Shown here: in pieces, positions 1 through 64,000 of the stretch
Position numbering within the stretch: the stretch's first letter is position 1
Layout: each line of letters opens with the position of its first letter
DNA from: Patescibacteria group bacterium
GTDB lineage: Bacteria; Patescibacteriota; Saccharimonadia; Saccharimonadales; Saccharimonadaceae
Direction: 5' to 3'
DNA length: 64,000 nt
NCBI GenBank assembly: GCA_004322265.1
Contig: SCSZ01000012.1
Location: 1 to 64,000, forward strand
The notes under the pieces: generated by a model
Told to the model about the DNA's origin: nothing
The model's input: only the letters and a program-made list of their open reading frames with translations
Databases searched by the model: none
Program-made: the position numbers and the translations under genes

Positions 1-1
1 A

Positions 2-550
2 ACTTGCGCTGCGGCCTCACTACGGATGGCCCTCGCGTATCGTGGTATTATGACCGACGATATGGCTATTGTTACTCAAATGGGCTATAGCCCAACCGTT
101 GAGAACAAGACGACTAATCCCGCTACTTGGGACGATCCACAACAGATGTTTGTTGGCTCTGTTAATGGTACGATTAGCGCAGGTACAGGGGCTGGGCCCG
201 ACGCACAGCCTGTTGCAAAAGCCGCAATTGCATTCGGTCGTAATGCGACGGCGGTAACTGATAGCAGTGTCAACTGGATTGCTCAGCAGTTGCTTGATGG
301 CAACCCGGTGATATTCTTCGGTGCTTATTCAAATACGTCATTTACAAGCTGGCAAACGCCTTCTGGTAGAATCGAGCGAATGAACCTCACGAGCCATGCA
401 CGCGTCGTTACTGGCGTTAAAGGCGAACCAACTAGTCCTATTGGCTTCTGGGTCAGTGATCCAATTGACGGCAGCAGTTATTGGACTGCAGCTCAGGTTA
501 CGAACAGTATTAGTCTCGACGCCTATGACCAGGCGGTGGTAGTGTACTAG
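2..550 (+). CDS. C39-like (papain-fold) cysteine peptidase domain protein, 5'-truncated by window start
   Basis: Frame of the 26..550 ORF stays open to base 2 (TCAAASLRMALAYRGI, candidate catalytic Cys block); HARVVTGV and SDPIDG resemble the His/Asp parts of Peptidase_C39_2. Confidence 0.6.
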   Translation, partial: TCAAASLRMALAYRGIMTDDMAIVTQMGYSPTVENKTTNPATWDDPQQMFVGSVNGTISAGTGAGPDAQPVAKAAIAFGRNATAVTDSSVNWIAQQLLDGNPVIFFGAYSNTSFTSWQTPSGRIERMNLTSHARVVTGVKGEPTSPIGFWVSDPIDGSSYWTAAQVTNSISLDAYDQAVVVY

Positions 551-779
551 TTTTTAGCTTATATGCCACAGTGAACGAATATAGAACATATTTAGAACAT
601 TGAGATTTACATACTAAAAATAAAAACGGGCGTATTAAATAACACAGAACGTGAGCGCAGCAAAATTGAACCGCACATGTGGGGGATAATGGTAACGACA
701 AAACAAAAAGAAAGTAATGAAGTATATAAAGTACACAAAATCATTGTAATAGGGCGCTCGTGATGTATATAGATTATGG

Positions 780-794
780 GTCGCACAATATATC
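780..794. repeat. Left 15-bp direct repeat, candidate attL (dif-like arm + core)
   Basis: GTCGCACAATATATC identical to 5069-5083. Confidence 0.55.
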
Positions 795-846
795 GTCCAC
801 TACTGTTAATAGTCGCAAAATCTGTGGATAAGTAGGTGTTTGTTTT

Positions 847-1584
847 TTACAACGAATCTTTAGGAACATGAAACATAGTATTAAAATCAGTTTCTAAAAT
901 TTCTGTAGTATGATCTAAATGATCATTAAGACCAAGATCATAAACTGAGTTGTAATAGGTAATAGGTTTCTTTAAATTCTTAGAAGACCAATAACGACGT
1001 TTATTATGTAAAGTGATCATATCCTTTGTGATATATTTAGCAATATAATTACCAACTTTGTCTTTATCATCATCAGGTAGGTAAGTAGCATTGGTAAAAC
1101 CAAAACGAAAAGCAGTAATATTAAAAACACGTCTAGAATCTTGAATAACATTTGTCTTTTTCAATGAAAAAGGATAATCAGCCATTAAAGCATGAAAATG
1201 GATTGCACCATCTTTATGCTTCTCAGGAACTATCAAATACTTAAAATCATGATTTTTCTGATGTTGTCGCCATAGCCAGGACTGCATTTTAACAAATGTA
1301 GCTCCCATGTCATAGCGATTTACTTTTTTAGGGTCAAAAGTAAAAGTAACAAATAAATCAAAATTATTGCACCTCACTAAATCGTGAAGTGTACGCCTAG
1401 TTCTCCTGATGGAAAACTCTTGGCTTTCTTCTAAAGATCGAAAGGACATTTTAGACATGTTTTTTTCTTTATAGGGTTTTGGTGAATATGGTCTTTTATA
1501 TAGTAACACACTAAACATATCGGGGTACTCCTTGGTAATATCGTAATAAGTTTTTGGCTTCACCTTAACCCCCATAAAAAACAT
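847..1584 (-). CDS. HUH-superfamily rolling-circle replication initiator (inovirus Rep); start trimmed from ORF-track 1689
   Basis: FVTFTFDP motif, HUH motif in GAIHFHALM, tyrosine motif YIAKYITK (phiX174 gpA-like spacing); upstream 35 codons overlap hairpins so start moved to MFFMGVKVK. Confidence 0.8.
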   Translation of the reverse strand: MFFMGVKVKPKTYYDITKEYPDMFSVLLYKRPYSPKPYKEKNMSKMSFRSLEESQEFSIRRTRRTLHDLVRCNNFDLFVTFTFDPKKVNRYDMGATFVKMQSWLWRQHQKNHDFKYLIVPEKHKDGAIHFHALMADYPFSLKKTNVIQDSRRVFNITAFRFGFTNATYLPDDDKDKVGNYIAKYITKDMITLHNKRRYWSSKNLKKPITYYNSVYDLGLNDHLDHTTEILETDFNTMFHVPKDSL

Positions 1585-1607
1585 GTTAAATGTTCTGTTC
1601 TCAAGTA

Positions 1608-1735
1608 CCCCGCTGCGCGGGGAAACTCGCGGGCAATCATTTCGCCCTTGCCTTTTGATAGGCAGGGCGAAACAACCGCCTCGACACAAATGGATCGGCT
1701 ATAGTCTGCGAGATCTATAGTTTAAACCACTATAG
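1608..1735. promoter_or_regulatory. Hairpin-rich intergenic region between coat and rep; candidate phage origin/packaging signal
   Basis: CTATAGT/ACTATAG 1715-1735; TTTCGCCC(T)TGCC/GGCAGGGCGAAA 1640-1672; CCCCGC-TGC-GCGGGG 1608-1622. Confidence 0.55.
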
Positions 1736-1744
1736 GGAAATTGC

Positions 1745-1921
1745 CTAAGCAACTCCGCCTGATAGTTTGCGTCGTACAACTCGGATACCCCACTTGATCA
1801 GTGTCACACCGATGATAACGGCTAGAACACCAACGATGTAAGGTGCGAAAAGCGCGAAAGTATCAAGCAATTGAGCTGGATCAAATGCTGATGTAAGTGC
1901 TGTAACTTCTGCAGAATCCAT
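1745..1921 (-). CDS. Major coat protein (pVIII-like, leaderless), 58 aa; not in ORF track
   Basis: MDSAEVTALTSAFDPAQLLDTFALFAPYIVGVLAVIIGVTLIKWGIRVVRRKLSGGVA: acidic N-term, single TM, basic C-term; AAAGGAA SD upstream; between Zot and Rep. Confidence 0.85.
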   Translation of the reverse strand: MDSAEVTALTSAFDPAQLLDTFALFAPYIVGVLAVIIGVTLIKWGIRVVRRKLSGGVA

Positions 1922-1948
1922 AATTGAATATTTCCTTTCTCAGCCTTA

Positions 1949-2596
1949 TTAAGTAGGCGCTGACCCCTTTAATTTTGATGAATCAAATTCTAAAGACTGA
2001 CTAACAATCTCAAATGTGTCATACATCTGAGCTGTTTCGTCGTGTAGTTTCCAAATCTCGTGAGTTCCTTTGCCTGTGTAACGTCGTGCATCGTTATCAA
2101 ATGACAAAGTTTCTGGGTTCAACCATGTTTCATAAATAACACGTCCAATACGTTTAACACGTACAACAGCACGTAATTGACGTCGATATCTAGTATCTAA
2201 GTCTAAAAACTCTTGTAGTGTTCCTACAATTGTTTTACGTGCTTTTCTTTGCTGTGTTATAGACATAACAACTTGCTGATTGATTTTAGAACTCTTAGAA
2301 AACAATACATTTTGAATCTCATCGATTAAAAAAGCTATGGGTTTTCGATCTTTATCGCGAGTCAACAAAATCTTCTCAAGTTCAGGAATAGTAACTATTG
2401 TTGCGTAATCTGCATTAAATTGAATTGTACTGTACACAATTAAATCTGGGTACTTTTCTTTTAGTGTCCTAATATAAAAGACGGCAGAGATTGTTTTACC
2501 CATTCCTTGTTCACCGGTAAACAATACAAGGCCCTTTGGGAAACTATCTTTAATAGGAGTAAATTTCTTTATAAAGGTTTTTAAATGAATTCTCAT
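1949..2596 (-). CDS. Zot/pI-like morphogenesis ATPase
   Basis: Walker A GEQGMGKT, Walker B AFLIDEIQNVL, Zot-type context. Confidence 0.85.
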   Translation of the reverse strand: MRIHLKTFIKKFTPIKDSFPKGLVLFTGEQGMGKTISAVFYIRTLKEKYPDLIVYSTIQFNADYATIVTIPELEKILLTRDKDRKPIAFLIDEIQNVLFSKSSKINQQVVMSITQQRKARKTIVGTLQEFLDLDTRYRRQLRAVVRVKRIGRVIYETWLNPETLSFDNDARRYTGKGTHEIWKLHDETAQMYDTFEIVSQSLEFDSSKLKGSAPT

Positions 2597-2598
2597 TT

Positions 2599-2901
2599 TT
2601 AAGCCTTTGAAATAAATTGTGCAACAAAGTTAATAATCCACTTAATTAGTGAAACAACAGGTCGCCATATTAACGAAACAATAACAATAGTAATTAATGA
2701 ATCCCATAATACTGGACTAATACCAGTAGCATAAACTAATAAAGAAGGTATCTGACCAATATATTGAATGGGAGTTGCGATAGCTGAAATAATCGCCTGG
2801 AAACCTGGAATTAAGTTGACTAAGAAATCGGTTAAAGTGAAAAAAACACCTAAAATTGCTCCAATTACCGAACCTGTAAGACCAAGTAAAAAATCAATCA
2901 T
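2599..2901 (-). CDS. pVI-like minor coat membrane protein
   Basis: 100 aa, several hydrophobic segments, between pIII-like gene and Zot; TAATG overlap with upstream gene. Confidence 0.65.
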   Translation of the reverse strand: MIDFLLGLTGSVIGAILGVFFTLTDFLVNLIPGFQAIISAIATPIQYIGQIPSLLVYATGISPVLWDSLITIVIVSLIWRPVVSLIKWIINFVAQFISKA

Positions 2902-4289
2902 TATTCAGAATCGTTCCTATTCTCACTATCTTCAATAACAGTGCTATCTTTACTAAATATACTGTTGGCTAAGCGAACAAGCATATTAAACGCTAGGATG
3001 GCAATAAAGAAATTAGCAAGAACCATAACAATAGGGAAATCACCACGTAGGGTAGTAGAAGTTGAGCATATTTTTGTAGGTAATGAAGAAAAATCAAAAT
3101 TATTATCATGAAACGTAACGTCTGGTAAAAGAGTAATAGAGGGGCAAGTATTCATTGATGGATTGACTAAAAAAGAAGAAAATAGGGGAGTAATAGCATT
3201 AACGAGTTTACCTGTTGTTGTTGTATTTATAGAAGTAATAACAGGACAGGCTAATTTTAACCAACCATCAGCAGACTCACAATCAGTAACATCACCCAAA
3301 ATATAACAAGTAAAAGTGTCTTCAGATAAGTTATCAGAATCGGAACAAAAAGAATCACCAAAAATAGCAGTTTGATCAGTAGGAACTAAATTAATAACAC
3401 GAGAATGGAAATGCTCAGTATCAGTATCAGTATCAGAAACTATAGCACCCTGATATCCGTAAGATAAAGAAACTTTATATTGACGCCAATCAGAAGGAGG
3501 GTACTGTACACAAGTATTATCTGAACCTTGATGAATTGGAGGAGCAGCTAGAGTAACTAAAGAGCTACCTGCAAAATAACCTAAATCTGTTGTATGATCA
3601 ACTGAATCACCATCACAATAAGTAACAGAGACATTAACGCTATCTGTACCAGGTACATCAGCTGAACCAATTTTAAAGGACATAATACCATTGAAATATG
3701 AAAAACCAGAGTATGAAGGGGAATAATCAATAGCAGGAGTAACAGTTACAGGGTAATCAGGTGGTGAATCACCTGGAAAATCTTGATAAGTCAGGTGATT
3801 AGTAAGTATAATACAAGAATTCGTAGCATCTAAATCAGCAATAGTACCAGTGTAAGGGAAAGGATGAGTTGCAAAGTGTATTGAACTATCAGAATAAATA
3901 TAAGCATTTTGTGAATGAGACGTACCTGTAAGATCATAATGTAAATCTGTATTTGTATCAGTACTATTATAGGTAAGATGAATATCCGCTGATGAATCTC
4001 CAGAAATAATTACATAATTACCAGAGTTAACAGTAGCAGGACTAGCAGTTGTAGCTTGAAATATAATATAAGAATCATTTATATAATCAAAATATGGGTC
4101 AGAATGATCAGCAAATTGTGATACCCAATCAGAAGGTAAAGTATCTGTACAAATAGGTGAAGTACCTTCTTCACCAGGATCAACAGCACTAACGTGTGAA
4201 GAAATGAATGGCAATAACGATACTGCTACCGATGAGAACAACAGCGACACGGCTAATAATCCGAATCGCAAGCGAGCTAAAAAACGCAT
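2901..4289 (-). CDS. pIII-like adsorption protein
   Basis: N-terminal signal peptide, Ser/Thr/Asp-rich ectodomain, C-terminal TM anchor (FPIVMVLANFFIAILAFNMLVRL), position before pVI. Confidence 0.65.
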   Translation of the reverse strand: MRFLARLRFGLLAVSLLFSSVAVSLLPFISSHVSAVDPGEEGTSPICTDTLPSDWVSQFADHSDPYFDYINDSYIIFQATTASPATVNSGNYVIISGDSSADIHLTYNSTDTNTDLHYDLTGTSHSQNAYIYSDSSIHFATHPFPYTGTIADLDATNSCIILTNHLTYQDFPGDSPPDYPVTVTPAIDYSPSYSGFSYFNGIMSFKIGSADVPGTDSVNVSVTYCDGDSVDHTTDLGYFAGSSLVTLAAPPIHQGSDNTCVQYPPSDWRQYKVSLSYGYQGAIVSDTDTDTEHFHSRVINLVPTDQTAIFGDSFCSDSDNLSEDTFTCYILGDVTDCESADGWLKLACPVITSINTTTTGKLVNAITPLFSSFLVNPSMNTCPSITLLPDVTFHDNNFDFSSLPTKICSTSTTLRGDFPIVMVLANFFIAILAFNMLVRLANSIFSKDSTVIEDSENRNDSE

Positions 4290-4387
4290 TAATCCTTACC
4301 CCCCTTTCTAAATATGATGTAGTTTTTAATATCCTCGATAACGTAATAACCTATAAGTAATCCTAGAATAAATGTAAAAAATGCCAT
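4289..4387 (-). CDS. Mini-membrane protein, 32 aa (pVII/pIX-like); not in ORF track
   Basis: MAFFTFILGLLIGYYVIEDIKNYIIFRKGGKD; TAATG overlaps at both ends. Confidence 0.65.
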   Translation of the reverse strand: MAFFTFILGLLIGYYVIEDIKNYIIFRKGGKD

Positions 4388-4581
4388 TACTTAGACTCCT
4401 TTGGTTTATGCCAAAAATTTGGTAAAAACCAGATAAAAAACTTAAATACTAAATAAAAAATTACTAAAACAAGACAGGTCAGTGAGAAAGAGGTTATGAA
4501 TTGATACAAAGCTACTGCAATATCATGAGTAGATAAGGACTCTAGTGCGCCCGAAGTATATACCAGAGGGTTATACCACAC
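4387..4581 (-). CDS. Small membrane protein (phage, GTG start)
   Basis: 64 aa with one long TM; TAGTG overlap with upstream ORF and TAATG with downstream ORF. Confidence 0.65.
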   Translation of the reverse strand: MWYNPLVYTSGALESLSTHDIAVALYQFITSFSLTCLVLVIFYLVFKFFIWFLPNFWHKPKESK

Positions 4582-4718
4582 TAGAGACCTCGGCCACTCA
4601 TAGCATCAATTACAAGACGCAACCATGAAAATATAATAAAGACAAAACAGATCAGCACAAACGTAGGCGCTAGTTGCGTAATTATTTGCAGTAAGGCTTG
4701 TGTTAGGCTGATCGTCAT
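4581..4718 (-). CDS. Mini-membrane protein, 45 aa (pVII/pIX-like); not in ORF track
   Basis: MTISLTQALLQIITQLAPTFVLICFVFIIFSWLRLVIDAMSGRGL; coupled to next ORF. Confidence 0.65.
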   Translation of the reverse strand: MTISLTQALLQIITQLAPTFVLICFVFIIFSWLRLVIDAMSGRGL

Positions 4719-4739
4719 GTCATTAGTAGAGCAGGGGAT

Positions 4740-4988
4740 TTACCCCTGTTCACCCCCGTTATCATCTAAAAAACTTGTATCGTCGATAAAATCGGACAAA
4801 ACTAGAACAGCTTTATCTTTTTTATCAATCTTAAATTCAAGGGGAAAAGTTTCGCCCTTTATTAAGATTTCCAAAACGAGTCGATCATAATCGACAGATT
4901 CGCCTGAATCTCGTTTGAATGATCGAGTATCGACATAAAGTCGTGAAATACGATTTTTTAAATTTGATAGGGCAGTTGGGTGTTCCAT
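4740..4988 (-). CDS. First phage ORF; possible ssDNA-binding (gV-like) protein
   Basis: 82 aa, beta-rich, acidic tail DDTSFLDDNGGEQG, SD AAGGAG; position analogous to gV; function inferred only. Confidence 0.45.
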   Translation of the reverse strand: MEHPTALSNLKNRISRLYVDTRSFKRDSGESVDYDRLVLEILIKGETFPLEFKIDKKDKAVLVLSDFIDDTSFLDDNGGEQG

Positions 4989-5068
4989 ATAGGCTCCTTA
5001 GTTAAATTGGTACGAGCAAATAATAACTTAGTAAAAGAATCTTAGATATAGTTGTACGTAGACTTAAC

Positions 5069-5083
5069 GTCGCACAATATATC
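5069..5083. repeat. Right 15-bp direct repeat, candidate attR (dif-like arm + core)
   Basis: GTCGCACAATATATC identical to 780-794; extended 28-bp form ACGTCGCACAA-TATATC-TTTCACGACAT has imperfectly inverted 11-bp arms. Confidence 0.55.
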
Positions 5084-5495
5084 TTTCACGACATTAGATA
5101 TTAGTGTAATAGATGAATACACATGCATCTTACATATAGGCAAAAATGAGCTATTACCCCTACGAACGTAGTAGTGTCTCTATATATTTAATATTGTCGC
5201 TTAAATACTTTTATAAAGTTTATTATTAGTATGTTTTGTCATACACTCATATGCGCCCATTGTGATATATGCTACGACCCATAGTATGGATCCTAGTACT
5301 TATCCACAATGCCTATGGCTCATTTGCTTTTTTGTGAAAACATTTCAGCACTACCCCGCTGTCCCACTTTTTGACTTATTTGCTTTTTTGTTATTTGAGT
5401 ATTATAATATGTTTTTTCTTGTTCTTTATGTTTATTAAAAAATAGAACATAAATAGAACATTGAAAGTGAGGGAGAGTAGCCTAGGGTAGCACTG

Positions 5496-6437
5496 CTACT
5501 TATAGAACGCTTTGCCGCTGACCCTAACATCAACGTAGCTAGGCGATTGCCCGTGAGCTTTAAGATATGTTAGTGCTCTATCCATATCTTCTACCTGCTC
5601 CCCTGCTGGCCTATCAATGGACAGTTTTACATGCGGTACGACGTTCTGAATAACGACCTCGAGCTGTCTGGTTGTACCGCTTGGTATAATTGCTTGAACA
5701 ATGTTATATCCCCTACTCTTTGATAGGGATACAACTCGTCCAACAAAGCCAAGAAAGCGATTACTTGCGACCGTTGTCCCTTGTTGAAGCGCTACGCCAC
5801 TATTATCAACGATTTGCACACTAGGGTCGGCAAAGTAGTTTTGCTCAAACGCAATACCGTTGGCGTCAACAAAGTACTGCTTGGAGTCAATCGTCCAACC
5901 TGCGACTGGATGACGCATACTGAGCGTTATGTTCGTGTCTCCAATTGCACCAAGCGAGATATCTGTTACATCAGCAACCTCTGGCACTGTACTAGCGAGA
6001 TAATTTTTCAGATCTGTTTTATCGAGTGCAAAACGCAAACGACTCAGCGGATGAATACCGAAGTAATCGTTAATAGCTTTTTCATAAACCGACTCGTTGA
6101 GCTTCTTCGATTGTGATGTATCTGAGGTACTAACCGTAACAACAGCAGTAAATTGTAACAGCAGTATAAACAAGACTACTGCTATGCCCAACACGACCAG
6201 GAACACCATTCCAATCTTGCGACGCCTCAGTGCTAGGTGGTGCGCATGGCTACGTGGAGACTGTAGATCCGTCGAGTGGCCAACGTCCCTAAACCGCTGA
6301 GAAGTAGTGCCCGTTAGCGTACGATTACGAGCAAAAATATATTGCCTATCATCAGGATCGCTCGATAGACGTCGTTCGGTATCGGACATCCTGCGTCGTC
6401 CTGGTAGGTCGTTTGTTTTTTTATTAAAGATTCCCAC
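5496..6437 (-). CDS. ftsQ: Cell division protein FtsQ (POTRA)
   Basis: Cytoplasmic N-term, single TM, POTRA-like domain; end of dcw cluster after murG. Confidence 0.75.
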   Translation of the reverse strand: MGIFNKKTNDLPGRRRMSDTERRLSSDPDDRQYIFARNRTLTGTTSQRFRDVGHSTDLQSPRSHAHHLALRRRKIGMVFLVVLGIAVVLFILLLQFTAVVTVSTSDTSQSKKLNESVYEKAINDYFGIHPLSRLRFALDKTDLKNYLASTVPEVADVTDISLGAIGDTNITLSMRHPVAGWTIDSKQYFVDANGIAFEQNYFADPSVQIVDNSGVALQQGTTVASNRFLGFVGRVVSLSKSRGYNIVQAIIPSGTTRQLEVVIQNVVPHVKLSIDRPAGEQVEDMDRALTYLKAHGQSPSYVDVRVSGKAFYK

Positions 6438-6446
6438 CGTACAAAA

Positions 6447-7598
6447 TTACCTAACCGCGTCAATGATCATATTAGCCATGTCTTCTGCAGCGTGGGGACG
6501 GGCAAACTGAGACAAGTTTTTTGATAAATCTGAGGCCATTGATCTGTTATCGAGAAGCTCCTGAATCGCCTGAACCAAAACTTCACTGTCCCCCATCATC
6601 TCGTCCTCATCCACAATTTTGACTGCCTTGGCGTCTGAATAGACTTTGGCATTTTTAATCTGATGACCGCCGGTTAGTTTGCCATTTGGTATCAAAATTG
6701 TTGGTTTAGCAAGAGCTGCGAGCTCAAGGATAGTCGTTGCACCCGCTCGTGTTACAACAACATCAGCACCTCCTAGTAAAGTGGCCATACCCTCGGCAAT
6801 AAACGGGTGTAGTTGGAAATGAGTACTGTTTGAAGGCATTAGAGCCGCTAGCTCATCGTACTGCGCGCTGCCCGCCACCAATACCACCGAACCAAGTTTG
6901 AGAAGTTTCGGGAGCACTTCTATGACTGCATTATTAATGCGCTGTGCACCTAATCCCCCACCAGTGATAACGATTAGCGGCTGATCAAGATCGATCCCCC
7001 ACTCCTGACGAGCCACCGTACGCTCATGGGTCGAAAAATCATGAAAATCTGGTGAAATTGGGATACCGATATAACGCGACCTATTTTTCGGATAATCGTA
7101 ATATTCCAGAGGTGCACCAGTGGCGATTACGGTCGCCCACTTTGCTAAAATCCGGTTAGTTAGACCCGGGTGGGCGTCAGAATCGTGAATAACGAGTGGT
7201 ATACCAAGGATCTTGGCAGCCAGCCCAACGGGGAGACAAACATAGCCTCCCTTCGTAAATACGACATCCGGCCTCCATATGACAAGTTTGGCAAAACTCT
7301 GTAAAAATCCAATTACAACCAAGAAACTATCGCGAATATTGAGCAACACCAATCGCGGCCATAGCAGCTGTCGAATTACCGTTAAATGATGATAGCGACG
7401 CAATTTACCCGAAACAATACTATCAACCCGAAGGTTAGGGTCCAGATGTTGCATCAAAGACCTCGCCTGGGGTGCAAACTTGGTGTCGCACCAAAATCGA
7501 ATTTCAGCGTGTGGAGTTTTTTCGCGAAGCTCTCTAAGAACTGCTACGACCGGCGTAACGTGGCCGCCCGATCCCCCGCCGACTGCTAGAATTCTCAT
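6447..7598 (-). CDS. murG: UDP-GlcNAc--undecaprenyl-pyrophosphoryl-MurNAc-pentapeptide transferase
   Basis: GGGSGGHVTP N-term, GGGLGAQRIN, TRAGATTILEL. Confidence 0.95.
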   Translation of the reverse strand: MRILAVGGGSGGHVTPVVAVLRELREKTPHAEIRFWCDTKFAPQARSLMQHLDPNLRVDSIVSGKLRRYHHLTVIRQLLWPRLVLLNIRDSFLVVIGFLQSFAKLVIWRPDVVFTKGGYVCLPVGLAAKILGIPLVIHDSDAHPGLTNRILAKWATVIATGAPLEYYDYPKNRSRYIGIPISPDFHDFSTHERTVARQEWGIDLDQPLIVITGGGLGAQRINNAVIEVLPKLLKLGSVVLVAGSAQYDELAALMPSNSTHFQLHPFIAEGMATLLGGADVVVTRAGATTILELAALAKPTILIPNGKLTGGHQIKNAKVYSDAKAVKIVDEDEMMGDSEVLVQAIQELLDNRSMASDLSKNLSQFARPHAAEDMANMIIDAVR

Positions 7599-8880
7599 TC
7601 GTGGCCTCCTTTAATCTTGATGTATGGACTGTGTAGCGCGATAGTTGGAATATCAGTCCTAATGCTGCCGCAATGAAGATCATACTAGTACCTCCGAAGC
7701 TGAGAAGTGGCAATGTAATACCTGTCAGCGGGAAAATACCTATCATTGACGCTACATTAAGAATAACATGCGCGCCCAACCAACCAAAGACGCCTGCAGC
7801 GATTAATTTCAGTCGTATATCAATCAAATGGTCCATTACTTTCAGAAGTCGCATCAACAGCGCGACAAATAGCCCCAAGATAGCAACTAGACCAAGAAAG
7901 CCAAATGTTTCGCCCATAATCGCAAATACCGAGTCATTAATCGCTTCGGGCAGATACCCGGTTGCTTGCACACTGTTACCAATGCCAACGCCAGTCCATC
8001 CACCTGTGCCAATCGCTATTTTAGCGTGGGCAATTTGATAACTAGCTGCATCAGTTGTCGAGGTGTTATCACCTTGGAAAAATGTTGTAATGCGATCAAT
8101 TCGATGCGGTGCAATAATGATAAAACCAATGCCGACAATAACGGCCGCACCGACAACAATAGCACCGATTTTTTTACTGATTCCACCAACGATGAGCATT
8201 GTAACAATAATACTTGCGAGTGCGATTCCTGTTCCCATGTCTTTTTCGATAACAACAATAAAAAGCATCGCTAGAGCTGTGATAACAGCGAGAGGGATCA
8301 ACGTTTCATGCAGATCGTTGACTTTACGCTGAGCGACTTTTGTACCCAAAAAACCAGCAACAAAAATCAGTACACCAAATTTCAAAATCTCAGCAGGCTG
8401 TAAACTACCTAAACCACCGAGATCAAACCAGCGACATGCACCTAGGCTACACTGCGCAATCGACAGATGCGCCCAACCAGTAATCGCTAGCAGCGCACAG
8501 CTTGCAAAACCGATCAGCAGCAACTTGCCGCCATGTTTTGTGATAAGTGTATATGGCAGTACGGCCATAAGCGCAAAAGCCCCAAGTGAGAGCAATAAGC
8601 TGACTGCTTGCTTAACAAAGAAATACGTATCACTGTAATTACTACCGTACGAGTTATTCAGAACGTTTGCGCGCTGTGGACCAATTGCATAAATCATGAC
8701 AAGCCCAATCAGCATCAGTAGCCCCATGTACAGAATAATCATATAGTCTGGGCGATGTCGACGTACAGTTCCAGACAGAACCGATAGTGGTGCGCTTAAG
8801 GTGCCCATAATGGACGCGACTTGTTGCCCACCACGACTCATGCTAGATGTTGCCCCCAGCAAGCGCCATGAATACGCCAA
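7534..8880 (-). CDS. ftsW: FtsW/RodA/SpoVE family glycosyltransferase
   Basis: Multi-TM; AEILKFG, TGITLPLLSFGGTS motifs; start ambiguous. Confidence 0.92.
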   Translation of the reverse strand: MAYSWRLLGATSSMSRGGQQVASIMGTLSAPLSVLSGTVRRHRPDYMIILYMGLLMLIGLVMIYAIGPQRANVLNNSYGSNYSDTYFFVKQAVSLLLSLGAFALMAVLPYTLITKHGGKLLLIGFASCALLAITGWAHLSIAQCSLGACRWFDLGGLGSLQPAEILKFGVLIFVAGFLGTKVAQRKVNDLHETLIPLAVITALAMLFIVVIEKDMGTGIALASIIVTMLIVGGISKKIGAIVVGAAVIVGIGFIIIAPHRIDRITTFFQGDNTSTTDAASYQIAHAKIAIGTGGWTGVGIGNSVQATGYLPEAINDSVFAIMGETFGFLGLVAILGLFVALLMRLLKVMDHLIDIRLKLIAAGVFGWLGAHVILNVASMIGIFPLTGITLPLLSFGGTSMIFIAAALGLIFQLSRYTVHTSRLKEATNENSSSRRGIGRPRYAGRSSS

Positions 8881-9868
8881 TGAATGCAGTTACACAGGCA
8901 ACAACCCAAAAACGCATTGTAACCTTAGTTTCAGGCCAACCACTAGCTTCTAGATGGTGATGAATTGGCGCAGAGATAAATATCTTGCGCTTGAATACTT
9001 TTTTGCTAAAAATCTGGATTAGGCTTGAACCTGCTTCGATGACAAACATAAGACCAATTATTGGTAAAAGTAATAGCGTATTAGTCAGGATCGCGACAAC
9101 ACCAAGCGAAGTTCCGAGTGCAAAGCTACCCACATCACCCATAAAGAATCTTGCTGGAAAGATATTAAACCACAGATAACTCAGGAGCGCCCCCACTACG
9201 GTAAAACAGAAACCAGCTAGAATGAATTGTCCTTGAAGAAGTGCAATAACGCCAAACGCGCCGTAACTGATCGATACCAGGCCACCAGCCAGGCCATCGA
9301 GACCATCGCTAATGTTCACTGCATTACCGGTCGCTACAACCACAAATGCGAACAGAGGAACGATTAGCCATCCGAGCGTCCAGTTACCGACAAATGGTAC
9401 GTGAATCACGTCAACGCCAAGCTTGGTAAAGAAATACCATCCCAGCGCTAGACCAATGACTGATATCATCGCAAACTTTATATTGGAACGTAGCCCCGCA
9501 ACACCCTTGCCTGATCCACGAATATTGATAATGTCATCAAGTAGACCAACAAGCCCACCACCAATAAGCGCGGCTAGCGGCAACCAAGTCTGTCCTCTGT
9601 CCAGGTTGAATAAGGTAACGATAGTAATCGCTATAACAAAGATAAGCCCTGCCATGGTCGGAATATTGCGCATAAACTTATTGGCGTGCAGCTTGTTAAA
9701 AACGGTTAATGCCTCACCCGTCGTACTGTTTGTTCGTTGTTTCTTCCAGAATTTATATCGATAGGCTACAAATGTATAGACAGGCGTCAGAAACATTGCA
9801 AGCAAAAAGGCAGCTAAACTCAGAATGAATGAATTTGTTAGGCCGTGTGTTAAGTGAGTTATTTCCAT
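8843..9868 (-). CDS. mraY: Phospho-N-acetylmuramoyl-pentapeptide transferase
   Basis: GLLDDIINIRG, NISDGLDGLAGG, FFMGDVGSFALG, PIHHHLE. Confidence 0.95.
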   Translation of the reverse strand: MEITHLTHGLTNSFILSLAAFLLAMFLTPVYTFVAYRYKFWKKQRTNSTTGEALTVFNKLHANKFMRNIPTMAGLIFVIAITIVTLFNLDRGQTWLPLAALIGGGLVGLLDDIINIRGSGKGVAGLRSNIKFAMISVIGLALGWYFFTKLGVDVIHVPFVGNWTLGWLIVPLFAFVVVATGNAVNISDGLDGLAGGLVSISYGAFGVIALLQGQFILAGFCFTVVGALLSYLWFNIFPARFFMGDVGSFALGTSLGVVAILTNTLLLLPIIGLMFVIEAGSSLIQIFSKKVFKRKIFISAPIHHHLEASGWPETKVTMRFWVVACVTAFIGVFMALAGGNI

Positions 9869-9871
9869 ATA

Positions 9872-11611
9872 TTACCCCTTTGGTTGTAATTGTAAGTAGT
9901 TGATAAGCCAGTTAGAAATATCAGCAAAAATAGGTTCAGCGTCGCGTCCACCTTCCAAGGTTTTGTTCTTACCTGACACCTGTATCATTATGACATATTT
10001 AGGGGAACTATCGCCACCATAACCTAAATACGTACCGACGGTTTGGTTATTGTCATAGTTTCCATTTATCAGGGTTTGTGATGTACCTGTCTTGCCACCG
10101 ATTTCATAACCTGGCCGATCAATGTTTGCAAAGAGTGTGCCACGCGCTATGTGCGTCATCTCTCGTACTTGATCTGCGGTAGACTGACTAACAGATCGTG
10201 TCGGTGTCGAGATTTGGTTAGGTATATAATTGCCACTTGCGTCCATCGTGCCCGCAATCACAGTTGGCTTATGGTATAGTCCTCCGTCCACAATCGAACT
10301 AAATGCCGATGCAACCTGAATCATAGTTACGTCGAGTCCCTGACCAAAAGCCATGTTCGAATAGCGCACAGCATTACCCTGAGGGTCAGTTGGAGGAATG
10401 ATAGTACCTGAAAGTTCTCCACTCACTTCAATCCCCGTAACCTGACCGAGCTTAAATTTGTTATAAAAGTAGTCGTACATGGTGTCGCGTGCCTGTAAGG
10501 TAATATTGGTGCCATCGCCTAACTTTTCTGCAACTGTTATAAAGCCCGAGTTTAGCGAGTTATTCATGGCTGTTTGCAATGTGATATTACCAAGATGTCC
10601 CAAGCCAACGCCGTTCAAAACTCGAATACCATCAATATCTATATAACCGAGATTGTTATAGGTTGTGGTTGGTGTTACGACACCCTTATCTATTCCTGTC
10701 GCCATTGTAAGTGTTTTCATATCAGATCCAGGCTCATAGGGCGCGGACACTACTGGGTTATTAAAGTCTGCCGCATCCTGAACTTTTGAATAGTGAGCAG
10801 GATCAAAACTTGGTACATTAGCCATTGCTAAAACTTTACCTGTCGTAGGATCCATCACCACTGCACTAGCGTGATCACCACCATTTCTTTTAAGACCATC
10901 GACAAGTGCTTGTTCAACATGAGATTGAACCGCGCGGTCAATACTGAGGACAACGTTCTTGCCGTCCACCGCTGGCTTATTGATATTCTTGTCCCCAATT
11001 GTCAGCGGTACATCACTCACGTCAGTAACTGTCTTGAGTAGACCATTCGTGCCAGAAAGTTGACTGTTCAACTTTCCCTCGATACCATACTGTCCATTGC
11101 CATCGTAATCAACAAAACCAAGTGTCTGTGCGGCAAGCGTGCCCTCCGGATAAACGCGTTGTGTGGTTTTTTGAAGTTCAATCCCACTAAAACTTGCGTC
11201 TTTGATCTTTTGAGCTTGAACAGTCGTTAACCCTTTTGCAAGAACTGCGTAGCGTGACTCTTTATTACCGAGGAGCCCTTGTAGGTTAGGCTGCACGTTT
11301 CCACCTGCGACTTGTTCGAGTAAATCAATTATTTTCGTATCATCGCTGACAGTATAAGGGTCAGCTGTGACGGTGTAGACCGTCTGGTTCAAGACAAGTG
11401 GCACAGGTGTTGATCCCTCTAGTCCATAGATCAAGCCACGTTTGGCATAGATTGTCAGACTTTTAACCTGTTCACTGGTAGCAAGTCCTTCATAATAATT
11501 GTGTTGAATAATTTGCAAATAAAAAAGTCGGATAATAAATATACCGACGATAACAAAAATAAACCCTGCGAGTATTCGTGATCGACTACCTTTTTGCAGT
11601 TCTAGGTTCAT
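9872..11611 (-). CDS. ftsI: Penicillin-binding protein 2/FtsI transpeptidase
   Basis: PBP dimer plus transpeptidase domain; YEPGSDMKTLTMA (the SxxK Ser is in GSDMK), NNSLNSG, GGKTGTSQ. Confidence 0.92.
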   Translation of the reverse strand: MNLELQKGSRSRILAGFIFVIVGIFIIRLFYLQIIQHNYYEGLATSEQVKSLTIYAKRGLIYGLEGSTPVPLVLNQTVYTVTADPYTVSDDTKIIDLLEQVAGGNVQPNLQGLLGNKESRYAVLAKGLTTVQAQKIKDASFSGIELQKTTQRVYPEGTLAAQTLGFVDYDGNGQYGIEGKLNSQLSGTNGLLKTVTDVSDVPLTIGDKNINKPAVDGKNVVLSIDRAVQSHVEQALVDGLKRNGGDHASAVVMDPTTGKVLAMANVPSFDPAHYSKVQDAADFNNPVVSAPYEPGSDMKTLTMATGIDKGVVTPTTTYNNLGYIDIDGIRVLNGVGLGHLGNITLQTAMNNSLNSGFITVAEKLGDGTNITLQARDTMYDYFYNKFKLGQVTGIEVSGELSGTIIPPTDPQGNAVRYSNMAFGQGLDVTMIQVASAFSSIVDGGLYHKPTVIAGTMDASGNYIPNQISTPTRSVSQSTADQVREMTHIARGTLFANIDRPGYEIGGKTGTSQTLINGNYDNNQTVGTYLGYGGDSSPKYVIMIQVSGKNKTLEGGRDAEPIFADISNWLINYLQLQPKG

Positions 11612-11614
11612 AGC

Positions 11615-11968
11615 CTACTGACTAACGTACTGTGTACTTGATGGTGCCTTAAGGTTCGCCGCGACGCTACTGTTCTTAACCGTTTCAAGCGATGTTAGAC
11701 GCGCGTTTTCAATCTCAAGATCCGTTTTTTGGTTACTAAGATCAGCGATTTGGCTGTCAATTTTCTGTGATTGATAGTCGTAACTCGTTGCTCGTGTTGC
11801 CTGAGTAAGATAGATTAGACCAAGCACCGTGATCATTAATGCGACCAATACGGTATGTGCAACCGGTCCCAATTTGACTGACGAGACAAATGCAACGGTG
11901 TTTTGATTGCGAGACCAGTTTTGCTGGCGGCGACTTGTAAATTCTGCGGTTCGTTGATAGTAAGACAT
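11615..11968 (-). CDS. ftsL: FtsL-like division protein
   Basis: Short bitopic protein with coiled coil between rsmH and ftsI. Confidence 0.65.
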   Translation of the reverse strand: MSYYQRTAEFTSRRQQNWSRNQNTVAFVSSVKLGPVAHTVLVALMITVLGLIYLTQATRATSYDYQSQKIDSQIADLSNQKTDLEIENARLTSLETVKNSSVAANLKAPSSTQYVSQ

Positions 11969-12001
11969 GTGGTGGTTTCTTGTTTATTTTGATGTTTGGT
12001 G

Positions 12002-12029
12002 CCCCGCTACCCTTTTGGGCAGCGGTGCA
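12002..12029. promoter_or_regulatory. Strong hairpin between micro-ORF and ftsL
   Basis: GCCCCGCTACCC-TTTT-GGGCAGCGGTGC on + strand; T-run on + side. Confidence 0.55.
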
Positions 12030-12036
12030 GTTTTTG

Positions 12037-12102
12037 TTACTTTACGCGAACCGTGACGATTTGCGGCACGTCCGTGTATTGTACTGGAATGTGAATTGGC
12101 AT
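12037..12102 (-). CDS. Putative 21-aa micro-ORF/leader peptide
   Basis: MPIHIPVQYTDVPQIVTVRVK with GAAGGAAGGGG SD, between rsmH and ftsL. Confidence 0.4.
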   Translation of the reverse strand: MPIHIPVQYTDVPQIVTVRVK

Positions 12103-12125
12103 GGTGTTTTGCCCCTTCCTTCTGT

Positions 12126-13058
12126 TTATTTTTTCACTGCTGCTCGGAGCTTACTGCTCCTGGCGCGCGGATTGTGAACATCATTTAATGCTCCCAGGAT
12201 TGGTTTCTTAGTCAGAGGACGAAGTTCTGCCTCTAGTCCTGCTTCAAACTGCTCTTTAAAGTAGCGTTTGACCAGGCGATCTTCTAGACTATGAAAGCTG
12301 ATGATGCCGACTCGCCCACCTGGTTTTAACAGGCGGGGCAAGAGTGGCAACAGGTCTTCGATCTGCCGTAGCTCATCGTTGACCGCAATCCGGAGTGCTT
12401 GAAAGGTGCGAGTGGCAGGATGTGTCTTTTTCCATTTGCCACGATACGTATTCTTGATGAGTGATGCGAGTTCTTCAGTTGTAGAAAGTGGTCGACTGCC
12501 AACAATTGCCGTAGCAATTTGTTTAGCGTACCCAGTTGGCTCTTCACCATATTGAGTAATGATACGCGTTAGCTCATCCGCCGAGGCGGTGTTAACAAGC
12601 GTTTCTGCGCTGACGCCCTGACGACGGTCCATGCGCATATCAAGGCTACCACTATTTGTAAAAGAAAACCCTCGTTCACTCTGATCGAGTTGTGGTGACG
12701 ACACCCCCAAATCAACCAGTACGATGTTAAATTGCCTGCCTTCCTGTACCAACTGTTTTGCAGCTGATACAAAGTCGGTGTGCAATAGCTGAACCCCCTG
12801 CTTAGAGAATGATTTCAAATGCATAATTGCATAATCATCACGATCAACCAGGACTGATTCAGCATAATTTTCAGTTACTGCTAGAAATTTACGTGCATGT
12901 CCACCGTAGCCAGCCGTTAGGTCGAGATAGCTCTCCCCTTTTGTTGGTTTCAGTAACGTGAGCGTTGATTCTAGTAGAACTGGAACATGTAATGCCAAAG
13001 ATTCATTCGAACGGAGTTCGTCAGAGTCTTTTGATTGTGGTGGATGTTCTTTACTCAT
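12126..13058 (-). CDS. rsmH: 16S rRNA m4C1402 methyltransferase
   Basis: HVPVLLESTLTLLKP, DLTAGYGGHA, RTFQALRIAVNDEL, ISFHSLEDRLVK. Confidence 0.95.
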   Translation of the reverse strand: MSKEHPPQSKDSDELRSNESLALHVPVLLESTLTLLKPTKGESYLDLTAGYGGHARKFLAVTENYAESVLVDRDDYAIMHLKSFSKQGVQLLHTDFVSAAKQLVQEGRQFNIVLVDLGVSSPQLDQSERGFSFTNSGSLDMRMDRRQGVSAETLVNTASADELTRIITQYGEEPTGYAKQIATAIVGSRPLSTTEELASLIKNTYRGKWKKTHPATRTFQALRIAVNDELRQIEDLLPLLPRLLKPGGRVGIISFHSLEDRLVKRYFKEQFEAGLEAELRPLTKKPILGALNDVHNPRARSSKLRAAVKK

Positions 13059-13225
13059 TTATTCTACCAATATACCATGGCAGAACTGTTCGAGATCACC
13101 TAACCGATAGTAAGGCTGTTTGTTTTTATCTGTGTTTGTTTTTTATAAGTGTCCGAACAATCTTTATACAGGCAGTTACTATGTAACTTAAAATCCCATG
13201 GATTATTCGGTTGAGAGACTTATGT

Positions 13226-13307
13226 GTGAGGTGGAGTTTTTTGGGAGGTGTGTTTTTGAGTAAGGTGCGCGGACTTTTTTAATGTGGTTCCGAATTCCAC
13301 GCCTCAC
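13226..13307 (-). other. Structured untranslated region between mraZ and rsmH with unpaired CCUCC-like tracts
   Basis: Long-range arms GTGAGGTGGA (13226-13235) / TCCACGCCTCAC (13296-13307); no ORF across 330 bp. Confidence 0.35.
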
Positions 13308-13388
13308 TACCAGATAGCTGATCTCGAGAGTATTTCTTTATCTACGTTACAACTGATTTTTAAAGTGCTCTTGGTAAAAAGTACTAAC

Positions 13389-13766
13389 CTACGCCTGGAC
13401 GCCAGCTGCCATTACTCGAAAGTATGCGCCTGCACGAACGGCAACCAATTCGTGGTCAATCTTGGCATAATCAAGCAAATGCTGCTCAATTGTTACCCGA
13501 CCTTGTTTTTGGTCGAGATCTGCCTCGGTCTTACCACGTCGAAACTGCACATTCAGATCGGCAATCTTCTCATCGAGAATATTGTCTGTACCTATAAGTG
13601 CTGCTTCTACTTCCTCATCCCAAACTGATTTTGGATATAAGTGTAAGTATTGGCCAAAACCGCGAGTGATGACAACACCAGTATTGAATTCTTCGCGAAG
13701 CTCCGACGGTATGGTTAACCGACGTTTGTCGTCTAGCTTCCGCTCAAAATAATCTACGCTGGCCAT
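13389..13766 (-). CDS. mraZ: Transcriptional regulator MraZ
   Basis: DDKRRLTIPSELR motif, position at head of dcw cluster. Confidence 0.93.
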   Translation of the reverse strand: MASVDYFERKLDDKRRLTIPSELREEFNTGVVITRGFGQYLHLYPKSVWDEEVEAALIGTDNILDEKIADLNVQFRRGKTEADLDQKQGRVTIEQHLLDYAKIDHELVAVRAGAYFRVMAAGVQA

Positions 13767-13860
13767 TGTTGTTCTCTTATGCGGCTTCCGCTACGGTTAT
13801 TTTAATGATAGTGGTTGTTTGTTTTATTGGTGGTGTGAGCCACTGCTTGCCACTGGCCTC

Positions 13861-13893
13861 ACTATACTACCCACAATTACCCACTACAACCCC
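13861..13893 (-). promoter_or_regulatory. mraZ promoter with three MraZ boxes
   Basis: Minus strand GGGGT-N5-TGGGT-N5-TGGGT (13893-13869) overlapping TTGTAG-N17-TATAGT. Confidence 0.65.
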
Positions 13894-13926
13894 TATTTTT
13901 GACAGAATCGACTAGGGATATCCTAG

Positions 13927-13948
13927 TTATTCACAGTTCTGTGGATAA
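13927..13948. promoter_or_regulatory. Pair of inverted DnaA boxes upstream of mraZ promoter
   Basis: TTATTCACA-gttc-TGTGGATAA matches TTATNCACA on both strands. Confidence 0.5.
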
Positions 13949-14017
13949 ATCGATCAATTAACAGAGGTTAGCATCTATTTGAAGATATACATTTTACACA
14001 TCATTAATGTGCTCGGA

Positions 14018-14698
14018 TTATAGCGATTCGAAGTCGAGAACCTGCTCGAGTCCACGAGCAATTCGCACATTACCAGGAACCGTGCCATCTTGGGATGGTA
14101 AAAGGGGTTTCGTCGTAGACTGCACCCAATAACCTCGTGCTGCCTGTGGCAGACCACTAAAAGCAATCGCCTTATCGTCAAGCAGGACGACTGTTTTTAC
14201 ATAGAGCTCCTTAGTCGTTAAATCTGACGGAATTAAAAATGTGCCGTCTGCTTGCTGCCACTTCGCAATAATTTCCCCTTTACCCGTGTGATCAGTAATT
14301 AATGTCGGAATCGAGTCTACCCCGCTCGCTTTGATTTTTACCTGTTGCCACCGTATACCGCCAAACGTCACGAGACCATATTGTAGGTTATGACTTTCTA
14401 GGGCTTTGATGAAATCTCGAGCACTCGGTGATAATACGTCTTCTTTTATTGCACGATTTATAAAAACATCTAGAAAATCCGCCAGTTCTGATTCATTAAA
14501 AACTTTTTGGAGTGCACCGATTTGATCAAACGTGCGTCCTGTATCCTCTACTTCATTTCTGGCACGTAGTAACTCGGCCGCATCAAGCTGAGGATATTCT
14601 TCATCTGCTAACGTATAAAATATTTTATCGAGTTTATCCGTGTCTGATAAACATCTATCAAAATCAATCGCGTAAAACGCCTCTACCGTGGAAGTCAC
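14018..14698 (-). CDS. HAD-superfamily-like hydrolase
   Basis: YAIDFDRCLSDTD N-term, LVTFGG, VVLLDDKAIA. Confidence 0.6.
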   Translation of the reverse strand: MTSTVEAFYAIDFDRCLSDTDKLDKIFYTLADEEYPQLDAAELLRARNEVEDTGRTFDQIGALQKVFNESELADFLDVFINRAIKEDVLSPSARDFIKALESHNLQYGLVTFGGIRWQQVKIKASGVDSIPTLITDHTGKGEIIAKWQQADGTFLIPSDLTTKELYVKTVVLLDDKAIAFSGLPQAARGYWVQSTTKPLLPSQDGTVPGNVRIARGLEQVLDFESL

Positions 14699-15723
14699 CG
14701 ATTAGCCCCATGAGAGCTATAAAGCTCCATTAGGGCACTCGCTGTTGCATCAGAATCATGCCTAATGAGCGTCCTGTGTGTTCCGATTGGATCAGTTGCG
14801 TTCAAGTTTTTCCATGGAGTACCTGACAATAAATCAGCACCCGCAGCAATATACGGCGCATCATGCAATTTATCGCGGTCATATTCAACGCGTAACTCAC
14901 CTTCTTTCGCATAACGATTCATCAAATCATCCGTTGGTTGCTCGGTATTAAACAGTACCGCATCAAGAAATTGTCCTCCTGCAAGACGCTCAATTTCATC
15001 TGCAAAATCACTGACCGTATAACCATCAGTTTGACCAGGTTTGGTAACTAAGTTACTGACATAGACACAAAATGCCTCTGTTTTTCGAAGTGCCTCTCCG
15101 ATACCTGGAACAATGAGCGCTGGCGCGATACTGCTATACAGGTTGCCTGGCGCAATAATTACCATATCGGCCTGCTCAATCGCCGCAAGTGCTTTTGGAT
15201 TCGCAGCTGCTTCGGGCTCCAGCCACATTTTTGGTTTTACACTCTTAAAATCCGTATCACCGATACGAAACTCACCTTTAATGACCTCTCCGTCGCCATT
15301 TTCCATTGCAAGATGGACGTTGGTAAGTGTTACTGGCTCCACCGTTCCAACAATGTTCAGAATATCACTCGCCAACTCAACACCTTTTGCGAAATCACCA
15401 GTCATTTTCTCGAGCGCCGCGAGAAATAAATTACCAAATGCATGACCCTTGAGGCTGCCCTCATCGAACCGATAACTAAATAATTCGCGTACTCGAGGCT
15501 CACGTGCCAGAGCAACCAGACATTGACGAATGTCTCCAGGCGGCAAAACACCTAATTCATCGCGCAGTGTGCCTGTGCTTGAGCCGTCATCAGCCATATT
15601 CACAAGTGCTGCAATTTCAGACGTATGATCCTTTAAAGAAGACAGTAGCGTAAAACTACCGGTTCCCCCGCCGATCACAGCAATCTTGATATCGCTTCCA
15701 AGCTTTTTGAATGGTTCTTCCAT
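14695..15723 (-). CDS. YvcK/CofD-like gluconeogenesis factor
   Basis: IAVIGGGTGSFTLLSSLK, MADDGSSTGTLRDELGVLPPGDIRQCLVAL. Confidence 0.9.
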   Translation of the reverse strand: MEEPFKKLGSDIKIAVIGGGTGSFTLLSSLKDHTSEIAALVNMADDGSSTGTLRDELGVLPPGDIRQCLVALAREPRVRELFSYRFDEGSLKGHAFGNLFLAALEKMTGDFAKGVELASDILNIVGTVEPVTLTNVHLAMENGDGEVIKGEFRIGDTDFKSVKPKMWLEPEAAANPKALAAIEQADMVIIAPGNLYSSIAPALIVPGIGEALRKTEAFCVYVSNLVTKPGQTDGYTVSDFADEIERLAGGQFLDAVLFNTEQPTDDLMNRYAKEGELRVEYDRDKLHDAPYIAAGADLLSGTPWKNLNATDPIGTHRTLIRHDSDATASALMELYSSHGANR

Positions 15724-15731
15724 TGTTTCTA

Positions 15732-16997
15732 CTATATACCACGCAGGTTTTTTATAACACGCCCGAACCAGCGCGCACTAGGCCTGAGCACTCGCTTACC
15801 CGTTTTGTAATCAATTGAGGCAAGCCCAAATCTTGGCCACTTACCATAGGCCCATTCAAAATTATCAATGAGACTCCAGTGTAAATAGCCTTGTAGCTCG
15901 ACACCATTTTTGAGAGCGCGTTGCATTGCACTAACAGTCTCAGTAATCCACCATTTCCTGTACAAATCTTCACTATCGGCCAAACCATTCTCTGTTACGA
16001 TGATTGGTAGTTTGTATTTTAAATAAAGACGCTCAAGTACAAATTGAATATCTGCTGGATGCATATCCCAACTCAAATCACTAAGTAGTTGATCAGGATT
16101 GTGAATGCGATTGCCATAAAAACGATTACTAAAGTAATAATTAACACCTAGAAAATCACAGCTGCGAATAACTTTTTTAATAAAATAGTCATCCTGAAAG
16201 TATTGCGATACTGAGGCACTTATTCGACTCAAATACGCGTTGTCTCCTGGATAGAAAAAATTCGAGTTCTTGGCAATTGAAACTTTGTAATGACGATGCA
16301 GTTTATGAATGGCTTTGGCTGCTTGGCGATGTGCATATGCCATGTTATTCACAACTCGCCACCACTTGTATTTGCTTTGTACTGCCGGTGGCCAATTTTG
16401 ATGGTAATAACTTTCTGTTGCATAGACCTCTGGTTCGTTAATCGTGATAATCAAACGCACATCAAGCCCAAGCTCACTAATAATCTTAGTGGCAAATCGG
16501 GTAAAATACTTCACATTCGATCGCTTTTCGAATCCACCCATTTCACTGAACCATACGGGCAGTGTGAAATGAAACAATGTAACGACAGGTTCGATCCCCT
16601 GCTGCTTGAGTGTGTGAACGTATTGTTTATAGTGCGTAATCGCCTCGGCGCTCCACGCACCTTCTTCGGGCTCGATCCTCGACCACTCAACGCTAAAACG
16701 AAATGCATTCATATGCATATCTTGAAGCAACTTAAAGTCTTCTTTGTATCTATGATAGTGATCAGCCAACGTGTCCGAAACATAGTTACTAGGACTCTTT
16801 GCCTGGTCTTTTATTCGTTCCCAACTTGGGTAGTGATTATAGTGATATGTAGCCTGCGCCGCTTTCGCCTTGGCGTTTTCTAATTCCCAGACCGTCCACT
16901 GATTGTGGTTACCTCCCTCGACCTGATGTGCAGCCGTTGAAGCACCCCATAAAAAGTGTTTAGAAAATGGATGTTTTAACTTTTGAGTATCCGTCAT
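15732..16997 (-). CDS. Glycoside hydrolase family 1 (beta-glucosidase-like)
   Basis: FLWGASTAAHQVEGG, TINEPEVYA, VTENGLAD. Confidence 0.92.
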   Translation of the reverse strand: MTDTQKLKHPFSKHFLWGASTAAHQVEGGNHNQWTVWELENAKAKAAQATYHYNHYPSWERIKDQAKSPSNYVSDTLADHYHRYKEDFKLLQDMHMNAFRFSVEWSRIEPEEGAWSAEAITHYKQYVHTLKQQGIEPVVTLFHFTLPVWFSEMGGFEKRSNVKYFTRFATKIISELGLDVRLIITINEPEVYATESYYHQNWPPAVQSKYKWWRVVNNMAYAHRQAAKAIHKLHRHYKVSIAKNSNFFYPGDNAYLSRISASVSQYFQDDYFIKKVIRSCDFLGVNYYFSNRFYGNRIHNPDQLLSDLSWDMHPADIQFVLERLYLKYKLPIIVTENGLADSEDLYRKWWITETVSAMQRALKNGVELQGYLHWSLIDNFEWAYGKWPRFGLASIDYKTGKRVLRPSARWFGRVIKNLRGI

Positions 16998-17047
16998 ATC
17001 TAGTATCTATTATACCTTAGAAACAGAGATCGAGGCGGCGTGAGGGT

Positions 17048-18562
17048 TTATTGAATGATGTCTTCACCGAAATGTTTTTGAAGTCGCATGGTGATTGAAC
17101 CCTCGTGACGGCCGAGTAACTTCGCAAGTTGTTTGATTGACGCCCCGTTCAAGAACTTCTCTTTCAACTGTGCATCTTGGCTCGCTTCCCACGGTTTGTA
17201 GGCGTTCGGATATGTCTCGTGCATTTTAGCAATTTTCTCGCTCCATCCACTCGCCTTCTCCGTCTTTTTAGGGACTTCAGTGGCACGTTTTTCAGCTGAC
17301 TTTTCTAAATACGCAAAGCGCTTGGCATCCTTTGCTGCATGATCTCGAAGCAGTACATCAATGTTCTGTGCATCCTCGCTGATCTGTAAAGCCATTTGAT
17401 TTATGCCAGTTAAATAAAGGTTGCGCAAATTTTTTACTCGGCTTAGTGCCACATATCCCATGCCTTCGACGAATGCCTTTCGTAAATCAATTCGTGCTGC
17501 ATCGAGTGTCATACCCTGAGACTTATGAACGGTGATCGCCCACGCCAAACGAAGTGGTATTTGACTGATGCTTGCGCGCTTCTTCTCACCATCACGAAGC
17601 TCCCAGGTGTCAGGTAGCATCGTTACGACTTTTCCGTTCTTGAACTCAACAACTGGATACTCGGTTGATGCTTCAAAATCAATCACCGTACCGAGACTTC
17701 CATTGACGTACTTACGTTCGGGGCTATTCTTGACTGCTATAACCAGTGCACCTTTTTTCAGTCTCAGCGTCGCTGGTGCAAGGACGGACCTCTGTAATGC
17801 TTCAACGTAGCTATCACTCCCTGTTGTCGTCTGCGTATAGAATATTTCATCCCCACCCAGCTCGTCGAGTTTCTCGTTATTGAGTTTATCGACATCAATA
17901 TTGACTGTATGTAGCTCAGTCAATTCTTCGTCATCAGGTACGATTCCGACTCGCTCTAGTAGCTTTTCGGCATGATGACGACGCAGTTCACCAGCACGAA
18001 GTGAATTCAAAATATCGAGCAGTACTTCGTCATCTTGACGATGCTGTTCTTCTAAATAACAAATTGTTGGATCAAGTAGTTGCCATACTTTACTATTAAC
18101 CACGAAGCCGCCAGCACGCGTATCACCTCTGTTAATTGGTGGTAGCTGAAAGAAATCACCACTCATAATAATCTGAATACCACCGAATGGTTCATCCTTG
18201 CCACGTACAAGTCGACAAACGGTATCAACCATATCCAACCGATAATCATGAAGCATACTAATCTCGTCGATAATCAGAACGTCAGTTTTTTCAATGATCT
18301 CCTTACGGCCTTTTGCCATGTGGTCGACAAATCCATACGGCAATTCATCACTAATTCCGATCCCGCTCCAGCTGTGAATCGTTGTACCGCCTAGATGCGT
18401 TGCAGCCAACCCTGTCGTTGCGGTAACAGAGACATGTTTGCCCTCGCTCTTTGCGATACGAATGAATTGATTCAACACAAAAGTCTTGCCCGCCCCTGCT
18501 GGGCCAGTCAGTAGCACGCTCTCGCCCGCCATCATTACCTCGAGTGCAATCCCCTGTTTCAT
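17048..18562 (-). CDS. Pif1-like AAA superfamily 1B helicase
   Basis: LTGPAGAGKTFVLNQ, TATTGLAATHLGGTTIHSWSGIG, IDEISMLHDYRLD, AITVHKSQGMTLD. Confidence 0.9.
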   Translation of the reverse strand: MKQGIALEVMMAGESVLLTGPAGAGKTFVLNQFIRIAKSEGKHVSVTATTGLAATHLGGTTIHSWSGIGISDELPYGFVDHMAKGRKEIIEKTDVLIIDEISMLHDYRLDMVDTVCRLVRGKDEPFGGIQIIMSGDFFQLPPINRGDTRAGGFVVNSKVWQLLDPTICYLEEQHRQDDEVLLDILNSLRAGELRRHHAEKLLERVGIVPDDEELTELHTVNIDVDKLNNEKLDELGGDEIFYTQTTTGSDSYVEALQRSVLAPATLRLKKGALVIAVKNSPERKYVNGSLGTVIDFEASTEYPVVEFKNGKVVTMLPDTWELRDGEKKRASISQIPLRLAWAITVHKSQGMTLDAARIDLRKAFVEGMGYVALSRVKNLRNLYLTGINQMALQISEDAQNIDVLLRDHAAKDAKRFAYLEKSAEKRATEVPKKTEKASGWSEKIAKMHETYPNAYKPWEASQDAQLKEKFLNGASIKQLAKLLGRHEGSITMRLQKHFGEDIIQ

Positions 18563-18582
18563 ATATTATCTAGTATAGCGCA

Positions 18583-19605
18583 CTAGCCTCTCGGCGGTTC
18601 ACCCTCGGGATCGTCAAGCGCACGTTTACTTTTAACTTCGTAGCGTTTGCCTGTAATCTGGCTGACGATGTAATCTTCGTTGATCAAATTTACAAATGTA
18701 TCGAGATCGCTACCATCCATAATAATGATCGCGCCAGCTTCGTCGGTCATAATTTCGAGTTGCATATCATCAGCATACTCAATCACCTGATCCTGTGTTA
18801 CAGGTCCAATTTCAATCTTTTGAAGCTTATTGACGGCACGTGGACGATCGCGAACAAGCGATTGCAGATCGAGCCCATCTGGAAAGCTCAACTTAAATTG
18901 CTTCTCAATTAGTGCAACTTTTTGGTCTGCTAATAATTGTTTCTTATAATCGTAATTAAATAAACGTTCAAATTTCGTCTGTGAAAATGCAAAAATATCA
19001 TCACTCACAATCAGCACTTGGTTATCAGATGATATTTTAAGTCCAAAATCTGCTGTAAATGCGCCAAACACTCCATCACGAAACTCCCAGGCGGTCGCAC
19101 CCTTTAAGACTTGGGCCTGCGATATCTGCTTTACGACATAAAAAGGTTTAGCTGAACCATCTTTGTGAGTAAAGCGTGCAATAATACCCTTTATGCGTTT
19201 AAACTCGTGCTCCCCCTCGCTAAACTCAACGATTTCACCTCGCTGCTGTTCAATCATCGTAATTATATTCTGTGCGTGTGCAACCTTACCAAGGTCCGTC
19301 CTTAGCAGAACATTTTCTTCGGCATCTGACAATTCATAGTCACGAACAGATAACCCAATCCCCGCTCCAAGATTCACAAAGTTAATCAAATCATACAGAA
19401 ACATGGGCTTGATCTGAGCATTTAAGTCTTTACTAAAGCTAGTTGAATATGGCGTATAGTTTTTGTTGAACAAAAACAGCTCGACTTCAAGCTCTTTCTT
19501 AACTGCATCAATATTATTCGCCCACAAAAAAATATCAGTTGGTTCATTCTCGTCAGTCATGTTTCTCTTTCTAATTAGTAACGATCTTGAACTATTGTAG
19601 CTCAA
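18583..19605 (-). CDS. DUF4868/KwaB-like protein
   Basis: C-terminal LINEDYIVSQITGKRYEVKSKRAL resembles DUF4868 C-term; overall size matches; no search run. Confidence 0.55.
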   Translation of the reverse strand: MSYNSSRSLLIRKRNMTDENEPTDIFLWANNIDAVKKELEVELFLFNKNYTPYSTSFSKDLNAQIKPMFLYDLINFVNLGAGIGLSVRDYELSDAEENVLLRTDLGKVAHAQNIITMIEQQRGEIVEFSEGEHEFKRIKGIIARFTHKDGSAKPFYVVKQISQAQVLKGATAWEFRDGVFGAFTADFGLKISSDNQVLIVSDDIFAFSQTKFERLFNYDYKKQLLADQKVALIEKQFKLSFPDGLDLQSLVRDRPRAVNKLQKIEIGPVTQDQVIEYADDMQLEIMTDEAGAIIIMDGSDLDTFVNLINEDYIVSQITGKRYEVKSKRALDDPEGEPPRG

Positions 19606-19626
19606 GTATTGGTGTCTCAGTCGTGT

Positions 19627-20058
19627 TTAATTTGCAACAGCGCCGTCGAGTCGCTGCTCACGTGCCTCGTTAGCCCATTGATCAGCCATTTCGTTACCTG
19701 CATCACCTTCGTGCCCCCGAACCCATGTAAGGGTCGCCTGGGAGGCTTTGTATAGCTCACAAGCTTCTTTAACAATTTCAAGATTCTTGATCTCGCCACC
19801 CTTCTTGGTCCAGCCTTTTGCTTCCCAACCAGGAGCCCATTTCGTAATCACATTAATCCAAAACTCGCTATCAGTAAAGATCTGACATTTGGCACCACCT
19901 GCGTCTTTCATTGCAGCGATTAAGGCTTTGCCTTCCATCCGGATATTGGTTGAATCAAGTTCATGCCCAACAATGCTCGGCTGCATCTCTTTAATAACGG
20001 CGAACCCTCCTGGGCCAGGATTTGGGCTGCAGCTGCCGTCTGTGTAGTAAATAATCAT
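19627..20058 (-). CDS. rnhA: Ribonuclease HI
   Basis: IIYYTDGSCSPNPGPGGFAV, TDSEFWIN, WVRGHEGDAGNEMADQWA. Confidence 0.92.
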   Translation of the reverse strand: MIIYYTDGSCSPNPGPGGFAVIKEMQPSIVGHELDSTNIRMEGKALIAAMKDAGGAKCQIFTDSEFWINVITKWAPGWEAKGWTKKGGEIKNLEIVKEACELYKASQATLTWVRGHEGDAGNEMADQWANEAREQRLDGAVAN

Positions 20059-20134
20059 CTCTACCCATTCTACACTATCTTTTCACCTCTATTTAGCGCA
20101 TAATAAAGCCACTACCAATGTGAGGGGAAATATA

Positions 20135-20200
20135 GTGGCTAAGGGCGAAAATAAGCGCAAAGAAATCAAGAAGCCGAAAAAAGCAAAGTTGGCAATCTAA
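20135..20200 (+). CDS. 21-aa basic microprotein (GTG start)
   Basis: (M)AKGENKRKEIKKPKKAKLAI; AGGGGAAA SD; TAATG overlap with next ORF. Confidence 0.5.
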   Translation: MAKGENKRKEIKKPKKAKLAI

Positions 20201-20409
20201 TGACCACCGACGAAGTGAAAAGCAAATTGCAATCACTTCAGGACGATCCAACGATGAAGACGGTCAGTAAATACAGCCCCACTGCTGTGGAGTGGCGTGG
20301 TAACCGTTTGCCATTTGTCGAAATTCACCTTGCATACCTACGAGCGCACAAACTAGTGAACCCCGCTCACTACCTCTCTAATCTTGAACTTATGATTAAA
20401 AAGCGCTAG
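20200..20409 (+). CDS. Small hypothetical protein (69 aa)
   Basis: Translationally coupled to upstream micro-ORF; followed by terminator. Confidence 0.55.
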   Translation: MTTDEVKSKLQSLQDDPTMKTVSKYSPTAVEWRGNRLPFVEIHLAYLRAHKLVNPAHYLSNLELMIKKR

Positions 20410-20423
20410 ATTTAGCGCTTTTT
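20398..20423. terminator. Bidirectional intrinsic terminator
   Basis: AAAAAGCGCTA-GATT-TAGCGCTTTTT. Confidence 0.85.
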
Positions 20424-20439
20424 AATACGATTCCACTGC

Positions 20440-20961
20440 TTAATTAGCGACTCGGATCTCGGTTGCAGTGATTGTACCATCACTTGCGGTAGTACCCGCG
20501 ATAACGACCGTATCGTTCACCTTTGGCTTGACATCATTTGTATAGGTCGTCGATGAATTGGTCTTTATTGTCGTTTGCTTACCATTACCTGCGATGACGA
20601 TATTGTCGCTATTTACAGCTGTAACGACGCCTGTCTGATATGTATAGACAGTTGTAGTAACCGAATTATCAGTAACCTGAGTTTGGATTGATCTACCATA
20701 ACCATACCCGGTATCTGCGTCGATTCGAGACATCATACCAGTTGTATATGGTCTTGTTCGAAACGCAGATTGTCGGTATGCCGCATTATATAGCCATGCC
20801 CCTCCACCAATCAAAACACCGATAAGTAACAGGCCCACAATCGAGATTATGATGATAAGTCCTCGTCGACTTGCCTTACCATCTGGTTGTCGATAATCCG
20901 TAATCTTTTCCTTTTTTTCGGCTACAGCTTCTTGCTTTTCTTCTTTATCTGGCATAGACAT
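20440..20961 (-). CDS. Single-TM protein with DUF5666-like extracellular domain
   Basis: TM then VVTAVNSDNIVIAGNGKQTTIK...NDTVVIAGTTASDGTITATEI. Confidence 0.55.
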   Translation of the reverse strand: MSMPDKEEKQEAVAEKKEKITDYRQPDGKASRRGLIIIISIVGLLLIGVLIGGGAWLYNAAYRQSAFRTRPYTTGMMSRIDADTGYGYGRSIQTQVTDNSVTTTVYTYQTGVVTAVNSDNIVIAGNGKQTTIKTNSSTTYTNDVKPKVNDTVVIAGTTASDGTITATEIRVAN

Positions 20962-21018
20962 TTCTCCTGTTTACAGGATAATGTTACCGTTTCAATCTGA
21001 AAAAAAGCTTATCGTTGC

Positions 21019-21324
21019 TTAATCAACAACAACATCGACACCGTTCCAAAAGGCAACGTAATTAGAGAAATCCTTTTTGACTCGTTCGATTGAACCATCT
21101 TTTGGCTCAGGATAATACCACGCACCGAAGTCATTCTTGCGACCATTAACCACAATATCGTAATAGCTCGCCTCGCCCTTCCACGGACACGTCGTGTGGT
21201 GATCACTCTCTTCGAAAAACTGCCATTCAAGCGCCTTAGGTGGAAAGTACCAGTTGCCTTCTATTCGAATAAGATCCGCGACAGGCGCCTCAGCAATAAC
21301 TTCGTCGTTCCAAACTGCTTTCAT
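21019..21324 (-). CDS. DUF427 domain protein
   Basis: MKAVWNDEVIAEA, ESDHHTTCPWKGEASYYD, AWYYPEP. Confidence 0.85.
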   Translation of the reverse strand: MKAVWNDEVIAEAPVADLIRIEGNWYFPPKALEWQFFEESDHHTTCPWKGEASYYDIVVNGRKNDFGAWYYPEPKDGSIERVKKDFSNYVAFWNGVDVVVD

Positions 21325-21332
21325 GAGTCCAA

Positions 21333-21755
21333 TTATACAGGCAGAAGTCCGATGATGCCAGACATCACAACGATCGTAATGAGCTCATGTGCAATATTAA
21401 GAGCCGTCAATTGTGTTGGTCGACCCTCAAAGATATCATGCATAAATATACGTGCTGCGGTAAATCCACCCCAGAGTAAAAGACCAACAAAAATCGCATC
21501 AACAAAATAACTGTCAGTTGAATTTTTGTGTACAATTGCGATCACATATGCCAATACTATTGAGGTAAGGAGTGATGCAAGAAATGCCTTGATGTATTGT
21601 AGAGCAGCTTTGCCTCCCCTAAAATCAGGGTCCGGCTTAACCCCAGTAAGCTTAGCCCACAACTTACCGAATAATGGGCCGTACCAAATACTGCCGACAA
21701 TCATGGTTGATATTGCTGCGAGTATAATCGCTATCCAGTTTATATCTGCGCTCAT
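21333..21755 (-). CDS. DUF1761-like membrane protein
   Basis: WIAIILAAISTMIVGSIWYGPLFGKLWAKLTG. Confidence 0.75.
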   Translation of the reverse strand: MSADINWIAIILAAISTMIVGSIWYGPLFGKLWAKLTGVKPDPDFRGGKAALQYIKAFLASLLTSIVLAYVIAIVHKNSTDSYFVDAIFVGLLLWGGFTAARIFMHDIFEGRPTQLTALNIAHELITIVVMSGIIGLLPV

Positions 21756-21770
21756 TACCCTATCCTCCTC

Positions 21771-22256
21771 TTATTTATTATTAACCAGCCACATTTGTTG
21801 TGGTTGATCTGGAAAATTAACTTGATCAAATAAGCTAAAACGCTTGGGATGAAATACATATAATTTGTGTTCGTTGGTACCAGCAACAATACTATCGACA
21901 AATGACGCATCTGTACCATGACGCTCCATGTAGGCGTCCATGATTGTTCGTACTTTTGTAGGCTCAGCTATTTGTTCGGCCACTCCCTCTGCCTGAAGAC
22001 CAACAAGAGGTTTTTCGGTCTGTATTGCGATTGCAATTGCGACATTCGGGTTGTCGACAATTTCTTGGCTGTGTCTACGACTAGATTTGCTAATCCAATA
22101 CACGTTACTTTGCTCGTCAGCAATAAAGTGTAAGTTACATAGCCATGGCTGATTGTTACTAGTGGTTGCAAGCTGAATGATCATCTCGTCTGACAAGTAT
22201 TTCTGAACTAAATTCTCAACACTTAACTCACTCATTAATTTCATTATATACCTCAT
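21771..22256 (-). CDS. Pyridoxamine 5'-phosphate oxidase-like protein
   Basis: IQLATTSNNQPWLCNLHFIADEQSNVYWISKSSRRHSQEI. Confidence 0.75.
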   Translation of the reverse strand: MRYIMKLMSELSVENLVQKYLSDEMIIQLATTSNNQPWLCNLHFIADEQSNVYWISKSSRRHSQEIVDNPNVAIAIAIQTEKPLVGLQAEGVAEQIAEPTKVRTIMDAYMERHGTDASFVDSIVAGTNEHKLYVFHPKRFSLFDQVNFPDQPQQMWLVNNK

Positions 22257-22320
22257 TCTGAGTATTGAATAAAATATACACTATGGTCTGGTAAGCTAAC
22301 AGAACCAATAATGATCCGTA

Positions 22321-22761
22321 CTACGCTGTAACTCGTTTGATGTCATCAACATCAAAAACTGGTACATGCACATCTCGTGGACCCTCTAGTAAACTCGAAA
22401 ATGGAACTGTTACTGCGTCACTAAACGCGAGATATAATGCTTTTGCAGTTTGCTTGCCAACCTGACGATAAATAGATCTATAGTGTGTAAATTTTCCCTC
22501 AAATGTAATTTCTTCGAGCGGTTGCGCATCAACAACATCAAAGTCTTGAACTACTGAAGGAACTAACAACGCAGACCTCGATTCAACGTGAAAGGGTTTA
22601 TCAATAAACCCACTTAAGGCTGCGACGTAGTGAAGCGAATGAATACCATCTAGTATTGTTTCTTCAAACTCTGGATCATCAAACTGTGAGCTAATGTGAA
22701 CATCAACTGCAAATGGTCGTGCAATTTCAACTGGATCAGTTGGTAAAATCAGTTCTGTCAC
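22321..22761 (-). CDS. Hypothetical protein
   Basis: 146-aa ORF without recognised motif. Confidence 0.5.
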   Translation of the reverse strand: MTELILPTDPVEIARPFAVDVHISSQFDDPEFEETILDGIHSLHYVAALSGFIDKPFHVESRSALLVPSVVQDFDVVDAQPLEEITFEGKFTHYRSIYRQVGKQTAKALYLAFSDAVTVPFSSLLEGPRDVHVPVFDVDDIKRVTA

Positions 22762-22812
22762 TACTCTCTCCTCTTAAGTAAGAGTATATCCTCAGAGATT
22801 TAATCGGACAAG

Positions 22813-23409
22813 TTATCGTGTAAGAATTAGTTCTAGGTCGTTCTTAAGAGTCTCAAAATCTCTATATGTAATTGCCTGCATTCCAACAGCCCTAGCACCC
22901 TCGCAGTACCCGACTTGATCATCAACAATGACACACTCATCGATTGGTGTATCGAGTGCGGCAGCAATATGTTCAAATGCACGTGGGTCTGGTTTTAATA
23001 GACCAGTTTCACTTGATATATCAACGGCATCAAACAATGCAATTTGATCTGGTGTAAAGAATTCACTCATCCAGCTTTGACTAGCGTTACTAATAAAACC
23101 AATTTTATAATCCGCTTTGAGCGTCGCTATATATTCTAATAGAGCAGCATCTGTTACCGTATTATCAATTTCGTTGTACGCTTCTTCTTCGTCAATACCC
23201 GCAAGTTCTGCAACACTCTTAACGAAGCCTGCGTGATCAGTTAATCCTGCGTCGGCTCGTTTTTGCATATTAGTCGCTTCTTCAAACTTTTCAGGATCGC
23301 TATCGAAATATTTGTGTTTGAACGGCAACCAGCCTTCGCTAACTAGTACACCAAAGCAATCAAAAATAACTGCAGTGATCTTTGTATTATTCATTTGTTC
23401 TTTTGACAT
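22813..23409 (-). CDS. HAD-family hydrolase
   Basis: AVIFDCFGVLVSEG, GFISNASQSW, LKPDPRAFEHIA, CVIVDDQVGYCEGARAVGMQAI. Confidence 0.88.
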   Translation of the reverse strand: MSKEQMNNTKITAVIFDCFGVLVSEGWLPFKHKYFDSDPEKFEEATNMQKRADAGLTDHAGFVKSVAELAGIDEEEAYNEIDNTVTDAALLEYIATLKADYKIGFISNASQSWMSEFFTPDQIALFDAVDISSETGLLKPDPRAFEHIAAALDTPIDECVIVDDQVGYCEGARAVGMQAITYRDFETLKNDLELILTR

Positions 23410-23411
23410 CT

Positions 23412-24014
23412 CTACTTTGCCCTCAATATCCGCTGAATACTTACTCCGAGTTTAAATCTCACTAAAATAAATATAGCCATACAAATTATAAAGATATACA
23501 ACGCAAAGCCAATGTGTGCAAAATCCCATATTTTTGTGGCTAGTAGCGTAATTATCGCGCTAATTGCTCCCAGTAGAAATACCAGGTAACTCTCTGTTTC
23601 AGGCTCTTTAAAAGCTTTAACGAGTGTCGGAAGTCCTGCAAGTGCATCAGCTAGAATACTAAAAGCAATCGCAATCGTACCTGTCCGAGTGATAAACCAT
23701 AGCCCGACACCAATCAGAGATAAAATCCCACATATGATATCAAATGTGGTAATTTTCCAAACTGATTTTTTATTAACAAACGACGCAACTAAAACAAGCA
23801 ACGGGCCAAAACCAACCATGAAAGTCATCAGCCCACCCAACACAGAAACACCTTCTCCCAACATTGCGCCAAAGGCAATCATGGGTGCAAGCGCCCACAG
23901 GAACCACGTTACCCTATTCGGTTTCGTTTTTCCTTTGATTGTCTCAATAATATAGCTTATGCTACCAACCAGATTTAACGCTGCCCCGACATAGATAAAA
24001 TTTTCATTAATCAC
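23412..24014 (-). CDS. Multi-TM protein, possible PQ-loop-like
   Basis: Hydrophobic segments; TKPNRVTWFLWALAP. Confidence 0.5.
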   Translation of the reverse strand: MINENFIYVGAALNLVGSISYIIETIKGKTKPNRVTWFLWALAPMIAFGAMLGEGVSVLGGLMTFMVGFGPLLVLVASFVNKKSVWKITTFDIICGILSLIGVGLWFITRTGTIAIAFSILADALAGLPTLVKAFKEPETESYLVFLLGAISAIITLLATKIWDFAHIGFALYIFIICMAIFILVRFKLGVSIQRILRAK

Positions 24015-24577
24015 TACTTGAGTCCTACTTTGGCCAGTAACTCATCAATTGAGTTAACACCCTCTAGCATTTGCACCTTTTGTCCTTGAGATTCCTGCGA
24101 CTTTTTAAATTCGTCAAAGGATACTCGATTGATTTCTATTTTTTCACCTACTTCGTGTGTGGTTGGTTGTTCGGCGATTTTATTCATAGCAACATAGACA
24201 TAGGTAAACCATTCAATTTTGATCGCAGGTTGTTTTACTTCTAAAAGAGCCCATTTCTCGTACCTCTCACCCAACTCTTCAACTATCTCTCGTTTGGCTG
24301 CCTCAAGCGGATTCTCCCCTGACTCGATACGACCACCTGGCAAACGATTTTTTTGGACAATTCCACCTGGTTGCTCTTCGTCGAGTAAAACAATTTGACC
24401 ATTATCAATTGCTATAACAAGTGCAGTATCGGGGCGACGTAACATTTCAAACGTCTGAAAAGATCCGTCGAACATTTCTTGTTGCCATTGGTACGTATCA
24501 AAGAGAATTCCTTTGAAAACAAGCTTTGCGTCGTCGGGAATCAAGTAAGCGTTTTCAGGTAGGGGTCGATCATTCAT
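24014..24577 (-). CDS. NUDIX hydrolase
   Basis: GGRIESGENPLEAAKREIVEELG (Nudix box). Confidence 0.92.
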   Translation of the reverse strand: MNDRPLPENAYLIPDDAKLVFKGILFDTYQWQQEMFDGSFQTFEMLRRPDTALVIAIDNGQIVLLDEEQPGGIVQKNRLPGGRIESGENPLEAAKREIVEELGERYEKWALLEVKQPAIKIEWFTYVYVAMNKIAEQPTTHEVGEKIEINRVSFDEFKKSQESQGQKVQMLEGVNSIDELLAKVGLK

Positions 24578-24592
24578 AGTCTGATTATAACC

Positions 24593-25204
24593 TTAGTGAT
24601 TGAATTGCTCTAGTTTTATCACGTGAGCATCGTGATGCTTCCCCAGATCGATAAGCTCAGCATTACCTAAGTGGAAGCTAGTCAAGACCGTTTCCCAATT
24701 TTGACCAGTCGATGCCGCGTAGATCATTTTACCGATATCACCGTGGCAAATAAGTAGTACTCTGCCACTTGTATGCAGCTTGTTAACTTGGTCAAGTACC
24801 TTCTGTCCACGAACAACGAGTTCTGGAAACGTCTCAGCACCTTCAGGATCAAGAAAATAATGAATATGTTCAGCAATTATAACGTGCATTTTGACATTAC
24901 GTCGTATGTCGTCAAATTTCATGCCCTCCAAAACACCAGCATTACGCTCGATCAGATCATTGATGACAATTGGCTTTGGTAGGCCAGCAACTTCTGCAAC
25001 TATATCCGCTGTTTCATGCGCACGTACAAGGGGTGAGCAGTAGACAGCATCAAATGTCAGACCTGTATCAATAATCCCAAGTCCAAGATTGTGTGCTTGT
25101 TGACGGCCAAGATCGGTTAGCTTGGCGTCGCGATGTCCGCCCATTACACCTGCAATATTATCTTTACTTTGGCCATGGCGACCCAGGAATATTTCTACTG
25201 ACAT
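24593..25204 (-). CDS. Histidine phosphatase family protein
   Basis: FLGRHGQSKDNIAG, CHGDIGKM. Confidence 0.88.
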   Translation of the reverse strand: MSVEIFLGRHGQSKDNIAGVMGGHRDAKLTDLGRQQAHNLGLGIIDTGLTFDAVYCSPLVRAHETADIVAEVAGLPKPIVINDLIERNAGVLEGMKFDDIRRNVKMHVIIAEHIHYFLDPEGAETFPELVVRGQKVLDQVNKLHTSGRVLLICHGDIGKMIYAASTGQNWETVLTSFHLGNAELIDLGKHHDAHVIKLEQFNH

Positions 25205-26556
25205 AGCTCTTCGATGCTGACGCGTCGCTGTTCAGTACTGTCGCGTTCACGTACTGTTACCGTATTGTCTTCAAGGCTATCAAAATCAATCACAACGCAG
25301 TAAGGCGTACCGATTTCATCCTGACGACGATATCGTTTACCGATATTACCGTTGTCATCCCACACGACATTTCCGTGCTTTTTCTTGAGAGCGTCGTACA
25401 CTTCACGAGCCTTGACGACCAGCTCTTCTTTATTCTTGAGAAGTGGTGATACCGCATATTTAATTGGTGCGAGATGCTCCGGTAGTTTCAGATAAATACG
25501 CTTTTCACCGTTTACTTCATCCTCAGTATACGCTGTTGACAGCACCGCCATAATCGCACGTTCCACGCCAAATGACGGTTCAATAACATGCGGCACAAAC
25601 TTCGTATTTGTTCCCTTCACAGTGTATTCCATGTTCTTACCGGCGGCATTTTGAATATTCATGAGATCAAAATCTGTACGGTACGCTAGGCCTAGTAGTT
25701 CTTCGCGACCAATCGGAAAATCAAATTCAAAATCAACCGTACGTTTGCTGTAATGCGCACGATCAGCCTCACCTACTTCAAGTTCGTGAACGCTTTCGAC
25801 AGGCAGTCCAAGCGCATTCGTCCATTCGTGAACCAGCCCAATCCATTTCTCAAATTCCGCTTCCCATGTCGATGGATCAATAAAGTATTCAATCTCCATT
25901 TGTTCAAACTCGCGCGAGCGAAAAATAAAATCTCGTGGACTAATTTCGTTGCGAAATGCCTTGCCTTGTTGTGCCAGACCAAATGGCAAATCAGGGTAAT
26001 AGCTGTCGAGGATGTTTTTATAGTTCGTAAAAATACCTTGAGCCGTTTCAGGTCGTAAGTAGCTGATACTTGACTCGTCATCGACAGGACCAACCGTTGT
26101 CTTGAACATCATGTTGAATGTACGCACCTCGGATAGTTCGTTTCCATTTGGGCTCTTGATAGTATTGTCCTGTATTAATTTTGTCATCGCTTCAAGGCTT
26201 AGCCCGTCAACATCATAGCCCGCATCCTTTAATAGATGGTCTGCACGAAAACGTTGTTTCGTTTCTAGGTCTTCAACCAGTGGATCGGTAAACGTATCAA
26301 CATGCCCACTCGCCTTCCAGACATTTTGATTCATCAAAATCGCCGCATCAACGCCGTACATATCTTCACGATCATCGACGAACATCTTCCACCATAGGTT
26401 CATAATGTTTCGTTTCAGCGTTACACCCAGCGGACCGTAGTCCCAGGTACCACTTAAACCACCGTAGACTTCACTACCTTGGTAAATAAATCCACGACGC
26501 TTCGCTAGGCTAACAATCGCCTCCATCTTTTCGTTCTTGATGTTTTTGTCGCTCAT
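25195..26556 (-). CDS. glyQS: Glycyl-tRNA synthetase (alpha2 type)
   Basis: GFIYQGSEVYGGLSGTWDYGPLG, AQQGKAFRNEISPRDFIFRSREFEQMEIEYF. Confidence 0.95.
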   Translation of the reverse strand: MSDKNIKNEKMEAIVSLAKRRGFIYQGSEVYGGLSGTWDYGPLGVTLKRNIMNLWWKMFVDDREDMYGVDAAILMNQNVWKASGHVDTFTDPLVEDLETKQRFRADHLLKDAGYDVDGLSLEAMTKLIQDNTIKSPNGNELSEVRTFNMMFKTTVGPVDDESSISYLRPETAQGIFTNYKNILDSYYPDLPFGLAQQGKAFRNEISPRDFIFRSREFEQMEIEYFIDPSTWEAEFEKWIGLVHEWTNALGLPVESVHELEVGEADRAHYSKRTVDFEFDFPIGREELLGLAYRTDFDLMNIQNAAGKNMEYTVKGTNTKFVPHVIEPSFGVERAIMAVLSTAYTEDEVNGEKRIYLKLPEHLAPIKYAVSPLLKNKEELVVKAREVYDALKKKHGNVVWDDNGNIGKRYRRQDEIGTPYCVVIDFDSLEDNTVTVRERDSTEQRRVSIEELCQ

Positions 26557-26608
26557 AATTAAGGTTAATTATACCAGTAATAGAGACGAAAGCCATAACC
26601 TGATTGAT

Positions 26609-27283
26609 TTAAACAGCAGCGTGCTGGCGTGCCACCATGAGGCAATCCCCGAGGATTGGTTCAACACCGCCAATTTGCGCTAACGTCTTTAGTGGTCGAG
26701 TCGCGATTAGTCGCAGTAACTTGATGTGTTCTGATCCAATTTCACCACTTGCGACTTGCCGAAAGCCTTGCTCAGTTTCATCATATCGATAGGTCTGTTC
26801 TGCCGATAATTTACTGTCCGCCAGATCACGCTCCAGATTTAACTCATGACCGAGCAGTCCTGCATAATGCAGATAGAACCACGTTTGAACTAACTCCAAT
26901 GCAATTGTATGAGCATCCAATGCCATCAGTACTTCAGCGAGTATGTCGTACCATTCTGGCTCGTCTACCATTTCACTCGCCTTGGTAATGAGTTTAATCG
27001 CCTGGTAGGCAAATTGCATACGATCATAATCTTGCATAATATGACTATAAAATTGTACGAGTCTAGCAGAGGTCAAAATCCCCAAATCGCCTTTACCCTC
27101 GCCTATCACGACATCACAAATCGCGAATAATTCGATTCCACCCGCAAGGCGTGATTTTTCTCGCCTGACGCCTTTTGCTATAACGCTTTTTTTACCAGTG
27201 GGTGTTAAAAGTTGTACGATTCGATCTGCTTCACCGTAATTCGTTCGACGAAGCACGATTGCACGTGTTCGTGTTGAGTTCAT
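26609..27283 (-). CDS. recO: DNA repair protein RecO
   Basis: TRAIVLRRTNYGEADRIVQLLTPTGKKSVIAKGVRR. Confidence 0.85.
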   Translation of the reverse strand: MNSTRTRAIVLRRTNYGEADRIVQLLTPTGKKSVIAKGVRREKSRLAGGIELFAICDVVIGEGKGDLGILTSARLVQFYSHIMQDYDRMQFAYQAIKLITKASEMVDEPEWYDILAEVLMALDAHTIALELVQTWFYLHYAGLLGHELNLERDLADSKLSAEQTYRYDETEQGFRQVASGEIGSEHIKLLRLIATRPLKTLAQIGGVEPILGDCLMVARQHAAV

Positions 27284-27651
27284 TACAAGACACTCCGAAC
27301 GGCTGCAACCACATCATCTGGTTGCATGGCAGTCTTGTCGAGTATGCGCTTTACTCCGTATGGTTTAACATCCTCGAACTTGATATCACCTGCTAAGTTC
27401 GTACATAAAATAATCGGTATTGCGCCAGTGTCGCCATAAGATTGTAATTCGTGCATGAGAGCAAATGCAGTACTGCCCGTGAGCAACATATCGAGAATAA
27501 TTACATCCGGATGAACATCATCGACTGCATCAATCGCCGCCTCTGCATGCGGTGAAATCGATGTCTTATATCCTGACTTAGTGAGCACACGTGCCTGTTG
27601 TTCAGCTAACCATGGATCATCTTCAACAATAAGTACAGTTTGCTTGCTCAT
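27283..27651 (-). CDS. Receiver-only response regulator
   Basis: VLIVEDDPWLAEQQ, VIILDMLL; no output domain. Confidence 0.88.
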   Translation of the reverse strand: MSKQTVLIVEDDPWLAEQQARVLTKSGYKTSISPHAEAAIDAVDDVHPDVIILDMLLTGSTAFALMHELQSYGDTGAIPIILCTNLAGDIKFEDVKPYGVKRILDKTAMQPDDVVAAVRSVL

Positions 27652-28388
27652 AATAGACTCATCTGCAGTGAAGCAGACAAATCAACGTAAAATGTCGCTC
27701 CGTCGCGATGCCTTGTTACACCAATTTCGCCGTTCATGGCGTCAGCGAACTGACTCGCAATATAAAGCCCCAAGCCGCTACTCTCGGGTCGGGCGTGAAC
27801 AGACTGAGGCGCCATAGTCAGTTTTTCTTTCAATGATCGCCACATATCCGACGAAACTGCGGGGCCATAATCACGGACACCCAGACGAATAATTTTGCCG
27901 GCTTGAAGCGCGTGAATTTGAATCTCAACAATCCCTCGAGCGTCCGCATAATGAAGTGCGTTATCACTAAAATTCATAATAATCCGCCTTAGGAGATCAC
28001 GATTTGCAACTAGTAATAGCGGATGTTTGTGTGGTACCAATTGGACATCTCGGCCATGTGCTGCAAATAGTGGCCTGAGTTCGTGCACAATATCTTTACA
28101 TAGCTCCTGAGGATTGATCGGCTCAAGTTCAAATAGCGCATCATCCAAACGGGCCGACCGAGTTAGATCGCTTGTGAGGCGTAATGCCCGTTCACTCGTC
28201 AAACTAATTTGACGTAGCATCCGCTGTTTCTCTGTGTCAGATATATCCCCCGCTTCGAGCATTAAAGAAAGCTGACGAACAAGAGCTAGCGGCGATTTTA
28301 GTTCATGCGCTGCAGCAATAAGTGACGGTAAACCATCGCCAAGAACCCCCCCATCAAGCTGTTCATGCTTCCCCCATGTTGAACCCAT
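27648..28388 (-). CDS. Soluble sensor-less histidine kinase
   Basis: AAHELKSPLALVRQL H-box, NFSDNALHYA N-box, GLGLYIASQFA G-box. Confidence 0.88.
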   Translation of the reverse strand: MGSTWGKHEQLDGGVLGDGLPSLIAAAHELKSPLALVRQLSLMLEAGDISDTEKQRMLRQISLTSERALRLTSDLTRSARLDDALFELEPINPQELCKDIVHELRPLFAAHGRDVQLVPHKHPLLLVANRDLLRRIIMNFSDNALHYADARGIVEIQIHALQAGKIIRLGVRDYGPAVSSDMWRSLKEKLTMAPQSVHARPESSGLGLYIASQFADAMNGEIGVTRHRDGATFYVDLSASLQMSLL

Positions 28389-28465
28389 ACTATATACAGT
28401 TTAGCACGTCTCATGGTTGACAATCATTGTAGAAATTATCTGCAAAGGTCCGTCCTTGGTAGATA

Positions 28466-29155
28466 CTATTGGTTGAATTTGATCGTTGCAATCAGCGCGT
28501 TGAAATCACCCAGGAAAGTATTTGCATCTGTTCGAAGTGTTACCGTTTTATCTCTAATTTTAAAGATCACTGCTGCGCCGCGAATATCCTTCGTGAAGTT
28601 ACCGTCGAGTCGTGTACCATTCACCCCGTTAGCGGCAACCACAGCACTTGAGTGAAGTGCCCCCGTTTTGACCAGTGTGTTGTAGCTGGTAATAACTGTG
28701 TTGTAATCCTGTTGCTCAATCGTAACCCGCAGCGCGTATTGTTGAGTTGATGATACCGCTGGCACGCTAACCGGGTTCAAGTATGCTTCGTACGTTCCAC
28801 CCGTCGTGCTCGCGTCTTTATTGATGTAGACACTCCATGTTTTTGGATAATTAAAGCGTAATTGTCCGTAGTCGTCCGGACCGACAAATTCACGATTTGG
28901 TTCCTTGTCTCGCGCAGCAAATTTGGCCTCATCACTATCGGCCTGAGCCTTCTTAGCGACCGCTACAGCATCATCGATTTTACCGTCCACGTTTGTCTTT
29001 TGTTCGGTATAATTTACAAAGCTCCAGATCGCAAAACCAAGGGCAAGTGCACCAAAAATCGACAATCCAACGATAATGGCCGTTTTATTGATATGCCTAC
29101 CCGAGCCTTGCGGTGCCATCGGCGGTGAAAATTGAGGAGAAACTTGCGGGTTCAT
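28466..29155 (-). CDS. Single-TM protein with extracytoplasmic domain
   Basis: TAIIVGLSIFGALALGFAIWSFV TM near N-term. Confidence 0.6.
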   Translation of the reverse strand: MNPQVSPQFSPPMAPQGSGRHINKTAIIVGLSIFGALALGFAIWSFVNYTEQKTNVDGKIDDAVAVAKKAQADSDEAKFAARDKEPNREFVGPDDYGQLRFNYPKTWSVYINKDASTTGGTYEAYLNPVSVPAVSSTQQYALRVTIEQQDYNTVITSYNTLVKTGALHSSAVVAANGVNGTRLDGNFTKDIRGAAVIFKIRDKTVTLRTDANTFLGDFNALIATIKFNQ

Positions 29156-29176
29156 ATAGCGTCATTATACTTATGG

Positions 29177-29689
29177 TTACGATATCTGTAAAGGCACGAA
29201 CGTATAGAGCGCGTAACCGACAAGCGCGTTATTATATTCACGGCCAGGCAGACGATTGCCGTACGTAATAAACGCGAGTGATCGACCGAGCCTATTTGCC
29301 TCAGCTTGCATTTTCTTGGTAATTTTCTTGATGTCTCGCGTTACCATGAAGGCGTAGACTACTGTTGTGTTATCCGGGAGTGGTGTTAGCCAAAAGTCGA
29401 CTAACTTAACCTGAACATTTTTATCTCGACGTGATAGTAACCTTGAAATCAGGACAAGAACTGGATTTAGTTCGAGTCCAATAGCTTTCGTGCCATATTC
29501 TGATGCAATTCGTAGCACGATGCCATCACCACTCCCCACATCGACCAATACGTCTTTAGAATTCAGCGGGTACAGATCTGTAAATGCCTGTTTGATATAA
29601 CGTCGACGACTTGGCACGTAGGGCGCGCCACGAAAAACGACGATACCAAAGGTTAGCACAAGCACCCACCCAATCCATATCCAGACCAC
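29177..29689 (-). CDS. Class I SAM-dependent methyltransferase-like protein
   Basis: DVLVDVGSGDGIVLRIASEYGTKAIGLELNPVL. Confidence 0.75.
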   Translation of the reverse strand: MVWIWIGWVLVLTFGIVVFRGAPYVPSRRRYIKQAFTDLYPLNSKDVLVDVGSGDGIVLRIASEYGTKAIGLELNPVLVLISRLLSRRDKNVQVKLVDFWLTPLPDNTTVVYAFMVTRDIKKITKKMQAEANRLGRSLAFITYGNRLPGREYNNALVGYALYTFVPLQIS

Positions 29690-29697
29690 GTACCTAC

Positions 29698-29904
29698 CTA
29701 GCCTTCGCTATCAAATTTTTGTTTCACGATTTGAATGTCGTTCTTAAGTACCTTCAAATCTTTTTCGATCGTTTCTGCTAGTGTCTCAGCCTCTTTGAAT
29801 TTATCAATCGCGGTTTCGAGCTTGAAGTCGTCGCTATCAAACCACGCAACCAATTGCGAAAGTTCTGTGATTTTATCTTGAATTGTCTTATTTTCTTTTG
29901 ACAT
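29698..29904 (-). CDS. xseB: Exodeoxyribonuclease VII small subunit
   Basis: Short coiled-coil ORF overlapping xseA; ELSQLVAWFDSDDFKLETAIDKFKEAETLAETIEKDL. Confidence 0.85.
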   Translation of the reverse strand: MSKENKTIQDKITELSQLVAWFDSDDFKLETAIDKFKEAETLAETIEKDLKVLKNDIQIVKQKFDSEG

Positions 29905-30979
29905 CTTGTACCTCTGCCTTCATTATAGTCTGATTTGTTTCAACCTCAATTATCTGACCAACTTTAGCCAAACCTCGAACTAAGGCATAGCCTCTGGCGA
30001 GAACAGTTTCCGGATTTAACTGCGCGAGAAGAGCCTGAATTCCCGATAATTTCTCGAGCTCGTGGTCTATGTGTTCGTTAGCGCGCGCTAGCATGTCCGC
30101 AAGGCTTGTTCGCACTAACTGTGATTGCTCGTCAATCGCATTTTCGACTCGTGGTAGTAATGACTGTACTTGATAGCGAACTGCTCGAATAATTTCAGCT
30201 CGATCTGGCACTAATATCTGCGCAGCATTGCTTGGCGTACTTGCCCGAACGTCGGCTGCTAGGTCCGCCAGGCTTTCGTCAACTTCATGCCCGACACCTA
30301 CAAGCGTCGGCACACGACTACCGGCAATTGCACGTACTAATTGTTCGTCATTAAAGGCCGATAAATCATCGGCACTACCGCCACCCCGAATAATTACAAT
30401 AACTTCTGGTAACTCCTCGCTACCATTCAAATAATTCAGCGCTCGAATCATCTGATCTGGCGCATCAACACCCTGTACTTGGACATGCGCAACATCGACT
30501 TTCAGGCCACCCCAACGATCATCAAGTATCTTTATAAAGTCAGCATATCCAGCTGCCTGCGTGCTACTAATCACCGCGATATGCGTTGGAATTACTGGCA
30601 GCGTTCGTTTACGTCCTTCGTCAAATAGGCCTTCGGCATCAAGTTTAGCTTTCAATATTTCAAAACTTTTCTTGATCGCTCCCTCACCGCTCGGTCGCAC
30701 TACCTTAACAGTTAGACTGAATTTACCCCATTGAGTCAGTTTTGGCGTCGCAGTTACGATGACCTTCATACCATCTTCGATAGGCACGCGTAACTGCCAT
30801 ACGGTCATAAAACAGCCGACACTACCACCAGAATCCTTGATATCAAAGAACACGAACTTACCTTGGTTTACTTTGAATGATGATACCTCACCTTCAACTT
30901 CAACACTTGGATATGCGTATTCCAGTGTTTGGTTGGTAACAGCGATGAAATCGCTAACTGTTAGTCGGACGTTTTCCAT
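29888..30979 (-). CDS. xseA: Exodeoxyribonuclease VII large subunit
   Basis: VEGEVSSFK, DEGRKRTLPVIPTHIAVISS, VIIRGGGSADDLSAFNDEQLVRAI, GVGHEVDESLADLAADVRASTPSNAA. Confidence 0.95.
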   Translation of the reverse strand: MENVRLTVSDFIAVTNQTLEYAYPSVEVEGEVSSFKVNQGKFVFFDIKDSGGSVGCFMTVWQLRVPIEDGMKVIVTATPKLTQWGKFSLTVKVVRPSGEGAIKKSFEILKAKLDAEGLFDEGRKRTLPVIPTHIAVISSTQAAGYADFIKILDDRWGGLKVDVAHVQVQGVDAPDQMIRALNYLNGSEELPEVIVIIRGGGSADDLSAFNDEQLVRAIAGSRVPTLVGVGHEVDESLADLAADVRASTPSNAAQILVPDRAEIIRAVRYQVQSLLPRVENAIDEQSQLVRTSLADMLARANEHIDHELEKLSGIQALLAQLNPETVLARGYALVRGLAKVGQIIEVETNQTIMKAEVQDVKRK

Positions 30980-32003
30980 ACTTCACAATCGTCATTTGAT
31001 AGAAAATATAGCCAAACACAATAGTGCCGAGCAGCAGACAAACTCTCGCGAGAAGTGTCCCTGCGATTGCCTCTGCTGGATGTACGCCAGCTGACGCCAA
31101 AAATGCAATCATAATAGCTTCATATAACCCTGCTCCGCCTGGTGTAACCGAGAAAATACTGGCGGCACCGGATACGCCAAACGCAACAAATAATGTCGCA
31201 GGGTTTACCCAGAAGCCCAGCGACATAAAGGCTACAGAAAGCAGCGCAACGTCGCATATATTCATAACGAGGCCCCATATAAATGGCTTAATGAGAATAC
31301 GCTTGTCAGCACGAATCTGATTAAAGTCGTCATGTAGTTGAACAAAGAATGGTTCAATTGTTGCTTTCTTAAGGGTATCTTTTTTGCGTCCGCGAGTAAA
31401 AAATGATATGACCTTATTCACGCTGCGCGTTAGCCAAGTCGAAAACTTATCGAGACGTCTATGATTACCTATAATATAAATACTAAGAGCAAATAACAGC
31501 AGTGCTGCAGCCGTCAGTGAACTTGTAATAATTATCACCGCACGACTGACATGATGATCATATGCGAGCGAGGCGACAGCCACCAGTAACAAGACAATAA
31601 AACTACCAAACCCAATCGTAAAGCGCACGATTTGTGCCATCGTCGCTCTACCAGCGCTCACACCAAAACGGCTGAGCACCCATCCTAGATACGAAAAGCC
31701 AGCTGCCCCACCGCTCGGAATAATGTGGTTAACAAAATTAAGCTCCAACGCCATACGCGTAATAGCCCAGTGTGATGTCCCCTTCAAGTTCCCCTTGGAT
31801 CGAAGATAAGAAAAGATCATCCCTCCGGTTGCATAGTAGCTTAGTAGCTGAACAGGGATAATCAAAGCCAAAATCCACGGATTAACATGGCCCAGTAGGT
31901 GAAACGCACGTACGATCTCGTGGCGACCAAAGTACACGACAAGCGCCAGCAAGATTAGTGTGATGATGGTAACCCATGAACGAAATGACATACTATTTGT
32001 CAT
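30954..32003 (-). CDS. LPG synthase TM-like (UPF0104) membrane protein; start trimmed from ORF-track 32066
   Basis: Multi-TM; HIIPSGGAAGFSYLG, SVTPGGAGLYEA; upstream codons overlap structured RNA A so start set to MTNSMSF. Confidence 0.75.
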   Translation of the reverse strand: MTNSMSFRSWVTIITLILLALVVYFGRHEIVRAFHLLGHVNPWILALIIPVQLLSYYATGGMIFSYLRSKGNLKGTSHWAITRMALELNFVNHIIPSGGAAGFSYLGWVLSRFGVSAGRATMAQIVRFTIGFGSFIVLLLVAVASLAYDHHVSRAVIIITSSLTAAALLLFALSIYIIGNHRRLDKFSTWLTRSVNKVISFFTRGRKKDTLKKATIEPFFVQLHDDFNQIRADKRILIKPFIWGLVMNICDVALLSVAFMSLGFWVNPATLFVAFGVSGAASIFSVTPGGAGLYEAIMIAFLASAGVHPAEAIAGTLLARVCLLLGTIVFGYIFYQMTIVKYGKRPTNS

Positions 32004-32013
32004 TATAACACCT

Positions 32014-32106
32014 GCGGGTGGCGTTCGGTGGGGCAGCACCCAGATTTGTTTTATGATTGTAATCAACCAGAAAAAAATCTAGGGGCAAACCGGACGACAG
32101 GACCCG
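32014..32106 (+). ncRNA. Candidate structured RNA, copy A
   Basis: GCGGGTGGC-GTTCGGT-GGGGCAGCACCC-[hairpin]-AGGGGCAA-ACCGGAC-GACAGGACCCG, homologous and covarying with copy B. Confidence 0.65.
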
Positions 32107-32136
32107 TTTCATCTAGAAGTCAGGTATAATACACTT

Positions 32137-33300
32137 ATGTACGTCTCTATTCTTGGCCGTCAACCTGCTCTCGGTATTGCCGAGCTTGAAAGAGTGTTTG
32201 GCGGTGGTAATGTTACTCCCCTATCTTCTCTCGCGGCCACGATTGACACTCCCCTGCTTGATATCCGAAACCTTGGCGGGACACTCAAGGCAGGCAAAGT
32301 AGTCATTGACCTCCCTTCAGGAGATTGGTCTAAGGTGAATCAAAAAGTTATTCAATACTACGCAGATCAATGGGCCTCATATGAAGGCAAAATTACCCTT
32401 GGCGTGAGTAGCTATGGTTTTGATGTTAGCTCACGCGAGGTTCAAAAGATTGGCATTACCCTTAAGCAGAAGTTAAAGAAAACAGGCGTCAGCCTACGCG
32501 TCGTTCCGAACAGCGAACCTGCTCTATCAACTGCTACCAGTCATCACAACAAGCTTGGACTATCCGCTAACAAGGTTGAACTACTAATCATACTTGCAAG
32601 AAACGGCCGAATTGTGGTCGCAGAGAGTACCGGCGGCCAAAATATCAGCGCCTACGCCAAGCGCGACCAAGAACGTCCGAAACGTGATGCCTTTGTCGGT
32701 ATGTTGCCACCTAAACTCGCCCAGATTATGATCAATCTGGCTCACCCGGATGCTGGTGCGCGAATCTTAGACCCTTTTTGTGGTACTGGCGTCATTTTGC
32801 AGGAAGCATCACTAATGGGATACCGCGTTTATGGCACTGACCTTGTTGATAAAATGATCAGTTTTAGTCGTGATAACCTTGAGTGGTTATCTCGAACACA
32901 CCGCGTCGACGTCCGTAGCGATCTTCACAGCGGCGACGCCATGACAACAAAATGGCAATCCCCAATCGATGCGGTTGTTGCCGAGACATATCTGGGTCAG
33001 CCCTTCAGTGCTCCACCCTCAATGCCAAAACTTGAGGAAGTACGCAAGAATTGTAACCACATTATTACAGAATTTTTGAAAAATCTTAGCTCGCAAATCA
33101 CTTCTGGCACCCCTGTTTGTATTGCTGTTCCAGCCTGGCGATCAGTTGATGGATCATTCACTCACCTGCCATTTATCACCACTATTACTCAGCTTGGTTA
33201 TAAGCCTCACGAGTTCCACAATGTATCCCAAAATGACCTTCTATACTACCGTGAAGACCAAATTGTCGCCCGTGAGCTTCTTGTCCTCGTAAGACAATAA
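32137..33300 (+). CDS. TRM11/UPF0020-like RNA methyltransferase
   Basis: N-term THUMP-like region; RILDPFCGTGVILQEASLMGYRVYGTDL. Confidence 0.75.
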   Translation: MYVSILGRQPALGIAELERVFGGGNVTPLSSLAATIDTPLLDIRNLGGTLKAGKVVIDLPSGDWSKVNQKVIQYYADQWASYEGKITLGVSSYGFDVSSREVQKIGITLKQKLKKTGVSLRVVPNSEPALSTATSHHNKLGLSANKVELLIILARNGRIVVAESTGGQNISAYAKRDQERPKRDAFVGMLPPKLAQIMINLAHPDAGARILDPFCGTGVILQEASLMGYRVYGTDLVDKMISFSRDNLEWLSRTHRVDVRSDLHSGDAMTTKWQSPIDAVVAETYLGQPFSAPPSMPKLEEVRKNCNHIITEFLKNLSSQITSGTPVCIAVPAWRSVDGSFTHLPFITTITQLGYKPHEFHNVSQNDLLYYREDQIVARELLVLVRQ

Positions 33301-33325
33301 AACCATAAAAGAGTACAATAGCAAT

Positions 33326-34588
33326 ATGCACAAGGAGCCTACATTAGAGAGCTTTGTTGATTTTAGCCCTCGTAATACTTTTCTTGATCCCCAGGAAGGC
33401 CGTCGATTTGAGAAGATTTTAAAACATGAAGACAAGGTTGAGCACAAGAAAAATCTTACCCGTTGGCAAAAAGTCAGAAAAGCACTTGCGATAACGGCTG
33501 CAATTATGACACCAATAGCCGGAGCAAATGCGGTAGACGTTTATCAAAACTATGAATTTGCCGCACATGCAGACGTCGGTATTAACTATATGGCGCCCCC
33601 GCTTGACTCAGCAAATAACGACACCGCATTGTTCTTTTTCAACGGATTTAACTCGTATGATGCTGCGCCAATTATACAAACAATTGGTCCTGCCGTTCAG
33701 CAAGGTATTGATGGCCAACTTGTCGATGTCGTATACGCCAACGCTCACCTTGGTGCAGACACATATCCAGGCAAAAGCAATCAAATAGGCATTGATAATG
33801 TTAATGGAATAGCGGATCAAATTAGAGAATACTCAGATAAACACGATATAAAAAATGTCGTTATCGTAACCTACAGCATGGGTTGCGTCCCCGGCACAAT
33901 GACAGGTGAAAATCTTACCAAAGACCCGGAAACAAGTACTCTCGTCAAAGCATTTATCTATATTTCGTGTCCATCCGACTTTGACGCACTCCGCAATAAA
34001 ACACAAAACGAAGTTGATTTCGTAAAAGCAGTCAGTCCTATTCCTGGTGCCGCATACTCGACTCCAATCCGTCTTGGAGGTGAGCTATATTTCTTAATTC
34101 AACAGTATGAGGGTGGCGATCTTATAAGAGCAATACGTCATGGAGATAGCCTCATTAAAAATGCCGTTGCTGATGTCCAGCGCCAAAAAGCAACAGGTAC
34201 ATGGACCATCTTTGATCAAGCACTTCTGATTGATCAGGCAAATTTTAAAACACGCTTCCAGTCGATCGCCGACAACACATCTGATTCATTAACACCTCTA
34301 GATGTGTATGTTGGTACTGGCAAAGGCGGATATGACAATGTCGTCAACGACAAGCAATCAGCGAAAGATATCACTCATGACGCACAGGCAGCTCATCTTC
34401 CTTATTTAACATATCAGGTACCGAACGCTGTGCATGCTGAACCCGAAATGTCGAAAAAAGAGTACAGGCAAACGTTCACTGCAGCCAAAGTTGCTATACA
34501 ACAAGCACTCGGCCTTCAAGAAGAGATCTACAATGTCAAACAAATGCGAGCTCTCAGCCAGTATCCAATACTCCGCCCGCAAAAGTAA
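33326..34588 (+). CDS. Membrane-anchored/exported alpha/beta-hydrolase-like protein
   Basis: N-terminal TM (ALAITAAIMTPIAGANA); nucleophile elbow VVIVTYSMGCVPG. Confidence 0.55.
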   Translation: MHKEPTLESFVDFSPRNTFLDPQEGRRFEKILKHEDKVEHKKNLTRWQKVRKALAITAAIMTPIAGANAVDVYQNYEFAAHADVGINYMAPPLDSANNDTALFFFNGFNSYDAAPIIQTIGPAVQQGIDGQLVDVVYANAHLGADTYPGKSNQIGIDNVNGIADQIREYSDKHDIKNVVIVTYSMGCVPGTMTGENLTKDPETSTLVKAFIYISCPSDFDALRNKTQNEVDFVKAVSPIPGAAYSTPIRLGGELYFLIQQYEGGDLIRAIRHGDSLIKNAVADVQRQKATGTWTIFDQALLIDQANFKTRFQSIADNTSDSLTPLDVYVGTGKGGYDNVVNDKQSAKDITHDAQAAHLPYLTYQVPNAVHAEPEMSKKEYRQTFTAAKVAIQQALGLQEEIYNVKQMRALSQYPILRPQK

Positions 34589-34610
34589 GTGAATAATATC
34601 GCCTTACCTC

Positions 34611-34639
34611 TTGACGTACAGCCTTATTTCGCGTAGTAT
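34611..34639 (+). promoter_or_regulatory. rpmA promoter
   Basis: TTGACG-N17-TAGTAT. Confidence 0.55.
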
Positions 34640-34674
34640 AGAACAGATTGATTCATAAAATTTAAGGAGTTACC

Positions 34675-34947
34675 ATGTCACACGTCAAAGCAGGTGGTTC
34701 ATCCAAAAACATCCACAATAACGCCGGTCAACGACTCGGTGTTAAGCGTTTTGGTGGCCAAGTAGTTCGCACCGGTGAAGTATTGGTACGTCAGACAGGC
34801 TCAACCAAGCTCTCAGGTCCTGGTACCTTCATTAGCAAGGATTTCACTATTCACGCCGCAATCGATGGTACGGTATCTTTCAACAAGATTCGTAAAAGCC
34901 GTTTCACTGGTAAAACTGCCCCTCGTACACAAGTTGTTGTTCAATAA
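34675..34947 (+). CDS. rpmA: 50S ribosomal protein bL27
   Basis: SHVKAGGSSKNIHNNAGQRLGVKRFGGQVV. Confidence 0.95.
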   Translation: MSHVKAGGSSKNIHNNAGQRLGVKRFGGQVVRTGEVLVRQTGSTKLSGPGTFISKDFTIHAAIDGTVSFNKIRKSRFTGKTAPRTQVVVQ

Positions 34948-34950
34948 CAG

Positions 34951-34978
34951 TAAAATCGCCTCAGCTGAGGCGATTTTA
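34951..34978. terminator. Bidirectional terminator after rpmA
   Basis: Perfect palindrome TAAAATCGCCTCAGCTGAGGCGATTTTA. Confidence 0.85.
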
Positions 34979-36055
34979 TTAGTTGGTTGAGTTAAATTCT
35001 GGATGCTCCTCTTTATAAAGACGTGGGGCTAGATCCTTCATAGCAGTTGGTAAGCCACTTATACGTTGATCTGCGCTCTGTCGGTCTTTCCTGGAGTCCT
35101 CACCAGGACCGTTAGCCTTATCAAAAAAATCAGCGTTGTACATAAGTGAGACATACTCCTGAATAGCTCTCTGTGCATCTATAGGTAACTCTTTAATTTC
35201 ATCCTTGGCTGACTTTTCTTGTTTTGTTTCGGGTTTGTCTTCGGCAACAACTTCAGGCACAGAAATCTCAGCCGGCTCAGGCTCAATCACTCCTGCTGCT
35301 TCAAGTTCTTGACGCCCCATTTTATGTGCCTCTGGAGCACTTATGGGAGAGCGACGAGACTCAGGACTATATTTAGTCTGTATAGCTTCTAGTTCTGCAT
35401 TTGTATACTCTTTATCTAGATATTGATCACCATCGAGTTTTCCAACTTTTGTGGATGATTCTCCGTTTTTGACTCCGTAACCGATTACTGTCCAACCTTC
35501 AAAATCTCCGGTTTTCTCGCCTGTTTTTTTGTTATCAGCATCGTAAACGTTACGCTCCACAATCACGGACTGATTCAATGCATATTTCTTTGGAATGATT
35601 TCGGCATGCTCAAACTCATCTGTTTCAATTTGAACAAGTTTATCAACGGGGATAAAGAATGTATTAGGATCTGTCGAAACTGTACGCTCTACTAGTTTGC
35701 CGCTCTGGTCTTCGATACGAACAACGACGTCTTCACCCTGTTTTATCCCATTATCATTAAGCCATTGCTGGCGTGCAGGATTATCAACACCACCAAACGT
35801 AAACACAGTTTGCAGATCGACTGAAACATCGATTGGGGCACGAACTTCCTCCTCTCGGCCGGTAATAGCTTCATTTGTTTCGGAGCTAGGAGCAGCTTGA
35901 ATATCACCAGACTGACTTAACCCCTTTGTGTGCACAGTAAATCGTTGGTTAAATGCCTTATCGCCCATACTATCAATTCGATCTTTAAAATCATCTGCAT
36001 CGACGTGGATAGCCTGTTGATTGATCGGTGGTCGTTCTGATTCTATGGTTGGCAT
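34979..36055 (-). CDS. Hypothetical acidic protein
   Basis: 358-aa ORF, no recognised family. Confidence 0.6.
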   Translation of the reverse strand: MPTIESERPPINQQAIHVDADDFKDRIDSMGDKAFNQRFTVHTKGLSQSGDIQAAPSSETNEAITGREEEVRAPIDVSVDLQTVFTFGGVDNPARQQWLNDNGIKQGEDVVVRIEDQSGKLVERTVSTDPNTFFIPVDKLVQIETDEFEHAEIIPKKYALNQSVIVERNVYDADNKKTGEKTGDFEGWTVIGYGVKNGESSTKVGKLDGDQYLDKEYTNAELEAIQTKYSPESRRSPISAPEAHKMGRQELEAAGVIEPEPAEISVPEVVAEDKPETKQEKSAKDEIKELPIDAQRAIQEYVSLMYNADFFDKANGPGEDSRKDRQSADQRISGLPTAMKDLAPRLYKEEHPEFNSTN

Positions 36056-36155
36056 TTTTTTGTTTTTCCTTGCTTTTATTCAACTATAGCATAAGCTTTA
36101 CAAAAAAGCAACCCCTGTGTATAAGGAGTCTGCTAGTTATCGTGCAAAATTCGCT

Positions 36156-36551
36156 CTAGGCAGGTTTTTGATCAAGCATACCAAGGTGGAACTTAACACG
36201 TTCAACAACGTCGCCAATAACAACTTGTGATTTTACTAGGTAATCGTCAACACCGAGAGATTCGGCTCGCTCCTTATCCTTAGGCTGCGATAAAGCCGTC
36301 AGCATAATGATACGAATGTTTGATGTTTCAGGAGTGTTACGAAGGATATCAAGTACATCAAAGCCACTGATCTTTGGCATCATCGCGTCTAGCAAAATAA
36401 GATCTGGCTTGAACGCAGTCGCCGCAGCCAGTGCATCCTCGCCGTTATTAACTTCTTGCACCTCAAAGCCCTCGAGTTCCATACGTGATTTGTAGACAGA
36501 CGACAGTGCAACATCATCTTCGACCAAAAGAAGCTTTTTCTTGGTATCCAT
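36156..36551 (-). CDS. Receiver-only response regulator
   Basis: LLLVEDDVALSSVYKS, LILLDAMMPKISGFDVL. Confidence 0.93.
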   Translation of the reverse strand: MDTKKKLLLVEDDVALSSVYKSRMELEGFEVQEVNNGEDALAAATAFKPDLILLDAMMPKISGFDVLDILRNTPETSNIRIIMLTALSQPKDKERAESLGVDDYLVKSQVVIGDVVERVKFHLGMLDQKPA

Positions 36552-36594
36552 TATGTTCCCTATTTTACTACATTTGTCATGCTAAGCACAAACA

Positions 36595-37827
36595 TTATAA
36601 ACCGAGCTCTTTTTGAGCGGCATCAAGTTGTGGATCCTTGCCTGCATTGGAGTCAGCGGCCGATAGCGATACCGTAATATCAGGTGTGATACCTTGAGCG
36701 GTGATGTTCTTGCCATTTGGTGTATACCAACGCGCAACAGTTACCTTGAGCTCTGCGCCATCGGGTAGATCAATCAGTTTTTGGACACTTCCCTTGCCGA
36801 ATGTCTTTTCACCGACAAGCATGGCGACTTTATAGTCCTGCATAGCACCTGCGACGATCTCGCTGGCACTTGCACTATTTCCGTTCACCAGTACCACTGT
36901 TGGTAGACCAGCTAGCAGTGGATTACTGCCAGACCTCAGTGATGAAACAACTTTCCCATTGGTGCGTTCGGTAACAACAACTTTATTATCAAGCCATAGA
37001 CCAAGCACGTCCTGAGCCGCATCAACATAGCCGCCTCCATTGTCGCGAAGATCAAGGATAACTGATTTAACACCTCGAGTTTTAAAATCCTGGGCTGCAG
37101 CTCGCGCAAGACTTGACGTCTCGCTATCAAATCGGCTGATTGTCAGTATACCGAGCCCGCCGCTACTGACCGTACTTGTAACACTTGGGCTAGTAATAGT
37201 TGCACGCGTAACGACAAAGTCCATGGTCTGCCCTGCACGGTCAATTGATAATTTAACCGTCGTCCCCACATCACCGCGAATTTTTGATACGGCCTGATCA
37301 ACCGTCAATCCTGTTGTTGATACGTCGTTAATTGTCAGCACCGTATCACCTGCTTGAAGTCCTGCCTTGGCAGCTGGATCATCTTTCAGTACTCCCACAA
37401 TCGTAACTTTATCTGATCGGATGCTGATCTCTGCACCAATCCCACCACCAATATTGCCTGATAGATCATCGGCAAAGCTCGCTGCATCCTTGGCATTCAT
37501 GAACAATGTGTATGTATCGCCTGCCGCACTGACCATGCCTTTGTTAGCACCATCAATCAGTGTTTTATCATCTAATGTACCGTCGTAGTTAGCTTTTAGA
37601 GCTTTATACGTTGCCTGTAGTGAGCTGAGGTCGACATTACCAGCGTAGGTCTTGATACCAAAGACAGGGCCAATAAAGGCTAGGATTTGGTTACTCTGCG
37701 TACCAACAAAGAATCCAACGACCGCAGTCGCCGCGATTATCAGAAATAGTACGTTAGCCGAAACAACTTTTTTAGCCTTGGTTTCATGAGCATGTAGGCG
37801 AGCGCCCCTGCGTAGTAATTTAGCCAT
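36595..37827 (-). CDS. S41 family C-terminal processing peptidase
   Basis: PDZ plus VNGNSASASEIVAGAMQDYKVAMLVGEKTFGKGSVQ. Confidence 0.93.
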   Translation of the reverse strand: MAKLLRRGARLHAHETKAKKVVSANVLFLIIAATAVVGFFVGTQSNQILAFIGPVFGIKTYAGNVDLSSLQATYKALKANYDGTLDDKTLIDGANKGMVSAAGDTYTLFMNAKDAASFADDLSGNIGGGIGAEISIRSDKVTIVGVLKDDPAAKAGLQAGDTVLTINDVSTTGLTVDQAVSKIRGDVGTTVKLSIDRAGQTMDFVVTRATITSPSVTSTVSSGGLGILTISRFDSETSSLARAAAQDFKTRGVKSVILDLRDNGGGYVDAAQDVLGLWLDNKVVVTERTNGKVVSSLRSGSNPLLAGLPTVVLVNGNSASASEIVAGAMQDYKVAMLVGEKTFGKGSVQKLIDLPDGAELKVTVARWYTPNGKNITAQGITPDITVSLSAADSNAGKDPQLDAAQKELGL

Positions 37828-37921
37828 AACTCCCCTATCAATCAGAATTTATTCTATATAAGTATAGCGCACTCTGAGACGAGCGCGCTATAGAAGTTAT
37901 GCTTTTTTGGTAAGAATTTTT

Positions 37922-39112
37922 CTAAGGTTTAACGTATTGATTAAAGAAGTTTGCCGAAAGCCACATTTCACTATACATACCGTAACCTGTACCGTAGTCG
38001 TAATTGTATTGGGTAACGAGAATTTTGTTGCCGTCGACTGCTTCAACATATGCGGTGTGTCCTGGGTTACCAAATAGCGATCCCACTGAGCCAGCCTGTG
38101 GAGTACTCCCAAGATCTGTCCAGCCGTGTTTACCGATCAGGTTCTGTGTAACTTGCCCACCGTTGCCGAGGTCATTGTAATAAACACCTGTAGCCTTCGC
38201 AACGCGGTATGCCACATAGCTTACACACTGACGACAACCGTAACCATGACCATCACCACCGTTACCATCAGATCCCTCTGTCGACATATATCCCTGCATT
38301 GGACAATTAGAACTATTCCATGGGTAGTCGGGTAACGAACCACCGTCAACGAGGGTGTAGCCGCCTGTTGAGTTAGCACGGGCGCGAATCGCTGCCTGGG
38401 CAGCCTTGGCAGCCGATATTTGTGCGACGTTAGAACTAATAAGTTGCTGGTAAGCCGATTCCTGACCTTGTGTTTGGTTTAACAAATTCTGCTGCTCGTT
38501 TTGCTGCGAGATAAGTTCTGCTTTAGCGCTCTGCTCATCGTTCAGTGTTTTTGCCAGATCAGCCTGTTGTTGATCGAGTTGTGCTTTTAAAGTCTGAATC
38601 TGCTTGATCGTCGTATTTAACTGGTCGCTGACCGAACTACGATATGCCTGCTTATTGATATAATCACCGACATTTTTACTACTTGCAAGCATTTCAATCG
38701 GCGTTATTTGATTATCGACGTACATATCTGCAATAGTTTGACCAAGTGCATCCTGTGTATCCTTAATTTTTTGTTGCGTGCTGGCAATCTTGACCGTTAG
38801 TTGATCATATTGTGCCTGACTCAGGTTGATTTGAGTCTGCAAGGCCGCTTGCTGATTAGCAAGCTGAGCAAGAGCTGTTTGTAATGTCGAGGCCTGACTA
38901 TCTAGTTGCGCAGACGTCGCTTGATACTGACTAATCTGCTGCTGTAAAGAGTTAATCTGATCATCATATTGATCTGCTGCAACCCTTTGAACTGACTCAA
39001 GCGGAGCAATGAACGCCATAGTGATAACGGTCATAACTAGAATAATTTTGCCGAATAGAGATCGAGCGGCGACTCGACTGGTACGACTGTGGCGGATGGT
39101 ACGCAGTTTCAT
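37922..39112 (-). CDS. PcsB-like coiled-coil CHAP peptidoglycan hydrolase
   Basis: Signal peptide, long coiled coil, CHAP domain GYGCRQCVSYVAYR...GHTAYVEAV. Confidence 0.88.
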   Translation of the reverse strand: MKLRTIRHSRTSRVAARSLFGKIILVMTVITMAFIAPLESVQRVAADQYDDQINSLQQQISQYQATSAQLDSQASTLQTALAQLANQQAALQTQINLSQAQYDQLTVKIASTQQKIKDTQDALGQTIADMYVDNQITPIEMLASSKNVGDYINKQAYRSSVSDQLNTTIKQIQTLKAQLDQQQADLAKTLNDEQSAKAELISQQNEQQNLLNQTQGQESAYQQLISSNVAQISAAKAAQAAIRARANSTGGYTLVDGGSLPDYPWNSSNCPMQGYMSTEGSDGNGGDGHGYGCRQCVSYVAYRVAKATGVYYNDLGNGGQVTQNLIGKHGWTDLGSTPQAGSVGSLFGNPGHTAYVEAVDGNKILVTQYNYDYGTGYGMYSEMWLSANFFNQYVKP

Positions 39113-39152
39113 ACACCTACTTTAGCATAAGCATGAACGGTTTGTCAATCTG

Positions 39153-40130
39153 TTAAACCTTGAGATAGCGTCTGGTTGCAAGTAACGATGATACAACACC
39201 AATGAATGCACCAATAAGTATCATTCCGAGTAGTATAAATGGTATGTAAAAGGTAACAAAGTCTATCGTGGGCTGAATAGAAACATAGTTCGAAAGTGTC
39301 GGTGCTAATGCATACAGCATACCAAGACCTATACCCGTCGCAATGACTGCCGCAATAAAGCCATAAACAATCGCCTCTACCACAAATGGGCCGCGAATAA
39401 ACGATTTATCCGCACCGATGAGCTTCATCATGTCTATTTCTTCACGGCGATTAAAAATTGCCATACGAATAGTGTTAAATATGATGAGCGATGATATGAG
39501 GACAAAGATCAGCCCTGCCACAATACCAATCTGCTCTGCAAAGCCAACTGCTCCACCGATTGATTCGATCGCGGCCTTGCTTGGACCAGCAAATGAAGGT
39601 GCACGAGTTGGAGAAATATCCTGTTTGAGCAGTTCATTCGTATTAACAAAATTCTGCAGTTGAGAAGTGTCATTGATGTCCTTGACCGAAATACTGAGAG
39701 TTCCAGGGAATTCGTTTGTTGCTTCGGTTAGTGCGTTAATGAGTCCGACATCATACTTATTTTCCTGAGCAAACTGCGTACGTGCAGCAGCTGGTGTAAT
39801 GTACTGAACCGAACGAACGGACGACAATTTTTCTAAGTCTTTAGTTAGCGTCGCTGCATCCGCACTTGATGTGTCGGTCTTTAGATATATCGACATATTG
39901 ACGTTGTCGCGGACTTGATCAATTGTACTCACCAAGATAGACCTGGCCGATACGGTGGTAAAAATAATTAATAATGTAATTGTCATAACGGCCGTCGCAG
40001 CAATTGTTAGCCATGCATTACGAGAGAAATTATTAATACCGTAGCGAGACATACGAATAAAGGTTAGCCACTTGCGACGACTTTGTTTTTGCTTGGCAAA
40101 TGCCTTGGAATCTAATTTACGCTTTGCCAT
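39153..40130 (-). CDS. ftsX: Cell division protein FtsX
   Basis: 4-TM permease; NNFSRNAWLTIAATAVMTITL; paired with ftsE. Confidence 0.9.
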   Translation of the reverse strand: MAKRKLDSKAFAKQKQSRRKWLTFIRMSRYGINNFSRNAWLTIAATAVMTITLLIIFTTVSARSILVSTIDQVRDNVNMSIYLKTDTSSADAATLTKDLEKLSSVRSVQYITPAAARTQFAQENKYDVGLINALTEATNEFPGTLSISVKDINDTSQLQNFVNTNELLKQDISPTRAPSFAGPSKAAIESIGGAVGFAEQIGIVAGLIFVLISSLIIFNTIRMAIFNRREEIDMMKLIGADKSFIRGPFVVEAIVYGFIAAVIATGIGLGMLYALAPTLSNYVSIQPTIDFVTFYIPFILLGMILIGAFIGVVSSLLATRRYLKV

Positions 40131-40821
40131 CTGCTGCCCCTTGTCGGTAACTGCCTAGCGCTTGGTCACTTGTTACCTTGCCATGATCAATCGTAATAAC
40201 ACGCTTTTTGAGCTTGTTAACAATCTCAACATTATGTGTCGTTAGTAGTACTGTTGTGCCGTATTTATTAATTTTCTCAAGCAGCCTGACAATATCCCAG
40301 CTGTGTTTTGGATCGAGATTGCCTGTTGGCTCATCGGCGATCAAGATTTTTGGCTGACGTACGACAGCGCGCGCGATTGCCACGCGTTGACGTTCACCAC
40401 CAGATAATTGGTGTGGAAATTGTTTTTCCTTACCAGTGAGGCCAACCAGTTCGATTACTTTTGGTACGGTATTTTTAATTTCGCGACCCGTCATACCGGC
40501 AATCTCGAGCGCAAAAGCGATATTTTCAAAAACTGTTCGTTGTGGCAACAACTTGAAATCCTGAAATACAACGCCAATCTTACGACGGAGCATTGGAATC
40601 TGATTATCTTTCAATGTATCGTAATCAATTCCACCGACGACAATCTTACCGCTGCTGGGTTTTTCTTCACGCGTAAGGAGCTTTAATAGCGTCGATTTAC
40701 CTGCTCCACTTGTGCCAACCAGAATAACAAATTCGCGTGGCTCAACAAACAAGCTCATGCGATTAATCGCTGGTTCCAAATCTTTACCGTATGTTTTTGT
40801 TACCCTATCTAGCAGTATCAT
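40117..40821 (-). CDS. ftsE: Cell division ATP-binding protein FtsE
   Basis: LVGTSGAGKSTLLKLL, LSGGERQRVAIARAVV, ILIADEPTGNLDP. Confidence 0.93.
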   Translation of the reverse strand: MILLDRVTKTYGKDLEPAINRMSLFVEPREFVILVGTSGAGKSTLLKLLTREEKPSSGKIVVGGIDYDTLKDNQIPMLRRKIGVVFQDFKLLPQRTVFENIAFALEIAGMTGREIKNTVPKVIELVGLTGKEKQFPHQLSGGERQRVAIARAVVRQPKILIADEPTGNLDPKHSWDIVRLLEKINKYGTTVLLTTHNVEIVNKLKKRVITIDHGKVTSDQALGSYRQGAADGKA

Positions 40822-40892
40822 TTAATGCCTATTATAGCATAAGCATCGGGGGCAAAATATATCTAGAGACACGAAATCACGTATGTATTGAT

Positions 40893-40932
40893 GACCATGG
40901 ACGCCCGCACCGAAGCGCGGGCGTCCATGGTC
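40893..40932. other. 16-bp perfect-stem GC-rich hairpin
   Basis: GACCATGGACGCCCGC-ACCGAAGC-GCGGGCGTCCATGGTC. Confidence 0.9.
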
Positions 40933-40942
40933 GACGGAACGA

Positions 40943-41533
40943 CTACCTAGCCAAGGGGTTGTGCTGGAGGTAGAGGTGCATGTGACGCACCGTCTTGACC
41001 ATGTTCAGCGCCAAGGTGTCCCTGGCGATCTTCACATCCAGCTCGATGACACGCTCGGCACGTCCATCGTTGAGCAGAAGATCATCGATCGCCGTCAGCA
41101 CCTGAACGAGGTTGAGGTTAGGTGCGACAGTGCGGATGACTTTTCCCGCCCGCTGCTTGGAACTGCGGTTCGCTTCTCGCACGAGCACATACAAGATGTG
41201 CTCAGGTCGAGTAGACGGATCGCGGCGGCGCACCGCTTCGGCGACCGCCATGTCCCACAGCGTTTTACCACCAGGGGAAAAAGCGATTCGTCGCGTGCGG
41301 ACAGTGTTGTGGACACCTCCGTTGATCGTGGCGATGCCGTCACGTATTGCGGTCTTCGAGAGACCGCTGGCGACGAGCAGCGCGTTGTTGATGACACTTC
41401 CTCCAGCGACACCAGCAGAACTCAGCCCGTGGAGGATGTGCTCCGTTCCGATGTAGCCGTGGTTCATCTCCACAGCAATTGCACGCGCCGAGTCAACGAC
41501 AGCATGAGATTGAGTGGTGAATGTTTCGAACAT
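40943..41533 (-). CDS. Clp N-terminal repeat domain protein (stand-alone)
   Basis: MNHGYIGTEHILHGL, RPEHILYVLVRE; no AAA domains. Confidence 0.75.
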   Translation of the reverse strand: MFETFTTQSHAVVDSARAIAVEMNHGYIGTEHILHGLSSAGVAGGSVINNALLVASGLSKTAIRDGIATINGGVHNTVRTRRIAFSPGGKTLWDMAVAEAVRRRDPSTRPEHILYVLVREANRSSKQRAGKVIRTVAPNLNLVQVLTAIDDLLLNDGRAERVIELDVKIARDTLALNMVKTVRHMHLYLQHNPLAR

Positions 41534-41717
41534 GTGTGCCTCCCGGCGTGTAGTATTCCTTATCGAGACTCAAATGAATCTCGTGTCTATAGATATATAT
41601 TAAAGAACGTGAAGAAGTTGCCCACCTCTGTCGTCAGATATTTATCCTACTACTTTTAAGTATTTTTGTCAATTTTATTATCTACAGAAGACGGACCTCT
41701 GCTCAGCTAATTCTCAG

Positions 41718-42800
41718 TTATGAGACTTGGGTGTGTTCAAGGTAAGATTCGATAAAACCATCGAGTTTACCGTCAAGAACGGATGATGCGTCGCGGTCTT
41801 CATACTTGGTGCGAGTATCCTTGACCATTGTGTATGGGTGCAAGACGTAATTACGAATTTGGGATCCCCAATTGGCCGACTCCCCTGCCTGTAGATCGGC
41901 AATATCTGCTGCGTGTTGTTCTAGTTTTAATTGAGCAAGTTTGCCACGTAGAATCTTCATGGCCGTTTCACGATTTTGTAGCTGGCTTCGTTCATTTTGA
42001 ATCGCCACAACAATACCTGTTGGGATGTGTGTAATGCGAACGGCACTATCAGTTGTATTTACTGACTGACCACCATGTCCGCCTGAACGGTACACGTCGA
42101 TTTTGAGATCCTTGTCGTCAATCACGACTTCATCAGGTGTATCAATTTGAGGCAGGACCTCCACCAGTGCAAAGCTAGTTTGGCGCAAATTATCACTGTT
42201 AAACGGACTTAGTCGCACTAGGCGATGTACGCCATGTTCACTTTTTAATTTACCATAGGCAAAAGGTCCACTGACTTCGATCACGCTGGATTTAATACCG
42301 GCTTCCTCACCGCTAGAACGCTCAACGATAGATGTCGTCATGCCGTTTTTTTCAGCATATCGTAGATACATGCGCTCTAACATTTCGGTCCAATCTTGTG
42401 CGTCCGTCCCACCGACTCCCGCACTGAGTCTAAGAATTGCATTATGGTCGTCGAACTCACCATTTAGTAATAGCTCTTTGCGCCTGACGTCAAATTCTTT
42501 TTCCAGGGCTGTTACTTGTCCGTCAAATTCGCCGAGCAAACTGTCGTCATTCATTTCAATTAATTCCGCGATGTCCGTAACTTGCGCTTGAAGTGTAACC
42601 CATGGTTCAACCATGTTTGTCAGCGCTGCCAGCTGCTTGCTTTTATCCTGTGCGTTCGTCGGATTGTTCCAGATTTCTGACGTTGCGAGTTCACCCTCGA
42701 GTTGCTCGATTGTATGCTGTTTGTCTATAATTTTTAACCGCCCAAAAGCCGCATCAATCTGCGTGGACAAATGAGTAATTCGCTTTAATAATGGTTGCAT
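41718..42800 (-). CDS. prfB: Peptide chain release factor 2
   Basis: [20 protein letters not shown] tripeptide (RLSPFNSDN); no programmed frameshift. Confidence 0.95.
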   Translation of the reverse strand: MQPLLKRITHLSTQIDAAFGRLKIIDKQHTIEQLEGELATSEIWNNPTNAQDKSKQLAALTNMVEPWVTLQAQVTDIAELIEMNDDSLLGEFDGQVTALEKEFDVRRKELLLNGEFDDHNAILRLSAGVGGTDAQDWTEMLERMYLRYAEKNGMTTSIVERSSGEEAGIKSSVIEVSGPFAYGKLKSEHGVHRLVRLSPFNSDNLRQTSFALVEVLPQIDTPDEVVIDDKDLKIDVYRSGGHGGQSVNTTDSAVRITHIPTGIVVAIQNERSQLQNRETAMKILRGKLAQLKLEQHAADIADLQAGESANWGSQIRNYVLHPYTMVKDTRTKYEDRDASSVLDGKLDGFIESYLEHTQVS

Positions 42801-42874
42801 AACTCCTTATATTGTATCAGTAGGGGCTTACAAAAGGTATTCTAACCGGCAAGTAGTGTTAAAATAAGTCTACT

Positions 42875-43516
42875 ATGCGTATTGGAGTATTTGATTCGGG
42901 AGTCGGCGGTAAAGCAGTTGCTCTCAAGCTTCAGCAGCTACTACCAAACGCGGACATTATGTCTGTTGATGACCATGTTCATGTTCCGTATGGAGATCGT
43001 ACGCCAGACGATATCATTGAGCTTACCAAAGCAGCAATTCAACCACTCCTAGCAGCCAAATGTGATGCAATAGTGATTGCCTGTAACACTGCAACGACTG
43101 TTGCAATAGCAGCCTTGCGTGCAACATACCCATCCGTTAATTTCATTGGAATTGAACCAATGGTAAAACCCGCGGCCAGTGCCACAAAATCAGGTATTAT
43201 CGCAGTCCTTGCCACACCTCGAACACTTCAAAGCGATCGATATAACGAGCTAAAACGAACCTGGGCCAAAGATAGTACCGTTATTGAGCCAGATTGTAGC
43301 GACTGGGCGAAACTGATTGAGGATGGTCATTCGTCTCAAATTCACGTCGAAGCAACAGTCGTCAACTTGTTACAACAAAAAGTTGACGTTATCGTCCTTG
43401 GCTGCACTCACTATCATATGATCAAGGAACGAATTCTTGATGCGGCTGGTGATACCGTTACTGTTCTTGAACCAACGGATGCAATCGCGAACAGAATTAA
43501 AAGTTTACTTAGTTAA
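42875..43516 (+). CDS. murI: Glutamate racemase
   Basis: GVFDSGVGGKAV, VIACNTATTVA, VLGCTHYHMIK. Confidence 0.93.
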   Translation: MRIGVFDSGVGGKAVALKLQQLLPNADIMSVDDHVHVPYGDRTPDDIIELTKAAIQPLLAAKCDAIVIACNTATTVAIAALRATYPSVNFIGIEPMVKPAASATKSGIIAVLATPRTLQSDRYNELKRTWAKDSTVIEPDCSDWAKLIEDGHSSQIHVEATVVNLLQQKVDVIVLGCTHYHMIKERILDAAGDTVTVLEPTDAIANRIKSLLS

Positions 43517-44814
43517 AGCTTTTCGACAACAGCAATAAACTGATTACCGCGATCGGCGTAGTCCTTAAAAAGACCAAAACTGGCACTTGATGGACTAAGT
43601 AGCACGACACTACCAGGCGTCGCAAGCTCGTGTGCACGAGTTACAATTTTCGTCATGTCTGGCTTATCGAGTATTTCGTAGTTTTTAAACCCAACTGTAT
43701 CGAGCGCATTAGCGATTGTAGGCGCCTCATCGCCAATCAAGATTGCTTTTTTAACATCGTGCTGTAGTAACTCTTGTGCGAGCGTAGAAAAGTCTGAGCC
43801 CTTCGATGATCCACCTAGGATAATTACTTTTGGTTGATCGAATGACCTAAGGGCTGCAATTGCTGAACCAGGTGTCGTTGCAATACTATCATCGTAATAA
43901 CGTACCCCAGCTACTTCACGAACAAACTTTAAGCGATGAGGTAGACCGGTAAAAGCTCGCAAGCCCTTTTCTATTTGGTCAACTGTTACCGTTTTGTCAT
44001 ACGCACGAACCAATGTTATTGCAGCGCAGGCATTATCAATATTATGCGCGCCTATAACCTGCAGGGCATTTGTAGGACAAATAATAGCTGCATCCTGAAG
44101 GAACAGACCATCTCGTTCATACACCCCCCCGTCATCCGAAATACCATAGCGAATCGTTTTACCAGCAGTCGTAAGCTCGGCAATTTGATGTGCGTAGCGA
44201 TTTGTCGGGTGATAAACGAAAATATCGTCTGCAGTTTGATGCATACGTATGTGACCTTTTGCGTTTACGTAGTCTTCCATACTGGTGTGGACGTTGAGAT
44301 GTTCAGGCTCAATAAATAGTACTACTGCCGCGTGAGGTGAACGTTCCAAGTCCCAAAGCTGAAAACTTGATAACTCGTAAACAACGATATCTTCAGAGCC
44401 AATTTCAGCTAGTGCCTCAATTGCCGAAACACCAATGTTTCCAACCAAATGTACTTTCCGACCAGCTGCTTCAAAAATTGCTGCAATCATACTTGCAGTC
44501 GTACCTTTGCCTTTAGTACCTGTAACACCAATGATTTTCGCTGGGCATTTTTCAAAAAACTCATTAGTTGCAGACCAAATTTTACCATCTGTTTTAATCT
44601 TGTATGGGGCAAGTCCGGCAGTGCGAATCACCAAATCAAAGCCCTGTAGTTTTTCGAACGAACCAGGGCCCAAAATCGTCGGGACACCCTCCGGTAAGGC
44701 ATGCGATGGAGTTAAACTTTCGTCAACAATCGTAATATCATGCTCGTTTTGAGCAGCCCAGTATTTATAATTTTCTTCGCCTTCGAGTCCGTACCCTGCT
44801 ATTGCAATCTTCAT
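43513..44814 (-). CDS. murD: UDP-N-acetylmuramoylalanine--D-glutamate ligase
   Basis: GVTGTKGKGTTASMIAAI, HNIDNACAAI, YYDDSIATTPGSAIAAL. Confidence 0.93.
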   Translation of the reverse strand: MKIAIAGYGLEGEENYKYWAAQNEHDITIVDESLTPSHALPEGVPTILGPGSFEKLQGFDLVIRTAGLAPYKIKTDGKIWSATNEFFEKCPAKIIGVTGTKGKGTTASMIAAIFEAAGRKVHLVGNIGVSAIEALAEIGSEDIVVYELSSFQLWDLERSPHAAVVLFIEPEHLNVHTSMEDYVNAKGHIRMHQTADDIFVYHPTNRYAHQIAELTTAGKTIRYGISDDGGVYERDGLFLQDAAIICPTNALQVIGAHNIDNACAAITLVRAYDKTVTVDQIEKGLRAFTGLPHRLKFVREVAGVRYYDDSIATTPGSAIAALRSFDQPKVIILGGSSKGSDFSTLAQELLQHDVKKAILIGDEAPTIANALDTVGFKNYEILDKPDMTKIVTRAHELATPGSVVLLSPSSASFGLFKDYADRGNQFIAVVEKL

Positions 44815-44823
44815 GCGTCTATT

Positions 44824-46110
44824 CTACCTGGGTTCGAATAATGTCGCTAGTTTATCGCCAAGATCAACAATTTCTTGCTTCTCGCCACTACTGACCGCCG
44901 CAAGAACCCAAATATTTTCATTTATAAATCCTCTCGCTGTCGTAACCATCCGATCAAGTGTTACATTTTCGATCATTTGAGGAACTGCCTCGTAATCTTT
45001 GATGAAGTCATCAGCAAAATAGCGTCCTGTATAAAAACCACTGATCTGCGAGACTGTTTGTGCGCCCATTTGATAACGGCCGAGTGCAAATGATTTTGCA
45101 GCCTCAATTTCGCTATCAGTAATTTTGCCGTCGAGCACACAACCAATTTCACGCGTAATGATATCAAATAGTTCTGCGGCTGTTTCATGGTTAACTTGTC
45201 CATAAATATCCCAACTACTGTCATAGTAGCCAGCACCAGCATGTGCATTGATGTTATACGCTAGGCCTTTCTGCCTGGCAGCACCAAAAATGCGTGAATA
45301 CATTGTCCCCGTTAAAATGTGGTTCAAATAGTGCATCGCGTCGAGTTCCTCGTCGTTAAGCTCACGCGAAATTGCCATCGACCAGTTAAACGTTAGATTT
45401 GAGGCGTCTTTACGACGAATAATGTTTGGCCCGCTACTGATTAGTTCGTCTCGTGGGATTTCAAATCGTTCGCCTTCAGGTAAATCGATATCTTCAAGTT
45501 GACGCTTAATCTCTGCCTTGCGTCCATCAAGCTTGCCTGCAATGACAAAACGCATATTACGCGTTGTGTGCGTTCGGCGGTGATGTTCGCGAACATCCGC
45601 AAGTGTTACCGTACCAATTGTTGGCAGCGATTGACGATAGGTCAGTACATCCTCACCTAAGAGCTGTTGAACACGTGGCCACAGAATACGGTGGTGGTCG
45701 TTCAGATAGTTTGTGAGCTCCCCGCGAACATTTCCCTTTTCAGCCTGCAACTCAATGTCGTTGAACTTTGGCTGACAAATAGATAATTTTTGAAGATCCA
45801 GAATTCTATCCCATTCAAAATCAGCGCAATCCGCTTCGTACACCATTGAAAGGTCAGTCGTATAAGCGTTACTAAGCGCGCCATTTTTCGAAAAATCGGC
45901 GGCGAACTCGTGTTCTGATTTGTAACGTGCGTTAGCACCAAATGCCATATGCTCCATGATGTGTGCAACTTGTTCAATATCCTTTGATTTTGCATAACGA
46001 TTACCTGCACGAAACTGAAACTGCATACTCATAACAGTAGCGCCTGGTACATCAATCAAGAGGCCTCGTGCGCCATTTTTTAAACGTATTTCTTCAACGG
46101 TATGTTGCAT
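44824..46110 (-). CDS. M16 family metallopeptidase
   Basis: QVAHIMEHMAFGA (divergent HxxEH-type region), Insulinase-like domains. Confidence 0.82.
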   Translation of the reverse strand: MQHTVEEIRLKNGARGLLIDVPGATVMSMQFQFRAGNRYAKSKDIEQVAHIMEHMAFGANARYKSEHEFAADFSKNGALSNAYTTDLSMVYEADCADFEWDRILDLQKLSICQPKFNDIELQAEKGNVRGELTNYLNDHHRILWPRVQQLLGEDVLTYRQSLPTIGTVTLADVREHHRRTHTTRNMRFVIAGKLDGRKAEIKRQLEDIDLPEGERFEIPRDELISSGPNIIRRKDASNLTFNWSMAISRELNDEELDAMHYLNHILTGTMYSRIFGAARQKGLAYNINAHAGAGYYDSSWDIYGQVNHETAAELFDIITREIGCVLDGKITDSEIEAAKSFALGRYQMGAQTVSQISGFYTGRYFADDFIKDYEAVPQMIENVTLDRMVTTARGFINENIWVLAAVSSGEKQEIVDLGDKLATLFEPR

Positions 46111-46130
46111 AGTATCTCTTTCCTGGCGGC

Positions 46131-48752
46131 CTAATGACGGTTTTTTTTACGATTTTGACGTTCTGATTTCTTCTTCTTGCGAACAACGTTCTTTTTATGA
46201 TGAGCTTCTGCCGTTGCTGTTGCTTTTTGGACCTTAAAGTCTTTGTCGCGACTCTTTTCTCCGCCTGTAACTTCGTTCACGCCTTTTTCAACGGCGTTTT
46301 CGGCGAGTCGTGTTAGTTCTGTTTCATGATCTTCATCGATGCGTGCCACAACATCGTTTTTGTGGACGTGCATGACCGCACGAAGTACTTCATCGCGAAG
46401 TGTAGCCTGAAGACTTTCGAATAATTTTGCAGACTCGCTACGATATTCAACCAATGGATCACGCTGACCAACACTGCGCCAGTGAATACCCTCACGTAAA
46501 TGCTGCATATTCTCGAGGTGCTGCATCCACAATGTGTCCAGAACCTGCAAGTATACTTCACGCTCGACTTTACGAATCGTTTCAGTATCGAGTTCTTCTT
46601 CCTTAACTTTGTAGAGTTTGTCGACTTCCTTCTTGGCAAGTTCAAGTCGTTTCTTGTCATTTTTCTCTTCGCCAATTGCCTTAAGTTTTTTGTCGTTGAG
46701 CGGGAAGATAACTTCGAATTCTTCATTAAATCGTTTGTTATTTTTTGCTGGTAGAAGGGTTAATTCTTGTACTTTTGCTTGAATTAGTCGCTCAATTTCA
46801 GGCTTAATGTCAGTGCCTTCGAGGATCTTGCGACGAATCGTATAAACGACACGACGATGGCGATTAATCACATTATCATACTGAACAACATTTTTACGTG
46901 TATCAAAGTTGTAGCCTTCGACTCGCTTCTGAGCAGCTTCAAGCGTCTTTGAAACAGCCTTATTTTGAATCGACGTATCATCATCAACACCTAAACGATC
47001 CATCAACGCCTTGATGCGTTCACCCTGGAAGATACGCATCAAGTCATCTTCGGTCGAAACATAGAATTGTGTCTCGCCAGGATCACCTTGTCGTCCACCA
47101 CGCCCACGTAGCTGATTATCGATGCGCCTTGATTCATGTCGTTCTGATCCAATCACGACAAGTCCACCGAGCTCTACAACGCCATCACCTAACTTAATGT
47201 CTGTTCCACGTCCAGCAATATTCGTTGCGAGTGTAATGGCGCCCTTCTCACCTGCTTTTTCAATAATGGCAGCTTCTCGTTCGTTATTTTTAGCATTCAA
47301 AAGTTCGTATGGTACTTTTTCTTTATCAAGCCACTGAGCGATTAATTCATTCTTGGCAATAGATGCTGAACCTACCAGAACTGGACGACCAATTTCGTGA
47401 TATTCTTTAATCGCCTTTGCGACCGCTTTGAGTTTGCCTTTTTCAGTCTTAAAGATCAGGTCCTGTTTGTCGATACGAGCAATCGGCCGATTAGATGGAA
47501 TCTGGATGACATCGAGACTGTAGATCTGCTGGAACTCTTCGGCCTCAGTAAATGCGGTACCAGTCATACCAGAAAGTTTCTTATAGATGCGGAAATAATT
47601 CTGAAATGAAATGGTTGCAAGTGTCATACTTTCCTGCAAAACTGGTACGCCCTCTTTTGCTTCGATTGCCTGGTGGAGGCCCTCGTTATAGCGACGTCCT
47701 TGCATAAGTCGTCCGGTAAACTCATCTACAATCACAACTTCACCATCGTTCGTTACGACGTAGTCTTTATCTCGCTTGAAGAGCGTCTGGGCTCGTAACG
47801 ATTGATCGATATGATAGACCGAGCGAACGTATTCAGGACTGTAGAGGTTTTTTACGCCAAGCATTTTTTGAATTTTCTCAACACCCTCATCGGTGAGTGC
47901 AACACTTCGACGTTTTTCATCAAGTACATAATCACCTTCAGTAAGTTTGGCGGCAATTTTGGCGAACTGATAATAGCTATCAGGATTTTCTGCAGCAGGC
48001 GCACTAATAATAAGAGGGGTCCGAGCCTCATCAATCAAGATACTGTCCACCTCGTCCACAATCGCAAAGTTGAGTTCACGCTGACGAAGCAAATCAACTT
48101 CATTCACCATGTTGTCGCGCAGATAGTCAAAACCAAATTCGTTATTTGTACCATAGGTAATGTCAGCCGCATAGGCTTCCTTACGGGTTGCTGGTCGCAG
48201 ACGTTTCATACGCGGATCATCATGCGCTTCATTATCAAAGGTTGGATCATACAAGAACGACGCTTCGTTAATAATCACCCCAGTCGATAGTCCCAGGAAG
48301 TGATACAATTCACCCATCCAACTGGCATCGCGTTGTGCAAGATAGTCGTTAACCGTAACGACATGGACACCCTTTTCTTCGAGCGCATTCAGGTACACAG
48401 GCAGTGTTGCAACAAGCGTCTTACCTTCACCAGTTTTCATTTCGGCGACGTTACCATCATGAAGCGCCATACCGCCGATCAGCTGAACGTCAAAATGACG
48501 CATGCCAAGTACTCGGTCGCTTGCTTCGCGCACTAATGCGAACGCGTCAGGCAATATTGAATCGAGAGTTGTTCCTTTTTTTTGTAATTGTTTTTTGAGA
48601 ACTTCCGTTTGTTTCTTGAGGTCCGCTTTAGAAAATGCTGCATATTTGTCTGTTAGTGCATTAATCGCTCCAACTCGTTTTTGAAGACCCTTTAAGATCT
48701 TGGTTTGTGGGTCACCAAAAATTTTGGTTAACACACCCTGTCGACTTACCAT
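46131..48752 (-). CDS. secA: Preprotein translocase subunit SecA
   Basis: EMKTGEGKTLVATLP, VDEVDSILIDEARTPLIIS, ATNIAGRGTDIKLG. Confidence 0.97.
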   Translation of the reverse strand: MVSRQGVLTKIFGDPQTKILKGLQKRVGAINALTDKYAAFSKADLKKQTEVLKKQLQKKGTTLDSILPDAFALVREASDRVLGMRHFDVQLIGGMALHDGNVAEMKTGEGKTLVATLPVYLNALEEKGVHVVTVNDYLAQRDASWMGELYHFLGLSTGVIINEASFLYDPTFDNEAHDDPRMKRLRPATRKEAYAADITYGTNNEFGFDYLRDNMVNEVDLLRQRELNFAIVDEVDSILIDEARTPLIISAPAAENPDSYYQFAKIAAKLTEGDYVLDEKRRSVALTDEGVEKIQKMLGVKNLYSPEYVRSVYHIDQSLRAQTLFKRDKDYVVTNDGEVVIVDEFTGRLMQGRRYNEGLHQAIEAKEGVPVLQESMTLATISFQNYFRIYKKLSGMTGTAFTEAEEFQQIYSLDVIQIPSNRPIARIDKQDLIFKTEKGKLKAVAKAIKEYHEIGRPVLVGSASIAKNELIAQWLDKEKVPYELLNAKNNEREAAIIEKAGEKGAITLATNIAGRGTDIKLGDGVVELGGLVVIGSERHESRRIDNQLRGRGGRQGDPGETQFYVSTEDDLMRIFQGERIKALMDRLGVDDDTSIQNKAVSKTLEAAQKRVEGYNFDTRKNVVQYDNVINRHRRVVYTIRRKILEGTDIKPEIERLIQAKVQELTLLPAKNNKRFNEEFEVIFPLNDKKLKAIGEEKNDKKRLELAKKEVDKLYKVKEEELDTETIRKVEREVYLQVLDTLWMQHLENMQHLREGIHWRSVGQRDPLVEYRSESAKLFESLQATLRDEVLRAVMHVHKNDVVARIDEDHETELTRLAENAVEKGVNEVTGGEKSRDKDFKVQKATATAEAHHKKNVVRKKKKSERQNRKKNRH

Positions 48753-48841
48753 ATTAAAAACCCTCGCGTTTCAGTTGCTTCTGTAAAAATACTCCTTATA
48801 TTATACGGCGAGAAGCCACTTTGGACAAGGACAAAGAACGT

Positions 48842-49216
48842 CTATAATTCGCGAGCATAGCCCCGTTTAAAACGACTCATCACACCGCGTCGTCCGACGT
48901 GTCCAATCGTTGTTTGCTTGTACTTGCGAAGCTGCGCTACAATTTTCGCTTCAACAATATCAATCGCTGCAAGTATGTTGAGCGTTGAGTCCTTGGCCGT
49001 AATGATTTTGTCAGGTACGTTCAACATGACCTCGGCTTCGTATTTATTGCCGTGATCTCGGTTAACTTCCTTGAGTCTGACTTCAGCAGACACACTAGAC
49101 CTAGCGTGTCTGGGGAGGTAGCGATCCAGTCTTCCAATTTTCTTGGTAATGTACTTTTTCGTCGTATCATCCAAGGCGTAATTGTTTAATCCTGTGATTT
49201 CAATTGATGTAATCAT
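48842..49216 (-). CDS. hpf: Ribosome hibernation promoting factor (short HPF/RaiA)
   Basis: IEITGLNNYALDDTTKKYITKKIGRLDRYLP. Confidence 0.85.
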   Translation of the reverse strand: MITSIEITGLNNYALDDTTKKYITKKIGRLDRYLPRHARSSVSAEVRLKEVNRDHGNKYEAEVMLNVPDKIITAKDSTLNILAAIDIVEAKIVAQLRKYKQTTIGHVGRRGVMSRFKRGYAREL

Positions 49217-49263
49217 GCTACCCTCCTAGTTACTTGGTTGGTAGTTCTATTATAGCACTTATA

Positions 49264-50508
49264 CTACAAAGACTCTCGTCCACCGAGGTATTGTTTGAGC
49301 ACATCAGGAACTCGTAAAGTCCCGTCATTATTTTGATAATGCTCAATAATCGCGACGAGTGATCGTGCCAATGAGACAGCTGTTCCGTTAAGTGTATGAA
49401 CTGGTTCGACTTCACCCGATGCACGTCGAACGCGTATATTCAGGTTACGTGCCTGAAAATCGGTACAGTTCGATGTACTTGTCAGCTCACGATAGGTATT
49501 ATCAACTGGAGACCAATATTCTATATCGTATTTTTTGCTGGCTGGTGCACCTAAGTCCCCCGCTGCGATGTTAATAACGTGGTAGGGAATACCGATTGCT
49601 TGCCAGATTTCTTCCTCAATTGCGAGGATTTTTTCATGCATCTCAACGCTTTGTTCTGGCAATGAGAAGATATACATTTCTAATTTATTGAATTGGTGGA
49701 CGCGAAATAGCCCACGATTGAACTTGCCGTACGTGCCGGCTTCTTTTCTATACGACGGACTATAGCCAACATATAAAAGCGGCAGATTTACCTCATCAAG
49801 AATCTCATCCGCATGATAACCGGTCAGTGGTGCTTCAGCTGTCCCAATCAAAGACAGGTCATCACCCTCGATAAAGTACTCGTTACTCTCGATATCACTG
49901 CGCGGTGAAAAACCTGCACCCTGTGCAATACGACCACTCACCATGTGTGGCACAGTCATGTATGTAAAGCCTTTTTTTGTTACAAAATCTAACGCGAATT
50001 GTGTAATCGCGTTCTCTAGAAGCGCCAAATCACCTTTTAGGAAGTAAAATTTACTACTGGCTACCTTGGCACCACGTTCAAAATCTACCCAGTCTCGTTT
50101 GACTGCAAAATCCAAATGATCTACTGCACCACTATTTTGTTCACCCCACTTTTTGATCTCAACACTATCTTCCTCACCACCAAGTGGTACGTCGGCTTGC
50201 ATCATATTTGGAATCTGCGCCATTAATGTAGCATACTGCTCTTCGGCTTGTTTCAAGTCAGGTTCAATACCGGCGAGTTCATCTTTGATCGTTTTTGCTT
50301 CAACAATCAATTCATCAGAGGGCTTGCCACCCTGCATCTGAGATGAAATTGTATTTCGCCTTTCGCGGAGTTCATCAGCACGTTGACCCAAGGTTCGCCG
50401 ACTAGCATCAATTTTCAAAAGTTCATCAACACTAACCGAGTAGCCTTTTTTCTGGGCGTTTTCTTGGACGAGCTCTGGATTTTCCCGTATAAAGCGAATA
50501 TCTAACAT
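49264..50508 (-). CDS. serS: Seryl-tRNA synthetase
   Basis: MLDIRFIRENPELVQENAQKKG, GTAEAPLTGYH, FRVHQFNKLEMYIF. Confidence 0.97.
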   Translation of the reverse strand: MLDIRFIRENPELVQENAQKKGYSVSVDELLKIDASRRTLGQRADELRERRNTISSQMQGGKPSDELIVEAKTIKDELAGIEPDLKQAEEQYATLMAQIPNMMQADVPLGGEEDSVEIKKWGEQNSGAVDHLDFAVKRDWVDFERGAKVASSKFYFLKGDLALLENAITQFALDFVTKKGFTYMTVPHMVSGRIAQGAGFSPRSDIESNEYFIEGDDLSLIGTAEAPLTGYHADEILDEVNLPLLYVGYSPSYRKEAGTYGKFNRGLFRVHQFNKLEMYIFSLPEQSVEMHEKILAIEEEIWQAIGIPYHVINIAAGDLGAPASKKYDIEYWSPVDNTYRELTSTSNCTDFQARNLNIRVRRASGEVEPVHTLNGTAVSLARSLVAIIEHYQNNDGTLRVPDVLKQYLGGRESL

Positions 50509-50532
50509 AGGTTTATTGTATCAAATTATCTG

Positions 50533-51891
50533 TTATTCAGTACGAAGAGCTTCAATCGGATCAAGTTTCGCAGCACGTCTCGCTGGGAAGTAACCAGCTA
50601 ACATCGCAATCAACATCAGAATGATAATCAAAACTGCGATCGGAATAGGCTGGAAGACGAGCAAGTAGTTACCATCACCGAGTGTGAGCATATTCGTAAT
50701 CCAAGGATTAAGCACAAGTCCAGCGATGACCGCGACTGCAGCTCCAATAATGCCGCCGAGGAACCCGATCCAGGCTGCCTCGAACTGAAACAATCGACTA
50801 ACATGACGACCGCGCATACCAAGTGCTTTCATCAAGCCGATTTCGCGCGTACGCTCCAGTACTGATATATATTGTGTGTTAATGATACCAAAGACACTTG
50901 TGATAAGGGCCAGGATACCGAATCCAAACACAATGCCCTGTAATACATTTACAATCGTAAAGAGCAAGCTTTGCAGATCTTTGGCTGTTTGCACACCATA
51001 GCCCTTGGCAACAAGTGCCTGTTTAACAACTGCTGGGTCAACACCTACCTTTACACTAGCGGATGCAAAATTGTATTTGTGATAGTTGCTTGTGCCTTGT
51101 GTACTAAACTCTGATAGCTGTTTTGCAAGCGTATTACTGACTTCAGCACTTGATGCAGCTGTTAAGGACGTGGCTGATTTGCCAACAATTGCCACAACGG
51201 TAAATGTAAAGTCCTTCACATCAGGAGATGCTAGTTGCTGTAAAGCGGCAGCACCACCAGCAATCGCCTGCGTAATCTCAGCTTGCGTAAGTGTTGGTGT
51301 TCGACTTAAGTGAATTGTTACGGATTTGCCAATAGCATCAACGGGATCTTTGAAACCAAGTAGCGACACGTACGCCTCAGGAAGGGCTATTTGACTATCT
51401 GTAATACCAGAGCGCAGTGGTGGCAAACTACCCGCACTCACCGTCTGTGTAACACCCGAATCATACTGAGTTACGTCGACTGTATACTTTTTTTGATCAG
51501 GACGCGTAATATACTGTGCATTAATCGTATATTGTGGGCTAACACTTGCGATATCGCTCCTGGCGGCAATTGCGTCGATGTCATCCTGGGTCAGTTGCTT
51601 TATAACAGCCCTACCGGTTGCCCTCTGTTGTAATGTGGTGTTTGGGTCATATTCCTGAGGACCAGTCTGACCACCCTGAAAAAAACTAGGATCCTTGGCG
51701 ATAGCGAGCACCTGCGGGTCAATATTGGTTGTCAAAAGCGTATTCGCGTATTCGCGCGCACCCTCACCTGCTGCAATCGCAAGCGTCAATGTAAATGCAC
51801 CCACTGCAATTGCGAGGCTGGTAAGTATTGTCCGTGCTTTGGCATGTTTAAGACTGCGACCTGCGCGCCTGATAATATCAAATGTCCGCAT
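50533..51891 (-). CDS. MacB-like ABC transporter permease
   Basis: SLKHAKARTILTSLAIAVGAFTLTLA; VLERTREIGLMKALG; C-term LDPIEALRTE. Confidence 0.92.
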   Translation of the reverse strand: MRTFDIIRRAGRSLKHAKARTILTSLAIAVGAFTLTLAIAAGEGAREYANTLLTTNIDPQVLAIAKDPSFFQGGQTGPQEYDPNTTLQQRATGRAVIKQLTQDDIDAIAARSDIASVSPQYTINAQYITRPDQKKYTVDVTQYDSGVTQTVSAGSLPPLRSGITDSQIALPEAYVSLLGFKDPVDAIGKSVTIHLSRTPTLTQAEITQAIAGGAAALQQLASPDVKDFTFTVVAIVGKSATSLTAASSAEVSNTLAKQLSEFSTQGTSNYHKYNFASASVKVGVDPAVVKQALVAKGYGVQTAKDLQSLLFTIVNVLQGIVFGFGILALITSVFGIINTQYISVLERTREIGLMKALGMRGRHVSRLFQFEAAWIGFLGGIIGAAVAVIAGLVLNPWITNMLTLGDGNYLLVFQPIPIAVLIIILMLIAMLAGYFPARRAAKLDPIEALRTE

Positions 51892-52574
51892 TATTTCTTA
51901 CCCCCAACAATTCGATTGACTTTACCATCAACGATATATATTTTGATGTCACATTTTGCAGCTAATTCTTCGTCGTGTGTAACGATAATGAGAGTACTAC
52001 CACCCTGCTTGTTAAGACCGAATAGCAGTTTTTCGATAGTGTTACCTGTCTGCGTATCAAGATTACCAGTTGGTTCATCGGCAAAGATAATACGTGGCTG
52101 ATTCACAATTGCACGGGCAATTGCCAACCGCTGCTTTTGTCCACCTGATAAATTACCAGCATTTTGCTTTTCCTTATCACTTAATCCAACGACACGAAGC
52201 GCCGCCGCAATACGTTTACGCCGCATGCCGGCTGAGACGTTGGCTATTTCTAGTGGTAGAGCGACATTTTCAAACGAGGATTCATTAGCTTGAACAAAAA
52301 ATGACTGGAAAATGAATCCAATTTTTAGAGAACGAAATTTGTCGACCGCCTTTGATTTTAGACGCAAAATATCAACGCCATCAATAATCACTTCGCCGGT
52401 TTCGGGGCGATCGAGTCCACTCATTGCGTGCATGAGAGTTGACTTACCAGAGCCAGACTTTCCTACAATTGCCACACTGGCTCCATCAGGAATTGTAAAA
52501 TTAATGTCGTCGAGGGCCTTAAACGCATTCTGTTTTTTGCCATACGTCTTGGTCACATTTCGTAGCTCAATCAC
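51891..52574 (-). CDS. ABC transporter ATP-binding protein (LolD/MacB-like)
   Basis: IVGKSGSGKSTLMHAMSGLD, LSGGQKQRLAIARAIV. Confidence 0.95.
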   Translation of the reverse strand: MIELRNVTKTYGKKQNAFKALDDINFTIPDGASVAIVGKSGSGKSTLMHAMSGLDRPETGEVIIDGVDILRLKSKAVDKFRSLKIGFIFQSFFVQANESSFENVALPLEIANVSAGMRRKRIAAALRVVGLSDKEKQNAGNLSGGQKQRLAIARAIVNQPRIIFADEPTGNLDTQTGNTIEKLLFGLNKQGGSTLIIVTHDEELAAKCDIKIYIVDGKVNRIVGGKK

Positions 52575-52675
52575 CGATAACCCTCCAATTAATACACACT
52601 AACACAAGTAAAATCCCGCATGTTTCTATCTTTTATTTTAGCACTAGCAAGTTTTTTATAATACAGTCTAATGCA

Positions 52676-52702
52676 AAAATGAGCACATTTAGTGCTCATT
52701 TT
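52676..52702. terminator. Intrinsic terminator
   Basis: AAAATGAGCAC-atttA-GTGCTCATTTT. Confidence 0.8.
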
Positions 52703-52716
52703 ATTTTTTGCGTATT

Positions 52717-53256
52717 TTAGCTGTTAACGTGTTCGATGAATGTATTAATATACTTCCTCAAAAATTCATTTGAGGTATCGATAACGACACCTTCTTCGTC
52801 AAAGAGCTCATGAGCACCAGCAAAGTAGACTTCTGGCTGACCAAGCACCTTGGTATTGAGATATATCAATATGTTACGTAGATGTGCCTGTGCAAGAGCT
52901 GTCCCAAGCGTGCTACCAGATGCGCCAACAACTCCCGCTGGTTTGCCGTCAAATGAGTTGGTTCCCCATGGTCGCGATACCCAGTCAATTGCATTCTTTA
53001 GTACTCCAGGAACACTACGATTATATTCTGGTGTTACGAACAAGACACCGTCTGATGCGACCACAAGATCCTTAATCGCCTGCGCTTCGACGGGATATGC
53101 ACTCGCCTCTAGATCCTGATTAAATAGTGGCAACGACGCGATATCTGCGTAAACAAACGTTACCCCCTCAGGTGCAAGTTCTTCAAGGTTCTTTGCCATT
53201 TTTTTGTTTAGTGAGTCAGCACGAATACTGCCTACAAATACCGCAATTTGCGTCAT
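52717..53256 (-). CDS. NADPH-dependent FMN reductase
   Basis: VGSIRADSLNKKMAKNL, FVTPEYNRSVPGVLKNAIDWVSRP. Confidence 0.92.
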   Translation of the reverse strand: MTQIAVFVGSIRADSLNKKMAKNLEELAPEGVTFVYADIASLPLFNQDLEASAYPVEAQAIKDLVVASDGVLFVTPEYNRSVPGVLKNAIDWVSRPWGTNSFDGKPAGVVGASGSTLGTALAQAHLRNILIYLNTKVLGQPEVYFAGAHELFDEEGVVIDTSNEFLRKYINTFIEHVNS

Positions 53257-53428
53257 GTTTGGATGTCCCTTTCGTTAAATACTATATTGAGTATAGCTAT
53301 ATTACTATACAATTGCAAGCAATTTATAAAACTATTTTTTATATCTATACCACAGTATTGACTTTTTATAATATTTATGCTAATATTTAATCTGTAAAAC
53401 ACTAACACAAAAAGCAGAAATAACAGAT

Positions 53429-54430
53429 ATGAGTCACGGTCCCGAATCACATCATGGCCACCACGAAAGAGTCATCGGTCCAGATGAAGACGGTTTTGAT
53501 TGGCCGGTCGTAGAAAAGGTCGACAGCCAGGGTAACTCTCACCGCGCGGTTCACCCCACAACCTACGAGACAACTCACCGTTACCCTGACGGCTACTACT
53601 ACACAATTGACGATAATAAAGATATCTCCCGCGCAGGAAATCGGCTTTACGAAGAGGCTCATGTCAAAGACCCTCTGGCGTACGGTCTCTACCGCATCGG
53701 TGAACATGGAGCACCCATTCGCCCTGAGTCGGATCATCATCACGATGACGAGGCGTTAGACCTGGGAGCTTTTGCGGTCGACTCAGCTGGCTATACGCAA
53801 AGAACCAACAACGAGAAACGTGATATTGATGCCCGCGCAACTCCTATAATCGCCTCTTATGAAGCACGTGATCGTGCCTTAAGGCAAGGAAAATCTATAG
53901 AAGAGGCTCAGGCTATTGGCGCAGATGTTTATAACATCCACTTTGGCATGGCTGGTACTCCTATTAACTTAGCTGGAGAGAGCCGACCTAGTCTACCTGG
54001 TGGGGCAGATTCTCATCACGAACAATTGACAGGCGGTGAACCCGAGCCTCAGCCACAAGCTCGAAACAGAAGGTTTGGTCGCGCAGCAACTGAGGGTGCG
54101 TCCAGATCAGGTCGTCGAGAAGCCCAAAGGGATGAATTTGAAGAAGCAACAGACTTCTTACACGACGCGCTTCGACGCTATGGAGATTCAGCATGGCTCA
54201 AACAAGTATCCCCTGAACAAATGCAGACAATCATTGACGAGGTTAGAAAAACCAGAAGTGAGTTTGCTGCTGCTGGCGTAACGGATAAGGCGGTTCAGGA
54301 CAAACGTATTTATAGGAAGTATCGTATGCTTCTTGAGACAAATCAGGACGCAGATGAGTCTGTAAAGTTAACACATGGAATATTGTGGGACCTCATGGGC
54401 GAAAACCCAAGCGGTAACATTCCCTTTTAA
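53429..54430 (+). CDS. His-rich hypothetical protein
   Basis: 333-aa ORF, N-term MSHGPESHHGHHE; no recognised domain. Confidence 0.6.
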   Translation: MSHGPESHHGHHERVIGPDEDGFDWPVVEKVDSQGNSHRAVHPTTYETTHRYPDGYYYTIDDNKDISRAGNRLYEEAHVKDPLAYGLYRIGEHGAPIRPESDHHHDDEALDLGAFAVDSAGYTQRTNNEKRDIDARATPIIASYEARDRALRQGKSIEEAQAIGADVYNIHFGMAGTPINLAGESRPSLPGGADSHHEQLTGGEPEPQPQARNRRFGRAATEGASRSGRREAQRDEFEEATDFLHDALRRYGDSAWLKQVSPEQMQTIIDEVRKTRSEFAAAGVTDKAVQDKRIYRKYRMLLETNQDADESVKLTHGILWDLMGENPSGNIPF

Positions 54431-55933
54431 TTACTCGAATTTGACATCTGGGTAGATTTCGCGGGTTGTTGAGTCTATCTCAAGTCGTAACTGTGGGAAT
54501 GGTACACCTTCACGAGCTGTTACCCCCTCAAAAATCCAGAAAACACGTTCACTAAAGCCCCAGCCACAGGCTGGTGGCATGCCGTATTCAAGCATCTCAA
54601 CAAAATCAATATCAAGCATCATAGCTTCATCATCGCCACTATCTCGCATGTTTTGCTGCTCAACAAAGCGATTCAACTGATCAATCGGGTCATTGAGTTC
54701 TGAGAAACCATTACCAAGTTCTGAGCCTGCAATAATCGGCTGGAACCTCTGAACGATCTGATCATTTGTTGGATCAGTCTTGGCGAGCGGGCTAATGAAT
54801 GTCGGCGTGTTGATAAGCCAGACGGGACCAACGACGTCTTTCCTGATATGTTTCCAGAGTTTATCGATACCACGAGCACGGTTCTCGGTCTGCTCAACCT
54901 CTAGTTTGTTGTCTAAAAGTGCCTGTTTAACTTCATCGAGTGTGCTGGTATGGACATCAATATTAAAATGATCCTTGATAACTGTCGCATAGTCCCAGAT
55001 TTCCCACTCTTTAGACATATCGATATGTTTGCCATCGAGTTCAAACTGGAGTGTGCCAAAGGTAGCTTCGAGAATATATTTATACATTTCGCTCATGAAC
55101 TTCATACCATCTTGCCAGTTGGCGTATGCCCAATACCACTCCATTGCAACGTGCTCTGGTAAGTGTTCGTCGCTGTAGTTTTCGTTCCTAAAACGTGCGC
55201 CAATATCGTAGACTTTTTCAAAACCTGCGCCAATCAGACGCTTCAACGGTAGTTCGTGGCTAATACGAAGGTAAAAATCCTGATCAAGCGCGTCCATATG
55301 CGTTACAAACGGATTTGCATCAGCACCACCTGTTGTGTGCTCGAGTACTGGTATATTAACCTCCACGAAGTCGTGTTGATTCAAGAAATCGCGCGTTGCT
55401 TGCCAGAACTTTGATCGACGAACAAAGCGATCGCGGACATCTTGATTGACACTCATATCAAGGTAACGACGACGAAAGCGCTCCTCTTTACTGGTGAGTT
55501 CTATCGGAGTTGGACGAAGTGATTTGGTAAGCAGTCGTAACGATTTAACGCCAATCGAAATTTCACCTGTCTTGCTTTTAATAATTTCGCCTGTTGCCTC
55601 GATAAAGTCGCCTGTATCAAGTAGAGGCAAGTCAGCTAAGCCTAGTTGGCTAATACTCGCATCGCGCTCTGCAATCGTCCCCTCTTGAATAAAAAGTTGA
55701 ATTGATCCGGTAAAATCTTTGACCGCAATGAAAGCAAGTTTACCGAATTTACGAATGCCTGTAATACGGCCTGCGACAGTTGCTGTTTGGCCTTGTAGCT
55801 CATCGAACTTACTGCTAATGTCGCCCGCGTTGTAGGTTCGATGAGAGTCTGCTGGGTATGGATTAATCTCAAGCTGCTTGAGCTCTTCTAGCTTGCGTAA
55901 ACGCTCGTCACGAAAATCTTTTAGTGTCGCCAT
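54431..55933 (-). CDS. lysS: Lysyl-tRNA synthetase (class II)
   Basis: OB-fold; RRRYLDMSVNQDVRDRF, YDIGARFRNENYSDEHLPEHVAMEWYWAYANW. Confidence 0.95.
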   Translation of the reverse strand: MATLKDFRDERLRKLEELKQLEINPYPADSHRTYNAGDISSKFDELQGQTATVAGRITGIRKFGKLAFIAVKDFTGSIQLFIQEGTIAERDASISQLGLADLPLLDTGDFIEATGEIIKSKTGEISIGVKSLRLLTKSLRPTPIELTSKEERFRRRYLDMSVNQDVRDRFVRRSKFWQATRDFLNQHDFVEVNIPVLEHTTGGADANPFVTHMDALDQDFYLRISHELPLKRLIGAGFEKVYDIGARFRNENYSDEHLPEHVAMEWYWAYANWQDGMKFMSEMYKYILEATFGTLQFELDGKHIDMSKEWEIWDYATVIKDHFNIDVHTSTLDEVKQALLDNKLEVEQTENRARGIDKLWKHIRKDVVGPVWLINTPTFISPLAKTDPTNDQIVQRFQPIIAGSELGNGFSELNDPIDQLNRFVEQQNMRDSGDDEAMMLDIDFVEMLEYGMPPACGWGFSERVFWIFEGVTAREGVPFPQLRLEIDSTTREIYPDVKFE

Positions 55934-55978
55934 ATCCGTTACAGTATAGCATATAGGAATTTTTCAGTACTGTTTTAG

Positions 55979-56069
55979 CGGGTCCTGTCATCCGATTTAC
56001 CCCTTCTTTTGATTTTTCTTATTAAAGAAAACATCAAAAGCGGGTGTTGCCCCATCGGATGCCACCCGT
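55979..56069 (-). ncRNA. Candidate structured RNA, copy B
   Basis: ACGGGTGGC-ATCCGAT-GGGGCAACACCC-[hairpin]-AGGGGTAA-ATCGGAT-GACAGGACCCG; covaries with copy A. Confidence 0.65.
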
Positions 56070-56086
56070 TCTTTATCTAATTATCC

Positions 56087-56542
56087 CTAGCCAATATTGG
56101 CGATTTTGTAGGTAACACTACCTTTTGGCGTCGTGATAGTAGCGCTATCACCGATTTTTTTGCCGAATACTGCTTCACCAATTGGTGATTCGTTGCTAAT
56201 CTTACCGTCGAGTGGATCGGCCTCAACAGGGCCAACAATCGTGTAGGTAACAGATTTGTGGCCATTCTTAAGTTCTACCTTGCTACCGAGTGCTACCTTT
56301 GTTTTGCTGCCACTTTTAATAATGTCAGCGTTTAGAAGGATATCTTCAATTTCGGCAATGCGACTCTCAAGTAAACCCTGTTCTTCACGAGCAGAATCGT
56401 ATTCAGCATTTTCAGAAAGATCACCAAAGTCCCTAGCATCAGAAATCTTGTCAGCGATCGCACCGCGGTGGCTTTTTAGCTCCGCTAGCTCTGCTTCTAG
56501 TTCCTTCTTGCCCTCGTTCGTGATTTGATATAATTTTTTCAT
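56087..56542 (-). CDS. greA: Transcription elongation factor GreA (start trimmed to MKKLYQITNEG)
   Basis: KKELEAELAELKSHRGAIADKISDARDFGDLSENAEYDSAREEQ, SPIGEAVFGKKIGD. Confidence 0.95.
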   Translation of the reverse strand: MKKLYQITNEGKKELEAELAELKSHRGAIADKISDARDFGDLSENAEYDSAREEQGLLESRIAEIEDILLNADIIKSGSKTKVALGSKVELKNGHKSVTYTIVGPVEADPLDGKISNESPIGEAVFGKKIGDSATITTPKGSVTYKIANIG

Positions 56543-56622
56543 TACTTTGGTTGGTTCCTTACTAATCATAAAGGTGCCTACTGGGCACCATTCTTTGTAA
56601 ATTTTCTCTCGAAATCCTACAG

Positions 56623-57861
56623 TCAGCTAAGTTTAGCAAGCAGCTCGTCATGTGTCAATAAGTTCGTCTCACCAGATCTACGACTCGTGAGCTCATACTT
56701 ACCTGCCTCAATCGTGCGGTCGCTGATGGTAACACGATATGGTATACCCATCAGCTCACTATCCGCAAATTTTTGACCTGGGCGCTCGTCGCGATCATCA
56801 TAAAGTACTTCAATGTTGGCATCACTTAGCTGGTTATAAAGTTCATCAGCCTGAGCTGATGCAGCATCACCAATTGCGACCAAATAGACCTTAGCTGGCG
56901 CAATGCTCTCCGGCCAAACAAGACCTTTATCATCGCTTAATTTCTCTGCAATAACACCCATAACCCGAGTAATACCGATGCCGTATGAACCGATATAAAG
57001 CGAATGCTGTTCACCGTCTTCGCCCGTGTAAAATAGATCCATTTCGTCGGTTTTCTGCGTACCAAAGTTGAAGATATTACCAACTTCAGCGGTTTTTACT
57101 TGTTCTAGTTCACTGCGTTCTATGCCAAGTTCCTTGAGAGCGTCGTCAATCACCTCTTCGTTAATTGCGATGTTCTTCGCGCGGTGCAGAAAAATAACAT
57201 CCTCGCCAGCATCGGTGATTGTTTGAAATTCATGGCTAAACTTCGTAAATGCACCACCGCTCGCAAACGTAACGTATGTATCATCACCAATACCGAGACG
57301 ATCGTAGACACGCTTATATGCCTCGATAGTCTCGTTATAGTAATTCTCTAGGTCCTCAGCGGTGGCGTGAAACGAATACATATCTTTCATAACGAACTCA
57401 CGGCCACGCATAATGCCACTCTTGGCGCGTAGCTCGTTACGCATTTTAGTCTGGAATTGATATAAACTAACTGGTAAATCCTTGTAGCTGTGGATGTATT
57501 GTTTCATCATCTCGACAATTGGCTCCTCATGGCTCCAGCCTAGACCAACTTCAGTATCATCCTTTAAGCGTGTTTTAAACCATACATCAACGACATCATC
57601 ATTCCATCTAGTTGTTTTCTCCCAAATCTCCTTACGTTGCAGCGCAGTCATAATCAACTCGTTACTGTGGATTGTGCTCATCTCTTCACGTACGATCCGT
57701 TTAATATTCTCAAGCACCTTTAGCCCTAACGGTAAGTACGCGTACACGCCTGCCATTTCCTTATATACAAAGCCTGCTCGAATTAATAATTGGGCGTTTT
57801 TGGCAACCTCATCAGATGGTGCATCGCGTAGGGTTTTTGTAAATAATTCAGAAATTCGCAT
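56623..57861 (-). CDS. proS: Prolyl-tRNA synthetase (short form)
   Basis: RAGFVYKEMAGVYAYLPLGLKVLENI, SYGIGITRVMGVIAE, DERPGQKFADSELMGIPYRV. Confidence 0.95.
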   Translation of the reverse strand: MRISELFTKTLRDAPSDEVAKNAQLLIRAGFVYKEMAGVYAYLPLGLKVLENIKRIVREEMSTIHSNELIMTALQRKEIWEKTTRWNDDVVDVWFKTRLKDDTEVGLGWSHEEPIVEMMKQYIHSYKDLPVSLYQFQTKMRNELRAKSGIMRGREFVMKDMYSFHATAEDLENYYNETIEAYKRVYDRLGIGDDTYVTFASGGAFTKFSHEFQTITDAGEDVIFLHRAKNIAINEEVIDDALKELGIERSELEQVKTAEVGNIFNFGTQKTDEMDLFYTGEDGEQHSLYIGSYGIGITRVMGVIAEKLSDDKGLVWPESIAPAKVYLVAIGDAASAQADELYNQLSDANIEVLYDDRDERPGQKFADSELMGIPYRVTISDRTIEAGKYELTSRRSGETNLLTHDELLAKLS

Positions 57862-58671
57862 TTATCCCCCTATTGTACCGTGCAAAACTGGATAAATGAA
57901 GAGAAAGAAAAACGCGATACCATTCTTGATCATATGAAGTAGCATTGATGCCCATAAACTACCTGTATTAAGACGTAGTAAACAGAGTACAACGCTTAGG
58001 GCGAAAGTATCAATCGCGAGGCTCCAATCACCGTTATTTCCGACTGCGTGAATAAGACCAAACAAAATACTCGTCGCTAGTATTGCTATCCAAACAGGTA
58101 CGTACTTACGCAACTTACTGAACAAGTAGCCTCGAAATAATATTTCCTCAGCAACTGGTGCGATGACAACAAGTGTTATGAATGCAAGGATAAGTTCGTA
58201 TTGCTGACCGAGACCGCTAAAGCCCGTATCCTGATGCCCGGTCGTATTGAAACCTGGTATCAATCCCCCTGCGATTAGCATTAATAACGCAGATAAAATT
58301 AGATAGACCACTAGACCTGCTGGAGCCATTAAAATATCTTTCCATAGTGGTAATCGATAGATGCCAAGCTCGACCCTACTGACCTGTCGCCTGCGTATCA
58401 ACCACGGTAAGCCAATCGTTAGAACAATGGCCACAATATAAATAAATGCGGACAGAATGGTCGTCATGACATTCTGATTGATAGAGTCGAGTGGCACATG
58501 AAACACTTTTAGTAGCCATAGGACACCAACCGTCACTACCTGAGCAGCAATGAAGCTAGCTAGTACCCAAACAGGCAGGATAACAATCATTGCCCACTCG
58601 CGCCATGAACGACGTGCCGTTTTTTTAGTATCTGCGACCGAATCGTTAGAAGAGTTTTGTAACATCACCAA
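57862..58671 (-). CDS. CPBP family intramembrane metalloprotease
   Basis: VIAPVAEEILFRGYLFSKLRK, ATSILFGLIHAVG. Confidence 0.92.
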   Translation of the reverse strand: MVMLQNSSNDSVADTKKTARRSWREWAMIVILPVWVLASFIAAQVVTVGVLWLLKVFHVPLDSINQNVMTTILSAFIYIVAIVLTIGLPWLIRRRQVSRVELGIYRLPLWKDILMAPAGLVVYLILSALLMLIAGGLIPGFNTTGHQDTGFSGLGQQYELILAFITLVVIAPVAEEILFRGYLFSKLRKYVPVWIAILATSILFGLIHAVGNNGDWSLAIDTFALSVVLCLLRLNTGSLWASMLLHMIKNGIAFFFLFIYPVLHGTIGG

Positions 58672-59779
58672 TCGTTACCAGTAGGACAAGACCTATTAAT
58701 ATCATGAAACCGACCGTTTGAATCTTTTCTTCGCGTATTTTAGTAAGTGGCCGTCTCGTTATTCTAAAGAGTGTCATGACGAACCATCGTCCCCCATCAA
58801 GCGCTGGAATCGGAAGAACATTCATAACGGCCAGTGTCAGGGATATGATAGCTGTCAGGAAGGCTAGTTGTGTTGGTCCGGCTTTTTCTGCTTGTGGGAA
58901 GATGGTACCGAGGATACCAACTGGGCCGGCTACACTTGCGCTGACTTGTTTCAGGTCGCTACTACCTGCCGCGCGACTTGCTTGGTCTGGACTAAGCTGG
59001 AGAGCAATGCCGCTCACAAGGTTAGCGACGAGGTTGCCCAAACCTTGTAGAGTTGCCCATGTAAACTGTCCAGTCGTTGCAACACCAACGATTGGTGCTG
59101 ACCACGTTGACTTCGTGAGGATTTGCTCACCAAGTCCGACGCCAAAAGTAGGATCAGTCGCGCGTAATGTCACCTTTGTCGTAGCCTCGATACCATCTCG
59201 ACTGTAGATAAGTTCAACCGTTTTTGATCGATCCGCTTTCGTTTGATCAATAAGCGACTGAGTGTTTGGAACTGCCCGTCCATCAAAACGAAGAATTTTA
59301 TCGCCTGCCTTAAGACCGGCTTTTTCGGCTGGATAACCTGGAGTAAGTGCCGTGACTTCAACTGGTTGAGTAGATACAGTAGTATCGCTCGCGATCGCAA
59401 ACTGATCTGGCAAGATTTTAGGAAGACCCGTAATGGCTAAAATTGTCAGTATCACGGCGGCTGTTAGCCAGTTGATAAACACCCCAGCAAGTAGTATCTT
59501 GGTTTTCTGCCAAAAAGTTGCGGCGCCATAATCACCCTTATGATTGGCTGCATCGTGCTCGCCTTGCAACTTTACAAAACCACCAAGCGGTAACCAGTTG
59601 AGGCTAAATAATACCCCGTTCTTTAGTTTACGACTCCATGCTCGTGGCGGAAATCCAATGCCAAACTCTTCAACGACAACTCCGTTGCGCCTGGCAACGA
59701 TAGCATGTCCGAGCTCGTGCACACTCACCAATAAAACCAGGATAATAAGCCCCAAGATTATACCGAAAATTAGTTCCAT
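58646..59779 (-). CDS. rseP: RseP-like M50 site-2 protease
   Basis: VHELGHAIVARRNG HExxH, PDZ, NVLPIPALDGGRW. Confidence 0.93.
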   Translation of the reverse strand: MELIFGIILGLIILVLLVSVHELGHAIVARRNGVVVEEFGIGFPPRAWSRKLKNGVLFSLNWLPLGGFVKLQGEHDAANHKGDYGAATFWQKTKILLAGVFINWLTAAVILTILAITGLPKILPDQFAIASDTTVSTQPVEVTALTPGYPAEKAGLKAGDKILRFDGRAVPNTQSLIDQTKADRSKTVELIYSRDGIEATTKVTLRATDPTFGVGLGEQILTKSTWSAPIVGVATTGQFTWATLQGLGNLVANLVSGIALQLSPDQASRAAGSSDLKQVSASVAGPVGILGTIFPQAEKAGPTQLAFLTAIISLTLAVMNVLPIPALDGGRWFVMTLFRITRRPLTKIREEKIQTVGFMILIGLVLLVTIGDVTKLF

Positions 59780-60475
59780 CTATCCCCCAAATCGTCTATG
59801 ACGCTTACTGTATTCATCCAGTATATCAGTCACGTCAGCTTTTTTCATGTCTGGCCAAAACTTATCAAGAAAGAGTAGTTCACTGTATGGTGATCTCCAT
59901 AACATAAAGTTGCTCAGTCGCTTTTCACCGCTGGTTCGCACAATCAGATCAACCTCTGGGACTTCTGGGTGATATAGATTTTTCGTGATGAGTTCAGGCG
60001 TAATACTATCTGGGTCAATTTTTTGTTCAATAATATTTTTGATAGCCGTAACTACTTCCTGTTGACCACCGTAATTAAAGCAGACCGCGACCGTTGATTT
60101 CTGGCAATGTGCCGTTTGGCGCTCAACACTATCAATCGCATCACACATTTTCTTAGGTAATTTATCACGCGATCCAAGTACAACCAGACGCAAGTCATTT
60201 TCTAGAAGTAAATGGACATCAGTCTTAAATAAACGCATCATCAGGCCCATAAGATTACTGACTTCTTCTTTGGCACGATTCCAGTTCTCGGTTGAAAATG
60301 TATAAAGTGAAATAAATTTGACGCCTGCGTTAGCAGTATTTACGACGACATCTTTGAGCGCATCGTAACCTGCCAGATGACCTTCGTACGCTGGCAGACC
60401 GTGCTTTTTTGCCCAACGCCGATTACCATCAATAATAAACCCAATATGGCGTGGCAAAACGACTTCATCAGTCAT
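59780..60475 (-). CDS. uppS: Undecaprenyl diphosphate synthase
   Basis: HIGFIIDGNRRWAKKHGLPAYEGHLAG, RTSGEKRLSNFMLWRSPYSELLF. Confidence 0.97.
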   Translation of the reverse strand: MTDEVVLPRHIGFIIDGNRRWAKKHGLPAYEGHLAGYDALKDVVVNTANAGVKFISLYTFSTENWNRAKEEVSNLMGLMMRLFKTDVHLLLENDLRLVVLGSRDKLPKKMCDAIDSVERQTAHCQKSTVAVCFNYGGQQEVVTAIKNIIEQKIDPDSITPELITKNLYHPEVPEVDLIVRTSGEKRLSNFMLWRSPYSELLFLDKFWPDMKKADVTDILDEYSKRHRRFGG

Positions 60476-61029
60476 TAGATTGTAAGAATATCCTTTTCTT
60501 TTGCCCTGAAAAGTTCGTCGATCTTCGTGTTATATACAGCCATGTCGTCATCAATACCCTTTTCAACACGCTTCACGTCATCTTCGGATAGTTCCTTGGC
60601 TTCTTTCATGCGTTTCGCTTCCTTGAGTGCGTCCTGACGAATCGTCCGGAGGGTGATGCGAGCATCCTCGACTTTTTCACCGGCTTGTTTAACAAGTAAT
60701 TTACGGCGATCCTCGGTGAGTGCAGGCACTGGAACACGGATTACTCGCCCATCATCACTTGGGTTAAACCCGAGCGACTGGTCAGCACGAATGGCCGCAC
60801 TAATTGCCTGGATATTACCTGGATCAAAAGGAGTTATTTGTAGGAGCTGTGCCTCCGGTGCAGTGATATTGGCCGCTTGGTTAAGCGGGAGGAGCGTCCC
60901 GTAGACTTCAACCTTGATACCATCGAGTTGACCTGGGTGTGCACGACCGGTGCGAATCTTTTTTAATTCCTCTTCAAAGTGAGCTACGGCTTGTTCAAAT
61001 TTCGTTTCAAATGGTTTAGTGTCAAACAT
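60475..61029 (-). CDS. frr: Ribosome recycling factor
   Basis: LKKIRTGRAHPGQLDGIKVEVYGTLLPLNQAANI. Confidence 0.97.
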   Translation of the reverse strand: MFDTKPFETKFEQAVAHFEEELKKIRTGRAHPGQLDGIKVEVYGTLLPLNQAANITAPEAQLLQITPFDPGNIQAISAAIRADQSLGFNPSDDGRVIRVPVPALTEDRRKLLVKQAGEKVEDARITLRTIRQDALKEAKRMKEAKELSEDDVKRVEKGIDDDMAVYNTKIDELFRAKEKDILTI

Positions 61030-61045
61030 ATATCCTCATTATACC

Positions 61046-61068
61046 AAAAATCGCCCCTTTCGGAGCGA
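61046..61068 (-). terminator. Intrinsic terminator of rpsB-tsf
   Basis: Minus strand TCGCTCCGAAAGGGGCGATTTTT. Confidence 0.82.
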
Positions 61069-61090
61069 CTTAGTTGGTATGGAGTTGGAA

Positions 61091-61687
61091 TTATTCGTTC
61101 ACGCCGAGTTCAATACGTTTGAACTGACGAATGATGATGTTTTCACCCATCTTGCCAATATTCTCTTTCAGGAATGTTTCAACGGTCATTGAGTCATCCA
61201 TAATGTAGGCTTGATTAAGTAATACCTTGTCCGCAAAGTATTTTTTCACCTGACCTTCAACGATTTTGTCTGCCATTTCAGCAGGCTTACCGTCAGCAAT
61301 AACCTTCTCTTTTGCCTCACTGCGGACGCGCTCGAGTTCGTCGGCTGGGATATCAGCTTCAGAGATATAACGTGGAGACATTGATGCAATTTGAAGTGCA
61401 ATCGCGTGAGCAAACTCTTTGAATCCATCGGTGCGTGCAACAAAATCGGTTTCACAGTTAACTTCGACAAGCACACCAATACGTCCACCGTGGACATAGC
61501 TATCAATGATGCCTTCACGTGCTTCGCGATCGCTTTTTTTATCAGCCTTTGTCAGACCTTTTTTACGAAGGACTTCGAGTGCTTTATCAAAATTACCATC
61601 AGCCTCAGTCAGCGCTGTCTTGGCATCAGTTAGACCAATGCCAGTTAGTTCTTTTAGCTTTTTGATGTCATCAATAGATACGCTCAT
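61091..61687 (-). CDS. tsf: Elongation factor Ts
   Basis: LKELTGIGLTDAKTALTEADGNFDKALEVLRKKG, VNCETDFVAR. Confidence 0.96.
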   Translation of the reverse strand: MSVSIDDIKKLKELTGIGLTDAKTALTEADGNFDKALEVLRKKGLTKADKKSDREAREGIIDSYVHGGRIGVLVEVNCETDFVARTDGFKEFAHAIALQIASMSPRYISEADIPADELERVRSEAKEKVIADGKPAEMADKIVEGQVKKYFADKVLLNQAYIMDDSMTVETFLKENIGKMGENIIIRQFKRIELGVNE

Positions 61688-61689
61688 TA

Positions 61690-62406
61690 TTATTTCTCCT
61701 CGCTCTGTGCCACTTTAACTGCCCCAAAGCCTTCTTTGACTGCTGCACCGACGTAGTCAAGAATTAATTGAACACCCTTGATTGCATCATCGTTACCGGG
61801 AATCACATAGTCAACAAGTGATGGGTCAGCGTTCGTATCAACGAGCGCAACTACTGGAATACCAAGTGTTCTTGCCTCTTTAATTGCATTCAGATCACCG
61901 ATAACATCGATAATAAAGACCGCACCTGGTTTGCCATTTAGATCCTTGATACCGCTGTATTTTGCGTTCAGCTCGTCAATTTCCTCTTGGAAACGTTGAA
62001 CTTCTAGTTTGTTGTAGCGCTTTTCGAGATCACCGCTGTCCATGCGCTTTTCAAGGTCTTTTAATTTCTTGATCTGGTTACCAACAGTAGCAACATTGGT
62101 AAGAATTCCACCTAACCAACGCTCAGTCACGTATGGTTGCTTCAGCGCTTCGGCTGTTTCTTTTACGATTTCCTTGGTGTGCTTCTTGGTACCAACAAAC
62201 AAAACTTGCTTGCCGCTGGCGATTACTTTTGTAATAAATGGTAACGCCTCGTCGAGACCCTCAACAGTCTTGGTTAGGTCAATGATGTGTGCATCCTGAC
62301 GTTTACTGTGAATGTACGGCGCCATTTTAGGGTGCCAACGGCTCGTTTTGTGTCCAAAATGAACACCGGCTTCGAGCAATGCCTTAATATCGACAGATAC
62401 TGCCAT
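61690..62406 (-). CDS. rpsB: 30S ribosomal protein uS2
   Basis: LLEAGVHFGHKTSRWHPKMAPYI, RWLGGILTN. Confidence 0.97.
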   Translation of the reverse strand: MAVSVDIKALLEAGVHFGHKTSRWHPKMAPYIHSKRQDAHIIDLTKTVEGLDEALPFITKVIASGKQVLFVGTKKHTKEIVKETAEALKQPYVTERWLGGILTNVATVGNQIKKLKDLEKRMDSGDLEKRYNKLEVQRFQEEIDELNAKYSGIKDLNGKPGAVFIIDVIGDLNAIKEARTLGIPVVALVDTNADPSLVDYVIPGNDDAIKGVQLILDYVGAAVKEGFGAVKVAQSEEK

Positions 62407-62438
62407 TAGTTTGTACTCCTTGTTTCCTCACCCTCGGC

Positions 62439-62452
62439 CCTGAAAATTCAGG
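62439..62452 (-). promoter_or_regulatory. Palindromic hairpin in rpsB 5' leader
   Basis: CCTGAATTTTCAGG upstream of rpsB start. Confidence 0.35.
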
Positions 62453-62574
62453 AGTATGCCCAGGGTTGTGTCGTTAAAATATTGTTACTCACTTACTATA
62501 ACCCTTTAGTCGTGGAATTTCAAGGGGTATTACCCTAGACAAATCAATCAAAAACAGATACAATGATTCAGATT

Positions 62575-62901
62575 ATGAAAACAAGTTTACACCCAACAGA
62601 TTACCGCCCCGTTGTCTTTTCTGACGACGTAGCTGGCTTTGCGTTCTTGACGCAGTCAACTGCACCAACCAATGAGACAATTAAATGGGAAGATGGTAAC
62701 GAATACCCTCTGATTAAGATGCATATCTCTTCAGCATCTCACCCCTACTTTACCGGTGAAGAAAAAATTATCGACACCGAAGGTCGAGTTGACCGTTACA
62801 AGGCTAAGTTCGCTGCTGCTGAGGCTCGTAAAGACCTGCTAGCCAGCAAAGCCAAGAAGGCTGCTGCTGTCAAAGCAAAAAGAGCTAACGAAGACAAATA
62901 G
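62575..62901 (+). CDS. rpmE2: 50S ribosomal protein bL31 type B
   Basis: MKTSLHPTDYRPVVFSDDVAGFAFLTQSTA; Lys/Ala-rich tail. Confidence 0.85.
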   Translation: MKTSLHPTDYRPVVFSDDVAGFAFLTQSTAPTNETIKWEDGNEYPLIKMHISSASHPYFTGEEKIIDTEGRVDRYKAKFAAAEARKDLLASKAKKAAAVKAKRANEDK

Positions 62902-62909
62902 CTATATTC

Positions 62910-62939
62910 AAAGAGACTGCTTACCCGCAGTCTCTTTTT
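62910..62939. terminator. Intrinsic terminator after rpmE2
   Basis: AAAGAGACTGC-TTACCC-GCAGTCTCTTTTT. Confidence 0.82.
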
Positions 62940-62961
62940 ATATGTAATAATAAGAAGTGTT

Positions 62962-64000
62962 ATGGCAAAGATCAGTTTAAACATTGATGAGTTACAAGCC
63001 GAGAAGATCCAACTCGGCGAGTTTTTGGCGCGCCCCGATGCCTACGCCGATGATGACTACACTAGCAAGAACAAACGGTTCACCGAACTTGACGCAATCC
63101 TAGAGAAAGCTAACCGCCGCGCCACACTTGAGGCCCAATTAATTGAAGCTAAGGAACTGATGAGCGGTAGCGACGAACTCGCTGAAGTTGCTAAGCTTGA
63201 GGTGAATGATATTGAAAACGAGCTACAAAAAATTGAAGACGAACTATTCATTATGCTCGCACCGCGAGACCCTAATGACGAAAAAAACGTGATCATCGAA
63301 ATCCGCGCTGGTGCAGGTGGCGACGAAGCCAGTTTGTTTGCAGCTGAACTCTATCGTATGTACCTGCGTTATTGTGAAACACACAATCTACGAACCGAAA
63401 TGATTAGCGAAAGCGCCAACGATACAGGTGGATACAAGGAAGTTATTTTCAGTGTAAAGGGTGATGCACCGTACTCACAACTAAAATTCGAATCAGGCGT
63501 ACATCGTGTTCAACGAGTTCCATCGACCGAATCGCAAGGCCGTATTCATACGAGTACCGTTACGGTCGCAGTACTACCTGAGGCTGGCGAAACAGATATC
63601 GAGATACTACCAGGCGACCTAAAGATCGATATTTACCGCGCAAGTGGTCATGGTGGGCAATCAGTCAACACGACTGATAGTGCGGTTCGTATCACTCACC
63701 TACCAAGCGGCTTGGTCGTAACCAACCAGGATGAAAAATCACAGCTCAAGAATAAGGAGAAGGCAATGTCAGTCCTTCGTAGTCGACTCTTACAAATTAA
63801 ACTTGATGAAGAGCGTTCTAAACTTGACGCTGAGCGTCGTAATCTTATCGGTAGTGGTGATCGCAGTGAAAAAATCCGTACCTACAACTTCCCACAGGAC
63901 CGTATTACTGATCACCGTATAGGATATAGTCGCAGTAACATCCCCGGCGCAATGAACGGCGCTATTGAAGACATAATCGAGCACCTCCAAAGTTATGAAC
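62962..64000 (+). CDS. prfA: Peptide chain release factor 1 (3'-truncated by window end)
   Basis: [64 protein letters not shown]. Confidence 0.93.

Follow-up and report, generated by a model that had tools for sequence, protein, structure and literature searches.

A previously uncatalogued family of ~90-base hairpin elements, very probably mobile, in Saccharibacteria genomes

The palindromic elements of Rickettsia and Wolbachia (RPE and WPE) are short palindromic repeats that lie in preexisting genes with the reading frame kept (PMC3767692; PMC10969869). Differing elements can occur at one protein site, their translated parts are solvent-exposed, and the genomes that carry them are reduced and host-dependent (PMC3767692; PMC10969869). 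MITEs such as ERIC, Correia/NEMIS, BOX and RUP are small, non-coding and multicopy, and at times lie in frame in genes (PMC10969869). Here, we analyzed a stretch of 64,000 nt (the window) from a member of the Saccharimonadaceae, and found that two structured sequences in it, copies A and B, belong to a previously uncatalogued family of ~90-base selfish hairpins present in many Saccharibacteria genomes. No description of such elements in Saccharibacteria was found in the open-licence literature.

We liken the element to RPE by behavior and not by sequence homology, and we do not file it as an RPE because its host clade differs. Its core mostly measures 66-124 nt, or ~130-170 nt with flanking arms or a second hairpin (D2), in keeping with the ~100-150 bp of RPE palindromic repeats. 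As in RPE, the frame is kept (43 of 46 gene-internal copies) along with the identity of the genes, different inserts are found at the same place in gltX, and the hosts are reduced and host-dependent. Unlike RPE, the element resides in another phylum, with exact-pattern matches that are essentially from Saccharibacteria only and not from Rickettsiales, and it shows a strongly conserved plus-strand fold, non-Watson-Crick covariation and many intergenic copies. With REP sequences and REPINs it shares dispersed folded hairpins that have no gene of their own, and RAYT-like genes occur in part of genus g1; in contrast to them, its nested fold is much longer, it has in-frame intragenic copies, and several high-copy genomes are without Y1. 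Small, non-coding, multicopy and in frame in genes, the element also resembles MITEs, but no direct target duplication was detected and no parent transposon was found, and inverted arms are seen instead. Integron attC sites function as folded single strands of DNA, forming imperfect hairpins in which extrahelical bases are conserved. The likeness to attC is a functional analogy only. The element's consensus has no visible GTTRRRY core site, and its copies are isolated rather than placed at cassette ends.

The features of the two copies and of the neighborhood of copy A are as follows.

32002-32007, minus strand: TATAAT box of the opposed membrane-protein gene (ATG at 31991), adjoining copy A on the outside; presumed function
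32015-32106, plus strand: copy A, core (D1) of the putative mobile hairpin element, 92 nt, subfamily I
32015-32019, plus strand: 5' strand of helix P1, CGGGT, partner 32102-32106; 97.6% of cells paired in 99 copies
32020-32022, plus strand: G6, purine 7 and C8, with partners 32098, 32097 (G.A or A.G) and 32096
32022-32029, plus strand: 5' strand of helix P2, partners 32088 and 32090-32096, with the A at 32089 bulged
32030-32034, plus strand: invariant unpaired GGGGC, conservation 88-99% in 99 copies
32036-32047, plus strand: 5' strand of P3/P4, partners 32075-32080 and 32082-32086
32048-32074, plus strand: variable apical arm, wholly different between subfamilies
32099-32101, plus strand: conserved AGG bulge, in 97-99 of 99 copies
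32125-32130, plus strand: TATAAT box of a THUMP/methyltransferase-like gene (ATG at 32137), adjoining copy A on the outside; presumed function
55979-56068, minus strand: copy B of the element, 90 nt, subfamily II, in the greA/lysS spacer

The preliminary description had proposed two copies of a structured RNA here, and both copies are real: within the 64 kb, the 5' and 3' half-motifs match at copies A and B only (0.00 and 0.06 matches expected from shuffles), and both fold better than shuffled sequences (z of -2.9 and -5.3). The 7-bp helix that was said to change on both sides between the copies does so. In a MAFFT alignment of the 10 distinct copies of this genome, 11 of 24 pairs changed on both sides, and the covariation score was 0.307 as compared to 0.138 in shuffles and at most 0.119 with the pairing slid. 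With 99 distinct copies from 37 genomes, 443 double-change cells were counted vs. 137 in shuffles, the score was 0.465 vs. 0.162 (at most 0.124 with partners slid), and 93.8% of cells were paired in the corrected structure; double changes were seen in 8 of 8 pairs of P2 and 9 of 11 pairs of P3/P4. Alignment A3, unlike alignment A2, was fitted to the covariance model, which did not include the 7/83 pair. The conserved structure and its covariation are real. The nested hairpin stands, whereas the open outer loop (GGC/GACAGG) does not, as it is made up of the AGG bulge, a G-C pair and a purine-purine pair that covaries; in addition, the partner of position 15 is 74, and A75 is bulged out. Read inwards, P1 (CGGGU/ACCCG, commonly lengthened by 1-3 pairs into the flanks) is followed by the 3-nt bulge, G6-C84, the purine pair 7/83 and P2, and then by the unpaired GGGGC, R22-Y72, C23-G71, mostly one bulged nucleotide, CCC/GGG and an arm that varies freely. 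At 7/83, 63 copies have G.A, 28 have A.G, six have A.A and two have G.G; with a single vote given to each genome and type, the swap is significant (Fisher p ~3e-7), and both states occur in nine genomes. Tandem GA/GA at 11-12/78-79 was found in 21 copies. Since G.U-type pairs outnumber C.A-type pairs by 72:23, the plus strand as given is the folding strand, and this excess fits RNA and single-stranded DNA alike because G.T is milder than C.A in DNA also.

No Rfam family matched in the window at gathering scores, and permissive thresholds gave chance-level matches only. A kink-turn for the outer loop was ruled out, as the order of the bulge and the G.A pairs misfits. Copy B lies upstream of lysS and contains GGGTGGC, but a T-box-like element was rejected given that Rfam gave no match and other copies are untied to aminoacyl-tRNA synthetase leaders. 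To our knowledge, the fold has no likeness to the small ribozymes twister, pistol, hatchet, hammerhead and HDV.

The element is dispersed. By pattern search, the 886-kb host genome (G000) has 14 copies, comprising 12 true copies, one that is divergent and inverted and one that is internally deleted. The copies fall into three subfamilies, distinguished by helix P2 and the entire apical arm, and three pairs of copies are identical letter for letter with unrelated flanks, with the twins of copies A and B on contigs C18 and C7, respectively. A covariance-model search of Saccharibacteria, which the preliminary description had suggested, found further covarying copies in many genomes. The element was found in at least 39 of 151 genomes of the family (model R1) and matches in at least 58 of 348 genomes of the order Saccharimonadales, other families included (model R2), with weak R2 matches in at least four genomes outside the order in the same phylum; the counts of these large scans are lower bounds, model E-values are rough, and most genomes are metagenome assemblies. 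The family is clade-restricted. An exact composite pattern searched in 85,488 species yielded 59 stretches, practically all from Saccharibacteria assemblies or untitled bins. The exact pattern had no match in viral contigs (IMG/VR), no similar DNA was found in phages or plasmids, and no ORF-bearing version of the element was seen; a viral or plasmid source for the element was rejected for want of any match. Copy numbers reach 25 in G279, 24 in G360, 20 in G218 and 17 in G405, where most copies are near-identical.

Presence of the element varies between relatives. The greA-lysS spacer holds the full copy B in the host genome, an internally deleted remnant in G036 and a decayed inverted remnant in G101, and it is short and element-free in many other genus members. 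By this sequence comparison, copy B is an insertion between greA and lysS. Flank comparison also identified orthologous sites where the element points the same way (L001/L071 and L004/L075) and others with an inverted or other-subfamily element (copy A vs. L073 of G036, L011/L074, and the dus gene, L119/L141). No near-identical strain with an exact empty site was found, and for a G218 arm the empty-site search yielded no relative close enough. The dus insert (~260 nt) is inverted between G122 and G017, with flanks ~93% identical and the frame open both ways; a palindromic module, GAATTTTCCAAAACGGCTTC...TTGGAAAATTC, accompanies the element there (L119:2881-3150 and L141). Internally deleted remnants are present at L032:1488-1525, L084:3001-3040 and the greA-lysS spacer of L347, and their junctions at short repeats (GGGGCA) are consistent with slippage across the hairpin.

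Insertions are found in spacers and also in frame within essential genes. When the open frame was picked separately for each side, 46 of 155 copies were gene-internal (31 sense, 15 antisense), and 43 of these were in frame and stop-free. The three exceptions are two overlapping-ORF artefacts (L118 and L127) and a C-terminal case (L144). Interrupted genes include gltX, cysS, valS, leuS, topA, tsaD, mnmA, uvrB, rsmA, dnaX and sucCD, among others, and most score above NCBIfam equivalog cut-offs, the element dividing the profile match in two. The gltX region measures 72 nt uninterrupted vs. 204 and 243 nt with the element. This gltX loop is a hot spot for in-frame insertions; two other genomes (L172 and L173) carry unrelated inserts there, one of them palindrome-like. 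The cysS insert sits in a loop whose length depends on the relative. In an AlphaFold model of CysRS built with 16 homologues, the fold was intact (pTM 0.85), and residues 218-245, which make up the insert, had pLDDT below 50 and no secondary structure; the insert is modeled as a loop without order in a protein that otherwise folds. Downstream of many intragenic copies lies the second conserved hairpin, D2 (GCGACCUACGU-stem-ACGACGGGAGC), which had no match in Rfam. At L118:8986-12009 (minus strand), a leucyl-tRNA synthetase contains a seemingly Nudix-like stretch, GGIEDGETPEEAARREITEETG, in addition to the hairpin element.

The flanks bear on how the element is joined to its target. Direct repeats at the element's ends were at most marginally above control, and inverted words of at least 8 were found at 9.7% of copies vs. 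0.6% of mis-paired controls. In G218, eight of eight testable copies have unique inverted arms of ~22-41 bp, perfect or nearly so, which begin ~9-13 nt outside the core. The last codons of a gene lie in the left arm at L334 and L335 and in the right arm at L260; thus, the native side varies and the opposite arm looks like an inverted copy. These arms suggest, at the level of sequence, insertion with inverted duplication of target DNA. The young G405 copies are without long arms, so inverted arms are not universal. Other palindromes neighbor the element: a further repeated palindrome, CCACGGTGAGCGCGCCAGAATCTYGAGA..., probably a separate family, adjoins it at L088 and L108 (G018), and other hairpins are nested in its 3' arm at L123:3001-3120 and L129:3001-3124, so that more than one family of mobile palindromes, indeed several, appears to be at work in these genomes. 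Head-to-head pairs of the element, with 5' ends facing each other across a gap of ~20 nt, occur at L002:812-893 (minus)/913-1002 (plus) and L102:3001-3084 (minus)/3107-3191 (plus), and in G405 a second partial 3' end, AAAACCTCGACAGGACCCG, comes after the element at L294, L295 and L302.

Interpretation as a structured RNA, whether stand-alone or cis-acting, is only partly supported. Strong one-strand covariation with conserved bulges, in something that is not any known Rfam family, is what a novel riboswitch, ribozyme or small RNA would show. However, a site-specific RNA gene or regulator, as first described, does not agree with 14 dispersed copies with unrelated flanks, a copy B site that is empty in many genus members, or copies elsewhere in frame in unrelated genes in both orientations. 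Copy A itself has a promoter-like box on either side, the two being divergent, and is part of neither predicted leaderless transcript, and the reported ORF overlap with it holds only for an alternative TTG start, the ATG at 31991 being outside the element. No support for ligand binding or cleavage was found, copies A and B probably have no adopted function, and a non-coding or cis-regulatory RNA is very improbable as the explanation of the family. Least probable of all, and scarcely to be expected, is a self-splicing or bypassed RNA insert, either a small intron of a new kind or a translational bypass element; it would suit a structured RNA within essential genes with D2 on many intragenic copies, but splicing or bypass would need neither the frame-keeping nor the freedom from stops seen in nearly all intragenic copies, and about one-third run antisense to the gene, which puts the fold on the wrong strand.

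We consider it highly probable that copies A and B are instead a small, non-autonomous mobile hairpin, or palindromic element, with 14 copies in this genome and multiplied in Saccharibacteria. Movement of a REP/RAYT type, by a Y1 (HUH) transposase that acts on the hairpin in single-stranded form, would agree with the folded single strand, the lack of direct duplication and the RAYT-like Y1 genes found in five of seven genus-g1 genomes tested (as well as in G729) and missing from the copy-free G080. On the other hand, G101 and the high-copy genomes G218, G279, G405 and G360 (17-25 copies each) had no Y1 match, and the fetched flanks of Y1 genes contained no element, making this route unlikely. 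Reverse transcriptase was missing from G218 and G279, so that neither Y1 nor RVT_1, the two Pfam families searched, tracks the element across genomes, and no parent transposon sharing its ends was found with them. Replication template switching can yield hairpins as well as compensatory changes, and it can invert loops (PMC8604942; PMC8794818). Palindromes made and kept in this way, with covariation as a mutational by-product of an unselected fold, would fit the inverted arms and the inverted orthologous copies. Yet template switching would turn mismatches into Watson-Crick pairs, while AGG, A75, GGGGC and the purine-purine pairs persist; it cannot account for G.A to A.G swaps and, alone, leaves identical copies at unrelated places unexplained. 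As a full explanation it is thus quite improbable, although it probably contributes to the inverted copies.

If the mobile hairpin is the correct reading, the element, having no gene of its own, would be recognized in trans by way of its folded plus strand, most likely while this is exposed as single-stranded DNA in replication. Disruptive insertions would be removed by selection and harmless copies would persist, in spacers and in protein loops where the element would be translated as a disordered peptide. The fold would be retained because the next move needs a folded copy for recognition. In one lineage, the joining step may have left an inverted copy of adjacent target DNA through polymerase template switching at insertion. 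It is conceivable, though rather doubtful, that this constitutes a new class of mobile element, i.e., a transposase-less folded single strand of ~90 nt, order-wide, that can leave an inverted instead of a direct target duplication of 20-40 bp and lies in frame in essential genes in either orientation.

For the annotation of these genomes, our findings advise caution, as novel structured-RNA calls in Saccharibacteria can be mobile DNA. Both the enzyme that recognizes the fold and the origin of the inverted target copies can now be tested. The insertions also amount to dozens of natural experiments, each forcing a peptide of ~25-60 residues on an essential enzyme. Selfish palindromes lying in frame had been described before from Rickettsia and Wolbachia, and an order-wide family in the ultra-small Saccharibacteria, of an unrelated phylum, suggests that such elements have spread convergently where genomes are reduced and host-dependent.

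Follow-up and report, generated by a model that had tools for sequence, protein, structure and literature searches.

The hairpin between greA and lysS in the window (the whole 64,000-nt stretch of DNA that was analyzed) is one copy of an imperfect palindrome that recurs in unrelated contexts across the host genome and in genomes from more than 10 bacterial phyla. The likeliest reading is a mobile palindromic repeat, ahead of an RNA gene or a leader, and on balance we favor with some confidence the view that it is a non-autonomous, dispersed palindromic mobile element and not a gene-linked RNA. The evidence comes from its fold and covariation, its dispersal and turnover between close relatives, and its distribution and insertion sites.

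Structure of the element between greA and lysS

The greA-lysS copy (copy B), whose neighboring genes were both confirmed by Pfam, occupies positions 55979 to 56068 on the minus strand. It is 90 nt long (CGGGT...ACCCG) and is matched by a covariance model (C26:55979-56068) with 103.5 bits. A prior sequence-only reading had proposed a structured RNA here, and its sequence and pairing for the minus strand are as it gave them, with the exact end at 56068. The outermost helix, P1, is formed by CGGGT (56064 to 56068) and ACCCG (55979 to 55983), with a C-G pair changed to G-C in copy C37:12880 and in locus L047. It is followed by GGC (56061 to 56063) opposite GAC (55987 to 55989), in which the central G.A becomes A.G (GAC/GGC) in other copies, and by the strongly covarying P2, in which ATCCGAT (56054 to 56060) pairs with ATCGGAT (55990 to 55996). 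A conserved 3-nt bulge, AGG (55984 to 55986), separates P2 from P1 on the 3' side. Beyond a conserved internal loop, GGGGCA (56048 to 56053), lies P3, whose 5' strand, A-C-(A bulge)-CCC (56042 to 56047), pairs with GGG-G-T (55999 to 56003) and whose A-T pair is replaced by G-C in other copies (pair 23-73, AU in 5 and GC in 5). The variable P4 helix with its apical loop (56006 to 56041) completes the structure.

Folded as RNA, copy B has a minimum free energy of -36.7 kcal/mol (z = -4.81), which none of 200 shuffled sequences equaled. The complement folds about equally well (z = -6.09), and stability alone therefore cannot tell the strand. Searches against Rfam 15, which includes T-boxes, ribozymes, and riboswitches, retrieved no family at either gathering or permissive thresholds. 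The proposal that this is a novel structured element is upheld by its position outside Rfam, by the z score, and by the compensatory changes described below.

Covariation and the folded strand

Among the 12 complete copies in the host genome, 10 pairs have changed on both sides, with 28 doubly changed cells versus 10 expected from shuffles. For the outer part of the element (P1, GRC, and P2), 44 diverse sequences yielded 93 doubly changed cells, compared with 27 ± 4 after shuffling and 13 to 30 for structures with slid partners; given that P1 and GRC were mostly fixed by the search pattern in this count, P2 alone is independent evidence of covariation. At the middle pair of GRC/GRC, 136 distinct elements are divided into 85 with GGC/GAC, 43 with GAC/GGC, and 8 with other combinations. 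One subfamily of 23 elements retains a tandem G.A/A.G in P2, and because of it RNAalifold, which agrees on P1, P3, and P4, shifts the inner part of P2. The P2 cells of 134 elements include 35 G.T versus 3 A.C, and this excess indicates that the element strand, rather than its complement, is the one that folds and is under selection to do so.

The unpaired AGG bulge and GGGGC loop are also retained. This level of covariation, together with the conserved loops, exceeds what a pure DNA palindrome would need, and a function as RNA may be entertained. The sequence-only reading had named as its own refutation MITE-like repeats with high identity in the loops and no compensatory substitutions. The first half of that description holds, as the copies are MITE- or REP-like repeats with high identity within subfamilies, but the second half does not, as compensatory substitutions exist between subfamilies.

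Dispersal and turnover in the host genome and its nearest relative

A covariance model (R1), built on 12 copies after a DNA search, finds 14 matches in the host genome (G000; 886 kb in 38 contigs), namely, 12 complete copies, a degenerate copy (C7:812), and a 38-nt short form (C11:2149) that looks like a deletion between two GGGGC repeats. The other complete copy in the window, copy A (32015 to 32106, plus strand, subfamily 2), is flanked by an LPG_synthase_TM gene and a methyltransferase gene of TRM11-like layout. The dispersal that had been surmised from these two contexts extends to all 14 matches, which lie beside unrelated genes. The subfamilies in the host genome differ in P2 and P4 and have CGGGTGGC, GGGGCARCACCC, GGGGY, and GACAGGACCCG in common. 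Three copies at unrelated sites are 98 to 99% identical, and two pairs are identical. Short forms of about 40 nt without P3-P4 also occur at L061:1501-1538 and in genomes G004, G008 (three, with equal scores), G015, G019, and G024; they may have arisen by deletion or may constitute a mobile short form.

Comparison with the nearest relative, G010, covered most of that genome, and the flanks of the host-genome copies align well. In G010, the orthologous sites of the C7 pair, C13, and C38:59072 are empty, and those of the greA-lysS and C38:51690 copies carry internal-deletion remnants; four further sites have a copy in both genomes. In two of these four cases, the orthologs of G000:C26:92574 and G000:C26:32015, the genomes hold different subfamilies in opposite orientations, through either recurrent insertion into a hot spot or replacement. 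Presence and absence at orthologous sites, combined with near-identical copies at unrelated ones, is the behavior of a mobile element. Alignment of the empty sites revealed no clear target-site duplication, the flanks having diverged.

Phyletic distribution and insertion sites

R1 matches are present in 24 of the 28 genomes of the genus, with 1 to 14 in each; within the order sample, a single genome from a different family also matched. We also searched genomes of 85,462 species with a 22-base pattern (CGGGTGRC-N7-GGGGC-N45..75-GRCAGGACCCG), which recovered at least 115 stretches against 0.23 expected by chance; a few of these, e.g., in Streptomyces and Amycolatopsis, lack P2 pairing and look like chance matches. 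The pattern-bearing genomes span more than 10 phyla, and the carriers, mostly metagenome bins cited here by their record names, include Saccharibacteria, Uhrbacteria, Daviesbacteria, Acidobacteria/Vicinamibacterales, Omnitrophota, Aminicenantes, Nitrospirae/Nitrospiria, Krumholzibacteriota, Acidimicrobiia, Dormiibacterota, Coatesbacteria, a Legionellaceae bin, and rumen Bacillota. With R2, a broader model, 1 to 27 copies were found in each of 18 carriers sampled from the database scan, mostly from other phyla, and of 380 genomes from the window's phylum, 23 had matches. Full elements measure 75 to 105 nt, reaching about 130 nt in some genomes, and deletion derivatives measure about 40 nt. No match was found in viral contigs or, with one copy as a blastn query, in plasmids and phages. 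The open-access literature yielded no description of this repeat or of such structured RNAs in these phyla.

Outside the genus, the two flanks of the element pair above chance over their first eight positions, with positions 2, 4, and 5 barely reaching the shuffled maximum; the energy of the flank duplex is -20.0 versus -15.2 in controls. Within the genus, such pairing is weak. Many copies outside the genus occupy the loop of a larger palindrome that is partly conserved between Acidobacteria genomes. In the Acidobacteria loci L152, L080, L070, L063, L103, and L108, a conserved outer palindrome near TAAGAGTGCGTTGCRRAATTA surrounds the element and may be another repeat family. At L102:3300-3480, the element sits between two inverted copies of TGGTGGAGAGGGACGGTTCTCCTCCACC, which form a REPIN-like pair. 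A rumen Bacillota bin (L089:7390-7560, L131:4240-4400, L134, and L158) displays arrays of a 3' half, 16 nt, a full element, 16 nt, and a 5' half, with a conserved spacer close to CTnACAGnCTTnnG.

The clearest sign of insertion is an 84-nt copy that lies in frame (L250:5564-5647) within a GT4 glycosyltransferase open reading frame (4898 to 6100) of G261, a 1.1-Mb candidate-phylum genome. On alignment to 3c4q, the glycosyltransferase has 28 residues where the homolog has 3, and the copy is predicted to add these 28 residues in a loop.

Gene context and the search for a mobilizing enzyme

GreA was found in every one of the 28 genus members, most of which had a readable spacer after greA (fewer than 27, as G022 gave only a distant GreA paralog and at a few loci lysS does not follow). 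Among the readable spacers, only the host genome has an intact element; G010 retains the remnant with an internal deletion, G004 has a broken remnant in the opposite orientation, and the others lack the element and retain a TAT-type element before lysS. The host counterpart of the latter, TATACT (55943 to 55948, minus strand), separates the hairpin from the lysS ATG (55933), just as had been noted from the sequence. A scan for sigma-70 patterns detected no full -35/-10 pair, and TATACT is accordingly a candidate element of a putative promoter. As this promoter-like element intervenes between the hairpin and lysS and relatives have no intact copy in their readable spacers, the element is neither a regulator of lysS nor a feature of the greA/lysS locus.

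More generally, upstream neighbors of the collected elements are codirectional in 53 cases and opposite in 35, and downstream neighbors are codirectional in 40 and opposite in 48, i.e., the orientation relative to genes is near-random. These counts come from simple open reading frame calling, with 48 copies overlapping a frame, many of them probably spurious in GC-rich genomes. Gene families shared among neighborhoods are limited to generic or low-complexity clusters, and none recurs beside the element; the amino-acid link that was to be sought by comparing neighbors hence did not emerge.

These contexts bear directly on the readings that invoke an RNA. That copy B is a lysS leader, a T-box or other amino-acid riboswitch, or an RNA processed from the greA 3' untranslated region is suggested by its position between the two genes and by nothing else, and we regard it as extremely improbable: most orthologous spacers are without the element, which refutes a conserved function there, the promoter-like element is downstream of the hairpin, no Rfam T-box matches, and other copies adjoin unrelated genes. 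Nor do we observe what characterizes a cis-regulatory leader, namely, a constant position and orientation ahead of homologous genes. A broader version, in which a trans-acting structured RNA family or a 3' untranslated region processing or stability element proliferated through duplication and has been retained because it works as RNA, accords with the strong single-strand covariation and conserved loops and with some excess of convergent (28) over divergent (15) spacers. It is nonetheless quite unlikely, given the near-random orientation, unconserved position, lack of a recurring neighbor, and the in-frame intragenic copy in G261; moreover, a pattern scan detected neither a terminator nor a promoter at copy B. 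The same observations, along with the spread of near-identical copies, tell against the suggestion that copy B is a stand-alone functional RNA or a product of the greA mRNA.

The remaining alternatives specify an enzyme. Y1_Tnp proteins are present in 17 of the 28 genus members, including two in the host genome, and this would be compatible with REPs or REPINs proper, i.e., palindromes mobilized by a RAYT (Y1, TnpA-REP) transposase that the same genome encodes. The left end of the element also contains GTGG/GTGA, reminiscent of the GT[AG]G at the base of REPs (PMC6006769), and REP dimers are inserted inside other palindromes (PMC3733652). In the element, GTGG/GTGA lies within the P1 and GRC/GRC pairs, where REPs tagged with GT[AG]G or CGTC have the foot tag unpaired. 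Set against this explanation, the two-sided conserved core and the size of the full elements (75 to 105 nt) are unlike those of the tagged REPs of 20 to 40 bp. The element is absent around both host Y1 (RAYT-like) genes and from the fetched flanks of all RAYT genes examined, and copies flanking a RAYT gene, as in REPINs, were not seen at these loci. No Y1 match was obtained in the carriers G004, G012, G016, and G001 (6 to 8 copies), and co-occurrence of Y1 with the element is insignificant in the 380 phylum genomes (Fisher P = 0.20) and the genus (Mann-Whitney P = 0.19). Neighborhoods and co-occurrence thus show no link to the Y1 transposase as partner enzyme, and we consider this explanation unlikely. 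The host Y1 genes, L185 (G000:C33) and L186 (G000:C37), are single copy and have counterparts in the same G010 neighborhoods; one is near a comF-like gene, and the other is beside a pyruvate kinase-like gene. A SINE-like element moved as RNA via reverse transcription, by a group II intron-type or other reverse transcriptase (RT), would fit the RNA-like fold and the truncated copies that retain only the 3' end. This appears very improbable, as RT genes do not track with the element, they were detected in only 11 of the 28 genus members, none was found in G001, G003, G004, G008, and G010, which have 7 to 12 copies, and copies are truncated at the other end too; with partial copies missing either end, the 5'-truncation signature of reverse transcription is nonspecific. 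Split autonomous copies, with a gene or transposase between the arms, were likewise not encountered in the fetched loci.

Proposed mechanism and implications

Returning to the mobile palindromic repeat, we infer mobility as single-stranded DNA (ssDNA) acted upon by a trans-acting enzyme, by analogy to the REP/RAYT system (PMC6006769) and CGTC REPs (PMC3733652). The element strand folds singly into a long, asymmetric hairpin composed of P1 (CGGGU/ACCCG), the 3' AGG bulge, GRC/GRC, the variable 7-bp P2, the GGGGC loop, P3, and the variable P4. A trans-acting enzyme might then recognize this fold in the course of replication or repair, most likely in the form of ssDNA, and copy or move the element to tolerated intergenic sites, which outside Saccharibacteria would often be the loops of other palindromes. 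Neither a partner enzyme nor a definable target-site duplication was found for this scheme, and transposition was not observed.

A stronger proposal, which we advance tentatively and with considerable doubt, is that this is an undescribed selfish element for which the folded single strand, whether RNA or ssDNA, is both the mobile and the functional species, distributed over more than 10 phyla with no known transposase and often placed at hairpin loops. The covarying core shared across distant phyla implies either that the element spread widely by horizontal transfer or that these phyla share an old mechanism. The element offers a clean bait with which to look for a new mobilizing enzyme in bacteria whose genomes are very small. 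It also cautions against taking covariation alone as proof of an RNA gene when the hairpin is intergenic and dispersed.

Comparison with known repeat systems

Like REPs and REPINs, the element is extragenic, palindromic, multicopy, and at times located inside other palindromes, and single-strand recognition is plausible for it. It differs from these tagged, simple-stem hairpins in its AGG bulge, GGGGC loop, G.A exchange, and lack of association with RAYTs, in addition to its length. With MITEs it shares the status of a short non-autonomous repeat between genes. The inverted repeats at the ends of MITEs are equal and come with target duplications, whereas the arms of the present element differ from each other in a conserved manner, and its diverged flanks show no clear duplication. 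The attC sites of integrons are also imperfect palindromes and are recognized as folded single strands, but the element forms no cassette array; in G261, neighboring copies are kilobases apart and separated by several ordinary genes, and an integron-like arrangement was rejected there.

By description, the element also resembles the Rickettsia palindromic elements (RPEs), which are dispersed, structured palindromes with both intergenic and in-frame intragenic copies, no encoded enzyme, and an unknown mechanism. Intragenic RPEs exist, and CGTC REPs likewise have no dedicated transposase (PMC3733652). The present element shares dispersal, structure, in-frame and intergenic copies, and the lack of an encoded enzyme with RPEs and differs from them in having a core sequence and fold common to more than 10 phyla. 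Small interspersed palindromes are usually lineage specific. The element described here is a new, apparently undescribed family of interspersed palindromes, set apart by how large it is, by its conserved asymmetric core, and by its breadth.
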